In this document: positions 1 to 64,000 of the stretch, piece by piece | How the letters are laid out: each line of letters opens with the position of its first letter | How positions within the stretch are numbered: position 1 is the first letter of the stretch | Source: Methylosinus sp. LW4 | GTDB taxonomy: Bacteria > Pseudomonadota > Alphaproteobacteria > Rhizobiales > Beijerinckiaceae | DNA length: 64,000 nt | Assembly (NCBI RefSeq): GCF_000379125.1 | Contig: NZ_KB900626.1 | Span: 3,658,024-3,722,023, forward strand | Direction of reading: 5' to 3' | Translations under genes and position numbers: made by a program | Notes under the pieces: generated by a model | Told to the model about the DNA's origin: nothing | The model's input: only the letters and a program-made list of their open reading frames with translations | The model's database searches: none

Positions 1-722
<722 letters not shown>

Positions 723-733
<11 letters not shown>

Positions 734-1523
734 CGTCGCGATCCCGTCTCCAATAGGGGGCGCGCTTCTCGAGGAAGGCGGCGAGACCTTCCTGTCCTTC
801 CGCAGACGCCCGCCGCGCGGCGATCCGCTGCGCCGTGTCGCGCATCAGCGCTTCGTCGATCGGATGCTCGGCAAAGAGCGCTATGGAATCTTTCGCCTCG
901 GCTTGCGAGCCCGGCGCGCCGGCGAGCAGCGCATCCACGATGCGCGCGAGCCGCGCATCCAGCTCTGCGGCCGGGGCGATCTCGTGAACGAGGCCGAGCG
1001 CGCGCGCCTGCGTCGCGGAGATCGTCTCGGCGGTGAGAAAATAGCGTCGCGCCTGGCGCGCGCCGATCGCGCGTTGAACATAAGGGCCGATCACAGAGGG
1101 CGTGAGGCCGATCCTCGCCTCGCTCAAGCAGAAGCTCGCCGTATCGCTCGCGACGGCGATGTCGCAGCAGGCCACGAGTCCGACGCCGCCGCCATAGGCC
1201 GCGCCATGAACGCGCGCGATGGTCGGCTTGGGCAAGGTGTCGAGCGCGCGCATCGCACGCGCGAGCAGAAGCGCATCCTCCTCATTGGCGCGCGGCGTGT
1301 CGGCGGCGACGCGCTTCATCCATTCTATGTCGCCGCCGGCGCAAAAAGCGGCGCCGTCGCCAGAGAGCGTGAGAATGCGCGTCTGCGAATCATGCGCGGC
1401 GCATTCGAGCGCCGCTATGAGCTCGAGGACCATCGCCTGGTCCAGCGCATTGCGCCGCTCCGCTCGTGCGAGCGTGAGCGTGGCGACGCCGCGGGAATCG
1501 AGGGACGAACGAAGAAGGGACAT
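723..1523 (-). CDS. liuC: Enoyl-CoA hydratase/isomerase family, probable 3-methylglutaconyl-CoA hydratase
   Basis: A 266-residue crotonase-fold protein. The oxyanion-hole segments are visible: [16 protein letters not shown] near residue 60 and [17 protein letters not shown] near residue 105. The length is typical for the family. The chosen ATG at 1523 follows the carboxylase beta stop by 7 nt (TGAGG supplies a ribosome site); a longer open frame upstream runs through mccB and is not coding. Lying between the two methylcrotonyl-CoA carboxylase genes, it most likely hydrates 3-methylglutaconyl-CoA to HMG-CoA, the step after the carboxylase. The family assignment is firm; the exact substrate comes from context. 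Confidence 0.87.
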
Positions 1524-1530
1524 TGGCGCC

Positions 1531-3138
1531 TCACATGCGGAACAGGCCGAAGCGAGTCGCCTCGAGCGGCGCATTGGACGCCGTGGCGAGAGAGAGAGCA
1601 AGCACGCGGCGCGTATCCGCCGGATCGATGACGCCGTCGTCCCAGAGACGCGCGCTCGCATAATAGGGATGGCCTTGCCGCTCATATTGCGCGCGGATTT
1701 GCGCATGATAGGCGTCATGGTCTGCCTGCGGCCAGTCGCGGCCTTTCGCGGCGTAGCTGTCGCCGCGCACGCGGGAGAGAACATCGGCGGCCTGTTCGCC
1801 GCCCATGACGGAGATGCGGGCGTTGGGCCAGCTCCACAGGAAGCGGGGACCATAGGCGCGGCCGCACATCGCATAATTGCCGGCGCCGAAGCTGCCGCCG
1901 ACGATAACGGTAAATTTCGGCACGGCGGCGGTCGCCACCGCCGTCACCATTTTCGCGCCATCCTTGGCGATGCCGCGCGCTTCATAGTCGCGACCGACCA
2001 TGAAGCCGGTGACATTCTGCAGAAACAGCAGAGGAATCCCGCGTTGCGCGCAGAGCTCGATGAAATGCGCGCCTTTGAGCGCGCTTTCGCCGAACAGGAC
2101 GCCATTATTCGCGAGCACGCCGATGCGATAGCCGCAAATATGGGCGAAGCCGGCGACGAGCGTCTCGCCATAGAGCTTTTTGAACTCGTCGAACTCGCTC
2201 GCGTCGACGAGCCGCGCGATCAGCTCGCGCGCGTCATATTGACGGCGACGGTCGGCGGGGATGAGACCATATATCTCCATCGGGTCATAGAGCGGCTCGC
2301 GCGCCTCGCGCTTCTGCAGCGACGGCGGCGGAGGCGCGCCGAGCGTGGCGACGATGTCGCGCGCAATGCCGAGCGCATGGCCGTCATTCTCCGCATAATG
2401 ATCGACGACGCCGGAGCTGCGCGCATGCACCGCGGCGCCGCCCAATTCTTCCGCCGTCACGACCTCGCCCGTCGCCGCGCGCACCAGCGGCGGTCCGGCG
2501 AGGAAAATCGTGCCCGTATCGCGCACGATGATCGACTCGTCCGACATGGCCGGCACATAGGCGCCGCCCGCGGTGCAAGAGCCCATGACGATGGCGATCT
2601 GCGCAATGCCTGCCGCGGACATCTGTGCTTGATTGTAGAAGATGCGGCCGAAATGATCGCGATCGGGAAACACCTCGTCCTGCCGCGGCAGATTGGCGCC
2701 GCCGCTATCGACGAGATAGAGGCAAGGCAGGCGATTCTGCGCGGCGATCTCTTGCGCGCGCAAATGCTTTTTCACGGTCAGCGGAAAATAGGCGCCGCCT
2801 TTCACGGTCGCGTCATTGGCGAGGATCAGGCAGGCGCGGCCGCAAATGCGTCCCACTCCCGCGACGACGCCGGCGCAAGGCGCCTCTCCGTCATAGAGAT
2901 CATAGGCGGCGAATTGGCCGATCTCGAGAAAGGGCGACATGGGATCGACGAGCGCGGCGATGCGTTCACGCGCTGTCATCTTGCCGCGAGCGACATGCTT
3001 CTCTCGCGCCGCCGCGCCGCCGCCTTCGGCGATGCGCGCCGCCGTGGCGCGGAGATCGGCGACGAGGCTCCGCATCGTCTGCGCATTGGCCGCGAATTGG
3101 GCGGAGGCCGTGTCCAAGCTCGTTTCGAGAACAGTCAT
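1531..3138 (-). CDS. mccB: Methylcrotonyl-CoA carboxylase, carboxyltransferase (beta) subunit
   Basis: A 535-residue acyl-CoA carboxyltransferase that moves the carboxyl group from biotin to 3-methylcrotonyl-CoA. Features: [20 protein letters not shown] near residue 105, [20 protein letters not shown] (diagnostic for the methylcrotonyl type) near 145, [17 protein letters not shown] near 185, and the C-terminal [23 protein letters not shown] at 3138 (MTVLETSLD) is preferred to a TTG two codons upstream because GAGAG lies about 9 nt before it. Second gene of the ivd-mccB-hydratase-mccA operon. Confidence 0.93.
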
Positions 3139-3192
3139 TGCCAAATTCTCTCTTGGCCAAATCTCTCGCCGCGGCGAAGCGCGCCGCGATCG

Positions 3193-4362
3193 TCACGCGG
3201 TTTCGCTATAAAGCTCGCGGCCGATCAGCATGCGCCGAATCTCGCTGGTGCCGGCGCCGATCTCATAGAGCTTGGCGTCGCGCAGCAGGCGGCCGGTCGG
3301 ATAATCATTGATATAGCCATTGCCGCCGAGGCATTGAATGGCTTCGAGCGCCATGCGCGTCGCGCTTTCCGCGGCGAAGAGAATGGCGCCGGCGGCGTCC
3401 TTGCGCGTCGTGCGGCCGCGGTCGCAGGCGCGCGCGACGGCATAGACATAGGCGCGCGCCGCATTTTGCGCCGTATACATGTCGGCGAGCTTGGCCTGCA
3501 TGATCTGGAACTCGCCGATCGGATGGCCGAACTGCTTGCGATCATGCACATAGGGAACGACGATATCCATGCAGGCGCGCATGATGCCGATCGGCCCCCC
3601 GGCGAGAACGGCGCGCTCATAATCGAGCCCGCTCATCAGCACATTCACGCCGCGCTCCGGCAGGCCCAGCACATTCTCCTCGGGAACCTCGCAATCGCTA
3701 AACAGCAATTCGCATGTGTTGGAGCCGCGCATGCCGAGCTTGTCGAGCTTTTGCGCGGGCGTGAATCCTTTGAAGCCCTTCTCTATGATAAAGGCGGTTA
3801 TGCCATGCGCGCCGGCCGCGGGTTCGGTCTTGCCATAGACGATGACGACATCGGCGTTGGGACCATTCGTCACCCACATCTTATCGCCATTCAGCACATA
3901 GCGGTCGCCGCGCTTCTCCGCGCGCATCGACATATTGACCACATCCGAGCCGGCGTCCGGCTCCGACATGGCGAGGGCGCCGATATGCTCGCCGGAAACG
4001 AGCTTGGGCAAATAGCGGCGCTTTTGCTCGCATGTTCCGTTGCGGCGTAGTTGATTGAGGCAGAGATTGGAATGCGCGCCATAGGAGAGGCCGACGGAAG
4101 CGGAAGCGCGGCTCAGCTCCTCCATAATGACGACATGCTCGAGATAGCCGAGCCCGGCGCCGCCATACTCTTCCTCGACCGTGACGCCGAGCAGGCCGAG
4201 CGCGCCCATCTTGAGCCAGAGGTCGGAAGGGAAATCGTTTTCGCGATCGATCGTCGCGGCGCGCGGCGCGATCTCTCGCGCGGCGAATGTCTCGACCTGG
4301 TCACGCAACATATCGGCGGTTTCGCCGAGCGCGAAATCGAGCGAAGGAATCCAGTGACGCAT
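3193..4362 (-). CDS. ivd: Isovaleryl-CoA dehydrogenase
   Basis: FAD flavoenzyme oxidising isovaleryl-CoA to 3-methylcrotonyl-CoA and passing electrons to ETF. The 389-residue protein starts [14 protein letters not shown]. It shows the acyl-CoA dehydrogenase signatures [13 protein letters not shown] and [20 protein letters not shown], and ends with the FAD-contacting [31 protein letters not shown] carries the Glu in the position used as catalytic base by isovaleryl-CoA dehydrogenases, unlike medium-chain enzymes. It heads the leucine operon, with 54 nt before mccB and 85 nt after the putA stop. A longer frame to 4422 exists, but its N-terminus is not family-like. Confidence 0.93.
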
Positions 4363-4447
4363 CGGTCCCGAGCCTCCCGGACGCGATAGAAGCGAATATT
4401 TGGCGCGCGCGCGGCGTTTCAAGACCGCGGGCGGAGCCTCTTTCGAG

Positions 4448-7400
4448 TCACTCCTTCATCGCCAGCAGCCGCGCGTCGCCGCCGAAGGAGGCGGTGTTGA
4501 TCGTCACCGTCTCCTCGCGCAGGAAGCGGCGCAGATAGTCGGGGCCGCCGGCTTTCGGTCCGGTGCCGCTCATGCGCGATCCGCCGAAAGGCTGGCTGCC
4601 GACCACGGCTCCGATCATGTTGCGATTGACATAGAGATTGCCGGCCGGCGTGGCCTCGGCGAACATGCGCATGCGCGCTTCTATGCGCGTGTGCAGGCCC
4701 ATTGTGAGGCCGAATCCATTCGCCGATATTTCATCGATCAGAGTCGACAAATCCTTTTCATCCTCCGCGCGCCATGTCGCAATGTGGAGAACGGGACCGA
4801 ATATCTCATCGCGCAGATCGCCGGCGCGATCGAGCCGGATAATGTGTGGCGCGACGAAGCTGCCGCTCTTCGGCGCCTCGCCGGCGTAGAGCACGCGCCC
4901 TTGCGCGCGGCGCTGCGCCAAATAATCGCAAAGCCGCGCTCTAGCTGTGCTGTCGATGACGGGACCGATGTGTGTCGAAGGATCACGCGGGTCGCCGACG
5001 CGCAATTCCTTCGTCGCGCCGATCAGCATAGCGAGCGCGTCCTCGGCGATGTCCTCCTGCAGGCAGAGAAGGCGCAGCGCCGAGCAGCGCTGCCCGGCGG
5101 AACGAAACGCCGATGCGAGGACGTCGTCGACGACTTGCTCGAGCAGAGCCGTGGAATCGACGATCATCGCATTGACGCCGCCGGTCTCGGCGATGAGCGG
5201 AACAATCGGCCCATTCGACGCCGCGAGCGTGCGGTTGATAGATTGCGCGGTCCCGCTCGAGCCGGTGAAGACGACGCCGGCGACATGAGGATCGGCGACG
5301 AGCGCCGCTCCGATCGCGCCGTCGCCCGGAATATAATGGAGAGCGCCATGCGGAACGCCGGCCTCATGCAGAAGCGCGACAGCTTCGCGCGCGATGAGCG
5401 GCGTCTGCTCCGCGGGCTTGGCGATGGCGCTATTGCCGGCCGCGAGCGCAGCGGCGACTTGGCCGAGAAATATCGCCAATGGAAAATTCCATGGCGAGAT
5501 GCAGACGAAAACGCCACGTCCACGCCGGCGCAGGCGATTGTCTTCGCCGGTCGGACCAGGAAGACTCTCTTCCGCGCAGAGCCGTCGGGCCTGTTCCGCA
5601 TAATAGCGGATGAGATCTGCGGCCTCGCGTATCTCCGCGAGCGCATCGTCGAGCGTCTTGCCGCTTTCCCTTTGCAGCAATGCGATGAGCGCGCCGCGGC
5701 GCGCTTCGACGAGATTGGCCGCGCGTTCGAGAATAGCGGCGCGCGCTTCGACCGTCGTCGCTTCCCACGCCGGGAAAGCGCGGGCGGCCGTAATCATCGC
5801 CGCGCGCGCTGTTTCGACGTCGGCCTCGACGACGGAGCCGATGAGCGAGGAGTCGTCGATGGGGGAGCGCAATTCGCGTGGGGCGCGCGCGCTGCGCCCT
5901 GACGAAGGAGCAGCGTGCAAAATGGCGGGCGCGGCGTCTCTCTCCGCGAGCAATTCGGCGAGCGCGTCACGATCGCCGAATTCGACGCCTTTCGAATTCG
6001 CGCGCAAGGGTCGATAGAGATCGGCGGGGAACGGCAAGCGCGAATGGCGCGCGCACGATGCGTCGCCGATGACCTCGCCGGGAAAAGCGAGCAATTCGCT
6101 CTCGGGCGTCGCACAGTCGGCGGCGCGCGCGACGAAGGATGAATTGGCGCCATTTTCGATGAGCCGCCGCACGAGATAGGCGAGCAGATCGCGATGTGGG
6201 CCGACCGGCGCATAGACGCGGCAGCTCGCGTCATGCTTCTCTGCGAGAAGCGCGCCGAACAGATCTTCGCCCATTCCATGCAGGCGCTGGAATTCATATT
6301 GTGTGGGATCGCCCGCGCGCTCGACGATGGTCGCCACCGTGGCGGCGTTATGCGTCGCGAATTGCGGGAAGATGCGCGGCGCGGCGAGCAGAAGATCGGC
6401 GCAGGCGACGTAATTCAAATCCGTCATCGCCTTGCGCGTGAAGACAGGATAGTCGGCGAGGCCGCGCTCCTGCGCGCGCTTGATCTCCGTATCCCAATAG
6501 GCGCCTTTGACGAGGCGGACCATGAAGCGGCGATCATGCGCCTTCGCGAGCGCCTCCATATGGCCGATCACCGCGGCGGCGCGCTTCTGATAGGCTTGAA
6601 TCGCGAGGCCGAAACCGTTCCAGCCGGCGAGCGAGGAATCGGCGACGACAGCGTCTATGACGTCGAGCGACAGCTCGAGACGATCCGCCTCCTCGGCGTC
6701 GACGGTGAAGACGAGATCGTGCGCGCGGGCGAGGCGCGCCAGTTCCAGCAGCCGCGGCGTCAGCTCGCGCAGAACGCGCGCGCGCGACAATGGCTCGAAG
6801 CGCGGATGCAGCGCGGAGAGCTTGACGGAGACGCCGGGCCGCTGCGGAAGCGCGCATGCGCCGGCCTTTGCGCCTATGGCCTCGATCGCCGCCGCATAGG
6901 CGGCAAAATAGCGTTCGGCGTCTGCTGCGCTGCGTGCGCCTTCGCCGAGCATGTCGAAAGAATAGCGCCAGCGCTCATCGTCGGCGGCGCGCGCGAGCGC
7001 TTCGTCGATCGTCTGGCCGAGCACGAAGTGACCGCCCATCAGCTTCATCGCCTGCCGCGCGGCGCCGCGTAGCGCGGGCGCGCCGAGACGTCGCGCGGCT
7101 TGCGCGACGAGTCCGCGCGGAGTCTCATCCGCGGCGAAAATCTTCGTCGATAGGCCGAGCGCGAAGGCGGTGGCTTGCACCAGCAGCGCATCGGAGGCCG
7201 GCGAGTGGCGATCGAAGGCGCCGGCGGCGAGCTTGTCGGCGATCAGAAGATCGAGAGTGGAATCGTCGGGCACGCGGAGCAAAGATTCGGCGAGCGCCAT
7301 CAGCGCGAGTCCTTCGCGCGTCGACAGCGAATATTCCTGCAGCAGAGTCTCGACAGAGGCCATGCTCTTTGGCGCGCGCATCGCGGCGAGCAGACGTCGC

Positions 7401-7576
7401 GCGAGCTGCTCGATGCGGGCGTTCTGCTCCGCATCGCGCGGCTGCGTCAGGAATTTCGCCGCGATTTCTTCATCGGCGGGAAACCAAGGCGCGTGAAACG
7501 GCTCCGGCTCCGGCATGTCATCTGTCCCGAGCGATGTCGGCTCACGTGGAAGAGACGCGAACTCGGCTGTCATCAT
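4448..7576 (-). CDS. putA: Bifunctional proline dehydrogenase / L-glutamate gamma-semialdehyde dehydrogenase
   Basis: Oxidises proline to glutamate in two steps. The 1042 residues contain an FAD proline dehydrogenase barrel at about 150-470 ([41 protein letters not shown]) and an NAD aldehyde dehydrogenase domain at about 530-1035 ([27 protein letters not shown], the Glu of [14 protein letters not shown] and the Cys of [12 protein letters not shown]). There is no N-terminal ribbon-helix-helix DNA-binding domain, so this is the short two-function form and does not repress itself. Two adjacent ATG codons at 7576/7573 are possible starts. It is divergent from otsB with 170 nt between. Confidence 0.95.
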
Positions 7577-7746
7577 GGTCGCATGTCGTCATTGAAAAGG
7601 TGGGAGTCGTCCATAGTTGTCTCGCAAGCGAGGGCGGGAACACGCGGATCACGAGCGCGCGCGGCGCGAACGTCGCCGTTCCTTTCATTCGACATGAGCA
7701 TGAAAGGTCGCTGCGGCAAGAGGCGGCCAGAGGGGACGCTCGAATA

Positions 7747-8496
7747 ATGTTGCCAAATGTCGACGATATCGGTCGCTTCGCGCTGTTTCTCGATCTGGAC
7801 GGCACGGTCGCGGAAATCGCCGAGCGGCCGGAAGCCGTGCAGGTCGATGCGGCGACGATCGAGCTTCTCGGCGCTTTGCGGCGCGCGGCCGGCGATGCGC
7901 TGGCGGTCGTCTCCGGCCGCGACATCGCCGTCATCGACGCCTTGCTCAGCCCGTTGCGGCTTCCCGTCGCCGGCGTGCATGGATTGCAGCGTCGCGACGC
8001 CGCGGGGCGCATGCATGGCGCCGCTGCAGCCGGCGGCGATCTCGACTCTGTCTTTCGTGTCATCACGGCGGAGATCGGCGGCGAGGAGGGCGTCGTCGTC
8101 GAGCGCAAGACAGGCGCGGTCGCGCTGCATTATCGTCTTCGGCCGGAGCTCGAGGAGAAGTGCCGCGCCATCGCCGAGCGCGCGGCGCGCGAGCGGCCAG
8201 ATCTCGAGATTCTGCCGGGCAAGAAGGTCTTCGAGATTCGTCTGCAAGGGGCGGACAAGGGCGACGTCATAGAGGCCTTCTCGAAAGAAGCGCCGTTTCG
8301 CGGCCGCATGCCGATTTTCGCCGGCGACGACGTGACCGACGAGGTCGCCTTCAGCGCCGTCAATGCGCTCGGCGGGCTCTCCATAAAAGTGGGGAGAAGC
8401 GCCACATTGGCGCGCTATAGAGCGGCGGACTTGCGCGAATTGCATCGCTGGCTCGCCGATCTCGTGCGCGCGTCGCAAGCGGAGCGCGCGCGATGA
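7747..8496 (+). CDS. otsB: Trehalose-6-phosphate phosphatase
   Basis: HAD-superfamily phosphatase that dephosphorylates trehalose-6-phosphate (249 residues). The nucleophile motif is LFLDLDGTVAEIAERP at residues 13-28 (DxDGT). VVSGRD follows near 60, the trehalose-phosphatase signature VAGVHGLQRRD near 78, and the acidic Mg-binding motif FAGDDVTDEVAF near 200. ATG at 7747 follows GAGGGGAC; an in-frame extension upstream overlaps antisense putA and is not coding. The stop overlaps the start of the GH15 gene (ATGA), and a third overlapping gene is otsA, so the three are translationally coupled. Confidence 0.95.
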   Translation: MLPNVDDIGRFALFLDLDGTVAEIAERPEAVQVDAATIELLGALRRAAGDALAVVSGRDIAVIDALLSPLRLPVAGVHGLQRRDAAGRMHGAAAAGGDLDSVFRVITAEIGGEEGVVVERKTGAVALHYRLRPELEEKCRAIAERAARERPDLEILPGKKVFEIRLQGADKGDVIEAFSKEAPFRGRMPIFAGDDVTDEVAFSAVNALGGLSIKVGRSATLARYRAADLRELHRWLADLVRASQAERAR

Positions 8497-10307
8497 GCGA
8501 TGCGCAGAATCATGAGCGCAAGATCAGCGATCTCGAGCTCGGCGTGGTCGGCAATTGCTCTTTCGCCGCGCTCATCGATCGCGACGCCAGCGTCGTGTGG
8601 TGCTGCTTGCCGCGCTTCGACGGCGATCCTGTGTTCCACAGCCTGCTCGGCTCGCCGCCGGACATGGAGGACGGCGGCTTTTTCGCGATCGATCTCGAGG
8701 ATCGCGTGCACAGCGAGCAGGATTATTGCGGCAACACGGCGGTGCTGGAGACGGTGCTGCATGGCAAGCAGGGCTCTGTGCGTGTCACCGATTTCGCGCC
8801 GCGCTTCTTCTGGCGCGATCGTCTCTATCATCCCAATATGCTGATCCGCCGGTTGACGCCGGTGTCCGGCACGCCGCGCATACGCATTCGGCTGCGTCCG
8901 CGTTACGATTACGGCGCGGCTCTTCCCAGCCTCACCTTCGGCTCGCATCATATTCGTTATGTCGGCCCGCATTCGGTGTTGCGGCTCACCACCAATGCGC
9001 CGCTCGATTATGTGCGCGAGGAGACGCTGTTCAATCTGAGCAGCCCGATCGATCTCGTGCTCGGCCCGGACGAGACATTGCACGAGGGGATTGCGCATAC
9101 GGCGCGCAATTTCGAGGAGCGCACGCGCGACTATTGGCGCCGCTGGGTGCATCGGCTGGCGATTCCCTTCGAATGGCAGAGCGCGGTGCTGCGCGCGGCG
9201 ATCACGCTGAAGCTCTGCACCTATGAAGGAACCGGCGCCATTGTCGCCGCGCTGACGACGAGCATTCCCGAGGCGCCCGGCACGCAGCGCAATTGGGATT
9301 ATCGTTATTGCTGGGTGCGCGACGCTTATTTCGTGGTGCGCGCGCTCAATCGCATGGCGGCGATGCGCAAGATGGAGAATTACTTCGATTGGCTGATGAA
9401 TATCGTCGCCTCGGCGGCGGGCTCGCATATTCAGCCGGTCTATGGGCTCGGGCTCGAAGCGGAGCTCACCGAGCGCATCATCCCCAATCTTCCCGGCTAT
9501 CGCGGGATGGGGCCGGTGCGCGTCGGCAATCAGGCCTATCAGCATTTTCAGCATGATTCTTATGGCAATGTGATACTCGGGGTCGCGCAGGCCTTTCTCG
9601 ATCGGCGCCTGCTGTCGCCGCCGACGCGCATGGATTTCCTGCGGCTCGAGGATATGGGCCGGCAGGCGCTCGCCTGCTACGACAAGCCCGACGCCGGCAT
9701 GTGGGAGCTGCGCTCGCGCGCGCGCATACACACGACGTCCAGCCTCATGTGCTGGGCGGCGGCCGACCGGCTCGCGCGCATCGCCGATTACATCGGCGAG
9801 CCGGAGCGCGCGCGCGATTGGCGCGTCGAGGCCGAGCGCATCAAGCAGGTGATTCTCGAGCGCGCCTGGTCGCAGAAGCGCCAGGCCTTCGTCGAATCGC
9901 TCGATGGCGAATATCTCGACGCCGGCGTGCTGCTGATGACGGAGGTCGGCTTCATCGACCCCAATGATCCGCGCATGGTCTCGACGCTCGAGCAGATCGA
10001 GCGCGCGCTCGGCCGCGGCGCGCATATGATGCGCTATGAGGCGGCGGATGATTTCGGCGAGCCGACGACGGCCTTCACCACCTGTTCCTTCTGGCGCATC
10101 GACGCGCTCGCCCGCATGGGTCGGCGCGAGGAGGCGCGCGATTATTTCGAGGCGCTGCTCGCCCAACGCAATCGGCTCGGCATGATGTCCGAGGACATAG
10201 ACGTCAAAACCGGCGAAGCCTGGGGAAACTATCCGCAGACCTATTCCATGGTCGGCGTCATCAACTGCGCCATGAGGCTGTCGCGTTCTTGGGAGAAAGC
10301 CATATGA
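8493..10307 (+). CDS. Glycoside hydrolase family 15 protein (glucoamylase/trehalase type)
   Basis: A 604-residue cytoplasmic protein without a signal peptide. It has the GH15 layout: an N-terminal beta domain opening with LELGVVGNCSFAALIDRDAS and an (alpha/alpha)6 domain with RNWDYRYCWVRDAYF near residue 270. Two acidic clusters, near residue 425 and at FGEPTTAFTTCSFW near residue 525, lie in the regions that carry catalytic residues in the family. It is sandwiched between otsB and otsA with 4-nt overlaps on both sides. GH15 includes glucoamylases, glucodextranases and trehalases; with these neighbours a trehalase or a related trehalose-metabolising role is the best inference, but the substrate is unproven. 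Confidence 0.85.
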   Translation: MSDAQNHERKISDLELGVVGNCSFAALIDRDASVVWCCLPRFDGDPVFHSLLGSPPDMEDGGFFAIDLEDRVHSEQDYCGNTAVLETVLHGKQGSVRVTDFAPRFFWRDRLYHPNMLIRRLTPVSGTPRIRIRLRPRYDYGAALPSLTFGSHHIRYVGPHSVLRLTTNAPLDYVREETLFNLSSPIDLVLGPDETLHEGIAHTARNFEERTRDYWRRWVHRLAIPFEWQSAVLRAAITLKLCTYEGTGAIVAALTTSIPEAPGTQRNWDYRYCWVRDAYFVVRALNRMAAMRKMENYFDWLMNIVASAAGSHIQPVYGLGLEAELTERIIPNLPGYRGMGPVRVGNQAYQHFQHDSYGNVILGVAQAFLDRRLLSPPTRMDFLRLEDMGRQALACYDKPDAGMWELRSRARIHTTSSLMCWAAADRLARIADYIGEPERARDWRVEAERIKQVILERAWSQKRQAFVESLDGEYLDAGVLLMTEVGFIDPNDPRMVSTLEQIERALGRGAHMMRYEAADDFGEPTTAFTTCSFWRIDALARMGRREEARDYFEALLAQRNRLGMMSEDIDVKTGEAWGNYPQTYSMVGVINCAMRLSRSWEKAI

Positions 10308-11692
10308 AACGCTTGGTCGTCGTCTCCAACCGCGTCGCCGATCCCGGCTGCAGCCAGGCCGCCGGCGGACTCGCGGTGTGCATTCTCGACGCTCTGCGCA
10401 AGCGCGGCGGCGTATGGTTCGGCTGGAATGGCGAGATCGTGCCGGACGATGCGGATATCGACGTATCGCGTGTGAAATTCGACGAGCTGACGCTCGCCAC
10501 TATGCCGCTCACCGAGCGGGATTATCGCGATTATTATCTCGGCTTCGCCAATGCGGCGCTATGGCCCGTGCATCATTACAGGCTCGATCTCGCGCGCTTC
10601 ACGCAAGAGGCGATCGACGGCTATCGCCGCGTCAATGATCGCTTTGCGGAAAAGCTTGCGCCCATGCTCAAGAGCAATGATCTCGTCTGGGTGCATGATT
10701 ATCATTTCATTCCGCTCGGCGCGGCGCTGCGCGAGCGCGGCGTCTCCAATCGCATCGGCTTTTTTCTGCATATTCCGTTTCCGCCGCCCGATGTGCTCTG
10801 CGCCATGCCGGAGCACGAATGGCTGATGAGCGCGCTCGTCGAATATGATCTCGTGGGCTTTCAAACCAAGACCGATCAAGCCAATTTCTTGCGCTTCATG
10901 TGCGACTTCATGCAGGGCGAAATGCTGACCCCCGATCTCGTGCGCGTCGGCGGCAAGACGGTGACGGCGTCTGTCTTCCCGGTCGGCATCGACGTCGATT
11001 CTTTCGCCGCCATGGCGGAGAGCCCGAGCGCCGCCAAGCGCATCGAAAGGCTGCATCGCGCCGGCGAGCCGCGCATAAATGTCATCGGCGTCGATCGGCT
11101 GGACTACACCAAAGGCTTGCCGGATCGCTTGCGTTCGTTCAAGCGCCTGCTCGAAATCTATCCGCAGAATTGCAAGGCGGTGACGCTGATGCAGATCGCG
11201 CCGCCGACGCGCGAGGATGTGCAGGCCTATGCCGATATTCGCCACGAGCTGGAGGCGCTGTCGGGCGAGATCAACGGGCAGTTCGGCGATTTCGACTGGA
11301 CGCCGGTGCGCTATCTGCATCGCCGCGTCGATCGCGACACTCTGGCGGCGCTCTATCGCGGCTCACAAGTTGGGCTGGTGACGCCTCTGCGCGACGGCAT
11401 GAATCTCGTGGCCAAGGAATATGTCGTGGCGCAGGACGCCGAAAATCCCGGCGTGCTGGTGCTGTCGCGCTTCGCCGGCGCGGCGGAGGAGCTGCAGGAA
11501 GCGCTGATCGTCAATCCTTACGACGCCGATGAGGTCGCCAATGCGATGCAGAGGGCGATCGTGATGCCGCTCGCCGAACGCAAGCAGCGTCACGCCGCGC
11601 TGCTCGCGCGCGTGCGCAAGCATGATTCTTTCAATTGGATGGATGGATATTTGCGCGCGCTCAGCGCTTGCCGCATGCCGCTGGCTGCGTGA
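10304..11692 (+). CDS. otsA: Trehalose-6-phosphate synthase (UDP-forming)
   Basis: GT20 glycosyltransferase joining UDP-glucose and glucose-6-phosphate; 462 residues. The N-terminus [15 protein letters not shown] precedes [18 protein letters not shown] (glycine-rich substrate loop). [15 protein letters not shown] near residue 130, [32 protein letters not shown] near 265 and the C-terminal [16 protein letters not shown] are family hallmarks. ATG at 10304 overlaps the GH15 stop. With otsB it forms the complete OtsAB route. A double-hairpin element follows before the convergent typA. Confidence 0.96.
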
Positions 11693-11759
11693 CGAGGCCG
11701 CCCAGCAACATCATCGAACGGCGCGCGCTACAGCATGATCGGCGCGGACCCTCATCCGA

Positions 11760-11804
11760 CCCTCGCTGACGCGAGGGCCACCTTCTCCCGCAGGCGGGAG
11801 AAGG
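11760..11804. repeat. Double-hairpin REP-like element between otsA and typA
   Basis: Two adjacent perfect stems: CCCTCGC (11760-11766) with GCGAGGG (11771-11777), and CCTTCTCCCGC (11781-11791) with GCGGGAGAAGG (11794-11804). There is no T-run. It lies between the convergent otsA and typA ends, where it may act as a two-way transcription stop or mRNA stabiliser. The sequence resembles dispersed intergenic repeats common in alphaproteobacterial genomes (recalled, not checked). Confidence 0.65.
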
Positions 11805-11822
11805 AAGCGCGCGTCGAGATTA

Positions 11823-13643
<1,821 letters not shown>

Positions 13644-13818
13644 GAGATTAGGGCCGATCGGTTCGCGGGCGAAGCGCGGCCCGGCGCTCCTTTCGGGCGC
13701 GAGGCGGACCGCGGCTTTTTGCAGTGCGGCATCTCATACAGGAGCCCGACGCGAATGGGAAGCGTTGCGGCAAGGTTCGCCGCACGCCGGCCCCGCCCGC
13801 GGGCGGGAGCGGGGCGCG

Positions 13819-14739
13819 TCACGGCCCGGAGAAGCGCTCCGGCTGCGTCGCCCGGATGAAATCCCCGACCGAGGAGGACATTCCGACGCCGTAGGTCACG
13901 CCCGTGTCGATCCGCTCATAGACATTGTCGATCCCTCTCGGGGTCTCGATGGTGATCCAATTGACGGAATGGCTGCCGACTCCGGCGGTGGTGAAGCGGG
14001 ACCAGCGGCCGAACTGCCAGACGGCCATCGGCTTTTCCGTGGTGAAATCGTTCCAGGGGCCATGGGTGGTGACGGAGCCCGAGGGCAGGGAGGGGAGCCC
14101 GACGCCGAGCCCGATGCCGACATAGACATACATGCAGGCGATATTATTGGTCGTGTCCCAGACGGTGAAAACGGCGAAGTCGACCAATGGCCCGCCACCG
14201 AGCTTGAGCCGCATGAATTTCGCCAGCCGCGAGGCATGAGCGGCGGAGATGGCCGTCACCATGGCGATTCGGAATTTCTGGCTGATCTTCGGCCGGGGCG
14301 GAACCTTCTTCGGCGGCCGCGGATCGGTTCGGAGCTTGGGCATGATCCAGAGCCGGACCGCCCGGTCGCGCTCGTCATCGAGCGCATGGGTCTGCGCCTC
14401 TTCCTCGCCGATGGCGTTGGGCTCGATTTGGCTCCCCTCGACGCCATGATCGAGGAGATAGGCCTGGACCGTCCCCACCCGGACCATGGAGGTCTCGATG
14501 TTCCAGTCATTGGTTCCGACGCGGCTCGCCGAGCCGGTCATCCAGACGAATCCGTGATTTTGCGCCAGAAGCGGGACGACGCGCTCGGCCAGAAACTTCT
14601 GGTGCTCCGTCTTCAGCGGACGAAACTTGCGCTTGTCGAAATCGTCGAAGTCGAAATTATAGAGCAGGGCCTTCAACATGCCGGCGCCGCTGAACATCGG
14701 GTCGATCTCGACCTTGCCGGGACCCGTGGGTCGAAACAT
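13819..14739 (-). CDS. OmpA-like domain protein without export signal, unknown function
   Basis: Predicted 306-residue protein. Residues about 55-130 resemble an OmpA C-terminal peptidoglycan-binding fold: VWMTGSASRVGTNDWN, a variable helix, then ERDRAVRLWIM, matching the usual beta-alpha-beta layout. The C-terminal 150 residues are rich in Gly, Thr and aromatics, look beta-rich and match nothing I recognise. No signal peptide or lipobox is seen, which is odd for a peptidoglycan binder. The start at 14739 is chosen because GGAG lies 6 nt upstream; an ATG 12 nt earlier is also possible. Related OmpA-like modules without signals occur in some secreted effectors, but that is speculation. Confidence 0.6.
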   Translation of the reverse strand: MFRPTGPGKVEIDPMFSGAGMLKALLYNFDFDDFDKRKFRPLKTEHQKFLAERVVPLLAQNHGFVWMTGSASRVGTNDWNIETSMVRVGTVQAYLLDHGVEGSQIEPNAIGEEEAQTHALDDERDRAVRLWIMPKLRTDPRPPKKVPPRPKISQKFRIAMVTAISAAHASRLAKFMRLKLGGGPLVDFAVFTVWDTTNNIACMYVYVGIGLGVGLPSLPSGSVTTHGPWNDFTTEKPMAVWQFGRWSRFTTAGVGSHSVNWITIETPRGIDNVYERIDTGVTYGVGMSSSVGDFIRATQPERFSGP

Positions 14740-14851
14740 CGCGCGCTCCATTCGATCGTGAAAAAAGATTTGCGCGGGAAAAATGCCGCGCCACGGTCGA
14801 ATTATGCTTCGAGAGCGTGCCCGATCTGTGCGCTGGCGCACAGATGTTGCG

Positions 14852-16225
14852 CTATTCCGCGATGCGAATGCTCTTGAACGGCGTCACCGAGCCCTCGCTC
14901 TTCGTCTCGCAGAGCGTGCGGCGGCGCTCCTGTATCGCGAGCCGCGCCTGGTCCAGCGCCAGCGAGACGACATGCAGCGCCGTTCCGTCCATATTGCGCA
15001 GGCGCAGATCGGCGACGGAGCTGACCAGCGCCTGGTCCAGCTCGCGCTCATAGCTGTCGAGCTCGGCGAAGTCCTGGGCGGCGCGGGCGGCGGGCAGAAT
15101 CTCGAGCAGGCGCTCGATCAGCTGCTCGGATTGCTCATGCGTCTTCGTCCTCATGCGGCTGGCCAGCGCCGCGGCGGCCGAGCCGAGCAGCGACGCCAGC
15201 ATCGCGCCGAGATAGATGAAGTCGCTGTATTTGTCGAAGAATCCGCGCTCGTTGCCGTCGATGAAGTCGATCGCGCCCTGATGCGCCGGGACCGCCGCAT
15301 TCTTGTCGGTCGAGGGCGCCTCGATATTATTGGCGATCGGCGCGAGCGCGGCGATGGTCGATCTATGGGTGAGGAACTGGCGGGTCGCCTCCCCGGCGAC
15401 GCTCGCCGGGATCGAGGCGCGCGCGACCAGGAGGACGGCGACGCTGGTCGTCTCCAGCGCCTTGTCCGGGCGCGGCGGGTCGCCGCCGAAGGCTCCATGG
15501 ACGATCTCGGTCGATTCGAGGGTCGGATAACGCTTGGCGATGGCCTGAGCTTCCGACACGGGCAGGAAGACCGGCGGCTTGCCGGCGCCGGCGACGATCT
15601 GGTGAATGATCTCGCTCGCCGAGCCGATCTGCGGGACGGCCACCAGAAATACGGCGTCTACCTTGCGCGCCTTCAGCGCCGCCTCGACCTCCGCCGGCTG
15701 CAGCGTGACTGTCGCAAATCCTTGTTCGGGAATGTCATATTGAGCCAGGATTGTCTCGAGCAGCCGGACATTGCCGCGGCCGCTGACGATCTCCTGGACG
15801 ACGCCGATCTTCTTGCCGCGCAGATCGGCGACGCGCTTGATCTTGGAGCCGCTCGGCGCGACCAGCACGGCGGCGTTGCGATGCAGGACGACGATGGCCT
15901 GCGCGGAAGGCGGCAGCGCGTCGCTGCGCGCCACGGCGAGATCGACCGAGCCCTGCTCGAGCGCGGCCGCCGCGGCGGCGGAGTCTGCGACCGGCACGAC
16001 CTTCAGCCGCACCGGCTCGTGCTGATGCGAGAACGCCTGCGCCGCCGCGGTGAGCAGGCGGTAGTCCTGCGCGCCCTGGGCGACGGCGACGCGCAGCTCG
16101 GTCGGGCGATTGTAGAGATACAGCGCAGTCGCCGCCCCGCCGACGAGGGCGAGGCAGACGATCAGCGCCGCGAGAATGGTTCGCAGCATGGGATCGGCCT
16201 CGGGTTCGAAACCGAGCTTCCTCAT
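14852..16225 (-). CDS. TAXI family TRAP-type solute-binding protein, membrane-anchored
   Basis: A 457-residue protein with an N-terminal hydrophobic segment (ILAALIVCLALVGGAATALY), a periplasmic two-lobe domain of the TAXI/NMT1-like type (VDLAVARSDALPPSAQ; VADLRGKKIGVVQEIVSGRG), then a second membrane segment near residue 345 (FIYLGAMLASLLGSAAAALA). A cytoplasmic tail of about 90 residues follows. Free solute-binding proteins normally lack this second anchor and tail. No TRAP membrane components (DctQM) are adjacent. A second ATG 36 nt inside the frame is an alternative start. The substrate is unknown. Confidence 0.75.
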   Translation of the reverse strand: MRKLGFEPEADPMLRTILAALIVCLALVGGAATALYLYNRPTELRVAVAQGAQDYRLLTAAAQAFSHQHEPVRLKVVPVADSAAAAAALEQGSVDLAVARSDALPPSAQAIVVLHRNAAVLVAPSGSKIKRVADLRGKKIGVVQEIVSGRGNVRLLETILAQYDIPEQGFATVTLQPAEVEAALKARKVDAVFLVAVPQIGSASEIIHQIVAGAGKPPVFLPVSEAQAIAKRYPTLESTEIVHGAFGGDPPRPDKALETTSVAVLLVARASIPASVAGEATRQFLTHRSTIAALAPIANNIEAPSTDKNAAVPAHQGAIDFIDGNERGFFDKYSDFIYLGAMLASLLGSAAAALASRMRTKTHEQSEQLIERLLEILPAARAAQDFAELDSYERELDQALVSSVADLRLRNMDGTALHVVSLALDQARLAIQERRRTLCETKSEGSVTPFKSIRIAE

Positions 16226-16340
16226 ATAGTGCGACCGTTTCTCGATTTATCGAAGGCGAAGTCGTGGAGGCGGGAGCGTTTCTGGTCCCGGGCGTTTCCG
16301 GCCCGTGTCCGGCCGGAAACGCTTCTTTCTCGGCTCGGCC

Positions 16341-17588
<1,248 letters not shown>

Positions 17589-17716
17589 TCGAGATTCTTC
17601 TTTCGGCGCCGCCTCGCGCGGGCGCGCATCGCGCCGCGACTATAGAGGCGCGCCGCGCGCGCGCAAGCCGGCGCGGGCGCTCTCGTCAGGACGGCCGCGG
17701 CGCGCTACAATGCGCC

Positions 17717-18157
17717 ATGACCATCAAGCGAGCGGCGCCGGGGACGACGGCGCGGGGCCTCACGCCGGCGCGCCGCGCCGCGCTGGACATTCTCACCAAG
17801 GCGAACCGGCCGGTCGGCGCCTATGAGATGATCGATCTTCTCGCCGACGAGAGCGGCAAGCGCCCGGCGCCCATCTCGGTCTATCGGGCGCTCGGCTATC
17901 TTCTGGACCAGGGCCTCGCGCATCGGCTGGCCTCCCGCAACGCTTTCGTCGTCTGCGGCCATGCGCATGAGGCCGGCGAGCCGGTGATCTTCCTCATTTG
18001 CGACGAATGCGGCGAGGTGAGCGAGGCGACGAGCCCGGAGCTGACGCGCGGCCTCGCCGGCCTCACCGCGGCGGCCGGCTTCCAGCCGCGCACGCGCGTC
18101 GTCGAGATCGCGGGCCTGTGCGGACGCTGCGCCGCGGCGGAGGGGAAAGCGGGCTGA
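17717..18157 (+). CDS. Fur-family metal-responsive repressor, probably Zur-like
   Basis: A 146-residue winged-helix regulator. The N-terminal DNA-binding part contains ARRAALDILTKANRPVGAYE and PISVYRALGYLLDQGLAHRL. The dimerisation part has the structural-zinc cysteine pairs FLICDECGEV and GLCGRCAAAE and a His-rich HAHEAGE loop. Missing iron-type features and the CxxC pairs favour a zinc regulator (Zur). It is divergent from argG and not next to a zinc transporter, so the regulated genes lie elsewhere. No palindromic Zur box was recognised nearby. Confidence 0.82.
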   Translation: MTIKRAAPGTTARGLTPARRAALDILTKANRPVGAYEMIDLLADESGKRPAPISVYRALGYLLDQGLAHRLASRNAFVVCGHAHEAGEPVIFLICDECGEVSEATSPELTRGLAGLTAAAGFQPRTRVVEIAGLCGRCAAAEGKAG

Positions 18158-18389
18158 GCCGCTCCTTCTCGAGAACTTTACCATCGGGAAAAGGATTGGT
18201 GTCGACGCGGCCGCCGAACTTCGCCAATATCAGCGATCGCGCCCCAGTTGTTATCGACGGCCCGTGTGGAGCGGGGATCGGCGCCAGAGTGATGTCGACT
18301 CCCTCGACGAAGAGGGAATCGCAACCGTTACGTCTACCCTGAGCAGACAATGATGCTCATATGACAGGAGACGAGCTTCCCGCCGCGAC

Positions 18390-18404
18390 CGGCACAAACC
18401 TTGC
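18390..18404 (+). promoter_or_regulatory. Predicted sigma-54 (-24/-12) promoter of the prkA operon
   Basis: CGGCACAAACCTTGC matches the sigma-54 consensus TGGCAC-N5-TTGC at every position except the first, with the obligatory 10 nt between GG and GC. It sits about 135 nt before the prkA start in the 381-nt gene-free stretch 18158-18538, in which I see no other gene or RNA. The E. coli homologue yeaGH is known to be nitrogen-regulated through sigma-54 and NtrC, which supports the call. No enhancer site was identified. Confidence 0.65.
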
Positions 18405-18538
18405 CTCGAATGCCCTGAGCTCGGTCTTTTGGCCATCGACAGGGGTGGGGCGGTCGACGGCGAAGACGAGAGGGCGGCCGATGGATTTCGAGCCGTCTCG
18501 GGAATCGTGAGCCATAGCGCTCCAGCGACAGGTGCCCC

Positions 18539-20482
18539 ATGACGAACTCCGACGTTTTTGCGGATTTTGCGAGGTCCTACAGAGGCAGAAGAGCCGTCGA
18601 GATGACGCTCTCCGAATACCTCGATCTATGCCGCGAGAATCCGAAGACCTATGCGAGCGCAGCGGAGCGCATTCTCGACGCGATCGGCGAGCCGGAGCTG
18701 ATCGACACATCGCGCGACCCGAGGCTCGGCCGCATCTTCATGAACCGCACCATCCGCGTCTATCCGGCCTTCGCCGAATTCTTCGGGATGGAGGAGACGA
18801 TCGAGCGGATCGTCAGCTTCTTCCGCCATGCCGCGCAGGGGCTCGAGGAGCGCAAGCAGATCCTCTATCTGCTCGGCCCGGTCGGCGGCGGCAAATCCTC
18901 CCTCGCCGAGCGCCTGAAGGCGCTGATGGAGATCGATCCGATCTATGTGCTCAAGGCCGGCGAGGAGCTGTCGCCCGTCTTCGAGAGCCCGCTCGGCCTC
19001 TTCGATCCGGCGACGGCGGGCGACATGCTCGAGCAGCGCTACGGCATTCCGCGCCGGCGCCTCAACGGGCTGATGAGCCCCTGGTGCCTCAAGCGTCTCG
19101 ACGAGTTCGGCGGCGACATCACCAAATTCAGCGTGGTGAAGATCACGCCCTCGCGCCTGCGCCAGATCGCCATCGCCAAGACCGAGCCGGGCGACGAGAA
19201 TAATCAGGACATTTCCTCGCTCGTCGGCAAGGTGGATATTCGCAAGCTCGAGAATCTCGCGCAGGCGGACCCGGACGCCTACAGCTATTCCGGCGGCCTC
19301 AACCGCGCCAATCAGGGCCTTCTCGAATTTGTCGAGATGTTCAAGGCGCCGATCAAGATGCTGCATCCTCTGCTGACGGCGACGCAGGAGGGAAATTACA
19401 TCGGCACCGAGAATATCGGCGCAATTCCCTTCTCCGGCATCGTCATGGCCCATTCCAACGAGGCGGAGTGGCAGAGCTTCAAGAACAATCGCAACAATGA
19501 GGCCTTCATCGATCGCATCTATGTGATCAAGGTGCCTTATTGCCTGCGGGTGACGGAAGAGCAGCATATCTACGAGAAGCTGCTGCGCGGCTCCGAGCTG
19601 GCCGAGGCGAGCTGCGCCCCGAGCACGCTGGAGATGCTCGCCCGCTTCATCGTGCTCTCGCGCCTGAAGCCGCATGAGAACTCCAATCTCTTCTCCAAGA
19701 TGCGCGTCTATGACGGCGAGAGCCTGCGCGAGGTGGACCCGCGCGCGCGCAGCATGCTCGAGTATAAGGACGCCGCCGGCGTCGACGAGGGCATGGACGG
19801 CTGCTCGACGCGCTTCGCCTTCAAGGTGCTGGCGGCGACCTTCAATCACGATACGGTCGAGGTCGCGGCCGACCCGGTGCATCTCATGTATGTGCTGGAG
19901 CAGTCGCTGCGCCGCGAGCAGATGCCGCCGGAGATCGAGAAGCGCTATCTCGAGTTCATCAAGGCCGAGCTCGCGCCGCGTTACGCAGAATTCATCGGCC
20001 ATGAGATTCAGAAAGCCTATCTAGAGTCCTATCAGGATTACGGACAGAATCTCTTCGACCGTTATATCGACTATGCCGACGCCTGGATCGAGGATCAGGA
20101 TTTCAAGGACCCGGACACGGGACAGCTGCTGGACCGCGACCTTTTGAACCAGGAGCTGACCAAGATCGAGAAGCCCGCGGGCATCGCCAATCCCAAGGAC
20201 TTCCGCAATGAGGTGGTGAAGTTCGCGCTGCGCTGGCGCGCGGCCAACGAGGGGCGCAATCCCTCCTGGGCGAGCTATGAGAAAATCCGCGACGTTATCG
20301 AGCGGCGCATGTTCTCCCAGGTGGAGGAGCTGCTGCCGGTCATTTCATTCGGATCGAAAAAAGACACCCAGACAGAAAAAAAACATGCAGAATTCGTAAG
20401 CCGCATGATGGCCCGCGGCTATACGGAGCGTCAGGTGCGCCGTCTGGTCGAGTGGTACATGCGCGTAAAACAGGCCGGCTGA
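18539..20482 (+). CDS. prkA: PrkA-type serine protein kinase / AAA+ ATPase (YeaG)
   Basis: A 647-residue PrkA/YeaG protein. It has an AAA+-like ATPase region with Walker A ILYLLGPVGGGKSSLAERLK near residues 105-124 and the conserved FEMFKAPIKMLHPLL-type block with GTENIGAIPFSGIVMAHSNE near 290. A PrkA C-terminal domain (VKFALRWRAANEGRNPSW) follows near 560. The family is linked to stress adaptation, nutrient limitation and sporulation; kinase or protease-like activity is debated. It is the first gene of prkA-yeaH-spoVR, the same order as E. coli yeaG-yeaH with ycgB. A-rich runs (A6, A8) near codons 607-615 are unusual in this GC-rich gene. Confidence 0.95.
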   Translation: MTNSDVFADFARSYRGRRAVEMTLSEYLDLCRENPKTYASAAERILDAIGEPELIDTSRDPRLGRIFMNRTIRVYPAFAEFFGMEETIERIVSFFRHAAQGLEERKQILYLLGPVGGGKSSLAERLKALMEIDPIYVLKAGEELSPVFESPLGLFDPATAGDMLEQRYGIPRRRLNGLMSPWCLKRLDEFGGDITKFSVVKITPSRLRQIAIAKTEPGDENNQDISSLVGKVDIRKLENLAQADPDAYSYSGGLNRANQGLLEFVEMFKAPIKMLHPLLTATQEGNYIGTENIGAIPFSGIVMAHSNEAEWQSFKNNRNNEAFIDRIYVIKVPYCLRVTEEQHIYEKLLRGSELAEASCAPSTLEMLARFIVLSRLKPHENSNLFSKMRVYDGESLREVDPRARSMLEYKDAAGVDEGMDGCSTRFAFKVLAATFNHDTVEVAADPVHLMYVLEQSLRREQMPPEIEKRYLEFIKAELAPRYAEFIGHEIQKAYLESYQDYGQNLFDRYIDYADAWIEDQDFKDPDTGQLLDRDLLNQELTKIEKPAGIANPKDFRNEVVKFALRWRAANEGRNPSWASYEKIRDVIERRMFSQVEELLPVISFGSKKDTQTEKKHAEFVSRMMARGYTERQVRRLVEWYMRVKQAG

Positions 20483-20519
20483 TCGTAAGGCGAGCCGGCG
20501 AAGAACGGGTGATGGAACG

Positions 20520-21827
20520 ATGCACATCGTCGATCGTCGGTTGAATCCCGGAGGCAAGAGCTTCGCGAACCGTCAGCGCTTTTTGCGCCGCGCCAAGGAT
20601 ATGGTGGAGAAGGCGGTTCGCGAGGCGAGCAAGGACCGAGCGATCGGCGATCTCGAGAGCCCCGGAGAGATTTCCATTCCCTCCGAGGGCACGCGCGAGC
20701 CCACATTCCGCCACACGCAGGGCTCGCGGCGCGATCTCGTGCTGCCCGGCAATAAGGATTATGTCGAGGGCGATCTCATCGAGCGTCCGCGCGGCGAAGG
20801 CGAGGGCGAAGGCGGCGGCGGCCAGGTCGGCCGCGGCGATGGGCAGGAGGACGCCTTCCGCTTCATCCTCTCGCGTGACGAATTTCTGAGCATATTCCTG
20901 GACGATCTCGAGCTGCCCGATCTCGCCAAAAGGCGCGTCGCGCAGACGGAGAAGGAAGGTCTGCGCCGCGCCGGCTACACCACCACCGGCACGCCGGCCA
21001 ATCTCGCGCTGCATCGCACGCTGCAAACGTCGCTCTCGCGGCGCATCGCGTTGAAGCGGCCCAAGCAATCGACGGTCGACGATCTCGAGCGCCGCCTCGC
21101 GGAGGCGCAGAGCCGCGACGACGCCGAATCCGAGCGCCTCGCCGCCGAGCTCGAGGCGCTGCGCAACAAGAGGTCGCGCATCTCCTATCTCGATCCGATC
21201 GATCTGCGCTATCGCCGCTTCGAGCGTTTTCCGAAGCCGGTGACGCAGGCGGTGATGTTCTGCCTCATGGACGTCTCCGGCTCCATGACCGAGCATATGA
21301 AGGATCTCGCCAAGCGCTTCTTCATGCTGCTGCATGTGTTTTTGACGCGGCGCTACAAGCGCGTGGAAATCGTCTTCATCCGCCATACGGATCGCGCCGG
21401 CGAGGTGGACGAGGACACATTCTTCCGCTCCGCCGAGACCGGCGGCACGATGGTCTCCTCCGCTCTGCAGGAGATGCTGAAGGTCATTCGCGAACGCTAC
21501 GATCCGGGCGTGTGGAACATCTACGCCGCGCAGGCCTCGGACGGCGACAATCTCTCCAGCGACAATCCGCAGACGCGCGAGCTGCTGCAGAATCACATTC
21601 TGCCGCTGTGCCAATATTTCGCCTATGTGGAAGTGAGCGGGCCGAATACCGAGACGCATGGCTATGTGCCGCATCACGGCCAGAGCTCGCTATGGCTCAC
21701 CTATGCCGCGCTGCAAAAGGAAAATGAGAAATTCCAGATGCGTCGCGTCTCCCGGCGCGAGCATATCTATTCCGTGTTCCGGCAATTGTTCCAACGGCGC
21801 GCGGCCAAGACGGCGGAGGTCGGCTGA
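20520..21827 (+). CDS. yeaH: YeaH/YhbH family protein with von Willebrand A-like domain
   Basis: A 435-residue DUF444 protein encoded 37 nt after prkA. The N-terminus MHIVDRRLNPGGKSFANRQR is characteristic of the family. A charged Gly-rich linker (GEGEGEGGGGQVGRGDGQ) follows near residues 95-115, and a VWA-like domain carries the metal-ion site MDVSGSMTEHMKDLAKRFF near residue 250. It is thought to act with PrkA in a stress or starvation module; the biochemical role is unknown. The stop overlaps the spoVR start by 1 nt (TGATG), implying coupled translation. Confidence 0.93.
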   Translation: MHIVDRRLNPGGKSFANRQRFLRRAKDMVEKAVREASKDRAIGDLESPGEISIPSEGTREPTFRHTQGSRRDLVLPGNKDYVEGDLIERPRGEGEGEGGGGQVGRGDGQEDAFRFILSRDEFLSIFLDDLELPDLAKRRVAQTEKEGLRRAGYTTTGTPANLALHRTLQTSLSRRIALKRPKQSTVDDLERRLAEAQSRDDAESERLAAELEALRNKRSRISYLDPIDLRYRRFERFPKPVTQAVMFCLMDVSGSMTEHMKDLAKRFFMLLHVFLTRRYKRVEIVFIRHTDRAGEVDEDTFFRSAETGGTMVSSALQEMLKVIRERYDPGVWNIYAAQASDGDNLSSDNPQTRELLQNHILPLCQYFAYVEVSGPNTETHGYVPHHGQSSLWLTYAALQKENEKFQMRRVSRREHIYSVFRQLFQRRAAKTAEVG

Positions 21828-23350
21828 TGCGCGGCGAGCTGCTCTATGAAGGCAAGGATTGGGATTTCGGCACGATCCAGCGCATCCACGATGCGGTCGC
21901 GGGCATTGCGCACAAGGAGCTCGGGCTCGATACATTCGCCAATCAGATCGAGATCATCACCGCCGAGCAGATGCTCGACGCCTACGCCTCGACCGGCATG
22001 CCGCTCTTCTACAAGCATTGGTCGTTCGGCAAGCGCTTCGCCCAGCACGAGGGCATTTATCGCATGGGGCTGCAAGGCCTCGCCTATGAGATCGTCATCA
22101 ACGCCGATCCCTGCATCAGCTACATAATGGAGGAGAATTCCGCCACTATGCAGACGCTGGTGATCGCGCACGCCGCCTTCGGCCACAATCATTTCTTCAA
22201 GCATAATTACCAGTTCCGGCAATGGACCGATCCAGAAGGGATTCTGGATTATCTCTCCTTCGCCAAGGCCTATATCGCCAATTGCGAGGAGCGCTACGGC
22301 CATGCCGAGGTGGAGCGCCTGCTCGACGCCGCTCATGCGCTGATGCCGCAAGGCATAGACCGCTATCCGCGCAAGCGTCCGCTCAATCTCCATATGGAGG
22401 AGAAGCGCGAGCAGGATCGCAAGGAGGAGCGCGAGCGCGTCTATGACGATCTGTGGCGCACCGTCCCCGGCCGCGCGCATGGCGCGAAGCAATTGGCCGG
22501 CGACAAGCGCCGCGCCCTGCTCGGCCTGCCGCAAGAGAACATCCTCTACTTTTTGGAGAAGGCCGCGCCGCGTCTGAGACCCTGGCAGCGCGAGGTGCTG
22601 CGCATCGTGCGGCTCATCGCGCAATATTTCTATCCGCAGCAGCAGACCAAGGTGATGAACGAGGGCTGCGCCACCTATTGCCATTATCGGCTGCTGGGTC
22701 GTCTGCACGAGACCGGGCGGATCGACGACGGCAGCTTCCTCGAGTTCCTCACCTCGCACACCAACGCCACGCGGCAGCCCTTCTACGACAGCCCGTCCTA
22801 TAATGGCGTCAACCCTTATGCGCTCGGCTTCGATATGATGCGCGACATAGAACGCATCGTGCGCGAGCCGACCGAGGAGGACCGCTATTGGTTCCCCGAG
22901 ATCGCCGGAACCGGCGATGCGATGGAGGTGCTGCGCCATGTCTGGGCGAATTACCGCGACGACAGCTTCATCGCGCAATTCCTGAGCCCGCGGCTCATTC
23001 GCAATTGGCGGCTGTTCCATGTCGTCGACGATCGCGAGCAGCCGCATCTCGAAGTGTCGTCGATCCACAATGAGCGCGGCTATCGTGATCTGCGCCGCAG
23101 CCTCGCGGCGCAATATGACGTCGGCGGCTATGCGCCGGACATTCAGATCGTCGATGTCGATCTCGCCGGCAATCGCAAGCTCGTGCTGCATCATCGCGTG
23201 CGCGACGGCAAGATGCTGGAGCTGACCAACGCCGCAATGGTGCTCGGCCATCTCGCCAATCTCTGGGGCTATGAGGTGCTGCTGCAGGAGATCGACGCCG
23301 GCACGGAGCAGGTGCTGAAAGAGCATATGGTGCGGCCGGAGGCGGGGTAA
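21827..23350 (+). CDS. SpoVR family protein (YcgB)
   Basis: A 507-residue SpoVR-like protein. Conserved blocks visible are YKHWSFGKRF, AYEIVINADPCISYIMEEN, HAAFGHNHFFKHNYQFRQW and NEGCATYCHYRL, all typical of Bacillus SpoVR and E. coli YcgB. No transmembrane segment or signal is seen. It is the third gene of the prkA operon; this three-gene set is conserved across proteobacteria and is tied to stationary-phase or nutrient stress. Its molecular function is not established. Confidence 0.93.
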   Translation: MRGELLYEGKDWDFGTIQRIHDAVAGIAHKELGLDTFANQIEIITAEQMLDAYASTGMPLFYKHWSFGKRFAQHEGIYRMGLQGLAYEIVINADPCISYIMEENSATMQTLVIAHAAFGHNHFFKHNYQFRQWTDPEGILDYLSFAKAYIANCEERYGHAEVERLLDAAHALMPQGIDRYPRKRPLNLHMEEKREQDRKEERERVYDDLWRTVPGRAHGAKQLAGDKRRALLGLPQENILYFLEKAAPRLRPWQREVLRIVRLIAQYFYPQQQTKVMNEGCATYCHYRLLGRLHETGRIDDGSFLEFLTSHTNATRQPFYDSPSYNGVNPYALGFDMMRDIERIVREPTEEDRYWFPEIAGTGDAMEVLRHVWANYRDDSFIAQFLSPRLIRNWRLFHVVDDREQPHLEVSSIHNERGYRDLRRSLAAQYDVGGYAPDIQIVDVDLAGNRKLVLHHRVRDGKMLELTNAAMVLGHLANLWGYEVLLQEIDAGTEQVLKEHMVRPEAG

Positions 23351-23372
23351 CGCGGCGTCTCGCCTCTGCGGC

Positions 23373-23454
23373 CGTCATTGCGAGCGAAGCGAAGCAATGC
23401 AGAGCCGCCCTGCGGCCCCTGGATCGCTTCGTCGCTGCGCTCCTCGCGATGACG
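23373..23454. repeat. Palindromic intergenic repeat element (REP-like)
   Basis: An imperfect inverted repeat of about 82 nt: CGTCATTGCGAGCGAAGCGA on the left and CTGCGCTCCTCGCGATGACG on the right, with GAAGCAAT and ATCGCTTCG continuing the pairing inward. It lies directly after spoVR and can fold into one long hairpin, so it may also end transcription. Very similar elements are scattered between genes in many Rhizobiales genomes (from memory). Confidence 0.7.
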
Positions 23455-23557
23455 CCCCGAAAGAAATGTGGCGGACCTCATCCCGTCTCCCGGCTTCCAT
23501 TTCCGGCGAGACTGTGCGACGGCTGCGCGAACGCTTCGCCTCACGCATGCCGCAAGA

Positions 23558-24178
23558 ATGACCATCAAGCGCAAATACCACCATGGCGCCCTCAAGGAGG
23601 CGCTGGTCGAGGCTGCGCTCGAGCTGCTGGCGGAAGGCGGGCCGGCCAATCTCAGCCTCGGCGAGGCGGCCAAGCGCGTCGGCGTCACGGCGGCGGCGCC
23701 CTATCGCCATTTCGCCAGCCGGGAGGATTTGCTGAACGAGGTCGCCCGGCGCGGCTTCCTCTCCTTCGGCTCGGCGTTGGAAAAAGCCTGGGACGAAGGA
23801 CGGCCGGAGGCGGCGGCCGCCATGTGGCGCATGTGCGCCGCCTATCTCGCCTTTGCGCGTGAGGAGCCGGGCCTCTACGCCGCAATGTTCGGCTCGGCGG
23901 CGACGCTGGCGAGCGAGCCCTCCGCCGACGCCGCCGATCATGCGCTGGATATTTTGTGGCGCTCTGTGGTGGCTTTTCTGCAGCAGCGGGGCGTTCCGGC
24001 GCAGGGCGCGCGCAAGCTGGCGCTGCAGCTCTGGGCGCTCTCCCATGGCGTCGCCATGCTGACCATCTCCGGCCATCTCGACGCCGCCAAGGGGCTTGAT
24101 CCCGTCCCCGTGCTCGACTCCGCCGCGCGCAATCTCATGGAGTCCGCCGTCCGCCGCGCGGAGACCTCCTCCGTTTAA
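23558..24178 (+). CDS. TetR/AcrR family transcriptional regulator
   Basis: A 206-residue repressor-type protein. The helix-turn-helix is ALKEALVEAALELLAEGG / LSLGEAAKRVGVTAAAPYRH at residues 8-50, followed by FASREDLLNEVARRGF. The C-terminal ligand domain (AAYLAFAREEPGLYAAMFG; a WHG-like ALQLWALSHGVAML) fits the TetR_C_33/WHG type. ATG at 23558 gives the family-like start MTIKRKYHHGALKEAL; longer frames add unlikely residues and cross the repeat. The stop overlaps the ClC gene stop by 4 nt (convergent). The target is unknown. Confidence 0.88.
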   Translation: MTIKRKYHHGALKEALVEAALELLAEGGPANLSLGEAAKRVGVTAAAPYRHFASREDLLNEVARRGFLSFGSALEKAWDEGRPEAAAAMWRMCAAYLAFAREEPGLYAAMFGSAATLASEPSADAADHALDILWRSVVAFLQQRGVPAQGARKLALQLWALSHGVAMLTISGHLDAAKGLDPVPVLDSAARNLMESAVRRAETSSV

Positions 24179-25740
24179 GTCTCCGCCCGCCGCGCGAGAC
24201 GGGCGGAGCGCTCCTTCAGCGCGTCATAGATCGGCTCGTTGCGGCAGACGGCGGCGATGGCCATGGCCGCGAAGCAGGCCGCCAGCATGGGCAGCAAAAG
24301 CTCGGAATTATCGGTCATCTCGGTGATGAGGATCATGCCGGTGAGCGGCGCGCGGACCACGGCGGCGAAAAACGAGGCCATGCCGATGAGCGCGAATTTC
24401 ATTCCCATGGTCAGCCCGTCCTCGCCCGGAATCATGAGGCCGAAGAAGAGCCCGATCTCGGCCCCGAGCGCCAGCAGCGGCGCGAACAGGCCGCCCGGCG
24501 TCCCCGCCGCATAGGAGACGACGCCGAGCGCGAAACGCAGCGCGAAGACCAGCGGCAGCACGTCGAGCGCATAGGCGCCGTCGAGCGTCTTTTGCGTGAG
24601 ATTATCGCCGCCGCCGACGAGATCGGGCGCGAGAAAGCCGATGGCGCCGACGCCGGCGCCGACCAGGGCGGCCTTCGCCTCCGCCGGCAAGGGCGAGCGA
24701 TCGGCGAAGTCCAGCGCGCGGAGAATGGCGCGATTATAGGCGAGGCTGGCGAGCCCCATGGCGGCGCCGAGCGCGAGGCCGAGCGGAACGTCGAGCGGCC
24801 CGACAGGATAATGCGTCGCGACGCGTAATTCCGGCTCCGGCCCGAGCAGCAGCCGCACGACCGATATGGCGCCGACCGAAGCGCCGAGCGCTATGGTCGC
24901 ATGGCGCATGTCGAAGCGGCGAAGCAATTCTTCGAGCACGAAGGCCGCGCCGGCGAGCGGCGCGTTGAAGGCGGCGGCGAGCCCGGCTCCGGCGCCGGCG
25001 GCGAGCAGCGATTGCTGGTCGCGCCAATCATAGCGCAAATAGCGGCCGAACTGATGCGCGAGCGTCGCCCCCATCTGCACCGACGGCCCCTCGCGGCCGA
25101 GCGCGAGGCCGGCGCCCATCGCCAGCACGCCGCCGATGAATTTCACCGGCAGCAGCAGCGGCGGGGAGGGCGGCTCGCTGCCGTCGATCACCGATTCGAC
25201 ATGCGGAATGCCGCTTCCCACCGCCGCCGGGACGAAACGGCGCACGAGATAGGCCGCGAGCCCCGCGGCAAGCGCCGCGCCGGCGACCATGATGGCGAGG
25301 CCCAGAACCGGGCGCTCCGCGAACTGGTCGGGAATGGCCATTCTCATGCGCCCGGCGGCGTCGAGCACGAGGCGGAACACGCCGCAGAGCGCGCCGACGG
25401 CGACCCCCGCCAGCAGCGAGACGGCGCCGAGCGAAAAGAGGCCGCGCAGCTCGGACGGCGGCTCGGGCGTCTCCTCGGCGGGGGCGGCGTCGGCGATATG
25501 GGATTCGATCACGACATCGCTGGTCTCGCCGAGCAGCAGCAGGCGCTCCGCTCCAGCGACGCCGACCAGCGCCAGGCGGCGCGAGCGGCCGAGCGCCAGC
25601 GCGACCGAGGCGGCGCGCGCGCGGCCCTTGCGCCTGCGGCGGCCGAAGGCGAGACGGAACAGAAAAGGCAGCGCCCCGGCGCCGATGAGCGTCGCCAGAG
25701 CGAGGAGCGCGCTTGCGTCCACGTCGGAGAAGTCGGTCAT
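24175..25740 (-). CDS. ClC-family chloride channel/antiporter with N-terminal FliO-like domain
   Basis: A 521-residue membrane protein. From residue 98 on it is a ClC transporter: GSGIP (175-179), GREGP (215-219, with the gating Glu 217), FVLEEL (the internal proton Glu pair, 270-271) and GGLFAPLLALG (417-427). The position matching the central anion-coordinating Tyr (E. coli Tyr445, MTDNY) is Ser 479 here (EMTDNSELLLP). Residues 1-80 form a membrane helix, a basic patch and RRLALVGVAGAERLLLLGET, which resembles the flagellar export protein FliO; this fusion is unusual. It is convergent with TetR and stands alone on its strand. Confidence 0.88.
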   Translation of the reverse strand: MTDFSDVDASALLALATLIGAGALPFLFRLAFGRRRRKGRARAASVALALGRSRRLALVGVAGAERLLLLGETSDVVIESHIADAAPAEETPEPPSELRGLFSLGAVSLLAGVAVGALCGVFRLVLDAAGRMRMAIPDQFAERPVLGLAIMVAGAALAAGLAAYLVRRFVPAAVGSGIPHVESVIDGSEPPSPPLLLPVKFIGGVLAMGAGLALGREGPSVQMGATLAHQFGRYLRYDWRDQQSLLAAGAGAGLAAAFNAPLAGAAFVLEELLRRFDMRHATIALGASVGAISVVRLLLGPEPELRVATHYPVGPLDVPLGLALGAAMGLASLAYNRAILRALDFADRSPLPAEAKAALVGAGVGAIGFLAPDLVGGGDNLTQKTLDGAYALDVLPLVFALRFALGVVSYAAGTPGGLFAPLLALGAEIGLFFGLMIPGEDGLTMGMKFALIGMASFFAAVVRAPLTGMILITEMTDNSELLLPMLAACFAAMAIAAVCRNEPIYDALKERSARLARRAET

Positions 25741-25861
25741 GGAAACGATTCGCGAGAAAGGTCGCGCGCAGGATAGCGCGCCGCGGCGCGAGAGACGAAA
25801 TCAGCGGCGACGCGCACGGGAGGCGGAATCTTCGGCGGGCCCCTTGCGAAACAACAATGTT

Positions 25862-25876
25862 AATGTATGTTACATT
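25862..25876. promoter_or_regulatory. Palindromic operator candidate upstream of the DUF2852 gene
   Basis: AATGTA-TGT-TACATT is a perfect inverted repeat inside a short AT-rich island (about 25853-25882) in an otherwise GC-rich 207-nt divergent gap between the ClC gene and the DUF2852 gene. The position, about 75 nt before the ATG, suits an operator overlapping a promoter. Which regulator binds is unknown. Confidence 0.45.
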
Positions 25877-25947
25877 CACATTGCGGCGGCGGCGCGCGGA
25901 TCCACCGCGCGCGCCCGCGATGAGCGAAGGAACTGGAGAGTCCGAAC

Positions 25948-26430
25948 ATGGGCTGTCATCGTCACTCCCGCACTGGTCACGAATCTCACTATCGCTTCGG
26001 AGACGGCGGACGGCCCTGGAAGCCGCTCGAGCTGCTGGCGATGGTTCTGGGCTTCATCGTCTTCTGGCCGATCGGCCTCGCCATCGTTCTCTTCAAGGTG
26101 TGGCAGCGGAAGATGGGCTATGAGGGCGATCTCTTCGCCTTCGCGCAGGAGCGCGCGGCCGACGTCCAGGCCCGCTGGAAGGAGGCGACCGGCCAGCCCG
26201 GCCCCACCGGCGGCTGGCGTGGTCCGGGCTTCATGCGCTCCTCGGGCAATGTCGCTTTCGACGATTGGCGCGAGAGCGAGCTCGCCCGCCTCGAGGAGGA
26301 ACGCCGCAAGCTCGCCGAGGCGGAGCGCGAGTTCGCCGAGCATATAGACGAGCTGCGCCGCGCGCGCGATCGCGCGGAATTCGAATCCTTCATGCGCGCG
26401 CGCCGGGACCGCGGCGAGCCGCAGAGCTGA
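25948..26430 (+). CDS. DUF2852 small membrane protein
   Basis: A 160-residue protein. A His-rich N-terminus (MGCHRHSRTGHESHYRFGDG) precedes one strong membrane segment (LELLAMVLGFIVFWPIGLAIVLF, residues about 28-50). A cytoplasmic part ends in a charged coiled-coil (ELARLEEERRKLAEAEREFA) and FESFMRARRDR. This layout matches the alphaproteobacterial DUF2852 family, of unknown function. GGAG precedes the ATG. A strong intrinsic terminator follows 14 nt after the stop, so it is probably a one-gene unit controlled by the upstream palindrome. Confidence 0.85.
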   Translation: MGCHRHSRTGHESHYRFGDGGRPWKPLELLAMVLGFIVFWPIGLAIVLFKVWQRKMGYEGDLFAFAQERAADVQARWKEATGQPGPTGGWRGPGFMRSSGNVAFDDWRESELARLEEERRKLAEAEREFAEHIDELRRARDRAEFESFMRARRDRGEPQS

Positions 26431-26444
26431 TCCAAATGCGAGAA

Positions 26445-26474
26445 GGGCGCGTCCCGCGGGACGCGCCCTTTTTT
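26445..26474 (+). terminator. Rho-independent terminator after the DUF2852 gene
   Basis: A perfect 10-bp stem, GGGCGCGTCC and GGACGCGCCC with a CGCG loop, is followed at once by TTTTTT. It ends plus-strand transcription just before the convergent phosphoesterase stop codon. Confidence 0.93.
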
Positions 26475-26475
26475 G

Positions 26476-27594
26476 TTACTTGCAGCTCGTCAGCGGATCG
26501 ACGCAATAAGCGACATTCTTCCAGCTGAAGACGCTGGGCGTGCGCGCGTCGATCGTCAGCCGCAGCCATTCGCCGGGCGCATTGGTCGAGCCCTGGACGG
26601 TGATGCGCGTGAGATTGGCCGCCGCCGCCGCATTGTGAATCTTGCCGGTCGCGCTCGACGGATCGGCGAGCGGACGATCCGATCCATAAAGATGTGAATC
26701 GCCGTTGATGAGCAGCACCGGACGACGGAAGCGCACGGCCTGGTTCGCCAGCTCGCGCACGAAGCCGGTGTAGCGATCGAGCCCGTCGCCGCCCGCCGCC
26801 AGCGCGGCCGGGTCCCACATATCCGCCTGCAGGCCGATCACCACAGCGGCCGCATGCTCGCGCTCGGCGAGATTGAAGGCGGCTTGCAGCCAGCGAATAT
26901 CGGCGTCGGTGCGGGCGGCGATCTCCGCCTCGCGCGCGGTCTTGTCCTCCACGCTGCTCCAGGGCAGGCCGTCATTGTCCGAGCCCGGCATGTTCACCGT
27001 CACGAAGACGGTCCGCGCATCCATCCAGATCATATTCTCGACGAATTGCGCATCGGCGGGATAGGAGGGCGAGAAATATTTCGCCTGGCTGTAGACCTCC
27101 ATGTCGTGGAGGCCGAGCGTCCAGCCCGGCCGCGCGAAGAACAGGCTGCGCACGGCGGCCAGCTCCTGCAGCGGCTTGCCGGAGGACGACTCCTTCGACT
27201 TGTGGCAGTCGGTCCATTCATTGTCGCCCGGCGTGTAGACGACCGGCGATTTGAACTTTTGGAAGGCCGCGAAAATCTGCTGATTCCAGCCGGGATTGGA
27301 CGCCGCGATCGGCGGCAGCGTTCCGGCGCTGGTGCAAGGCATGCTGCCGGAATGAATGTCGCCGACATGCATCACCAGGCTCACCTCGGGATCGGAATTG
27401 ACCGAGTCGAGCAGCAGATTGGCGTTGTTCAGAAGGTTGAGATTATAGGGCCAGTCGCCGAACACGGCGATCGTGGTCTTTTGCTCGTGGCGCGGCTCCA
27501 GCCGCCGCTCCAGGCCGCGCTCATCGGCGTCCGCGGAGACGCCGCTCGCGAGAACAGTCGCCAAAAGCGCTATCGAAAATCGTCTTGCGCGCAT
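26476..27594 (-). CDS. Secreted calcineurin-like metallophosphoesterase
   Basis: A 372-residue protein with a signal peptide (RRFSIALLATVLASGVSADA, cleavage near residue 21). The two-metal phosphoesterase motifs appear in order: AVFGDWPY (GD), VMHVGDIHSG (GDxH), VVYTPGDNEWTDC (GDNE) and LLINGDSHLYG (GDxH). The substrate is unknown. It is probably periplasmic. Four cysteines, including the C-terminal CVDPLTSC, could form disulphides. No operon partner. Confidence 0.82.
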   Translation of the reverse strand: MRARRFSIALLATVLASGVSADADERGLERRLEPRHEQKTTIAVFGDWPYNLNLLNNANLLLDSVNSDPEVSLVMHVGDIHSGSMPCTSAGTLPPIAASNPGWNQQIFAAFQKFKSPVVYTPGDNEWTDCHKSKESSSGKPLQELAAVRSLFFARPGWTLGLHDMEVYSQAKYFSPSYPADAQFVENMIWMDARTVFVTVNMPGSDNDGLPWSSVEDKTAREAEIAARTDADIRWLQAAFNLAEREHAAAVVIGLQADMWDPAALAAGGDGLDRYTGFVRELANQAVRFRRPVLLINGDSHLYGSDRPLADPSSATGKIHNAAAAANLTRITVQGSTNAPGEWLRLTIDARTPSVFSWKNVAYCVDPLTSCK

Positions 27595-27795
27595 GAAAAA
27601 TCCCCCAGCCTCGGCCGAGCGCGAAGTTGCGCTCTGGCTTCAGCCGGCCCGATTACGACGCGCGCATGACGGTGGAATGTCGCTCGCTGCGGCCGGATTC
27701 GCGCGGGCCGAGGGTTTCGCGCCAACGTCCGAGAAGCGTTGACGTTAACCACATTTCTCGACGCCGCGTTAACGCTCCGCCGTCATTGTCGCGGC

Positions 27796-28725
27796 ATGGC
27801 TCGCCGCATAACGCCATTGCTGCTCCTCGCCCTCGCGCCGCTCGCGGCGGCGGGGCTGTCGGGCTGCGGATTCATGGCCAAGCCGCAGCGCCCGGCCTGG
27901 CGCGCTAACGCCGAGAACGCCTGCCTCGCCGAAAAGCGCGTGCAGCCCACCGCCTATGTGCAATTCGCGCCGGAGATCGACGGCCCGGGCATTTGCGGAA
28001 TGACGCGGCCGCTGAAGGTGACGGCGCTGCAGGGCGGCGCGGTGACGTTCAACGCGCGGGCGACGCTCGACTGCTCCATGGTGGCCGAGCTCGACCAATG
28101 GCTCGCCGATGTGGTGCAGCCTTCGGCCATGGCGCGCTTCGGCCAGCCGGTGGCGCAGATCAACTCCATGGGCTCCTATTCCTGCCGCGGCATGAACGCT
28201 CAGGCGGGCGCGCCGCTCTCGGAACATTCCTTCGGCAATGCGCTCGATATCGGCGGCTTCGTGCTCGCCGACGGGCGCGAGATTTCCATCGTGCGCGATT
28301 GGACGCGCGGCGAGCAGCAGGTGAAGGATTTTCTCGCCGAGGTGCATGGCGGCTCCTGCCGGCATTTCACCACTGTGCTGTCGCCCGGCTCCAACGCCTT
28401 TCACTACAATCATATTCATGTCGATCTCGCTATGCATGGCCGCAATGGCGATCGGCATATTTGCAAGCCGGTCCCGCGCGACGTCGCGCCGCCGCCGGGC
28501 CAGGACCCGCAGCTCGTCGCCCATGGGCCGGACGACGACGATGTCGACACGCCCGGCGCTCAGCCGCCGCTCGCCGCCTTTCAGGCGCAGGCCTCGCGCA
28601 GCGTCAATGACAGCCTGATCCTCGCCGCGCCCATGCCGCCCGTGCGGCCGAAGCCATCGGCGCTCTCGCCCGAAGGCGCGCCGAAGGATTGGGACGTCAC
28701 CTCCAGCATCCGCCCGCATCGCTGA
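27796..28725 (+). CDS. Extensin-like lipoprotein with M15-type peptidase motifs
   Basis: A 309-residue protein with a lipoprotein signal: LLLLALAPLAAAGLSGCGF, lipobox LSGC near residue 24. The domain at about 50-215 is the bacterial extensin-like C-terminal type. It contains LSEHSFGNALDIGGF, matching the SxHxxGxAxD zinc motif of M15 D-Ala-D-Ala peptidases, and NHIHVDL with the matching HxH. Conserved cysteines (CGM, CSM, SCRG, SCRH) suggest disulphides in the periplasm. The Pro-rich tail looks disordered. A murein-hydrolase or crosslink-trimming role is inferred, not shown. Confidence 0.83.
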   Translation: MARRITPLLLLALAPLAAAGLSGCGFMAKPQRPAWRANAENACLAEKRVQPTAYVQFAPEIDGPGICGMTRPLKVTALQGGAVTFNARATLDCSMVAELDQWLADVVQPSAMARFGQPVAQINSMGSYSCRGMNAQAGAPLSEHSFGNALDIGGFVLADGREISIVRDWTRGEQQVKDFLAEVHGGSCRHFTTVLSPGSNAFHYNHIHVDLAMHGRNGDRHICKPVPRDVAPPPGQDPQLVAHGPDDDDVDTPGAQPPLAAFQAQASRSVNDSLILAAPMPPVRPKPSALSPEGAPKDWDVTSSIRPHR

Positions 28726-28870
28726 TCCGCTCGCGGTTGCGCGGGGCGAATGGTCGGCGGCATGATATCGAGCTGATAGAAAATAGCGCATCAGAGCGAG
28801 CCGGCGGCGCAGAAGAAATTCTTCGTCGATGGCGCACTCTTCGACGAGATGCAGAAGCCTTGACGCGAGA

Positions 28871-28894
28871 GCGGCGGACGCTGAAGTCCGCCGC
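28871..28894. terminator. Hairpin between convergent genes, probable terminator
   Basis: GCGGCGGAC and GTCCGCCGC form a perfect 9-bp stem with a GCTGAA loop, followed by GCTTCTTTG (a weak T-rich tail). It lies between the extensin-like gene and the convergent peptidoglycan-binding gene. Confidence 0.6.
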
Positions 28895-28905
28895 GCTTCT
28901 TTGCG

Positions 28906-29589
28906 TCAGTGGGCGGCGACGCTCGCCTGGCCTTGCAGCTTGCGCAGCAGCTTTTGCGTCACCTCGCCGGTGACGGGAAGGCGATTGTCGCGCTCATATT
29001 TCTCGATCGCCTGTCTGGTCGCGCCGCCCATCTTGCCATCCGCATGCAGCGCATAGCCGAGCTTGGCGAGCGCGCGCTGCGTCGCCTGCACAGTCTTGTC
29101 GGCTTCGTCCGCCTTGGGCGCGTCCTTATGCGCATTGCCGAGCAGCGCGCCGATCGCGTCGCGCTTCTCGCTGCGCGCCGGCTCCGGCTTCGCGACGGGC
29201 TTGGGCGCCGCCGCATGGACGACGGGCGCCGGCTGGATGGATTGCGGCTGGGCGGGCGCCGCCGCGGTCGGACGCGCGGGCGGCGTCGGCGCCTCGGCCG
29301 CAGCGCGCGGCTCGGGGGCGCGTGGCTCGGGCGCGAAGGCGCGGAACAGCGGCGCCGGATGGCGGCCGTCCTGGAAATAGAGCGCGTTCAGCGGCACGCC
29401 GATCGCCGTCGCGCCGGCGAGGCTGAGAAAGACGATGCCGCGCCGACGTCCGCCGAACAGCTTGGTCAGCGCGCCTTTTTTCTTGGCCTTGGCCTTGTCC
29501 TTGGCGCCGCGGCCGCGCCGCTGCGTCTCGCCGCGATCCTCGTCGCGGAGCAGAAAATCATGATTTGTGCCGGCGAGAGCTTCACGCAA
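28906..29589 (-). CDS. Membrane-anchored peptidoglycan-binding domain protein
   Basis: A 227-residue protein. It has a basic cytoplasmic N-terminus, one membrane segment (GIVFLSLAGATAIGVPLNAL, about 50-70), a long Pro/Ala-rich periplasmic linker (about 75-145) and a C-terminal PG_binding_1 fold (VQATQRALAKLGYALHADGK ... TRQAIEKYERDNRLPVTGEV). It begins with TTG at 29589, inside the last codons of the histidine kinase gene (8-nt overlap), preceded by GGTGAAG. The pairing suggests a cell-wall state sensor or scaffold working with the kinase; that is inference. Confidence 0.82.
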   Translation of the reverse strand: MREALAGTNHDFLLRDEDRGETQRRGRGAKDKAKAKKKGALTKLFGGRRRGIVFLSLAGATAIGVPLNALYFQDGRHPAPLFRAFAPEPRAPEPRAAAEAPTPPARPTAAAPAQPQSIQPAPVVHAAAPKPVAKPEPARSEKRDAIGALLGNAHKDAPKADEADKTVQATQRALAKLGYALHADGKMGGATRQAIEKYERDNRLPVTGEVTQKLLRKLQGQASVAAH

Positions 29590-31435
29590 TTTTCTTCACC
29601 CTGTCTTCGGCGGCCTCGAGCTCCTCGGCGGGACGGATGACGCCGCGGCGGGCGATCGTCTCGATCCTGGCGAGAGCGGGGGCCTTGTTCTGAAAGGGAC
29701 GGCAATCGAGGGGCAGGCGCACGGTGACGCTGGTGCCGCTGCGCGGCGCGCTCTCCACCGCAATGGTTCCGCCATGCAGGCCGACGAGGCCGCGCACCAC
29801 GGAGAGGCCGAGGCCGGTGCCTTCATAGGCGCGATCATGGCTGGCGCTGGCTTGGAAGAAAGGATCGCCGAGCCGGCCGAGATCGGCGGCGGAAATGCCG
29901 ATGCCGCTGTCCGTGACGGAGAGCGCGAGGCAATTGCCGTCAGGATAGAGACGAATGCGCACGCGGCCGTTGGCGGGCGTGAACTTCACCGCGTTGGAGA
30001 GCAGATTGATGATGATCTGCTTGCAGGCGCGCTTGTCGCCGACGATGTCCTCGAGACGCTCGGTATAATCGCGCGAGAGCGTCACCTGACCCTGCTCGGC
30101 CTTCAGCTGCATCATGCTCACGCATTGATCGACGAGCTCGGGCAGAGAGAAGGGCTCGGGCGAAAGCTGCATGGAGCCCGATTCGATCTTCGACATGTCG
30201 AGGATGGTGTTGACGACGGCGAGCAGATGCTGGCCCGAATTGCGGATGATCTCCGCATATTCGCGCCGCTTGGCCGGATCGGCCGGCGCGAGCTGCTCGC
30301 TCGCCAGCATTTCCGAGAAGCCGATGATGGCGTTTAGCGGCGTGCGCAGCTCATGGCTGACATTGGCGAGGAAGCGCGTCTTGCCGGCGGCGGCCATCTC
30401 GCTCTCGCGGCGCGCCGCCTCTATCGTCTCGGCGGCGTGGCGCTGGGCCGTCACATCGCGCAATATGCAGACGACGCCCGCCGCGCGCTCGCCGGCGGCG
30501 GCCTCCACCAGGCTGCTGCGCGCCTCGAAGAAATGAAACACCGGCTCGACGAACTCGCCGCGCTCGTTGCGGGCGTGGCCGATGCGCAGCCGCAGCGTCG
30601 CGCGTATCGCCTCGCCGGTGGCGATGGCGTCGGAGACGAGCTTCAGAAACGCCGGCCGATCGCCGACATGGACGCGCTGGAAGAAGCCGCGCCCCATCAA
30701 TTCGCGCGCGTCCAGCCCATAGGCCTTGGCGGCCTCGCCGACGACGGATGCGACCGCGCCGCCCTCGTCGAAGCCGATGACGAGATCGCCCGCCGCCTCG
30801 GAGACGAGCCGCAGATCGCGCATGTTGCGCGCTTCCGCCTCGGCGCGGACCGTCTCCACCTTCGCCCCGCTGCGGGCCAGCAGCACGACATAGAGGACCA
30901 GCGGCGCCGCCAGCAGCGTCTCGAAAAATCCGCCGACCGATGCGGCGGTCAGCGCGGCGACCGTGAGCACGACGAGAGCGGCCGAGGCCGTCGCCGAGAT
31001 CAGCGCGAGATCGCAGGCGAATGTCGCCTCTATGAGGGCGAGCGCGCCGAAGGGCGCCGCCGCGCCGACATGCGCGCCGGTGAAGAGGCAGGCCGCGGCC
31101 AGCGCCAGCCAGCCGAAGGCGGCGATGGATTGCGCGGTCTTCAGATTGTCGAGGCGCAGCAGCGCGACCACCGACAGCAGCGGCAATTGCGCCAGAGCGA
31201 AGATCGCGCTCTCGCCGAGCGTCGGCGCGCCATTGACGACGATCCACAGCGGCGCCGCGATCAGCACGCCGGCGGCCAGAACGAGATGCGACAGGAGGAA
31301 GGCTTCGCGACGCGCGCGCTCCATCGAATCGATCGCGCGTCCGGATTGCGCCAGACGTTCGATCCATTCACTCGACACGGTCGCCCAAGGTGCAGCTGGC
31401 TTACGCAAAATCACACGCTCCCGGATTGAGGGCAA
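29582..31435 (-). CDS. Membrane PAS-domain sensor histidine kinase
   Basis: Up to 617 residues. Five or six hydrophobic segments lie at about 45-190, followed by a PAS domain at about 205-330 (LRLVSEAAGDLVIGFDEGGA). The HisKA phospho-acceptor region is FLANVSHELRTPLNAIIGFSE, and the HATPase boxes are NLLSNAVKFTPANG, DSGIGISAADLGRLGDPFFQ and GTGLGLSVVRGLVGLHGG. The HisKA type resembles the alphaproteobacterial PleC/DivJ/PdhS kinases. No response regulator is adjacent. All far-upstream in-frame starts are TTG or GTG, so the N-terminus is uncertain. The 224-nt gap upstream (31436-31659) shows no convincing gene. Confidence 0.88.
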   Translation of the reverse strand: MPSIRERVILRKPAAPWATVSSEWIERLAQSGRAIDSMERARREAFLLSHLVLAAGVLIAAPLWIVVNGAPTLGESAIFALAQLPLLSVVALLRLDNLKTAQSIAAFGWLALAAACLFTGAHVGAAAPFGALALIEATFACDLALISATASAALVVLTVAALTAASVGGFFETLLAAPLVLYVVLLARSGAKVETVRAEAEARNMRDLRLVSEAAGDLVIGFDEGGAVASVVGEAAKAYGLDARELMGRGFFQRVHVGDRPAFLKLVSDAIATGEAIRATLRLRIGHARNERGEFVEPVFHFFEARSSLVEAAAGERAAGVVCILRDVTAQRHAAETIEAARRESEMAAAGKTRFLANVSHELRTPLNAIIGFSEMLASEQLAPADPAKRREYAEIIRNSGQHLLAVVNTILDMSKIESGSMQLSPEPFSLPELVDQCVSMMQLKAEQGQVTLSRDYTERLEDIVGDKRACKQIIINLLSNAVKFTPANGRVRIRLYPDGNCLALSVTDSGIGISAADLGRLGDPFFQASASHDRAYEGTGLGLSVVRGLVGLHGGTIAVESAPRSGTSVTVRLPLDCRPFQNKAPALARIETIARRGVIRPAEELEAAEDRVKKIA

Positions 31436-31659
31436 TGTGACAAATCGGTCTTAAGTGACTGCTAAACCGACCAGAGAAATGGAAGATTTCGGGTTTTACG
31501 GGCTGCGAACGGCGCATATGGTTTGCGACTTCTTAGCCCCGCGCGGCCGCGCTCGCGCCGGCGATTTGCGCGGCTTCCGCATTTACGAAGCGGTAAGGGC
31601 CGCGCGCCATCGTTTTTCGCGCGCGGCGGCTTTCCCGTCGGCGAAGCGAGGCGGCGGCC

Positions 31660-32037
31660 GTGGGATTTATTTTCAAGAGCTTGATTTTCTTAGGGATCGT
31701 CTGTCTCGTTATTCTGCGGGACGCCGAGCGGCGTCCTGCGCCGCGCCCGCCCGCCGTGGCGGCGCGCATCCCCGCCGGGGCTTTCGCCGATCCTCCCGCG
31801 AGGCCGCGAGCCGCCGCCAAATCCGAGCCCTCGAAATCCGAGCCTTCGCCCGTCGACTTCGCCCGTGACGCGCTCGCCGATCTCGCCGAGGAGGCGTCCG
31901 CCAAAATCGCCACTGTGGCGCGCGACCATTGCATGGCGCATCCGATGGAGTGCCTGCAGGCGGCGGAACGAATCGGCCGCGCGACGGCTTCGGTCGAGCC
32001 GCCGCGGCGGCCCGCCGGCCTCGGCGCGGCGCCGTGA
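31660..32037 (+). CDS. Small membrane-anchored protein of unknown function
   Basis: A 125-residue ORF starting at GTG, with GAGG 8 nt upstream. An N-terminal hydrophobic helix (FIFKSLIFLGIVCLVILRD) could be an uncleaved anchor. A Pro/Ala-rich linker follows, then a short helical region with two cysteines (ARDHCMAHPMECLQAAERI) that could form a disulphide in the periplasm. Not recognised as a named family. A competing frame overlaps it, but this one has a ribosome site and a sensible membrane topology. Confidence 0.6.
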   Translation: MGFIFKSLIFLGIVCLVILRDAERRPAPRPPAVAARIPAGAFADPPARPRAAAKSEPSKSEPSPVDFARDALADLAEEASAKIATVARDHCMAHPMECLQAAERIGRATASVEPPRRPAGLGAAP

Positions 32038-32119
32038 TTGCATCGTCGCTGGCGATTGCGCCAAAACGGACAGTGGCCATATAACTGTCGGAAAGGCGTC
32101 TCGAGCGGGCGAGCGAACA

Positions 32120-32542
32120 ATGGTGATAGACGAGATCATCGGCAATTTCGAAATGCTCGACGAGTGGGAGGATCGGTATCGATATCTCATCGAGCTCGGC
32201 CGCACTCTGGAGCCGCTGCCGGACGAAGCCCACACCGAGGAGAACAAGGTGCGCGGCTGCGCGAGCCAGGTCTGGCTCGACAGCAAGGTGATTCGCGAAG
32301 GCCGCGGCGCGCCGCTGCTGTCGCTGCGCGGCGACAGCGACGCCCATATCGTGCGTGGGCTCGTGGCGCTGATTCTCGCGCTCTATTCCGGCCGTCCGGC
32401 CGATGAGATCGTCGATCTCGACGCCATGCCGCTGTTCACCGAGCTCGGCCTCGCTCAGCATCTGACGCCCCAGCGCAGCAATGGCGTCCGCTCCATGGTC
32501 GAGCGCATCAAGAACGAGGCGCGCGCCGCTCTGGCCGCGTGA
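32120..32542 (+). CDS. sufE: SufE-type sulfur acceptor for cysteine desulfurase
   Basis: A 140-residue SufE family protein that takes sulfane sulfur from a cysteine desulfurase (SufS) for Fe-S cluster assembly. The active-site cysteine is in NKVRGCASQVW near residue 48. IVRGLVALILALYSGRPADE and the C-terminal LTPQRSNGVRSMVERI are typical. It stands alone rather than in a suf operon. ATG at 32120 gives the normal start. Confidence 0.94.
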   Translation: MVIDEIIGNFEMLDEWEDRYRYLIELGRTLEPLPDEAHTEENKVRGCASQVWLDSKVIREGRGAPLLSLRGDSDAHIVRGLVALILALYSGRPADEIVDLDAMPLFTELGLAQHLTPQRSNGVRSMVERIKNEARAALAA

Positions 32543-32585
32543 GCCTCGCCCATCCCGTCGCTCGGCGCTATCGGGTCCCCCGCGA

Positions 32586-32764
32586 CGTCATGGCCGGGCT
32601 TGTCCCGGCCATCCACGCCTGGACGCCGAAGCGTCTCTGAAGTTTGGCGTGATGCGGAAGCCCACGGGCAGCCGGCCTGGGGGACGAATCCGAAGATAGC
32701 GGGCGCTTTCCTTTAGCTTCTCAGTTGCTTGGCGTGGATGGCCGGGACAAGCCCGGCCATGACG
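32586..32764. repeat. REP doublet (REPIN-like) with perfect 34-nt terminal inverted repeats
   Basis: Arms 32586-32619 and 32731-32764 are exact reverse complements over 34 nt. Each arm is itself a hairpin (ATGGCCGGG - CTTGT - CCCGGCCAT). The 111-nt centre has no gene. No target duplication is visible beside the arms. The element occupies half of the gene-free stretch 32543-32916; the rest holds only short GC palindromes (CGGCGCCG twice, 32881 onward). No transposase is encoded in the window. Confidence 0.85.
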
Positions 32765-32916
32765 GCCGTACTGTTTCGCAATGTGTGAATCCGCTCGGCG
32801 GGGAAGGGGGCGCCTCTGGCGCATCGTCCCGAAAGGTGCGAAGCGATTTTCGCAATCGAACGCGCAAGTCCAAATAGGGGCCGGCGCCGCGCGCGTGTCG
32901 CTCGGCGCCGTCGGGA

Positions 32917-33432
32917 ATGACCGAAAATCCAAATGTGACCTTCGTCCTCGGCGGCGCTCGCTCCGGCAAGAGCGCTTTCGCGGAGCGGCTCGTGACCGCC
33001 GAGCCCGGCCCCTGGACCTATATCGCCACGGCGCAGGCTTTCGACGCGGAGATGGAGAGCCGAATCGCCGCGCATAGGGAGCGGCGCGCCGGGGATTGGC
33101 GCACGGTCGAGGCGCCGCAGGCGCTGGCCGCGGCCATTGTCGCAGCGCCGGCGGAGCTTCCGCTGCTGGTCGATTGCCTCACGCTCTGGCTGACCAATCG
33201 CCTGCTCGCCGAAGCGGATTTGGGCGCCGATCGCGCCGCGCTGCTCGAGGCGCTCGCCGAGCGGTGGGCGCCGACGGTCCTGGTCTCCTCCGAGGTCGGC
33301 CTCTCCATCGTGCCGGAGAATGCGCTGGCGCGGCGCTTTCGCGACGCCGCCGGCGAACTGCATCAGGCCGTCGCGAAAGCGGCCGGCAGGCTCTATCTCA
33401 TCGTCGCCGGCTATCCGCTCACGGTGAAGTGA
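32917..33432 (+). CDS. cobU: Adenosylcobinamide kinase / adenosylcobinamide-phosphate guanylyltransferase
   Basis: Bifunctional enzyme that phosphorylates adenosylcobinamide and adds GMP in nucleotide-loop assembly of vitamin B12 (also called CobP). The 171 residues begin with the P-loop FVLGGARSGKSAFAERL at 9-25. YIATAQAFDAEMESRIAAHR contains the guanylylated-histidine region, and LLVDCLTLWLTNRL and VVSSEVGLSIVPEN-type blocks follow, near-standard for CobU. It ends in a convergent 22-nt overlap with the TetR gene. No cobalamin riboswitch was found upstream and no other cob gene is adjacent. Confidence 0.94.
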   Translation: MTENPNVTFVLGGARSGKSAFAERLVTAEPGPWTYIATAQAFDAEMESRIAAHRERRAGDWRTVEAPQALAAAIVAAPAELPLLVDCLTLWLTNRLLAEADLGADRAALLEALAERWAPTVLVSSEVGLSIVPENALARRFRDAAGELHQAVAKAAGRLYLIVAGYPLTVK

Positions 33433-33962
33433 CGCGCGGCCAGTCGCTCCGTCACCTTCTCCAGCATCGCTGGATCATCCATGGCGCGGGCGAGCAGCAC
33501 GCCGCCTTCGAAAGCCGCGAGTATCGCCTCTGCCTCGGCCGCCTCGCCGCGCAGGGCGAGGCGCAGCCAAGCCAGCGTCTCGGCGAAGAAGCGCCGCGCT
33601 TCCGCGCAGACCTCGGACGGCAGGCCGCCCACTTCCGCCGCCAACATGCCGAAGAGGCACATGCGCTTTTTCTCCGCCACCGTGCGGCGGAACATTTCCG
33701 CCGCCAGCGCCACGGCCTCGGCCGGCGTGCGCGCCTGCGGATCGCCCAGCTCCGCGAGGCAGAGATCGGCGTAGCGCCGCGCCACGGCGGCGACCAGCGC
33801 CGGCTTGGTGGGGAAAAAATAATGGACGCTGGCGCTCTTCACCCCGACATCGGCGGCGATGTCGCGAAAGCTCACGCCATTATAGCCGTAGCGGCAGAGC
33901 CGCTCCTCCGCGCTGTCCAGAATCTTCGCGGCCGTAACCTCGCCGCGTCGCGCCGTCGCCAT
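33411..33962 (-). CDS. TetR family transcriptional regulator, divergent from ahpD-like gene
   Basis: A 183-residue protein with an N-terminal helix-turn-helix (AAKILDSAEERLCRYGYNGV / SFRDIAADVGVKSASVHYFF, residues 11-50) and PTKPALVAAVARRYADLCL. The C-terminal domain resembles YxaF/LmrA-like TetR regulators that sense electrophiles or drugs, with cysteines at KRMCLFGML and SEVCAEA that could be reactive. It is divergent from the AhpD-like gene over a 112-nt gap containing a perfect 31-bp palindrome, so it probably controls that gene and itself. Confidence 0.87.
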   Translation of the reverse strand: MATARRGEVTAAKILDSAEERLCRYGYNGVSFRDIAADVGVKSASVHYFFPTKPALVAAVARRYADLCLAELGDPQARTPAEAVALAAEMFRRTVAEKKRMCLFGMLAAEVGGLPSEVCAEARRFFAETLAWLRLALRGEAAEAEAILAAFEGGVLLARAMDDPAMLEKVTERLAARHFTVSG

Positions 33963-33989
33963 TCCACTCCGTCCTTCCGCCCGGGAGTA

Positions 33990-34020
33990 GCGCCATTGAC
34001 AGGCACTTCGTCAATGGCGC
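33990..34020. promoter_or_regulatory. TetR operator candidate: 11-bp perfect inverted repeat
   Basis: GCGCCATTGAC (33990-34000) and GTCAATGGCGC (34010-34020) are exact reverse complements separated by 9 nt. The site lies 28 nt upstream of the TetR start codon and 55 nt upstream of the AhpD-like start, in the shared divergent promoter region. Confidence 0.7.
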
Positions 34021-34030
34021 ATTGTGCGAG

Positions 34031-34046
34031 CCTATCATCTGATAGG
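34031..34046. promoter_or_regulatory. Second palindrome in the TetR/AhpD intergenic region
   Basis: CCTATCA-TC-TGATAGG is a perfect inverted repeat with 7-bp arms, 28 nt before the AhpD-like start. The TATCAT within it could be a -10 element, so a protein bound here could block that promoter. It could also be a leader hairpin. Confidence 0.45.
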
Positions 34047-34074
34047 TAAGCTTTGATCTCCGGGAGGCAAGCCC

Positions 34075-34383
34075 ATGTACGATATGCAGAATGTGAAGCG
34101 GCTGAAGAAGATCGGCGATTCCGCGCCCACCGCCTGGGAGGCCTTCAAGCAATTCGACGCCGCGGCCATGGCCGAAGGCGCTATTCCTAAGAAATACAAG
34201 GAGCTGATCGCGCTCGCGGTGGCCATGACGACGCAATGCGCCTATTGCCTCGAGATCCACCGCAAGCAGGCCATCGCCGCCGGCGCGACGGAGACGGAGC
34301 TGGCCGAGACGGTCTTCATCGCCGCGGCGCTGCGCGCCGGCGCCGCCGTCACCCATGGAACCCATGTCGCCGGCGTGGAATAG
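34075..34383 (+). CDS. AhpD-like carboxymuconolactone decarboxylase family protein
   Basis: A 102-residue all-helical protein. The redox-active site TTQCAYCLEIHRKQA (CxxC followed by His) matches AhpD-like alkylhydroperoxidase proteins, and LIALAVAMT and HGTHVAG are further family features. The likely role is peroxide or electrophile detoxification using the CxxC. The ATG is preceded by CGGGAGG. It stands alone, divergent from the TetR gene. Confidence 0.9.
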   Translation: MYDMQNVKRLKKIGDSAPTAWEAFKQFDAAAMAEGAIPKKYKELIALAVAMTTQCAYCLEIHRKQAIAAGATETELAETVFIAAALRAGAAVTHGTHVAGVE

Positions 34384-34398
34384 GCGTTTGGAAACGCG

Positions 34399-35097
34399 CT
34401 ATTGCGCCGCCAGCCGATCGGCGGCGGCCAATATTTCCGCCAGCGTGAAATCCGTGCGGCCCTCGAAGCTCTGAAAAATCGCCTCTATGCGCGGCAGATC
34501 GGCGAGGCTCTCGACGCCGAGCCGCACATCCGGCCGCGCGACCTCCGGCGGCGCTTTCAGGCTCAGCGGGCGATAGATGCGGCCGTGCTCGCGCAGAAAA
34601 GCCGGGCCGCGGCGACGCTGCTCCGGCTCGCCGCAGCGTTTCTCGGCCTCGGTCAGCGCGGCAGCGGTGAAGCCGTCGATCTCCATGCCGCGCGGATAGG
34701 CCGGCGCCAGCGTGTTGCCGATCCAATCCAGCATTCCATCGGTCATTTGCAGCAGATCGGCGACCTGGGTGACGAGCGCCGGATCGATGAGCGGATTGCG
34801 GGCGTCGAGCGAGACGCCGCCCTTGGCGCCGGCCGCCGCCATCGCCGCGAGCTGGCGGCCGATGAGATCGTCGCGCGCACCGGTCTGGCATGGCGTTCCG
34901 CGCGCGGCGCAAAATTCGCGGATCGGCGCATCCTCCGGCTCGTCGCTGGTGGTGACGACGATGCCGGCGAGCTTTTCCGCATGGGCGAGACGATCGAGCA
35001 GCCGCCCCAGCAGCGGCGCGCCGGCGAGCGGCGCCAGCACGCCGGTCGCATGGCCGTCCTGCGTCGTCGCGGCGGAGATGATGGCGAGGACGTTCAT
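34399..35097 (-). CDS. Cytidylyltransferase-like (SpsF-type) protein with altered nucleotide loop
   Basis: A 232-residue Rossmann-type nucleotidyltransferase. The arrangement LAPLAGAPLLGRLLDRLAHA, IVVTTSDEPEDAPI, LDARNPLIDPALV and WIGNTLAPAYPRGMEIDGFT follows the SpsF/acylneuraminate cytidylyltransferase family. However, the N-terminal loop that normally reads R-x-S-T-R-L-P-G-K is ISAATTQDGHATGVLAP, lacking the key Arg and Lys. It may be inactive, bind another nucleotide or be regulatory. The C-terminus (PPEVARPDVRLGVESLADLP) is normal. The substrate is unknown. Confidence 0.72.
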   Translation of the reverse strand: MNVLAIISAATTQDGHATGVLAPLAGAPLLGRLLDRLAHAEKLAGIVVTTSDEPEDAPIREFCAARGTPCQTGARDDLIGRQLAAMAAAGAKGGVSLDARNPLIDPALVTQVADLLQMTDGMLDWIGNTLAPAYPRGMEIDGFTAAALTEAEKRCGEPEQRRRGPAFLREHGRIYRPLSLKAPPEVARPDVRLGVESLADLPRIEAIFQSFEGRTDFTLAEILAAADRLAAQ

Positions 35098-35181
35098 GAA
35101 CGCCGCCTTTCGTGAGCGGCCGCCCTCGGCGGCCTTCCTCGCACGATAAAAGCAAGCGATACGCCAGCTCGCCGCGCTCGC

Positions 35182-36750
35182 TCAATCCTGCGAGAGCGGC
35201 TCGCCTTCCTCGCGGGGCGTCGGCAGAGGCGCGAGCGGCGGCTCGCCGCGGGCGCGTTGCGCGGCGCGCTCCAGCATTTGCATGAAGTCGTCTATGTCCG
35301 CCTCGCGCGTGCGGTGATTGAAGATCGCCGCGCGGATCGTCGGATGTCCGTCGAGCAGGGTGAGCGACGGCGCCGCTTCGCCACTCTCGTGCAGCTCCAT
35401 CACGATCTCGCGATTGAGCCGGCCGCTCTCGTCATCGTCCTTCACGCCGAAGCAGACGACATTGAGCGCCACCGGCGCGCGCATCTCGAAAGTCTGCGAG
35501 GCTTCGATATGGCCGCGCAGCCGCTGCGCCAATGCGCAGCTCTTCTCGATGCAGGCGCCGAGCCGCTGCGCGCCGAAGACTTCTATGGTGAACCAGGTCT
35601 TCAGCGCGCGAAAGCCGCGCGAGAGATCGGCGCCGAGATCGCAGGGCCATATTTCGCCGGCCGCGAGCCCACGCGGCGCGCGCGTCAGATAGGCGGCGTT
35701 GGCGGCGAAGGCGCGGCGATGCGCCTCCGGGTCGCGGACGAGGAAGAAGCCCGCGTCATAGGGCACATGCAGCCATTTGTGGAAATCGAAGGCGATGGAA
35801 TCGGCGCGCTCGAGGCCCTTCACCAAAGGCTTCAGCGCCGGCGAGAGAACGGCCAGCGCGCCGAAGGCGCCGTCTATGTGGAACCAGAGATCTTCCGCTT
35901 TCGCTATCTCGGCGAGCGCGTCGAGATCGTCGATCGCGCCCGTGTCGACCGCGCCCGCCGTGCCGACGACGAGAAACGGATGCAGACCGGCGGCGCGATC
36001 CTCGGCGATGGCGCGCTTCAGCTCGTCGATGCGCAGCGAATGCGAGCCGTCCGACTCGATGAGCCGCAAATGGCGCGCGCCGAGGCCGGCGAGCTCCATG
36101 GCCTGCCGCACGCAGTTGTGCGCCTCCCGCGAGGCGTAGGCGACGAGCTGCTCCTCGAGCGCCTTGAGCCCGTTCTTGCGCACATTCTTCTCGCCGAGCG
36201 CATGCTCGCGCGCGACCAGCAGCGACAGGAAATTGGCGATCGACGTGCCGGTGACGAAGACGCCGGAGGCGTCCAGAGGGAAGCCGAAAGCCTCCGCCAT
36301 CCAGGCGGCGATCTGCCGCTCGACGTCGAGCGCGATGTGATTGCGGCCGCCGCAATTGGAGTTGAGCCCGGCCGCGAGCATTTCCGCGATCATGCCCACG
36401 GGGGTGCCGGCGCCCTGCGCCCAGCCCATGAACAGCGGATGGATATTGCCATTGGCGTAGGGCTGGATGAAGCGCTCGAAATCTTCGAGCGCGGCGGAAA
36501 GGCCCTGGCCCTCGGCCGGCAGCGGGCGCCGGAAGCGCTCGCGCGCCTCCGCTGAAGGCTCGCGCCAGACCGGCCGCTCGCGCAGCGTGGCGAGATGGTC
36601 GATCATAGCGTCGAGCGCGCGATGGCTCTCGGCGCGGAACGCCTCCCAATCCGTGGGATCGAGATCCGCGGGCGAGGCGTCTGCGGGCGCCGGGACGGCC
36701 GCGCCGATCGGTTTCGGCGGCCGTTGTGAGTGGTTCATTCCCGCTTTCAT
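35182..36750 (-). CDS. PLP-dependent group II (aromatic-L-amino-acid type) decarboxylase
   Basis: A 522-residue fold-type I PLP enzyme. The lysine that binds PLP is in DSIAFDFHKWLHVPYDAG near residue 318. NPLF-like GNIHPLFMGWAQGAGTPVG near 105, GVFVTGTSIANFLSLLVARE near 170 and DLWFHIDGAFGALAVLSP near 290 are family blocks. Group II includes aromatic amino-acid, histidine and glutamate-like decarboxylases; the substrate cannot be assigned from sequence alone. A second ATG (36738, MNHSQRPPK) is an alternative start. It is the only gene on this strand between the cytidylyltransferase and glycosylase genes. Confidence 0.88.
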   Translation of the reverse strand: MKAGMNHSQRPPKPIGAAVPAPADASPADLDPTDWEAFRAESHRALDAMIDHLATLRERPVWREPSAEARERFRRPLPAEGQGLSAALEDFERFIQPYANGNIHPLFMGWAQGAGTPVGMIAEMLAAGLNSNCGGRNHIALDVERQIAAWMAEAFGFPLDASGVFVTGTSIANFLSLLVAREHALGEKNVRKNGLKALEEQLVAYASREAHNCVRQAMELAGLGARHLRLIESDGSHSLRIDELKRAIAEDRAAGLHPFLVVGTAGAVDTGAIDDLDALAEIAKAEDLWFHIDGAFGALAVLSPALKPLVKGLERADSIAFDFHKWLHVPYDAGFFLVRDPEAHRRAFAANAAYLTRAPRGLAAGEIWPCDLGADLSRGFRALKTWFTIEVFGAQRLGACIEKSCALAQRLRGHIEASQTFEMRAPVALNVVCFGVKDDDESGRLNREIVMELHESGEAAPSLTLLDGHPTIRAAIFNHRTREADIDDFMQMLERAAQRARGEPPLAPLPTPREEGEPLSQD

Positions 36751-36781
36751 CCTCGGGAGCTACGTCGTTGGACAGGACTAA

Positions 36782-37519
36782 TCAGCTTTCGCGCTGCGAA
36801 GCAATATCGCCGCGCCGAGCGGCGCCGCTTCCGCTCCTTCGGGGGCCGCCCGCCCCGGCCAGCCGGGCGACCTCCGCCCGCACGACCGGCAAAAGCTCCT
36901 CCGCGAACCAGGGATTGCGCTTCAGCCAGGCCGTGTTGCGCCAGGACGGGTGCGGCAGCGGGATGATCCTCGGCCGCAGCGCCGAAAGCCCCCGCCAGCG
37001 TCCGACGGTCTCGGCGACGCTCGCGCCCGGCCGCGGCGGCGCGCCGAGACGGCGCAGATGATAGGCCTGCGCATATTTGCCCACGGCCAGTATCGTCTCC
37101 ACCCGCGGCAGCGCCGAAAACAGCGCGTCATGCCAATGCGGCGCGCATTCCCGGCGCGGCGGCAGGTCGCCGCCATTCGCGTCATAGCCCGGAAAGCAGA
37201 AGCTCATGGCGGCCACGCCGATGCGCGAGACGTCATAAAAGGTCTCGCGGTCGACGCCCATCCAATCGCGCAGCCGGTCGCCGGACGGATCGTCGAAGGG
37301 AAGGCCGGAGCGATGCACGCGCATTCCGGGGGCCTGGCCGGCGATCAGCAGCCGCGCGCGCGGCGAGACGCGCAGCACCGGCCGCGGCTCATGCGGCAGA
37401 GGCGCGCCCTGCGGCCGCTCGACGCAGATGCGGCAGGCGCCGACATCGGCGAGGAGCGCGGCCAGAACGGTTTCGCTTTCGGTGGAAAAGGTCACTTTTG
37501 CGTTCCCTCGCGGGACCAT
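36782..37519 (-). CDS. Uracil-DNA glycosylase superfamily protein
   Basis: A 245-residue protein. GQAPGMRVHRSGLPFDDPSG near residue 60 is the UDG-superfamily water/base-pocket motif, and LPHPSWRNTAWLKRNPWF near 190 is the DNA-intercalation motif with its His. The short CRICVERPQ near residue 30 resembles the first part of the Fe-S cysteine set in family 4/5 enzymes, but the remaining cysteines are not evident, so this is a clusterless subgroup. A role in base-excision repair is inferred. Confidence 0.82.
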   Translation of the reverse strand: MVPRGNAKVTFSTESETVLAALLADVGACRICVERPQGAPLPHEPRPVLRVSPRARLLIAGQAPGMRVHRSGLPFDDPSGDRLRDWMGVDRETFYDVSRIGVAAMSFCFPGYDANGGDLPPRRECAPHWHDALFSALPRVETILAVGKYAQAYHLRRLGAPPRPGASVAETVGRWRGLSALRPRIIPLPHPSWRNTAWLKRNPWFAEELLPVVRAEVARLAGAGGPRRSGSGAARRGDIASQRES

Positions 37520-37705
37520 TCCATCAAATTCGACAAATGTCGTGAGTCCCCCGTTAACGTTTCCGTCCCATTATCGGCGACGCTCGACCTGACGCCTAGA
37601 TTGCGGAGAATTATTTCGGCTTCTGGAAAGGGTCGTGACGGCGTTTCCCTTTATGGGGTCGCCGTTCGAAGGCGAGAATTTCGTTGCTTGCGGGTCCAGC
37701 GTATC

Positions 37706-39256
37706 ATGAATGACATAACCGCCGAGATGATCGAGCGAGGCCGGGGCAAGGATCCGCGCGCCGTCGCCGAGCGCCGTCGCCGCAGCGCCGAGGTGCGCGC
37801 GGCGCGTGAGAAGCTCACCACCTCGGACACCGGCCATCGCGGCTGCGACGTCGGCCTCTTGCGCGCCTACGCTTCCGCCCGCATCCATTCCGCCGTGCCG
37901 GCCACGGCGCTCATCGCCATGGTGGCGGCGCTCACCCGCTATTGGATGGAGGGCGAGCTCGACATCATCTGGACCGTGCTGGCTTTCTCCAGCCTGCTGC
38001 TGTGCTACGGCCTCGCCAAGAAGCTCGAGCGTCTTTCCGACGACGAGATCAATGTCGTCGGCTGGCGTAGCAAATTCGTCGCCGCGGAATTTCTGCACGG
38101 GCTCGTCTGGGCGGCGATGGCGCTGCTGCTGCTGCAGGCGAGCGACCCCAACGCCAAGGCTTTCGTCACCGCCATGCTGATGCTGGCGGCGGCCTTCAAC
38201 ACAATGGTGACGGCGACCATACCCTTCGCCGTCTATGCGACGATCACGCCCATGTCGCTCGCCATCGTCGTCTGCCTGCGCATAGACGGGATAGAGGATA
38301 CGAGCCTCTCGCTGCTGGCGCTGGTGGGCGCGGCGCAGGTCTTCTTCGTCGTGCTGGCCAAGCGCTTTCATCATGTGACGCGCGAGAGCCTGTTCTTCCG
38401 TATCGAGAAGGACGATCTCATCGGCGAGCTCGAGCACGCCAAGGCCAATTCCGACGAGGCGCGCCGCCGCGCGGAGGAGGCCAATCTCGCCAAATCGCGC
38501 TTCCTCGCCACAATGAGCCATGAGCTGCGCACGCCGCTCAACGCCATTCTCGGCTTCTCGGAAGTGCTGAAGAACGAGCTGTTCGGCGTCCATGCGGTGG
38601 CGGCCTATAAGGACTACTCGCAGGACATTCACTCGAGCGGCCAGCATCTCCTCATGCTCATCAACGAGATTCTCGATCTCTCGCGCGTCGAGGCGGGCCG
38701 TTATGAGCTGAAGGAGGAGAGCGTCTCGCTCGCCGGCGTCGTCGAGGATTGCCGCCATCTCCTGACCATTCGCGCGCAAAAGCGCGGCATTGAGATGATC
38801 GAGGCCAAGGAGCCCGATCTCCCGCGCATTTGGGCCGATGAGCGCGCGGTGCGGCAGATCGTGCTGAACCTCTTGACCAACGCCATCAAATTCACGCCGC
38901 AGGGCGGCCAGGTGACGCTCAAGATCGGCTGGACCAGCGCCGGCGGGCAATATGTGGCGATCCGCGACACGGGTCCGGGCATTCCAGAGGAGGAGATCGC
39001 CGTCGTCATGTCCTCCTTCGGCCGCGGCACGCTGGCGCAGAAGAACGCAGAGGAGGGCACCGGCCTCGGCCTGCCCATCGTCAAGGGCCTCGTCGATCTG
39101 CACGGCGGCCTGTTCAAGCTGAAGTCCAGAGTGCGCGAAGGCACGGAGGCGATCGTCGTCTTCCCGCCGGAGCGCGTGATGAACGCGCTGCCGAAATTCG
39201 ACGACGACGCCCCGCAATTCGCCAGCGTCGAGCGGCGGAGGAATGCGGCGGCGTGA
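37706..39256 (+). CDS. Membrane sensor histidine kinase, PdhS/DivJ-like
   Basis: A 516-residue kinase. An N-terminal basic region precedes five or so membrane helices at about 65-215 and a coiled-coil (GELEHAKANSDEARRRAEEA). HisKA follows (FLATMSHELRTPLNAILGFS) with DLSRVEAGRYELKEESVSLA, then HATPase boxes NLLTNAIKFTPQGG, IRDTGPGIPEEEIAVVM and GTGLGLPIVKGLVDLHGG. No PAS or receiver domain and no adjacent response regulator. The HisKA sequence is the type used by alphaproteobacterial cell-cycle kinases. ATG at 37706 is chosen because the longer frame upstream is antisense to the glycosylase gene. Confidence 0.88.
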   Translation: MNDITAEMIERGRGKDPRAVAERRRRSAEVRAAREKLTTSDTGHRGCDVGLLRAYASARIHSAVPATALIAMVAALTRYWMEGELDIIWTVLAFSSLLLCYGLAKKLERLSDDEINVVGWRSKFVAAEFLHGLVWAAMALLLLQASDPNAKAFVTAMLMLAAAFNTMVTATIPFAVYATITPMSLAIVVCLRIDGIEDTSLSLLALVGAAQVFFVVLAKRFHHVTRESLFFRIEKDDLIGELEHAKANSDEARRRAEEANLAKSRFLATMSHELRTPLNAILGFSEVLKNELFGVHAVAAYKDYSQDIHSSGQHLLMLINEILDLSRVEAGRYELKEESVSLAGVVEDCRHLLTIRAQKRGIEMIEAKEPDLPRIWADERAVRQIVLNLLTNAIKFTPQGGQVTLKIGWTSAGGQYVAIRDTGPGIPEEEIAVVMSSFGRGTLAQKNAEEGTGLGLPIVKGLVDLHGGLFKLKSRVREGTEAIVVFPPERVMNALPKFDDDAPQFASVERRRNAAA

Positions 39257-39317
39257 GGACGCCGGACGCGATTTCAGCTACAATCGCCTCCCATCGACGC
39301 CAGAGAAGGCAGGCGAA

Positions 39318-39692
39318 ATGACGGATATCGCGCGTGACATCCATGGCGTTCGCACGCTGCTCTGCTGCGCAGAGGGCGCAAAGCTCGAGACCGAGCGCGA
39401 CGCCAATGCTTTTGTGAGCGCGGCCTGGGAGCATCAGGCGAATTTGGTGGCCATACCGGTCGCCCGAATAACGGAAGATTTCTTTCGCCTCGAAACGCGC
39501 GTCGCGGGCGAAACGATCCAGAAATTCGTCAACTACAGTCTTCGATTGGCGATCATCGGGGATATATCCGCTCATACGGATCGAAGCCGATCGACGCGCG
39601 ATTTCGTCTATGAAGCGAATCGTGGGCGATCCATATGGTTCGTCGACGATATCGACGCGCTGACTCGCAAGCTCTCGGCCCTGCGTTCCTGA
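39318..39692 (+). CDS. DUF4180 family protein
   Basis: A 124-residue protein starting MTDIARDIHGVRTLLCCAEG, resembling DUF4180: an alternating beta-alpha fold with a DAN-F-SAAWEHQANLVAIPV core and a C-terminal RGRSIWFVDDIDALTRKLSA. It has somewhat lower GC than its neighbours. No function is known. It lies between the kinase and queC on the same strand, but its role with either is unclear. Confidence 0.75.
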   Translation: MTDIARDIHGVRTLLCCAEGAKLETERDANAFVSAAWEHQANLVAIPVARITEDFFRLETRVAGETIQKFVNYSLRLAIIGDISAHTDRSRSTRDFVYEANRGRSIWFVDDIDALTRKLSALRS

Positions 39693-39724
39693 CGCTCCGC
39701 TGCGGCGAACCATAGAGAGGCATC

Positions 39725-40447
39725 GTGTTGACGTCAGACTCCGCCCTCGTCCTCTTCTCCGGCGGGCAGGATTCCGCCACCTGCCTCGCTTTTGCGCTCT
39801 CGCGTTTCGCGCGCGTCGAGACGGTCGGCTTCGACTATGGCCAGCGTCATCGCGTCGAGCTCGAGCAGCGCGGCGTGCTGCGGGAGGGACTGGCGCGCAT
39901 CTCGCCGCTGTGGGCGGAGCGGCTCGGCGAGGATCACACCATATCGATCGAAGCGCTCGGCGCCATCTCCGACACGGCGTTGACGCGCGAGGCGGAGATC
40001 GCCTTCGACGCCTCCGGCCTGCCGAACACTTTCGTGCCGGGGCGCAATATTCTCTTCCTCGCCTTCGCGGCGGCGCTCGCCTATCGGCGCGGGATCGGCA
40101 GCCTCGTCGGCGGCATGTGCGAGACGGATTTTTCCGGCTATCCCGATTGCCGCGACGCGACGATCCGCGCGGTGGAGACGGCGCTGACGCTCGGCATGGA
40201 TCGTAAGCTCGAAATCCTCACGCCGCTGATGTGGATCGACAAGGCCGCGACCTGGAAGCTCGCCGAGGAGCTGGGCGGCGAGCCGCTGGTGCGGCTCATC
40301 GTCGAGGAGAGCCACACCTGCTATCTCGGCGAGCGCGGCAAGCGTTTCGACTGGGGCCATGGCTGCGGCGAATGTCCGGCCTGCCGCCTGCGCGCCGCCG
40401 GCTGGGAGAAATATCGCGCGGCTCAGCCGTCCGGCGCGCCGAGCTGA
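39725..40447 (+). CDS. queC: 7-cyano-7-deazaguanine synthase
   Basis: Makes preQ0 from 7-carboxy-7-deazaguanine with ATP and ammonia in queuosine biosynthesis. The 240 residues start at GTG. The PP-loop [19 protein letters not shown] is at 7-25; [20 protein letters not shown] near 100 and [15 protein letters not shown] near 135 follow. The zinc-binding cysteines are in [10 protein letters not shown] and [10 protein letters not shown] near 197-222. All the key residues are present. Its 3' end overlaps the convergent acetyltransferase gene by 25 nt. Other que genes are not in the window. Confidence 0.96.
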
Positions 40448-40929
40448 CGAAACATCACGAGGGCGTCGACGAAGCCCTGCGTCGGATGCCGGAAGGCGCG
40501 CGGCAGCCGGCCGACGATCTCGAAATCGAAAGAGCGCCATAGGCGAATGGCGCGGAGATTCGTCTCGACGACGAAGTTGAATTGCACGCCGCGAAAGCCG
40601 CGCTCGCGCGCATGATCCAGAGAATGCGCGCACATTGCGCGCGCGACGCCGCGACCGGCCGCTTCGACGCTGGTCATATAGCCGCAATTGCAGATATGGG
40701 CTCCGCCGCCGGCCTGATTGGCGCGCAAATAATAGGAGCCGACGATCCTCCCTTCGTCGTCTTCCGCGACGAAGGTCTCGCGATCCGCGCCCAGCCAATA
40801 GGCGAGGGCGTCGGCCTCGGTCATGTCGCGATCGAGCGCATAGGTCTCGCCGGCGCGGATGGTCGGGCCGATGACGCGCCAGATCGCCGGCGCGTCGCCG
40901 CCTCGAGCGGGGCGGATCGATCGGATCAC
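40423..40929 (-). CDS. GNAT family N-acetyltransferase
   Basis: A 168-residue acetyltransferase. The start is GTG at 40929 ([20 protein letters not shown]), overlapping the stop of the DUF1491 gene (GTGA), so the two are coupled. The acetyl-CoA binding region is [20 protein letters not shown] near residues 92-111, followed by [20 protein letters not shown], the usual beta5-alpha4 block. The substrate is unknown. A longer frame upstream is noise from the DUF1491 gene. Confidence 0.87.
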
Positions 40930-41276
40930 GCCGCTCGCGCCGCTATGTCGACGAAGCTCTTGCCCTCGCGATCCTCGATCTCGACCAGCCACAGATCTGG
41001 GTCGAAGGCGATCTCCTTGCGGACGCGCTCCTCCGCCTCCAGCGGCGTCACCCATTCGTCGGCGTGCAGACGCGCAAACAGGCGATCGACGCCCTCCGGC
41101 AAATCCACGCTCTGCGGCGCCGGCCCGAGCAGCGCCGCGCGTCCATCCAGCCTGTCGATCTTCACGAAGATCGCGCCCGCTTCCTCGGAGCCGCGGCGGC
41201 GCAGCATGGCGACGGAGCCGGCCGTCTCGGCGCGGCGGATGAGGGCGGAGACGAAAAAGTCGGATCGAAGACGCAT
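40926..41276 (-). CDS. DUF1491 family protein
   Basis: A 116-residue protein typical of the alphaproteobacterial DUF1491 family: MRLRSDFFVSALIRRAETAG, GAIFVKIDRLDGRAALLGPA, and the C-terminal KEIAFDPDLWLVEIEDREGK. No membrane segment is seen and the function is unknown. It is the first gene of a two-gene unit with the acetyltransferase, and is divergent from the fluoride-riboswitch operon. Confidence 0.88.
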   Translation of the reverse strand: MRLRSDFFVSALIRRAETAGSVAMLRRRGSEEAGAIFVKIDRLDGRAALLGPAPQSVDLPEGVDRLFARLHADEWVTPLEAEERVRKEIAFDPDLWLVEIEDREGKSFVDIAARAA

Positions 41277-41433
41277 GAATTCTTTTCAGCCATTCGAGCC
41301 CGTCCGCGCAAGCGCTTTCGGCATGGCTTCGCGCGCGCGGCCTCGCGCGCAATGCTCTGCTCCAGCTCGTTCTTGACGCTGTCTCATTGCTCAGATACCA
41401 ATTTCGCGAAGGCCGCCGCTCGCGCGTGCGGCC

Positions 41434-41486
41434 GGGGGATGGGGTCCCCCTTCAACCGCCGCAAAGGCTGATGACTCCTGCTTACG
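41434..41486 (+). promoter_or_regulatory. Fluoride riboswitch (crcB RNA motif)
   Basis: The sequence has all conserved parts of the fluoride aptamer: GGGGATGGGGTCCCC (41435-41449), AACCGCC with a GCAAA loop, and GGCTGATGACTCCTGC (41466-41481). Pairing is consistent: GGGG with CCCC, GGGGTC with GACTCC, and GCC with GGC around GCAAA. The invariant GATG and TGATGAC are present. It starts 348 nt before the SmbP-like gene and about 760 nt before crcB. Two hairpins follow, CCGACG/CGTCGG (41488-41509) and GAGCGA/TCGCTC (41513-41529), and could form the expression platform. No T-run terminator is visible, so control may act on translation or on Rho. The gene-free stretch from 41277 to this element holds nothing else recognisable. 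Confidence 0.94.
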
Positions 41487-41543
41487 TCCGACGGTCGACC
41501 GATCGTCGGAGAGAGCGATCTATTCGCTCGGCAGGGGTCCGTC

Positions 41544-41690
41544 ATGAGTCAGCGCGCCGCGGTTTCTCCGTTTCTTCCAATTCCATCCATCGAACGCGCA
41601 GCCAGCGCCGCGCTGTCGATCGAGCTTCGTCGCGCCGAGGCGCGCGCCCATGGCCGGGCGGTCACGGCCTATCGAATGAGATTCGAATGA
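41544..41690 (+). CDS. Possible 48-residue small protein directly after the fluoride riboswitch
   Basis: The ATG at 41544 has AGGGG 7 nt upstream and is the first start codon with a good ribosome site after the riboswitch. The product begins MSQRAAVSPFLPIPSIERAA and ends in a basic, helical tail (RAVTAYRMRFE). No membrane helix or known domain is seen. It could be a regulated leader peptide, a small protein, or only the spacer. The support is position and ribosome site, not homology. Confidence 0.4.
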   Translation: MSQRAAVSPFLPIPSIERAASAALSIELRRAEARAHGRAVTAYRMRFE

Positions 41691-41781
41691 CCGCGTTCAT
41701 CGGCTGCGCCGCATCGGCGCGGCCGGCGACGAAAAATCGAATCCGAAACCCCGACCGCAATGGTCGGAAGAGGAGAGTGAG

Positions 41782-42135
41782 ATGAATATTCGCACATTCG
41801 GGCTCGCCGCGAGCCTCGGCCTCGCCGCGCTTCTCGGGTCGACGCTCGCGCGCGCCGACGACCGGCTGGACCAGGCGATCTATCACGTCAATGAGGCGAT
41901 CACCCAGGGCGGCAAGCTGCATGACACCGGCCTGCTCTCCTATCACGCCGATCTCGCGCTCGAGAAAGCCGAGGGACTGCAGAAATTCAAGCCCAATCCG
42001 CATCTGGCGGAGGCGATCGTCCATATAAAGGCGGCGATAGAGGAAGGGCGCGCCAACCACGCCGAAGCGGGAACCGCGCAGGCGAAGGAAGCGCTCTCGC
42101 ATCTCGAGGAGGCGAGCAAGGAGAGCGCAAAATAA
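41782..42135 (+). CDS. SmbP-like exported small metal-binding protein
   Basis: A 117-residue precursor. Residues 1-25 are a signal peptide (FGLAASLGLAALLGSTLARA, cleavage near ARA-DD), so the mature protein is periplasmic. The mature part is helical, with spaced histidines (YHVNEAITQGGKLHDTG, LLSYHADLAL, PNPHLAEAIVHIKAAIEEGR, ANHAEAGTAQAKEALSHLEE), as in SmbP, a copper/nickel-binding four-helix bundle from Nitrosomonas. AGAGGAG precedes the ATG. It lies between the fluoride riboswitch and crcB, 62 nt before crcB on the same strand, an unexpected partner for fluoride defence. Confidence 0.82.
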   Translation: MNIRTFGLAASLGLAALLGSTLARADDRLDQAIYHVNEAITQGGKLHDTGLLSYHADLALEKAEGLQKFKPNPHLAEAIVHIKAAIEEGRANHAEAGTAQAKEALSHLEEASKESAK

Positions 42136-42197
42136 GCTTCGCGCCGCGCGAGGCCGCGGTCGGCCTCGCGCGAATCTCTGACAGGCAAAGGCTCGCG

Positions 42198-42596
42198 ATG
42201 ATCTATGTTCTCATCATGATCGGCAGCGCGATCGGCGGCGTCGCGCGTTATTGGCTCTCGGGAGCGATCTCCCGCTGCTTCGGCGAGGCCTTTCCCTGGG
42301 GCACGCTGATCGTGAATGTCTCCGGCTGCTTCGCCATCGGCTTTTTCGCGACGCTCACGGCGCCGGGGGACGGCCGTCTCTTCGTCGACACGCAGACGCG
42401 CCAATTCGTGATGATCGGCCTATGCGGGGGCTATACGACCTTCTCCTCCTTCGGCCTGCAGACGCTCAATCTGGCGCGCGGCGGCGAGGCCTTCGCCGCG
42501 CTCGCCAATATCGGCCTGTCGTTCGGGCTCTGCCTTTTCGCGGTCTGGCTCGGACATGTCGCCGCCGCTCATCTCAACGCGTTGAAAGGAGCCTGA
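42198..42596 (+). CDS. crcB: Fluoride channel/exporter CrcB (Fluc)
   Basis: A 132-residue inner-membrane protein with four hydrophobic helices, forming dual-topology dimers that let fluoride leave the cell. Signatures: IGGVARYWLSGAISRC, PWGTLIVNVSGCFAIGFF (the central Asn helix) and GLCGGYTTFSSFGLQTLNLA (the sodium-site TTFSSF break). Length is normal. It is transcribed from the riboswitch-led region and is followed after 2 nt by the DUF190 gene. Confidence 0.96.
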   Translation: MIYVLIMIGSAIGGVARYWLSGAISRCFGEAFPWGTLIVNVSGCFAIGFFATLTAPGDGRLFVDTQTRQFVMIGLCGGYTTFSSFGLQTLNLARGGEAFAALANIGLSFGLCLFAVWLGHVAAAHLNALKGA

Positions 42597-42598
42597 CG

Positions 42599-42934
42599 AT
42601 GCAATTGCCTCGAGACGCGACTCTGCTGCGCATCTTCATCGGCGAGGACGAGAAGTTCGAAGGGCGGCCGCTGCATGAGGCGATCGTGCGGACGGCGCGC
42701 GCGCTGCATCTCGCCGGCGCCACCGTGCTGCGCGGTCCTGCGGGATTCGGCCACAGCAGCCGGATGCGCACCACGAAGATTTTGAGCCTCTCGGAAGACC
42801 TTCCCATCGTCATAGAGATCGTCGACGAGGAGGAGAAGATCGACGCCTTTCTGCCGACGCTCGATGCGATGATGAGCGGCGGGCTGGTCACGCTCGAGAA
42901 AGTGCGCGTGATGCGCTATGGCGAGAAGATGTGA
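42599..42934 (+). CDS. DUF190 family protein, crcB partner
   Basis: A 111-residue cytoplasmic protein of the DUF190 type, a ferredoxin-like fold related to PII proteins. Core blocks are LLRIFIGEDEKFEGRPLHEA, GATVLRGPAGFGHSSRMRT and LPIVIEIVDEEEKIDAFLPT. It starts 2 nt after the crcB stop, so coupled translation is likely. DUF190 genes are often next to crcB, but the molecular role (possible channel regulator) is not established. It ends one nucleotide from the convergent lhr stop. Confidence 0.9.
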   Translation: MQLPRDATLLRIFIGEDEKFEGRPLHEAIVRTARALHLAGATVLRGPAGFGHSSRMRTTKILSLSEDLPIVIEIVDEEEKIDAFLPTLDAMMSGGLVTLEKVRVMRYGEKM

Positions 42935-42935
42935 C

Positions 42936-45900
42936 TCACGCCAGATCGGCGAGCTGTCCCCGCGCCGCCGAACGGATGAGGCGTTTCTCCGCCTCCCATC
43001 GCGTCGCTTCGTCGACGTTCGTCAGAAATTCGATTTTGCCGCCGGCGAGCGCGGCTATGGGGAGGCCGTCGCGATAGAGCAGGCGATTGCCGGTGAGCGC
43101 GGCGAGCTTCCCGCCCGGAGTCAGCACGCCGATGAGATTGAGCGGATCGGCCGCCGACAGCGACACATATCGCCCATCGGCGGGCCGGCGGCGAATCTCG
43201 CGCAGCAGGCCGACGGCGTCCGGCAGCGCATATTGCTCGCCGGAAAAGCCGGCGACGAAACGCCCGCCGCGAATTTCGCCGCGCGCCTCGAGCCGCCGAT
43301 AGACGCGCAGGAGATCGCGCCAGGGCGGCAGCCAGCCGCCTTCGCGCGCCAAAAGGCGCCAGAAGACGACGCCATAGCGGCGCAGCAGCGCCTGCGCGAT
43401 GTGCTCCACGCAAGCGTGACGCGCCTGTGAGCCCGGCGCCGCATAGGCGCGGCGAATGAGGGACCAGCGCCCGGCGCTCTCCATGCCGAAGGAGAGCACT
43501 TTGCCGCGCCGCCGCGCGCCGTCGAAAGGCTTGCGCTTCTCGGAAGGCACGAGCAGCGCGCGCAGCCCGCCGAAACTGTCCGAGGTGACGAGGCCGAGCG
43601 CGGCCAGCTCGCCCAGCGCCGTCTCCAGCTCGGAGCGCAGCAGGCGCGAGGCGTCGACCAGCTCCTCGAAGAACAGCGCCCCCTCGGCGCGCAGCGTCTC
43701 GAGCGCCAATTGCGCGCGGCCGCTCAGCGCCGGCGGCTCGGCGGGCGTCGCGATCGAGGTCCAATCGGCCAGCCTTCGCCGCTCCAAGAGAGCGATCGGC
43801 GAGCTTTTGATCGGCGAGACCATGCGGGCGCCCTTGGCGGCGGCGGGCGGCGTCAACCGCGCCCAGGCGATGCGGCCGGAGAGGCAGAGCGAATCGAGAT
43901 ATCCGGTCTCGTAATCGGAGAGGCGCGCGGGGAGGATTTCCGTCTCCCAGGCGCCCGCCGGCGCTTCATATCCCTCGAGGCCCGAGAGAGCGGCGGTCAG
44001 CGCCTCCGGCCCTTTCAGCCGCGCCTCCTCGGCGACATGCTGCCAATCGAAGAGGAAGCGCAGGAAGTCGCGCGCCGCAACGGGCTCGATCTCGGCGCGC
44101 AGGCGCTTGATCGTGTAATGGTGGATGCGCGCCAGCAGGCGGCGGTCGCACCATTGCTCGTCATTGGCGCCGGGCAGGAAACGCCCGCGCATGATCGTGC
44201 CTTCCGCTTCCAGCGCGACCAGCGCGGTCGTCAGACTCGTAGGCTCGAGGCCGAGCGCCGCGGCGAGCCCCGTCTGCGTGACCGGACCCAGCCCCTCGAG
44301 CCGACCGCGCAAGATTTCGATCAGCGCCTGCTCGGCCGACCACAGCGCCGGCGCCTCGCTCTCGGGCGGCGAAATTTTCGGCGCCAGCCGCGCCTTGGGC
44401 CAGAGCGCGTGAAATTGCGTCAGCCGCTCCGCCGCGACCCAGAAGCTCGCCGCCCCGGTCTCGAAACGCGTCGCGCGCTTTTGGCGAGCCAGCGCCTCGA
44501 GCCATGCGGCCCAGTCCGGCGCGGCGGCGACCTCCGCCTCGGTGAGGCAACCGATCCAAAGCAGCGCGTCATGCAGTTCCTCCGGGTCGATCGGCTCGGG
44601 CCAGGCCTCGGACTTCACGCGCTCGATCGCCTCCGCGTCCAGCCGGCCGAGATCGGAGGCGCTCTGCGGGTCCTGCCAGCGTCGCGCCATCACCGCCTGC
44701 GCGCGGCGCTCCTCGAGGGGGGCGTCGTCGAGGAAAGCGTAAGGCCGCGCGGAGAGCACCTCCAGCGCCAGCGGCGAAGGCTGGGTGAGATCGCAGGCGA
44801 CGACGCGCACCTCGCCCGACTCCATGCGCCGCAGCAGCCGCTCCAGCCCGTCAATATCCATCGCCTCGTGCAGACAGTCCCAAATGGTCTGGTTGGTCAG
44901 CGGATGGTCGGGAACCTCGCGCTCGCCGGCGAGATTTTCGGCGCAGGCGATCTGATCGGGAAAGACGGCGGCGACCAAATCCTCCGCCTGCATGCGTAGA
45001 AATTGCGGCGGCGTCTTCTTGCCGCCCTGGAAGCGCGGCAGAGCGAGCGAGATTCCCGCCGTCCAGCGCCAGCGCGTCATGAACATGGGCGCGGTCAGCA
45101 TCGCCTGCACCAGCACGCCGCGCACGCTGTTGGAATGAAGATATTTCGCCACCTCGGCGAGCTCGAAACTATGCGCCGTGGTGAGCGAGAGCAGTATGTT
45201 GTCTTCCGTCGCCGCCGCCTGAAGCTCGAAGTTGAACTTGCGGCAAAAGCGCTTGCGCAATGCGAGGCCGAAGGCGCGATTGATGCGCCCGCCGAAGGGC
45301 GAATGCACGACGAGCTGCATTCCGCCCGCCTCGTCGAAAAAGCGTTCCAGCACGAGGCAATCCTGCGTCGGCAGCACGCCGCCGAAGGCGCCGAGCGCTC
45401 CGGCGAGATAGTCGACCAGCTGCTCCGCGGCGGGCGGCGCGACGCCGACCTCCTCCATCAGCCAGCGTTGCGCCTCGCCGCCGCCGGGGTCTCGGCGCAG
45501 ACGCTCGGCGATCTCGCCGCGTAGGCGCGAGACGGAGAGGGACAGCTCGTCCGCGCGCGCCGGCGCCTCGCCGAGCCAGAAGGGAATGGTCGGCGGCTGG
45601 CCCTGCGCATCCTCGACGCGCAAGGTCCCGCGCTCGACGCGCTGCACGCGATAGGAGGCGTTGCCGAGCTGGAAAATGTCGCCGGCCATGCTCTCCACGG
45701 CGAAATCCTCATGCACCGTGCCGACAATGTGATTCTCCGGCTCCAGCAGCACTTGATAATCGGCGGTCTCGGGGATGGCGCCGCCGGAGGTGAGCGCCGT
45801 CATGCGTGCGCCGCGCCGCTCGCGCAGAATGTGATTCACCGCATCATGATGCAGCAGCGCGCCGCGCCTGCCGCGCCGCGTCGCATAGCCCTCGGCGAGC

Positions 45901-47270
45901 ATTTTCACCACATCGTCGAATTCGGCGCGCTCCAATGCGCGATAGGGCCAGGCGCGCTTGAAACGCTCGAAGAGCTCGGCCTCGCCCCATTCCTGCGCCG
46001 CCACCTCGGCGACGATCTGCTGGGCGAGCACGTCGAGCGGGCGATGCGGAATGGCGAGCCGGTCCAGCTCGCCGCGCCGCACGCTGTCGAGTAGCGCCGC
46101 GCATTCGACGAGATCGTCGCGCGACAAGGGAAACAGCCGCCCCTTGGGCAGGCCGCCGACGACATGGCCGGAGCGCCCGACGCGCTGCAGAAAGCTCGCT
46201 ATGGAGCGCGGCGAGGCGATCTGGCAGACCAGCGTTACATCGCCGATATCGATGCCGAGCTCCAATGAGGCGGTCGCCACCAAGGCTTTGAGCTCGCCGC
46301 GCTTCAGCCGCTGCTCGGCGAGCAGGCGATGCTCCTTCGCCATGCTGCCGTGATGCGAGGTGACGGCCTCCTCGCCGAGACGATCCGACAATTCCCGCGC
46401 GATGCGCTCGGCGAGGCGGCGCGTGTTCACGAAGACCAGAGTGGTGCGATGCTCGGCGATCAGCTCGGCGAGCCGGTCGTAGACCTGAGCCCAGACCTCC
46501 GCCGACATCACCGCCTCGAGCGGCGCGCCGGGAACCTCTATGGCGAGATCGCGGGCGCGGTGATGGCCGGAATCGACGATTCCCGGCTCGCGCGCCGGCG
46601 CCGCCTGCGATCCCGCGCCGACGAGAAAATGCGCCACCGAGGAAATGGGGTTCTGCGTGGCGGAGAGGCCGATGCGTTGCAATCCGTCGCCGCAGAGCGC
46701 GGCGAGCCGCTCCAGCGAGAGCGAAAGATGCGCCCCGCGCTTATTGGGCGCGACGGCGTGAATCTCGTCCACGATGATGGCGCGCGTCGTCGCGAGCGCC
46801 TTGCGGCCCGACTCGGAGCCGAGCAGCACATAGAGCGATTCGGGCGTCGTCACGAGAATATGCGGCGGGCGCTTGCGCATTCGCTCGCGCTCGGCGGTGG
46901 GCGTGTCGCCGGTGCGCACGACCACGCGAATATCGACGTCCGGCAGCTCGGCCTGCCTCAGCTTCTCCCGCACCCCGGCGAGCGGAGCCTCGAGGTTGCG
47001 GCTGACGTCGTTGGACAGCGCCTTGAGCGGCGAGACATAGACGACGCGCGTCTCGTCCGGCAGAGTCCCGGCGAGGCCCTGGCGGATGAGATCGTCGATC
47101 GCCGCCAGAAAAGCCGCCAGCGTCTTGCCGGAGCCGGTGGGCGCGGCGATCAGGATATTTCGGCCGGATTTGATTTGGGGCCAAGCTTCCGCTTGCGCCG
47201 GCGTCGCATTGCGGAAATGATCGGCGAACCATGCCGTAACCGCCGGATGAAAAAGGTGCGACAGATGCAT
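42936..47270 (-). CDS. lhr: Large DEAD/DEAH-box helicase-related protein Lhr
   Basis: A 1444-residue helicase implicated in DNA repair. The N-terminal Lhr core has the Q-like [15 protein letters not shown], Walker [18 protein letters not shown] near 45, Walker [19 protein letters not shown] near 170, SATQNP (motif III), [17 protein letters not shown] (motif IV) and [13 protein letters not shown] (motif VI) near 365, followed by winged-helix and Lhr-specific domains ([20 protein letters not shown] near 655). The remaining C-terminal half matches the Lhr-CTD type (about 1500 residues in E. coli). It begins at ATG 47270 on the minus strand and appears monocistronic. Confidence 0.96.
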
Positions 47271-47461
47271 GGCCGTGAGGAGAGGAGAGAGCCCCGTGGA
47301 GAGAGCAGGCTAGCGGCGATCGGACCGCGCGCCAACCATGAGATTTGGGAATTTCGCGGCGCCGCGACAAGCTCGCGGCGGCTTCAGCCACATTTCTGGC
47401 CGGACGGGAGGCGGCCGCTCAGGGCGAGCGGACGGCCCGCCATTGCGCCGAGAGGATGTTC

Positions 47462-49726
47462 ATGCGCAGCAAATTCATCGATACGTCGTCGTTCCTCTAT
47501 GCCGGCTTCGCCATTCTCGCGGCGTCCTTGTTCGCCGCTTTCGCTTTCGTCGGCAAGCAGGCGACCGACTATCGCGACGTGCGGCAGCTCATCGGCGAGA
47601 AGCGGATTCATCACAACATACTCGATCGGCTCCAGGAGGCCGAATCCGCGGAGCGCGGCTATCTGCTGACCAATGACGCGGCCTATCTCGCGCCCTTCGA
47701 CGCCGCCAAGGCCCGCGTGAACGCCGATTTCGACGCGCTGCTGCGCGCGAGCGAGCCGGGCGAGGATCGCAATGCGCTGGAGGCGCAGCGCGTGATCGCC
47801 AATGAGAAGCTCGCCGAAATGACCAAGAATGTGGAGCTGCAGGCGGCCGGCCGGCATGAGGACGCCGTGGCCATCGTGCGCGCCGGCTCCGGCAGGGCCT
47901 TCATGGAGCAGCTGCGCGTCGGCCTCGACGACAAGACGTCTCGCCAGCAGCAGCTGATCGACGCACAATCGCGCGGCGTGGAGACGAATGGCTCGCTGCT
48001 GCGCGCCGGCGCGGCGCTCGCCATCTCCATCACCATTCTCATCGGCGCGGCGACCATCGCCGTGCTGCGCGGACGGCTCGAGGAGATCGCGGCGGCGCAA
48101 TCGGAGCTGCGCGACGTCAACGCCGCGCTCTCCACCGAGGCGGCGCAGCGCGAGCAGCTCGCCGAGCAATTGCGCCAATCGCAGAAGATGGAGGCGATCG
48201 GCCAGCTCACCGGCGGCCTCGCGCATGATTTCAACAATATGCTCGCCGTCGTCATCGGCAGCGTCAATCTCGCCAAGCGGCGCCTCTCCACCGATCCGGC
48301 GGAGACGCTGCGCTATCTCGACAGCGCGCTGGAAGGCGCCGAGCATGCGGCGACGCTGACGCATCGTCTGCTCGCCTTCTCGCGGCGCCAGCCCCTCGCG
48401 CCCGAGCCGATCGACCCCAATAAGATGGTCTCGTCCATGGCCGAGATGCTTCGCCGCACGCTGGGCGAGGATGTGCGGCTGGAGGCGGTCTTCGCCGGCG
48501 GCCTGTGGCGCGCCTATGCGGACCCAAGCCAGCTCGAGACGACGATCCTCAATCTCGCGCTCAATGCGCGCGACGCCATGCCCCAAGGCGGGGCGCTCAC
48601 CATAGAGACGAGCAACGCCTATCTCGACGAGGAATATGCCGCGCGCGAGGTGGGCATACCGTCCGGCCAATATGTGCTGATCGCCGTCACCGACACCGGA
48701 ACCGGCATGAGCCGCGAGACGGTCGCGCGCGCCTTCGATCCTTTCTTCACCACCAAGCCCGCCGGGCGCGGCACCGGGCTCGGATTGAGCCAGGTCTATG
48801 GCTTCGTGCGCCAGTCGGGCGGGCATGTCCGCATCTATTCGGAGCAGGGGCTCGGCACCACGGTCAAGCTCTATCTGCCGCGCCATCACGGCCCCGCCAG
48901 CGCGACGACCACATCCACGCCGCCTGCGCGCACCGCGCCGCGCAGCGAGAAGAGCGAGACGATCCTCATCGTCGAGGACGATACGCGCGTGCGTGATCTC
49001 ACCGCCGACACGCTCGCCGAGCTCGGCTATAGCGTGCTGGCGGCAGAGAGCGCCGCCGCCGCGCTGCGCCAGCTCGAGGTCAATCCGAATATTTCGCTGC
49101 TGTTCACCGATGTGGTGATGCCCGACACCAATGGCCGCAAGCTCGCCGAGGAGGCGTGGAGGCGTCGGCCCGATCTGAAGATACTCTTCACCACCGGCTA
49201 CACGCCCAACGCCGTCGTCCACAATGGCGTGCTGGACCCCGGCGTCGAGCTGATCGTGAAGCCCTATTCCATCGATCGGCTGGGGCGCAAGGTGCGCGAC
49301 GTTCTAGACGGCGCGCGCGCCGTTCCGCCGGAGACGAAGACGAGCCGGCGCAAGGTCATGATCGTCGATGACGACGCGGCCGTGTGCGAGGCCATGGCGG
49401 AGCTGCTGCGTCTCGAGAATTACGAGGTCGGCGTCGCCAGCGACGGAATGCGCGCGCTCGAGCTGGCGCAGAGCTTCAAGCCCGATGTCGCTCTGCTCGA
49501 TCTCGGCCTTCCGATCATGGACGGCTATGAGACGGCGCGCCGGCTGCGCGCCGCGCCGGAAGGGCGGGATCTTCTCCTCATCGCCTCCACCGGCTCCGGC
49601 GGCGATGATGTGCGGCGTCTCTGCGAGGCCGCCGGATTCGATTTCCATCTCGTCAAGCCGATCGATCTCGACGCGCTGAAGGCTCTGATCGACGGCCAAA
49701 AGCCGCACCCCTCTCGCGCCACATGA
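47462..49726 (+). CDS. CHASE3 hybrid histidine kinase with two receiver domains
   Basis: A 754-residue protein. N-terminal membrane helix (YAGFAILAASLFAAFAFVG), CHASE3 periplasmic sensor (about 30-180; LQEAESAERGYLLTNDAAYL), second helix near 185, coiled-coil, HisKA with QLTGGLAHDFNNMLAVVIGS (the FixL/NtrB-like HDFNN type), HATPase (LNLALNARDAMPQGG; GRGTGLGLSQVYGFVRQSGG), then two receiver domains with phospho-Asp in LLFTDVVMPDTNG near 580 and ALLDLGLPIMDG near 680. No output regulator is adjacent. The start at 47462 is chosen because GAGAGG lies 6 nt upstream. Confidence 0.92.
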   Translation: MRSKFIDTSSFLYAGFAILAASLFAAFAFVGKQATDYRDVRQLIGEKRIHHNILDRLQEAESAERGYLLTNDAAYLAPFDAAKARVNADFDALLRASEPGEDRNALEAQRVIANEKLAEMTKNVELQAAGRHEDAVAIVRAGSGRAFMEQLRVGLDDKTSRQQQLIDAQSRGVETNGSLLRAGAALAISITILIGAATIAVLRGRLEEIAAAQSELRDVNAALSTEAAQREQLAEQLRQSQKMEAIGQLTGGLAHDFNNMLAVVIGSVNLAKRRLSTDPAETLRYLDSALEGAEHAATLTHRLLAFSRRQPLAPEPIDPNKMVSSMAEMLRRTLGEDVRLEAVFAGGLWRAYADPSQLETTILNLALNARDAMPQGGALTIETSNAYLDEEYAAREVGIPSGQYVLIAVTDTGTGMSRETVARAFDPFFTTKPAGRGTGLGLSQVYGFVRQSGGHVRIYSEQGLGTTVKLYLPRHHGPASATTTSTPPARTAPRSEKSETILIVEDDTRVRDLTADTLAELGYSVLAAESAAAALRQLEVNPNISLLFTDVVMPDTNGRKLAEEAWRRRPDLKILFTTGYTPNAVVHNGVLDPGVELIVKPYSIDRLGRKVRDVLDGARAVPPETKTSRRKVMIVDDDAAVCEAMAELLRLENYEVGVASDGMRALELAQSFKPDVALLDLGLPIMDGYETARRLRAAPEGRDLLLIASTGSGGDDVRRLCEAAGFDFHLVKPIDLDALKALIDGQKPHPSRAT

Positions 49727-49776
49727 GGCGCTCCCCCATATAGAGGCGCCGAAGGAACAGCGCATGGTCAGCGCCA

Positions 49777-50901
49777 ATGCATGCGACGCCCGCACAGCTG
49801 AAGATGATCGTCGAATCCGCCTTCGCCGCGCGCTTTCTGATCGCCGACGATCGCATCCTCTATGTCAATCGCGCGACCGAGGACATGTTCGGCTATTCGG
49901 CCGAGGAGCTCGTCGGCCACACTGTCGATATGCTGCTGCCGGATGAGGTGCGAGTCCGTCACCCAGGCCTGCGTGAGGAGTATTACAAGGCGCCGCGCCG
50001 CATTCTGCTCGGCGTCGACAGGGATGTTCGCGCGCGCAAGAAATCGGGCGTCGAATTTCCCATTCATCTCGGCCTCGCGCCGATCCTCGAGGACGGACGT
50101 CTCTACGTCGCCGTGACGGTGTTCGATATCTCGCATCACAAGGAGATCGAGCGTCAGCTCGTCGAGCGCGCCGAGGAGCTTCAGCTCGCCAATGAGCGTC
50201 TGGCGCGTTTCGCCTATATCGCCTCGCATGATCTGCAGGAGCCGCTGCGCAAGATCGCAACCTTCGCCGATATCGTCACCGCCTCGATCGCCAAGGGCGA
50301 TCTCGTGGAGGCCGCGCATGCGGGCGAAGTGGCGCGCGCCTCGGCGCTGCGCGCGCGCCAGCTTGTCGACGGCCTGCTCGCCTTCTCGCGGCAGGTCTCG
50401 ACGCCGCCACGGCTGGAGACGCTGGACATTCGCCGAGAGATCGAGGCCGTCGTCTCGGATTTCTCCGAGCTGATCCGCCAGACGCAGGCGCAAATCGCCG
50501 TCGCCGTTCCGCCGGGCGTGCTGATAGAGGCGGACAAGCCGCAATTCGAGCGCTGCCTCTCGAGCTTGCTCTCCAATGCGATCAAATATCGCAAGCCCGG
50601 CCACACGCCGAATATTCGCTTCTTCCTTCGGCGCGAGCCGGAGCTCGCCCTTTCGGTCGCCGATGACGGCATAGGCTTCGAGCCGAAATACGCCGAGGCC
50701 ATATTCGAGCCGCTGCGCCGGCTCCACAGCTTCGCGCAATATCCCGGCGCGGGCGTCGGCCTCGCTCTGTGCAAATCCACATGCGAGCGCCATGGCTGGC
50801 GCATAGAGGCCGATTCGCAGCTCGGCGCCGGCGCGACATTCACCATGACCATTCCGCGCGGCGAAGCTCCAAAGGTTAGCCCTCTGAAAGCTTCAGCGTG
50901 A
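49777..50901 (+). CDS. PAS-domain soluble histidine kinase
   Basis: A 374-residue cytoplasmic kinase. A PAS domain at about 10-125 (FLIADDRILYVNRATEDMFG; PRRILLGVDRDVRARKKSGV) is followed by a DHp with IASHDLQEPLRKIATFADIV, the phytochrome-like HDLQEPL type, and a HATPase domain (LSSLLSNAIKYRKPG; VADDGIGFEPKYAEAIFEPL; GAGVGLALCKSTCERHGW). It lies 50 nt after the hybrid kinase and may be co-transcribed. The start is uncertain; ATG 49804 is an alternative. It overlaps the convergent ctlX end by 26 nt. Confidence 0.88.
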   Translation: MHATPAQLKMIVESAFAARFLIADDRILYVNRATEDMFGYSAEELVGHTVDMLLPDEVRVRHPGLREEYYKAPRRILLGVDRDVRARKKSGVEFPIHLGLAPILEDGRLYVAVTVFDISHHKEIERQLVERAEELQLANERLARFAYIASHDLQEPLRKIATFADIVTASIAKGDLVEAAHAGEVARASALRARQLVDGLLAFSRQVSTPPRLETLDIRREIEAVVSDFSELIRQTQAQIAVAVPPGVLIEADKPQFERCLSSLLSNAIKYRKPGHTPNIRFFLRREPELALSVADDGIGFEPKYAEAIFEPLRRLHSFAQYPGAGVGLALCKSTCERHGWRIEADSQLGAGATFTMTIPRGEAPKVSPLKASA

Positions 50902-51739
50902 GGCATTTGGCGGCGCCGCCCGCCTTCATGAACTCCGAGAGCGGCGTGACGACGGGCGCGAAGCCCGCCGCGCGCAAGCGCTGCTGCAGATGCGGCGAGG
51001 CGTCGTTCAGCGCGAGATCGCCATCGAGATCGACGGCGTTGCAGGCAAAGCGCATCGCATCCGCCTCGTCGATCTCTATGCGCTTCTCGCGCGGAACGAC
51101 CGTCTCGATCGCGGCGCGCGAGGCGGCGTCGAAAGCCGGCGGATAAAACATCAGCCAGCCGCCCGCGAGCGGGCAGAAGCAAGTGTCGAGGTGATAGAAG
51201 CGCGGATCGATCAGCCGCAAGCCGATCACGCGCCGCCCGACGATGCGCTCCAGCGCCGCCGGCGCCTCTTCGGCCGAGCGCATGCCATGGCCGCACCAGA
51301 CGACATCGGCGCCGCGATCGATGAGCGCGTCGCCCGCGCCCTCGAAGGGAACATGCTCCGGCCAGGCCGCGACGCGAAAGCCGCGCGCCTCGAAGAAGGC
51401 GCGAAACAAGGGCTCCTCCGGCCGCCGCTCCTCGGCGCGAAAGCGGCTCACCACAGCCGTTTCGCCGAGCACGAATCCGGCGTTGGCGGTGAACACCATA
51501 TCTGGCAGGCCCGCCGCCGGCGTGACCAGCTCCACCTCGGCGCTCTCGGCCACGAGCGCGCGCAGAGTCTGCCATTGCTCGCGCGCGAGCGTGCGCGCGG
51601 TGCGGCCGATCTGATGCTCCATCCAGGGATTGATGACATAGCGCACGTCGAAATCATCCGGCGCGCACATCAGCACGCGCTGGCGCCGCTCCTCGCGCGG
51701 CGCGCGCGCAGGCTCGAACATGGAATGCGGCTGCGTCAT
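50876..51739 (-). CDS. ctlX: Amidinotransferase-fold hydrolase, probable citrulline hydrolase CtlX
   Basis: A 287-residue guanidine-group-modifying enzyme of the DDAH/arginine deiminase superfamily. Visible are GLPDMVFTANAGFVLGETAV near 65 (substrate-loop Asp and Asn), YHLDTCFCPLAGGWLMFYPP near 180 (the catalytic His-containing part) and the C-terminal FMKAGGAAKCLTLKLSEG, with the catalytic Cys in the usual position. CtlX-type proteins cleave citrulline to ornithine. It is followed, in transcription order, by no further gene and preceded by rocD 97 nt upstream, which fits citrulline to ornithine to glutamate semialdehyde. An AAAGGA lies before ATG 51739. Dimethylarginine hydrolase activity is the main alternative. 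Confidence 0.82.
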   Translation of the reverse strand: MTQPHSMFEPARAPREERRQRVLMCAPDDFDVRYVINPWMEHQIGRTARTLAREQWQTLRALVAESAEVELVTPAAGLPDMVFTANAGFVLGETAVVSRFRAEERRPEEPLFRAFFEARGFRVAAWPEHVPFEGAGDALIDRGADVVWCGHGMRSAEEAPAALERIVGRRVIGLRLIDPRFYHLDTCFCPLAGGWLMFYPPAFDAASRAAIETVVPREKRIEIDEADAMRFACNAVDLDGDLALNDASPHLQQRLRAAGFAPVVTPLSEFMKAGGAAKCLTLKLSEG

Positions 51740-51836
51740 CGCGAGTCCTTTCGTTATCGCGAGTTCTTTCGTTTCCCGGCATGAAGACGGCGCCGAGACT
51801 GCTCCGTCCCGGCGCCGCAATGATGACAGGCGGCGA

Positions 51837-53069
51837 TCAGCTCGCCAGAGCGCGCTTGGCCGGACGCGCGCGCTCGACGAATTCGGCGAGCGTCTCCTCG
51901 AAGCGATCGAGCGCCCAATCCAAATCCTCGCGCGCGATGACGAGCGGCGGCGACAGGCGCACGACGCTGTGATGCGTCACAGTGGAGAGCACGCCCTTGT
52001 CGCAGAGGCTCTCGCAGACCTCGCGGCCGGTGGCGTAGCGCGGATCGATCTCGGCGCCCGCCCACAGGCCCTTGCCGCGCACGTCGCGCAGCGCGGGACT
52101 GTCGATGTTGCGCAGACGGCGCAGCATATGCTCGCCCAGGCTCGCGCTGCGCTCGACGAGCTTCTCGTCGCGCATCACATGCAGCGCCTCGAGCCCCACC
52201 GCCGCGGCGAGCGTGTTGCCGCCGAAGGTCGAGCCATGCGAGCCGGGCGTGAACATATCCATCAGCGCGCGCGTGCCGACGAAAGCGGACACCGGCAGCA
52301 CGCCGCCGCCGAGCGCCTTGCCGAGCATGACGCCATCGGGCTTCACATTCTCGTGCTGGAACGCGAACCAGGCGCCGGTGCGCCCGAGACCCGCCTGCAC
52401 CTCGTCCACGATCAGCAGCAGGCCGCGCGCGTCGCAGAGCGCGCGCAGGCCGGAGAGCCAGCCGACCGGCGGCACGATGACGCCCGCCTCGCCCTGCACG
52501 GGCTCGACCATTATCGCGACCGTGTCCGGCCCGATCGCCGCTTCTGTCGCGGCGAGATCGCCATAGGGAACCGCGCGAAAGCCGCCGCCATAGGGACCGA
52601 AATCGTCGCGATAGGCCGGCTCCGAGGAGAAGCCCACGATGGTCGTGGTGCGGCCGTGGAAATTGCCCTTGGCCACGATGATCTCGGGATTTTTCAGCCC
52701 ACGAACGCGGCGCCCGTAGCGGCGCGCCGCCTTGATCGCGGTCTCCACCGCTTCGGCGCCGGTGTTCATCGGCAGCGCGACATCGAGGCCGGTGAGATTG
52801 CACAGCTCGGTGAGGAAAGCGTCGAGACGATCGTCGTAATAGGCGCGCGACGGCACGGCGAGACGCTGCGCCTGCTCGGTGAGGACTTTCAGAATGCGCG
52901 GATGCGCATGGCCGTGGCTCACCGCGGAATAGGCGCTCATCATATCGACATAGCGGCGACCATTCACATCGAACAGAAAGGCGCCTTCGCCGCGCGAGAG
53001 CGTGATCGGAAGCGGCGCGTAATTGCGCGCGCGATGCGGATTGTCGACGGACTTGACGTTGGCGTTCAT
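51837..53069 (-). CDS. rocD: Ornithine aminotransferase
   Basis: A 410-residue class III PLP aminotransferase that turns ornithine and 2-oxoglutarate into glutamate semialdehyde and glutamate. Features: NYAPLPITLSRGEGAFLFDV, MNTGAEAVETAIKAARRYG near 105, GNFHGRTTTIVGFSSEPAYR near 140, LLIVDEVQAGLGRTGAWFAF near 225 and the PLP lysine in KPDGVMLGKALGGGVLPVSA near 255. All match RocD rather than acetylornithine aminotransferases. ATG at 53069 gives the standard N-terminus; the longer frame is noise. It is divergent from the lysine-type dehydrogenase gene across a 216-nt gap holding a palindrome. Confidence 0.92.
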   Translation of the reverse strand: MNANVKSVDNPHRARNYAPLPITLSRGEGAFLFDVNGRRYVDMMSAYSAVSHGHAHPRILKVLTEQAQRLAVPSRAYYDDRLDAFLTELCNLTGLDVALPMNTGAEAVETAIKAARRYGRRVRGLKNPEIIVAKGNFHGRTTTIVGFSSEPAYRDDFGPYGGGFRAVPYGDLAATEAAIGPDTVAIMVEPVQGEAGVIVPPVGWLSGLRALCDARGLLLIVDEVQAGLGRTGAWFAFQHENVKPDGVMLGKALGGGVLPVSAFVGTRALMDMFTPGSHGSTFGGNTLAAAVGLEALHVMRDEKLVERSASLGEHMLRRLRNIDSPALRDVRGKGLWAGAEIDPRYATGREVCESLCDKGVLSTVTHHSVVRLSPPLVIAREDLDWALDRFEETLAEFVERARPAKRALAS

Positions 53070-53235
53070 GAACGAATGACCTCGCTGCTTCGTTATGTGG
53101 GCGTCGCCTCGACGATTTGCATCAGTGCGGGCGATCGGCGGCTCACGGGACGCGAAGCCTCGGCGAGCCAGTCTCTCGTGGAGCGCGTCGTTACGCCGCT
53201 CCGACGTTCGCGTTGCAAATACATCGAACACGAGC

Positions 53236-53252
53236 TATTTGCGAGACAAATA
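53236..53252. promoter_or_regulatory. Palindromic operator candidate between rocD and the ALDH gene
   Basis: TATTTG-CGAGA-CAAATA is a perfect inverted repeat with 6-bp arms inside an AT-rich patch, 34 nt before the ALDH start. Lrp/AsnC-family regulators, which often control amino-acid catabolism, bind sites of this general shape, but the regulator is not in the window. Confidence 0.45.
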
Positions 53253-53285
53253 AAGCAGCAAAACGGCGAGATGGGAAGCACAGCT

Positions 53286-54818
53286 ATGGAATCATGTGCA
53301 ACAACCAACGATATCGCAGCGAGAGCTGAAGAGCTGCTCTTTCGAATTACTGTTCCGTCCGCGCTATTCCGTGATGGGAATTTGCTAGTGCGAACGCCGA
53401 TTACCGGCGAAGTCATCGCCAGAGCAAAAACAAAAGACAGCGATGCTTTAGATTTGGCGATCGGCGAGGCCGACGCCGCCTATCGCAAATGGCGCAATAT
53501 TCCGGCGCCGCGGCGTGGCGAATTGGTGCGCCTTTTCGGCGAGGAATTGCGCTCGGCGAAGAATGAGCTCGCCGAGCTCATCACGATAGAGGCCGGCAAG
53601 ATCGTCTCCGAAGCGCGCGGCGAGGTGCAGGAGATGATCGACATTTGCGACTATGCCGTCGGCCTGTCGCGCCAGCTCTACGGTCTCACGATCGCGACCG
53701 AGCGTCCCGGCCATCGCATGATGGAGACATGGCATCCGCTCGGCGTCGTCGGAATCATCTCCAGCTTCAATTTCCCGGTCGCCGTATGGGCCTGGAACGC
53801 CGCCATAGCGCTCGTCTGCGGCGACGCGCTGGTGTGGAAGCCGTCCGAAAAAACGCCGCTGACGGCGCTCGCCACCCACGCGCTGTTCGAGCGCGCGCTG
53901 GCGCGTTTCGGCGAGGCGCCCAAAGGACTCTCGGCGCTCGTCATCGGCGGGCGCGAGCTCGGCGAGAAGCTCGTCGACGATCGTCGCGTCGCGCTCGTCT
54001 CGGCGACCGGCTCGACCGCCATGGGCCGCGCTGTCGGGCCGCGGCTCGCGCAGCGCTTCGCGCGCTCCATTCTCGAGCTCGGCGGCAATAACGCCGCCAT
54101 CGTCTGTCCGTCGGCGCCGCTCGATCTCGCTGTCCGCGCCATCGCTTTCGCCGCCATGGGCACGGCCGGCCAGCGCTGCACCACGCTGCGCCGCCTCATC
54201 GTGCACGAATCCGTCTATGATCAGCTGATCGGAAGGCTCTCGCTCGCCTATGCCTCGGCGCCGGTCGGCGATCCGCGCGAGGGCAAGACGCTCATCGGCC
54301 CGCTCATCGACGGCGATTCCTATCGCGCCATGCGACACGCGCTGGACGAAGCCGCGACGATCGGCGGAAAAGTCTATGGCGGCCAGCGTCTGTTCGCGCA
54401 GGAGCGGCCGGACGCTTACTATGCGCGGCCGGCGCTGGTGGAGCTGGCCGAGCCGGCGCCGGTCTCGCGCCGCGAGACTTTCGCGCCTATCCTCTATGCG
54501 ATGAAATATCGCGAGCTGGACGAGGCGCTGCATATGCAGAACGATGTGAGCCATGGCTTGGCCTCGTCCATCTTCACCACCGATCTGCGCGAGGCGGAGC
54601 GTTTCCTCTCCGCGGAAGGGTCCGATTGCGGCATCGCCAATGTGAATATCGGCCCGTCCGGCGCCGAGATCGGCGGCGCCTTCGGCGGCGAGAAGGAAAC
54701 CGGCGGCGGCCGCGAGGCGGGCTCCGATTCCTGGAAGGCCTATATGCGCCGCGCCACCAACACGATCAATTATTCGAGCGCTCTGCCGCTCGCGCAGGGC
54801 GTCGTCTTCGACGTGTGA
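53286..54818 (+). CDS. amaB: ALDH7-type aldehyde dehydrogenase, probable L-aminoadipate-semialdehyde dehydrogenase
   Basis: A 510-residue NAD(P)-dependent dehydrogenase. Motifs: MMETWHPLGVVGIISSFNFP near 145, SATGSTAMGRAVGP near 238, catalytic Glu in ILELGGNNAAIVCP near 261 and catalytic Cys in AAMGTAGQRCTTLRRLIVHE near 295. The C-terminus GPSGAEIGGAFGGEKETGGG with GSDSWKAYMRR is the ALDH7/antiquitin signature. This family oxidises aminoadipate semialdehyde in lysine catabolism. The next gene, hglS, acts later in the same path. The first 57 codons are clearly richer in A/T than the rest. ATG 53271 (MGSTAMES) is an alternative start. Confidence 0.85.
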   Translation: MESCATTNDIAARAEELLFRITVPSALFRDGNLLVRTPITGEVIARAKTKDSDALDLAIGEADAAYRKWRNIPAPRRGELVRLFGEELRSAKNELAELITIEAGKIVSEARGEVQEMIDICDYAVGLSRQLYGLTIATERPGHRMMETWHPLGVVGIISSFNFPVAVWAWNAAIALVCGDALVWKPSEKTPLTALATHALFERALARFGEAPKGLSALVIGGRELGEKLVDDRRVALVSATGSTAMGRAVGPRLAQRFARSILELGGNNAAIVCPSAPLDLAVRAIAFAAMGTAGQRCTTLRRLIVHESVYDQLIGRLSLAYASAPVGDPREGKTLIGPLIDGDSYRAMRHALDEAATIGGKVYGGQRLFAQERPDAYYARPALVELAEPAPVSRRETFAPILYAMKYRELDEALHMQNDVSHGLASSIFTTDLREAERFLSAEGSDCGIANVNIGPSGAEIGGAFGGEKETGGGREAGSDSWKAYMRRATNTINYSSALPLAQGVVFDV

Positions 54819-54850
54819 CGCATCCGCCGATCGATCTCGAGGAGTCCGAC

Positions 54851-56239
54851 ATGACCGAGACCCATGTTCCCGCCGATACGATCCGCTCGATCTTCTCCGC
54901 GGCGATGACGCAAATGTATCGCGACGAGGTGCCGCGCTATCAGGAGATGACGCGCGTCGTCGGCGAGATCGACGGCGAGGCGCTGGCGCGCGATCCTGCG
55001 CTGGAGGCGCGGCTGCGCCGCTCCGGCGCATTCGATCTCATCGGAGTCGAGCGCCACGGCGCCATTCGCGTCGGACGGCCGGAAGAGCTCGCGGGATTGC
55101 GGCGGCTCTTCGCCGTCATGGGCATGTATCCGGTCGGCTATTACGATCTCACGCCCGCCGGCGTGCCGGTGCATTCCACATGCTTTCGGCCTGTCGAGAC
55201 GGAGTCGATCAGGCGCTGTCCTTTCCGCATCTTCACCTCGCTTTTGCGTCCCGAGCTGATCGAGGGCGAGGATCTGCGCCGCGAGGCGCAGGAGATTCTC
55301 GCGCGTCGGCGCATCTTCACGCCGCGTTGCCTGCATCTCATCGAGATCTTCGAGGCCAATGGCGGGCTCGGCGAAGCGCTGGCGATCGAGTTCGTGCATG
55401 AGGCGTTGCATACGTTTCGCTGGCGCGGCGAGGCCACCGTCACCGCCGGCGTCTATGAGGCCTATCGCAAGGCGCATCCGCTCGTCGCCGACGTCGTCTG
55501 CTTCCACGGTCCGCACATCAATCATCTGACGCTGCCGACGCTCGACATAGACGCTGCGCAGAAGGCGCTCGCCGAGCGCGGGCTCGATCCGAAATCCATC
55601 GTCGAAGGCCCGCCGCGACGCCAATTTCCGATTCTGCTGCGCCAGACGAGCTTCAAGGCCATCGCCGAGCCGGTGCGCTTCGCGGGACGCGACGAAGCGC
55701 GCGGCGAGCATCGCGCGCGCTTCGGCGAGATCGAGCAGCGCGGCGCCGCGCTCACGGCGAAGGGCCGCGCGCTCTATGACCGATTGCTCGCCGAGACGCT
55801 CGCCGCCAATCCGCCGCGCGATGGCGCGATCAACGATTATCGAGCCGAGCTGGAGCGCCGCTTCTCCGCCTTTCCCGATGACGCCGCGACAGTGCGCGCG
55901 CAGGGCCTCGCCTTCTTCCGCTATGCGCCGGGCGATAAGCGCGCGGCCGGATCCAGCGATGTCGAGACTCTGCTGCGCGAAGGCGCGCTCGTCGCGGAGC
56001 CGATCACCTATGAAGATTTTCTGCCGGTGAGCGCGGCCGGAATCTTCCAGTCCAATCTTGGAGAGGGTGGACGCCGCGAGCTATCGGCCTCGGCCAATCG
56101 CGACGCGTTCGAGCATGCGCTCGGAACGAAGGTCGCCGATGAGACGGCGATTTACGCGCATGAGGAAAAAAGCTCACTGGAGCGGGCGCTCGAAGCGCTC
56201 GCGCGGCGATCACCAATGGCCGAGAATGCAGGCCGATAG
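54851..56239 (+). CDS. hglS: 2-oxoadipate dioxygenase/decarboxylase (DUF1338, HglS/YdcJ type)
   Basis: A 462-residue Fe(II) enzyme converting 2-oxoadipate to D-2-hydroxyglutarate in lysine catabolism, as shown for the Pseudomonas putida homologue. Family blocks are YPVGYYDLTPAGVPVHSTCF near residue 95 (metal-site His), ESIRRCPFRIFTSLLRPELI, EFVHEALHTFRWRGEATVTA near 195, GPHINHLTLPTLDID near 225 and the C-terminal YEDFLPVSAAGIFQSNLG (substrate-gate region, then the metal-site end). GAGGAG precedes the ATG, 32 nt after the dehydrogenase gene. Its end overlaps the convergent PAP2 gene by 30 nt. Confidence 0.9.
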   Translation: MTETHVPADTIRSIFSAAMTQMYRDEVPRYQEMTRVVGEIDGEALARDPALEARLRRSGAFDLIGVERHGAIRVGRPEELAGLRRLFAVMGMYPVGYYDLTPAGVPVHSTCFRPVETESIRRCPFRIFTSLLRPELIEGEDLRREAQEILARRRIFTPRCLHLIEIFEANGGLGEALAIEFVHEALHTFRWRGEATVTAGVYEAYRKAHPLVADVVCFHGPHINHLTLPTLDIDAAQKALAERGLDPKSIVEGPPRRQFPILLRQTSFKAIAEPVRFAGRDEARGEHRARFGEIEQRGAALTAKGRALYDRLLAETLAANPPRDGAINDYRAELERRFSAFPDDAATVRAQGLAFFRYAPGDKRAAGSSDVETLLREGALVAEPITYEDFLPVSAAGIFQSNLGEGGRRELSASANRDAFEHALGTKVADETAIYAHEEKSSLERALEALARRSPMAENAGR

Positions 56240-56803
56240 CGGATAGCCCATGGCGAGGCCGAGCGTCACGCCGCCGAGCACATCGCTGGGATAGTGATGC
56301 GCGGTGGCGATGCGCGACCACGCCATGGAGAGCGCGAGCGCAGCGGCGGAAGCGGCGGCCGAAGGCCAAGCGAGAACGATGGGCGCCAGCACCCCGCTGA
56401 GCGTCATCATATGGCCGCTCGGAAAGGAATGCTCGTCGAGTATCTTCAGCAGCGACGTCAGCCGCGGATCGACATGAAACGGGCGCTTGCGTCCGATGCG
56501 CTTCTTGATGAGCGGAAACAGCGTGTGCAGCAGCGCGGCGTTGAGTCCGCCGAGCGCGATCACCGGCCAGGCATCGCGCCCGGCGAGGCAGAAGATCGCC
56601 GCCGCGAGGATGGGATAGATCCATCCATTGCCGAGCTTGCTGATCGTGATCGCGAGCATTCGGCCCAGCGTGAATTGCGTGGAGCGCGCTACGAAATGCA
56701 CGCCCGCGAGATCGGCGCGCAGCAGGCGCTCGCGCCAGAGGAGCAGCGTCTCGGCGAGAACGAGACGTTCGAGTGAGAGGCGGCGGTTCGAAGCGAGCAG
56801 CAT
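56210..56803 (-). CDS. PAP2-family membrane phosphatase
   Basis: A 197-residue membrane protein with the three acid phosphatase motifs: KKRIGRKRPF (KX6RP), FPSGHMMTLSG (PSGH) and SRIATAHHYPSDVLGG (SRX5HX3D). Hydrophobic helices lie around these. It probably hydrolyses lipid phosphates such as undecaprenyl- or phosphatidyl-phosphate at the membrane. The start is set at ATG 56803 since longer frames use TTG. No operon partner. The region from here to 57079 (276 nt) holds no recognisable gene. Confidence 0.88.
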   Translation of the reverse strand: MLLASNRRLSLERLVLAETLLLWRERLLRADLAGVHFVARSTQFTLGRMLAITISKLGNGWIYPILAAAIFCLAGRDAWPVIALGGLNAALLHTLFPLIKKRIGRKRPFHVDPRLTSLLKILDEHSFPSGHMMTLSGVLAPIVLAWPSAAASAAALALSMAWSRIATAHHYPSDVLGGVTLGLAMGYPLSACILGHW

Positions 56804-57079
56804 GGCGAGAAAGCTAGGCGCCGCGTGCTGCCGTTTCGTGACACATGAACGACGTTTCGATTGCAACGCGCGCCGCGAACGTCACATCATTGTCAATCAT
56901 GCACGGAGCGTGCGTGCGCAGAAAGGGATAGATCGCGAGCTTCGGCGCAGCGCCTCGCGCGAGGAAATTTTTTGCGCGGCCCACCGAAGCGAAAGGCCGC
57001 GCCGCTCTCCGCCCGTCACATTTTATTCACAGTCCCAGAGCGATCTCTCGCCCGGCCTGAGCCGAAGCGCGAGGGCCCG

Positions 57080-57319
57080 CTATTTGCGCCGCGTCCCTAC
57101 CTTGGCCGTCGCCGCGCTCGCCGGCTCCGGCTCGAAAAGGAAATAACGCCCGCCGAGCGCGCCTTCGAATGGCCTGCCGTCGCCAGACCGTCGCAATTCG
57201 AAATGGACCACCGTGTTCGGCACGAGCACGCGAAGCGTCGTCTCGGAGCGCGCCTCGATGGAGACCTGCAGCGGCTCTTCCGCACGGTCGACGTCGGTCA
57301 GCCAGATCAGCCTTTCCAT
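57080..57319 (-). CDS. Small conserved-looking protein divergent from mxaF, unknown function
   Basis: A 79-residue ORF with AAGGA 5 nt before ATG 57319 and good codon use. The sequence begins MERLIWLTDVDRAEEPLQVS and reads as a short beta-rich domain (LRVLVPNTVVHFELRR; GGRYFLFEPE) with a basic tail. No signal or membrane helix. It is transcribed away from mxaF, sharing a 375-nt divergent region, but there is no sign it belongs to the mxa pathway. I do not recognise the family. Confidence 0.6.
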   Translation of the reverse strand: MERLIWLTDVDRAEEPLQVSIEARSETTLRVLVPNTVVHFELRRSGDGRPFEGALGGRYFLFEPEPASAATAKVGTRRK

Positions 57320-57491
57320 ATCGGTCCTTCCGCAATCCGCTCGCTCTCTAGAACCGACGATTAAGGCGCCGCCAGTTTGGCGACATCTGGGCGCGACTGC
57401 GGCCTCGGCAGGACGTCTCGCCCGAGCCGGTCGTGAGGAAGACGCCACATCGATGCCGAATCTTCCCGCGTCAGATTACCGACAAATCATA

Positions 57492-57521
57492 CAGACAGAG
57501 GCGCGGCCGAAAACCTATATC
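57492..57521 (+). promoter_or_regulatory. Candidate promoter of the mxa operon
   Basis: CAGACA (57492-57497), 18 nt, TATATC (57516-57521). This resembles the methylotroph mxaF promoter type (AAGACA-like -35 with an 18-nt spacer). It predicts a leader of about 165 nt before mxaF ATG 57695, and long mxaF leaders are known in other methylotrophs. The rest of the 375-nt stretch 57320-57694 holds no other clear gene; short ORFs in the leader look like noise. It is a motif-based guess without mapping data. Confidence 0.5.
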
Positions 57522-57694
57522 TCGCCGGCCCCGCCCTCCGCTTTTTCGCGGTGATCATGTGGCGACGACGTCGAGGACGAGGGCCGACAAACAAAGACAT
57601 GGCTCGAGAGATCGCGAGCCGATGCTTCACGAGGCGACATCTCCATTCCGCTCTGCGATCCGCCGGGCGATGGCTGTTGCAGGAGGACTCGTCG

Positions 57695-59560
57695 ATGAGG
57701 AAACTACTGAATTCGGTATCGCTGCTCGCCGTGCTGACGGTGGCGCCGATCGGCGTCGCTTCGGCCAACGACAAGCTCGACCAGCTCTCCAAGAGCGAAG
57801 AAAACTGGGTGATGCCGGGTAAGAATTATCACTCGGACAATTACAGCACGCTGACGCAGATCAACACGAGCAACGTCAAGGATCTGAAGGTCGCCTGGAC
57901 CTTCTCGACCGGCCTGCTCAACGGCCACGAGGGCGCGCCGCTCGTCGTCGACGGCAAGATGTATATTCACACGTCCTTCCCGAACAACACTTTCGCGCTC
58001 GATCTGAACGATCCGACCCGCATCCTCTGGCAGGACAAGCCGAAGCAGAATGCGGCCGCCCGCGCAGTGGCCTGCTGCGATCTCGTCAATCGCGGCCTCG
58101 CTTATTGGCCCGGCGATTCCAAGACTCCGCCGCTCATTCTGAAGACGCTGCTCGATGGCCATATCGAGGCGCTCAACGCCAAGACCGGCGAGCTGGTGTG
58201 GAAGATGGAGAACTCCGACTATAAGGTCGGCTCCACGCTCACCATCGCGCCCTATGTCATCAAGGACAAGGTTCTCGTCGGCTCCTCCGGCGCCGAGCTC
58301 GGCGTGCGCGGCTATGTGACTGCCTATGACGTCCACACCGGCGAGCAGTCCTGGCGCGCTTATGCGACCGGCCCGGACGAGGATGTGCTGCTGGGCAAGG
58401 ACTTCAACAGCAAGAACCCTCATTACGGCCAGAAGGGCCTCGGCACTTCGACCTGGGAAGGCGACGCGTGGAAGATCGGCGGCGGCACCAATTGGGGCTG
58501 GTACGCTTATGATCCGGGCACGAACCTCTTCTACTACGGCTCGGGCAATCCGGCGCCGTGGAACGAGACGATGCGTCCGGGCGACAACAAATGGACGATG
58601 ACCATCTTCGGCCGCGACATCGACACGGGCGAAGCGAAGTTCGGCTATCAGAAGACCCCGCATGACGAGTGGGACTTCGCCGGCGTGAACTTCATGCTGC
58701 TCACCGAGCAGAAGGACAAGGATGGCAAGGAGCGCAAGCTGCTGACGCATCCTGATCGCAACGGCATCGTCTACACGCTCGACCGCACCAATGGCGATCT
58801 CATCTCGGCCGATAAGATCGACGACACGGTCAATGTGTTCAAGACGGTCGATCTGAAGAGCGGCCTGCCCGTTCGCGATCCCGAATATGGCACGCGCATG
58901 GACCATCTCGGCAAGGATATTTGTCCTTCCGCCATGGGCTATCACAATCAGGGCCATGATTCCTACGATCCGACCAAGCAGCTGTTCTTCCTCGGCGTGA
59001 ACCACATCTGCATGGATTGGGAGCCCTTCATGCTTCCCTATCGCGCGGGTCAGTTCTTCGTCGGCGCGACGCTGAACATGTATCCCGGCCCGAAGGGCGA
59101 TCGTCAGAAGGGCGAGGGCCTCGGCCAGATCAAGGCCTACAACTCGATCACCGGCCAGTTCAAATGGGAGAAGTTCGAGCGCTTCGCGGTTTGGGGCGGC
59201 ACCACTGCGACGGCCGGCAATATCGTGTTCTACGGAACGCTGGACGGCTTCATCAAGGCCCGCAACAGCGATAATGGCGAGCTGCTGTGGAAGTTCAAGC
59301 TTCCCTCCGGCGTGCTCGGCTATCCGATCGTCTACAGCCACAATGGCACCGAATATGTCGCCATTCTCTACGGCGTCGGCGGTTGGCCGGGAGTGGGCCT
59401 CGTGTTCGATCTGCAGGACCCGACCGCCGGCCTCGGCGCGGTGGGCGCGTTCAAGCAGCTCGCCAATTACACGCAGATGGGCGGCGGCGTCGTGGTCTTC
59501 TCGCTGAATGGCAAGGGTCCGTACGACGACGTGAACCTCGGCGAATATAAGGCCCATTGA
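57695..59560 (+). CDS. mxaF: Methanol dehydrogenase large subunit, calcium type (MxaF)
   Basis: PQQ- and Ca-dependent periplasmic enzyme oxidising methanol to formaldehyde; it forms an alpha2beta2 complex with MxaI and passes electrons to cytochrome cL. The precursor has 621 residues and a signal peptide cleaved after ASA (residue 24). Mature Cys103-Cys104 (AVACCDLV, 127-128 of the precursor) forms the unusual vicinal disulphide over PQQ. The catalytic Asp303 (precursor 327) is in [10 protein letters not shown]; Ala two residues later, rather than the Asp of XoxF, marks a calcium enzyme, not a lanthanide one. AGGAGG lies 8 nt before the ATG. A stem-loop follows the stop. Confidence 0.98.
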
Positions 59561-59612
59561 TCCATCGGCAGTCGTCGGTCGCGTCCTCCCCTGTTCGCGA
59601 TCGACGCAGCGC

Positions 59613-59645
59613 GCCGCCCGGATGCATGAAGCGCGTCCGGGCGGC
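59613..59645 (+). repeat. Stem-loop between mxaF and mxaJ
   Basis: GCCGCCCGGA (59613-59622) and TCCGGGCGGC (59636-59645) pair perfectly over 10 bp with a 13-nt loop, 52 nt after the mxaF stop and 34 nt before mxaJ. No T-run follows. It may protect the 3' end of a processed mxaF message or reduce readthrough, giving more MxaF than the accessory proteins. Confidence 0.7.
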
Positions 59646-59679
59646 CTTGCCACACATGCAAACGGATCGGATCGCTCCC

Positions 59680-60573
59680 ATGTCGCGTATCACCTCTCCG
59701 CGTCTCGTCGCCTCTGGACTCGCTCTGGCGTTGCTGAGCAGCGCCGCAGGCGCTCTCGCGCAACAGACGAAGCCTTCGGCCGCCGCTTCTGCGAGCAAGG
59801 CCGACACATTGCGCATCTGCGCTTCGGAAGCGCAATCGCCGCTCTCCCTCAAGGACGAATCCGGCCTCGAGAACCGCATCGCTGTTGCGCTCGCCGAGGC
59901 GATGGGCCGCAAGGCGGAATTCGTCTGGTCGTCGAAGCCGGCGATCTATCTGGTGCGAGATTATCTCGACAAGAATCAGTGCGACGTCGTCATCGGTCTG
60001 GACACGGGCGATCCGCGCGTCGCGACCAGCAAGCCCTATTTCCGCACCGGCTATGTGTTCGTGACCAAGGCCGAGAAGAATCTCGACATCAAATCCTGGT
60101 CCGATCCGCGCATCAAATCCTTCAATCACATCGCCGTGCCTTTCGGCTCGCCGGCCGAGGTGATGCTGAAGGAGATCGGCGAATATGAGAACGACATGGC
60201 CTATCTCTATTCGCTGGTGAATTTCCGCTCGCCGCGCAATCAATACACGCAGATCGACCCTGCGCGCATGATCGGCGAGGTGGCGAGCGGCAATGCAGAG
60301 CTCGCCTCCGCCTTTGCGCCCGATGTGGCGCGCTTCGTCAAATCGTCGCCGACGCCGCTGCGCATGACGCTCGTCGACGACGATTCCAAGCGCAGCGACG
60401 GACAGAAGATCGGGCAGCACTACGACCAGTCGGTCGGCGTGCGCCTTTCGGACAAGGAACTGCTCGCGCAAGTGAATGCGGGCCTCGATCGCGCCAAGCC
60501 GAAGATCGACCAAATCCTCACGGCGGAAGGCGTTCCGCTTCTGCCCATCGTCAATCCGGTCGCAGCGCACTGA
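59680..60573 (+). CDS. mxaJ: Methanol dehydrogenase accessory periplasmic protein MxaJ
   Basis: A 297-residue protein of the solute-binding fold needed for methanol dehydrogenase maturation. The signal peptide (RLVASGLALALLSSAAGALA) ends near residue 26. TLRICASEAQSPLSLKDESG, VALAEAMGRKAEFVWSSKPA, CDVVIGLDTGDPRV and GLDRAKPKIDQILTAEGVPL match MxaJ. ATG 59680 is chosen because upstream residues lack signal-peptide character. Second gene of the mxaFJGI order typical of methylotrophs. Confidence 0.95.
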   Translation: MSRITSPRLVASGLALALLSSAAGALAQQTKPSAAASASKADTLRICASEAQSPLSLKDESGLENRIAVALAEAMGRKAEFVWSSKPAIYLVRDYLDKNQCDVVIGLDTGDPRVATSKPYFRTGYVFVTKAEKNLDIKSWSDPRIKSFNHIAVPFGSPAEVMLKEIGEYENDMAYLYSLVNFRSPRNQYTQIDPARMIGEVASGNAELASAFAPDVARFVKSSPTPLRMTLVDDDSKRSDGQKIGQHYDQSVGVRLSDKELLAQVNAGLDRAKPKIDQILTAEGVPLLPIVNPVAAH

Positions 60574-60604
60574 CGCCTGGCGAATATCGAAGAGACCGAC
60601 AAAA

Positions 60605-61186
60605 ATGAAATCGAGCACGAAAAAGGCCTTTGTCCTGGTCGGCGGCGCCTTCGCCAGCCTGATCGCTCTCTCGGCGATCGCCCAGAATGCGGGCATCACC
60701 TTTCGCAACACGATCACCGGCGAGGTGCTGAACTTCGACGATGCGCTGCCGGAAGGCAAGGACACGCCCGGCGTGAAGAAATTCATGCAGTCGGGCGTCA
60801 ATCCTTATACGGAAGATGTCAGCTGCCTGAAGCAGGGCGAGCAGATCTTCCTGTCCGCCTGCTCCGGCTGTCATGGCCATATCGGCGAAGGCAAGATCGG
60901 CCCCGGCCTCAATGATTCCTATTGGACCTATCCGCAGAACGCGACCGATGAAGGCCTCTTCTCGACCATCTTCGGCGGCGCGCAGGCGTCGATGGGCCCG
61001 CAATACGCCAATCTCCAGCTCGACGAGATGCTGAAGGTGATGGCCTGGGTTCGCCATCTCTACAAGGACCCAATGGAGTTCGCGACCTGGCTGACGCCGG
61101 AGCAGCGCGCGAAGTTCAAGCCTTATCCCGGACACGAGACATTCCCCGACGATCCGCCCGGTCAGTGCAAGACCTCGGCAAAATGA
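60605..61186 (+). CDS. mxaG: Cytochrome c-L, electron acceptor of methanol dehydrogenase
   Basis: A 193-residue periplasmic c-type cytochrome that takes electrons from MxaFI. The signal peptide is at residues 1-27 (VLVGGAFASLIALSAIAQNA). The haem-binding CxxCH is in FLSACSGCHGHIGEGKIGPG, with a preceding CLKQGEQIF and the methionine-rich SMGPQYANLQLDEMLKVMAW. GQCKTSAK ends the protein. It starts 31 nt after mxaJ. All features match MxaG of other methylotrophs. Confidence 0.96.
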   Translation: MKSSTKKAFVLVGGAFASLIALSAIAQNAGITFRNTITGEVLNFDDALPEGKDTPGVKKFMQSGVNPYTEDVSCLKQGEQIFLSACSGCHGHIGEGKIGPGLNDSYWTYPQNATDEGLFSTIFGGAQASMGPQYANLQLDEMLKVMAWVRHLYKDPMEFATWLTPEQRAKFKPYPGHETFPDDPPGQCKTSAK

Positions 61187-61269
61187 ACGACGTCGGGAAA
61201 TTGAAGGTCGCGCTTTTGAGCGGCGCGACGGACACGGCGTGAGCCGTGCATAAATTGGAGGAAGGCACG

Positions 61270-61566
61270 ATGGGAGTTTTGAAGATTGCGGCGGCCCTCG
61301 GCGTCGCGTTCGTCGTGAACGCGGCTGCGATCGGCGCGGCCTCTGCCTATGACGGCACCAAGTGCAAGGCGCCCGGCGATTGCTGGGAGCCCAAGCCCGG
61401 CTTCCCCGAAAAGGTCGCGGGCTCGAAATACGATCCCAAGCATGATCCCAAAGAGCTCGCCAAGAACCAGTCCGCCATCGCGGCCATGGAAGAGCGCAAC
61501 AAGAAGCGCGCCGAGCACTTCAAGAAGACGGGCGCGTTCGTCTACGACGTCACCAAGATTCCGTAA
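61270..61566 (+). CDS. mxaI: Methanol dehydrogenase small subunit (MxaI)
   Basis: A 98-residue precursor; the beta subunit wraps the surface of MxaF. The signal peptide ends near ASA (AALGVAFVVNAAAIGAASA), leaving YDGTKCKAPGDCWEPKPGFP with the conserved disulphide pair. The long lysine-rich helix (ELAKNQSAIAAMEERNKKRA) follows. GGAGG lies 8 nt before ATG 61270. An upstream in-frame extension is unlikely. Strong hairpins lie after its stop. Confidence 0.97.
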   Translation: MGVLKIAAALGVAFVVNAAAIGAASAYDGTKCKAPGDCWEPKPGFPEKVAGSKYDPKHDPKELAKNQSAIAAMEERNKKRAEHFKKTGAFVYDVTKIP

Positions 61567-61583
61567 GCGTTCGCGCGACAATG

Positions 61584-61605
61584 CCGTCCCCGCGCCCGGG
61601 GACGG
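61584..61605 (+). repeat. Hairpin immediately after mxaI
   Basis: CCGTCCCC and GGGGACGG (8-bp arms, GCGCCC loop) lie 18 nt after the mxaI stop. No T-run follows. It may mark the end of a stable mxaFJGI message. Confidence 0.65.
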
Positions 61606-61612
61606 TCGTCAT

Positions 61613-61682
61613 GCGGCCACGATCCGGGTCCGGCGTCATTCGACAACAACGCGTCGGACCCTCTTCCCGGGATCGTGGCCGC
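61613..61682 (+). repeat. Long inverted repeat between mxaI and mxaR
   Basis: GCGGCCACGATCC (61613-61625) pairs with GGATCGTGGCCGC (61670-61682), and an inner GGGTCCG/CGGACCC (61626-61632 and 61655-61661) extends the fold, leaving a loop of about 22 nt. With the preceding hairpin this fills most of the 154-nt gap between structural and maturation genes. It could be a REP-type element or an mRNA attenuator. Confidence 0.7.
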
Positions 61683-61720
61683 AACGTCCTTTCTTCCGAC
61701 GAGACGTTGGATCGTTCAGC

Positions 61721-62752
61721 GTGACAGACACCGCCGAAACCGACGCCGTCTTGGCCGACTGGCGCGCCAAGGCGCAGGAATTCGAGACGCGCGTCGCGCG
61801 CGTCGTCCTCGGCCAGAATCGCGTCATTCGCTTGGTGACGATCGCCATTTTCGCGCGCGGCCATGTGCTGCTGGAAGGCGATGTCGGCGTCGGCAAGACG
61901 ACGCTTCTGCGCGCCGTCGCGCGCGCGCTCGGCGGCGCTTTCTCGCGCATAGAGGGCACGGTCGATCTCATGCCGAGCGACCTCCTCTATCACACCTATC
62001 TCGCCGACGACGGCCGCCCGCGCGTCGAGCCCGGACCGGTGCTGCGCCATGCGGAAGATCTCTCCATCTTCTTCTTCAACGAGATCAATCGCGCGCGCCC
62101 GCAGGTGCATTCGTTGCTGCTGCGGCTGATGGCGGAGCGCAGCGTCACCGCTTTCGATCGCGAATATTCCTTTCCGGCGCTGCAAGTCTTTGCTGATCGC
62201 AATCTCGTCGAGCGGGAGGAGACATTCGAGCTGCCCGCCGCCGCGCGCGACCGCTTTCTCATGGAGATATCCATGAAGACGCCCGCCGACGCCGGCGCCC
62301 GCCGCGCGCTGATCTTCGATCCGCGCTTTCACGACGTCGATCGCCTGCTCGATCAAATCGGCGAGCCCGTCTTCGACTATCGCGCGCTCGCTTCCGTCGC
62401 CGAGCTGATCCAGAACCGCGTCCACGCCAGCGAGACGCTCGAGGCCTATGTGGCCGCGCTCTGGGATGCGCTGCTCGATCCGCACGCCGCGGGCGTCGCT
62501 CTGCCGGATGTCGAAATGCGCGGTCTGGTGCGCGGCGGCGCGAGCCCGCGCGGCCTCGCCTTTCTCGTGCGCGCGGCGCGCGTGCGCGCCTGGCTCGAAG
62601 GTCGCGACGCGTTGACGCCGGAGGATATTCGCGAAATTTTCCTCGAGACGATGGCGCACCGCATCTTCGTCGATCCGATCTATGCGATGCGCGGCGACGA
62701 TATCGTTCGCGATCTGTGCCGCGCCGCCTTCGCGACGGTCCCGGCGCCGTGA
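61721..62752 (+). CDS. mxaR: MoxR-type AAA+ ATPase MxaR
   Basis: A 343-residue MoxR-family ATPase needed for methanol dehydrogenase activation. Walker A is HVLLEGDVGVGKTTLLRAVA near residue 45; the Walker B/sensor region is SIFFFNEINRARPQVHSLLL near 115 and the arginine/sensor block is ELPAAARDRFLMEISMK near 170, all normal MoxR. GTG at 61721 (VTDTAETDAVLADW) is used because no ATG with a ribosome site is nearby. Close to mxaS and mxaA as in other methylotrophs. Confidence 0.94.
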   Translation: MTDTAETDAVLADWRAKAQEFETRVARVVLGQNRVIRLVTIAIFARGHVLLEGDVGVGKTTLLRAVARALGGAFSRIEGTVDLMPSDLLYHTYLADDGRPRVEPGPVLRHAEDLSIFFFNEINRARPQVHSLLLRLMAERSVTAFDREYSFPALQVFADRNLVEREETFELPAAARDRFLMEISMKTPADAGARRALIFDPRFHDVDRLLDQIGEPVFDYRALASVAELIQNRVHASETLEAYVAALWDALLDPHAAGVALPDVEMRGLVRGGASPRGLAFLVRAARVRAWLEGRDALTPEDIREIFLETMAHRIFVDPIYAMRGDDIVRDLCRAAFATVPAP

Positions 62753-62768
62753 GACGCGAGGCGTGACG

Positions 62769-63614
62769 ATGCAGCGCTTCGACATCGCCTATCGACCGCG
62801 CGGCCGCGTCTCCAACGGCTCGATCGGCGCGCATGGCGGCGTCGATGTCGGCGGCATAGGCGTGTTTCGCGATCACGCGCGCTTCATTCAATTTCCCGAC
62901 GCCCGACGCATCGACATTCGCGCGACCATGCGCGATCCGACCGGCGAAACCCATGTGCGCCGCTTCGAGCAGCGCAATTCAATCGACGTCTATGCGCTCG
63001 TCGATCTCTCCGCCTCCATGGGCTTTCACGGCGCCGCGCGCCGTCTCGATCTCGTCGCCGATCTCTGCGCGGCGCTCGCCTTTTCGGCGACGCGCATCGG
63101 CGATCGTTTCGGCGTCATCGCCTGCGACGAGACATTGCGCAACGATCTTCTGCTGCCGGCGACGCGCGCACGGGGCGCGGCTGTCGCGGCGGCCGAGCGC
63201 TTGCGCATCGCCGCGCCGCGCGGCGCCTCGGCGAAGGCGCTGACGCAAGCCGCCGGCCTCATCGCCGGGCGACGCAAGCTCGTCCTGCTGATCTCCGATT
63301 TTCTCTGGCCGCGCGACTTTGCGACGCGTCTTTTCGGCCTGCTGGCGCAGCATGATCTCGCGCCCATTCTCGTCGCGGATTCCATGGAAGACCTCGAGCT
63401 TCCACACTTCGGCCTCGTCGAGCTCGACGACCTCGAAAGCGGCGCGCGGCGGCTCGTCTTCATGCGCCCGAGCCTGCGTCGCCGCTGGCTCGCGCGCGAG
63501 GCGGAGCGGCGCGACGCGCTGCGTCGTCTCGCGCTCGCGCATGGACGCCCGCCTTTCGTCATGAGCGACTTTTTCGACGCCGACGCGCTGTCGCGTCATC
63601 TGCTCGGGCTGTGA
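62769..63614 (+). CDS. mxaS: MxaS, DUF58-type protein of methanol dehydrogenase maturation
   Basis: A 281-residue cytoplasmic protein of the DUF58/VWA-like family that works with MoxR ATPases. The VWA metal-site-like motif is ALVDLSASMGFHGAARRLDL near residue 80 (DxSxS), and KLVLLISDFLW near 175 is another family block. It starts 16 nt after mxaR; a GTG two codons upstream is an alternative start. In Methylorubrum mxaS is needed for active methanol dehydrogenase, perhaps for calcium insertion. Confidence 0.92.
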   Translation: MQRFDIAYRPRGRVSNGSIGAHGGVDVGGIGVFRDHARFIQFPDARRIDIRATMRDPTGETHVRRFEQRNSIDVYALVDLSASMGFHGAARRLDLVADLCAALAFSATRIGDRFGVIACDETLRNDLLLPATRARGAAVAAAERLRIAAPRGASAKALTQAAGLIAGRRKLVLLISDFLWPRDFATRLFGLLAQHDLAPILVADSMEDLELPHFGLVELDDLESGARRLVFMRPSLRRRWLAREAERRDALRRLALAHGRPPFVMSDFFDADALSRHLLGL

Positions 63615-63615
63615 C

Positions 63616-64000
63616 ATGCGCGCAGCCCTGCTCGCTCTTTCGTTTCTTTTCGCGCTGGCCGCGCCCGCCGCGGCGGAAGTGAAATCCGTGCGCCTCTACG
63701 CGGATCGCAGCTTCGGCTTCTTCGTCGGCGATCTGGTGAATGCGCGGCTCGAGATCATCGCCGATTCCGTCTCCCGCTTGCAGACGGCCTCGCTGCCGCG
63801 CCCCGGCGCGCTCGATTATTGGCTCGATCTGCGCGACGTCCATGTGAGCGAGCAGCCCATTGGCGATGGCCTGACGCGCTGGGACATAGAGCTCGTCTAT
63901 CAGCTCTTCTATGTCGCGCTCGATGTGCGCGATCTGCAAATACCGCCTTTTCCGCTGCGCTTTCTGCGTGAGGGCGACAGCGAGATCGCGCGCGCGCCGG
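63616..64000 (+). CDS. mxaA: MxaA, methanol dehydrogenase maturation protein (N-terminal part)
   Basis: The ATG is one nucleotide after the mxaS stop. The visible 128 residues begin with a signal peptide (LLALSFLFALAAPAAA) and continue EVKSVRLYADRSFGFFVGDL, VNARLEIIADSVSRLQTASL and DIELVYQLFYVALDVRDLQI, typical of MxaA, a periplasmic protein linked to calcium insertion. The gene runs off the right edge; mxaC, mxaK, mxaL and mxaD are expected further on. Confidence 0.88.
   Translation, partial: MRAALLALSFLFALAAPAAAEVKSVRLYADRSFGFFVGDLVNARLEIIADSVSRLQTASLPRPGALDYWLDLRDVHVSEQPIGDGLTRWDIELVYQLFYVALDVRDLQIPPFPLRFLREGDSEIARAP

Follow-up and report, generated by a model that had tools for sequence, protein, structure and literature searches.

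A putative fluoride-defence cassette of Methylosinus sp. LW4 in which a riboswitch precedes a probable gene remnant, an SmbP-like gene, crcB and DUF190

Methylosinus sp. LW4 carries a fluoride riboswitch followed on the forward strand by a 48-codon ORF, smbP, crcB and a DUF190 gene, with 91, 62 and 2 bases between successive ORFs, and we think it probable that this block is a self-contained fluoride-defence cassette in which a translational ON switch acts through a remnant leader ahead of the SmbP, CrcB and DUF190 genes. The block lies in a 64,000-nucleotide stretch of contig NZ_KB900626.1 (the window), which is part of a 4.8-Mb genome (G000). The aptamer, the gene families, the complementarity of the switch strands, the DNA similarity of the remnant and the cassette boundaries against one relative are the parts supported by sequence. 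The probable gene remnant, the predicted translational gate and a membrane-protein family linked to the switch are the new points; the fluoride-riboswitch operon itself is known.

Features of the fluoride cassette (positions in the window)
Feature	Position	Strand	Remark
Whole fluoride cassette	41321..42934	+	block missing from the same site in G149
Putative promoter, TTGACG-N17-TACCAATT	41373..41403	+	box common to genus leaders
Fluoride riboswitch aptamer	41426..41487	+	RF01734, 56.8 bits
Expression platform: two hairpins, then SD GCAGGGGU	41488..41543	+	SD paired to aptamer ACUCCUGC in the fold predicted without ligand
48-codon ORF, probable remnant of a 148-aa first gene	41544..41690	+	resembles L099/L118 and L100/L119 in DNA over the stop codon
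Small hairpin CCGACC/GGTCGG before the smbP SD	41751..41767	+	stem differs in L118/L119, pairing kept (by eye)
smbP-like gene, small metal-binding protein family	41782..42135	+	PF16785, signal-like N-terminus
Strong GC hairpin just 3′ of the smbP stop	42145..42172	+	different sequence in L118/L119
crcB, Fluc fluoride exporter family	42198..42596	+	PF02537, E 1.2e-27
DUF190 (COG1993) protein	42599..42934	+	PF02641, E 5.1e-40

The preliminary description had recognised a crcB RNA at this site, and a covariance search with RF01734 (Fluoride) bears this out: the match is full length (model positions 1-64), scores 56.8 bits against a gathering threshold of 34 (E 4.3e-13), and is the sole Rfam match at gathering thresholds within the window. 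The earlier start of the aptamer, at 41434, falls 8 bases inside this match and is moved accordingly. By the covariance model the element is a bona fide fluoride aptamer, and its fluoride-dependent folding is predicted. TTGACG is found 53-62 bases 5′ of the aptamer, with a TA-box 17 bases further, and the pair suggests a shared promoter because it recurs in 13/13 genus leaders examined for the box, the genus having 18 fluoride-riboswitch matches overall.

Folding of the expression platform is predicted to join the aptamer 3′ strand ACUCCUGC to the tiny-ORF SD, GCAGGGGU, with two hairpins between them (z -3.86; z -4.54). At least seven contiguous anti-SD:SD pairs are formed in 15/15 leaders versus 2/53 window ORFs, the latter being a control in which one fixed 10-mer was set against ORFs chosen by length and codon GC, some of whose starts may be wrong. 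The 15 leaders, which are mutually related and so not independent, comprise the window, 12 of 20 fetched loci, L124 and L024, namely those followed by the 148-aa membrane-protein family described below or its remnant; leaders with other first genes (L102, L106 and L112-L117) were left out. Pairing was counted directly in each leader, as the MAFFT alignment (A5) misplaces the SD of L109. Changes on both sides that keep the pairing are observed in L109 (CTCCTGT/ACAGGAG) and L024 (CTCCTAC/GTAGGAG), and RNAalifold recovers the SD helix and finds covariation in the first platform hairpin. Single-sequence folding covered seven of the 15 leaders, and in six of these the best fold contains the SD helix; the best fold of L109 is without it, and the fold energy of L024 is no better than that of shuffles (z -0.24). 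ACUCC is presumably the 3′ strand of the aptamer pseudoknot, and barring it from the competing helix in the model lifts the probability that the SD core AGGGG is unpaired from 0.00-0.02 to 0.32-0.76. The accessible text of one study describes fluoride as docking and locking the aptamer pseudoknot (PMC8752731). The switch looks to be of the translational ON type, its predicted ligand-free fold hiding the SD of the first ORF with the ligand-binding aptamer strand. By sequence, it would act on the ribosome-binding site of the tiny ORF and not directly on smbP, which amends the interpretation given earlier, whereas other elements of it, namely the aptamer, crcB/DUF190 and an SMBP with a signal-like N-terminus (by eye), are retained. 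The arrangement also recurs in other genomes.

The short ORF (48 codons in the window and 49 in G078, a second genome of the genus) occupies the place of the 148-aa gene behind the same SD and at the same start position. A stretch of 42-52 bases, which takes in the last 37-41 bases of the ORF, its stop codon and the next 4-12 bases, aligns with the final part of the 148-aa gene, and the DNA-match scores of 44, 38, 47 and 46, from four comparisons that are not independent of each other, were each reached by 0/500 block shuffles. Protein-level similarity to the 148-aa gene is weak (1/500 shuffles for G000 and 23/500 for G078), and the remnant reading therefore rests on the DNA comparison. The ORF has no match in Pfam or NCBIfam, and its 48-aa product contains neither Cys nor a long hydrophobic stretch, departing from the two stretches and four Cys of the family alignment (A3). 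By DNA similarity it is most likely a remnant and no working member of the 148-aa family. Between G000 and G078, substitutions number 1/62 bases in the aptamer, 5/56 in the platform, 23/147 in the ORF and 6/91 in the gap to smbP, the aptamer and the whole ORF differing in rate with a Fisher p of 0.002; with the aptamer conserved and the first ORF drifting, the riboswitch would be expected to act for the downstream genes. The remnant leader suggests a way in which a translational riboswitch can outlast its first gene. Overlapping ATGA ORFs (41690/41687 and 41785/41782) were considered as a coupling relay and set aside; they are open in the window but not separate in G078.

The tiny ORF and an SmbP-like gene had been placed before crcB by the preliminary description, and both stand, though its term "His-rich" fits only mildly. 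The smbP product matches SMBP (PF16785) at 62.7 bits versus a cut-off of 29 (E 4.5e-17), and with a four-member profile (A2) its sole PDB match up to E 1 is 3u8v, "Metal-binding protein smbP" (E 4.1e-7). It has seven His, all within the 92 residues that follow the signal-like stretch and all invariant across the four operon copies; 34 other SMBP sequences examined range from 3 to 16, 21 of them having at least 8 His and 13 having 7 or fewer. The signal-like N-terminus is common to the operon SMBPs (by eye), and we infer that SmbP is most likely a periplasmic buffer of metal or metal-fluoride. The gene starts 91 bases 3′ of the remnant stop and has its own SD, and direct translational coupling to smbP is doubtful because of these two features.

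Behind smbP, the presence of crcB and DUF190 on the same strand as the aptamer, noted earlier, is confirmed by matches of CrcB to PF02537 (96.7 bits versus 32.9) and NF010802 (188.8 bits versus a cut-off of 140) and of DUF190 to PF02641 (136.1 bits versus a cut-off of 23.4), the latter protein also matching PDB 2dcl and 1o51 (E 2e-23). Values of dN/dS between G000 and G078 of 0.20 for smbP, 0.11 for crcB and 0.12 for DUF190 point to constraint on all three proteins. The hairpin after smbP is found in 4/4 operons, with z values of -2.66 in the window, -3.99 in L098, -4.64 in L118 and -2.81 in L119 (5, 0, 0 and 2 of 200 shuffles, respectively, fold as well), and its sequence in the copies of G150 is unrelated. 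A scan found no T-run at the window hairpin, and for this reason it may be an mRNA-stabilising or leaky 3′ element, such that smbP and crcB levels may differ.

The proposed mechanism would proceed as follows. Without fluoride, ACUCCUGC of the aptamer would pair with the SD GCAGGGGU and hide the start of the first ORF; with fluoride, ACUCC would be locked into the aptamer pseudoknot and the SD freed. The first ORF would be a former 148-aa membrane-protein gene, intact in sister operons, that has shrunk to a 48-codon leader serving mainly as a ribosome landing site. Translation of this leader would keep the transcript alive into smbP, crcB and DUF190, most likely by preventing Rho-type polarity. 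CrcB would export fluoride, DUF190 would be an accessory protein and SmbP a binder of metal (or metal-fluoride) in the periplasm, and the hairpin after smbP would probably stabilise or partly end the message, leaving SmbP in excess of CrcB. The fluoride response, the polarity, the roles of the hairpin and of DUF190, and the location and ligand of SmbP form the conjectural part of this scheme.

An arrangement in which smbP is expressed from a promoter of its own and responds to metals, with only the tiny ORF (or nothing) under fluoride control, is unlikely in our judgement. It would account for the separate SD of smbP and for the conserved 91-base gap (6 substitutions in 91), in which the small hairpin pairs in 4/4 operons (by eye), and it would fit the location of most SMBP genes away from any switch. 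However, a consensus scan of 41200-43000 found no sigma-70-like promoter (a weak test, since the scan also misses the TTGACG-N17-TAt of genus leaders), the sequence upstream differs in twelve other smbP genes (by eye), and the aptamer is kept (1/62) beside a drifting first ORF (23/147). Action of the switch at transcription through a terminator and antiterminator has a well-studied precedent in the transcriptional crcB switch of Bacillus cereus, as given in the accessible text of PMC8752731. The scan detected no T-run hairpin in the interval from the aptamer to the first ORF, so a terminator reading of the platform was set aside, and in 15/15 leaders examined the SD has the platform strand as its pairing partner; we regard a transcriptional switch as highly improbable here.

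It is also quite unlikely that the 48-codon ORF, or a frame overlapping it, encodes a functional leader peptide or small protein and is no remnant. Its own frame has a dN/dS of 1.02-1.16 depending on gap placement, and amino-acid changes are close to the neutral expectation (14 versus 14.9 expected; 13 versus 14.0 in a second test, P 0.38). The ORF is open in both genomes, with a sole indel of three bases; about 26% of simulations leave it open by chance. Conservation is seen in its 3′ part (4 substitutions in 50, a split chosen after viewing the alignment). In DNA, the end of the ORF matches the end of the larger gene, across the stop codon. GC by codon position (0.69/0.60/0.65 and 0.59/0.68/0.66 in the two frames, compared with 0.71/0.42/0.79 in smbP) is gene-like in neither. 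The +2 frame, which spans 41546-41785 and ends over the smbP start, has a dN/dS of 0.34, and over 41544-41769 shows 11/73 codons changed where 17.0 would be expected if changes were placed neutrally (P 0.008, this being one of three frames tested), a hint of constraint that leaves room for some coding use; in G078 this frame meets an early stop when read from the aptamer ATG, and beyond it runs in frame into smbP.

Returning to the cassette with a translational gate and a remnant leader, its limits are defined by comparison with G149, a close relative, in which locus positions 1-1892 correspond to window 39430-41320 (97.8%) and positions 1902-3342 to window 42935-44375 (95.8%). Nine other bases replace the 1.6-kb block there, and DUF1491 and helicase genes adjoin. 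The block missing in G149 extends from about 50 bases 5′ of the promoter-like box to the DUF190 stop, and against this one relative the cassette is a discrete block. The comparison is compatible both with gain in G000 and G078 and with loss in G149; the loci taken from the remaining seven genus genomes had no helicase gene within reach.

The combination of riboswitch, SMBP and CrcB recurs at four loci in 3/10 genus genomes: once each in G000 and G078, and twice in G150, a MAG. One G150 operon (L099/L118) has the order riboswitch, 148-aa gene, smbP, crcB, DUF190, and the other (L100/L119) has the same order plus an extra gene (191-220 aa by start choice) before crcB. Fluoride riboswitches over the cut-off are present in 10/10 genus genomes and, in the family sample, in 33 of the 37 genomes with a match (of 149). 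SMBP is likewise found in 10/10 genus genomes; its places number 21, with 19 over the cut-off, and 4 of the 21 are linked to the switch; in the family sample 2/37 SMBP places are so linked, and in the phylum sample 4/398 genomes have SMBP, distances for these linkage counts having been read from match tables. A profile of the operon-type SMBP run against genome contigs found six loci, all in Methylosinus or Methylocystaceae, with a fluoride switch only at L118 and L119. As far as seen, the linkage of SMBP to the fluoride switch is real but lineage-restricted.

In 9/10 genus genomes, a fluoride riboswitch heads two uncharacterised genes in tandem, whose products (about 148 and 149 aa) are 42% identical to each other. 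Four Cys are invariant across the 18 family members aligned (A3), and two hydrophobic stretches are found in the one 148-aa member with computed hydropathy. The pair had no significant match in Pfam, PHROGs or the PDB, and NCBIfam gave matches only far under the cut-off. The family profile finds members in 12/149 genomes of this bacterial family, belonging to three genera and being the same 12 that hold SMBP, and in 2/397 genomes of the order, both from this bacterial family. Members stand directly behind fluoride riboswitches, in most cases as the tandem pair, at L101, L103-L105 and L107-L111 in genus g1, at L024 in genus g41 and at L124. In 16 loci (14 from genus g18, which we take to be Methylocystis, and 2 from G105), no Rfam fluoride match over threshold was found within 1.5 kb of a member. 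At L111, in the same genome as the window, ChrA was considered as the switch target and rejected; the ChrA-family gene (PF02417) lies in divergent orientation, and it is the 148-aa pair that the switch reads into.

G105 is the exception in the genus. Its intact switch precedes an MFS-like gene (MFS_1 at 29.3 bits on a 120-aa fragment, cut-off 33.4), and at L142:1030-1430 the aptamer and the first (148-aa) gene appear to have decayed before an intact 149-aa-type gene (by eye), a site at which Rfam gives no fluoride match at E up to 10. In the window, unlike in G105, the switch has survived the loss of the first gene, an argument for its serving the downstream genes. Fluoride riboswitches also head MFS-like genes at L106, L113, L114, L115 and L117 (only the L106 fragment was checked by Pfam, and it scored under the cut-off), and at some of these loci the next genes resemble an outer-membrane factor or a membrane-fusion protein (by eye).

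Related systems differ in what stands before crcB. When 41200-43000 was searched against plasmid DNA, 10 records matched, over crcB/DUF190, and none covered 80% of the query. Like the window, the Mesorhizobium loti plasmid CP050294 (L169) and Gluconobacter oxydans pGOX1 (L170) have an aptamer above gathering and crcB on the same strand, but with crcB 73 and 80 bases after the aptamer, where the window has the remnant ORF and smbP; a Cereibacter plasmid (L168) has crcB-crcB-DUF190 with no riboswitch over threshold. Plasmid NZ_CP107560 of Methylocystis sp. MJC1 (L124) has CrcB-DUF190, a 148-aa family member behind a fluoride riboswitch, and three fluoride riboswitches in 12.4 kb; it differs from the window in that its 148-aa gene has its own switch and lies outside the crcB operon, and no SMBP match was found in this plasmid at E 1e-5. 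The L124 fluoride island also holds genes for a cation antiporter, a universal stress protein, a HEAT-repeat protein and an enolase.

The SmbP of Nitrosomonas europaea, which we take to be the source of 3u8v, belongs to the same Pfam family (PF16785) as the window protein and presumably has more histidines; unlike it, the window SmbP stands behind a fluoride riboswitch. According to the accessible text of PMC5533749, Enterobacter cloacae FRM has a fluoride-resistance operon, ppaC-uspA-eno-gpmA-crcB-orf5249, under one fluoride riboswitch and expressed as two mRNAs, short and long. The window cassette resembles it as a predicted multigene operon behind one fluoride riboswitch with crcB placed late. 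The two differ in gene set and size, and the genes before crcB in E. cloacae FRM, so far as that text describes them, are mainly for enzymes and a stress protein, whereas the window has a gene for a probably exported metal binder. The accessible text of PMC11139923 names exporters, Na+/H+ antiporters, pyrophosphatase, enolase, haloacid-dehalogenase-fold enzymes and formate hydrogen lyase behind fluoride riboswitches, and no exported metal binder is among the genes named there. Searches of a library of open-access papers returned no paper joining "fluoride riboswitch" with SmbP, methanotroph or DUF190, and none joining fluoride, methanotroph and crcB.

A broader proposal, which we hold tentatively and consider doubtful, is that methanotroph fluoride defence has an undescribed envelope arm, formed by exported SmbP and the two-helix, four-Cys membrane family beside CrcB, and that the start of the lost first gene has been retained to give ribosomes a fluoride-gated landing site ahead of the downstream genes. 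Fluoride defence here may thus have a part outside the inner membrane, and an exported metal binder and a new membrane family in one regulon would make fluoride handling there testable, perhaps as metal-fluoride complexes.

Two other arrangements of fluoride riboswitches were observed. On pGOX1 (L170:1904-2207), a universal stress protein gene and crcB are each preceded by a fluoride riboswitch, the two being divergent and separated by about 180 bases, and in G013, a genome of the same family as the window, 13 fluoride-riboswitch matches form two clusters (C1:2591204-2629935 and 4428773-4442417).
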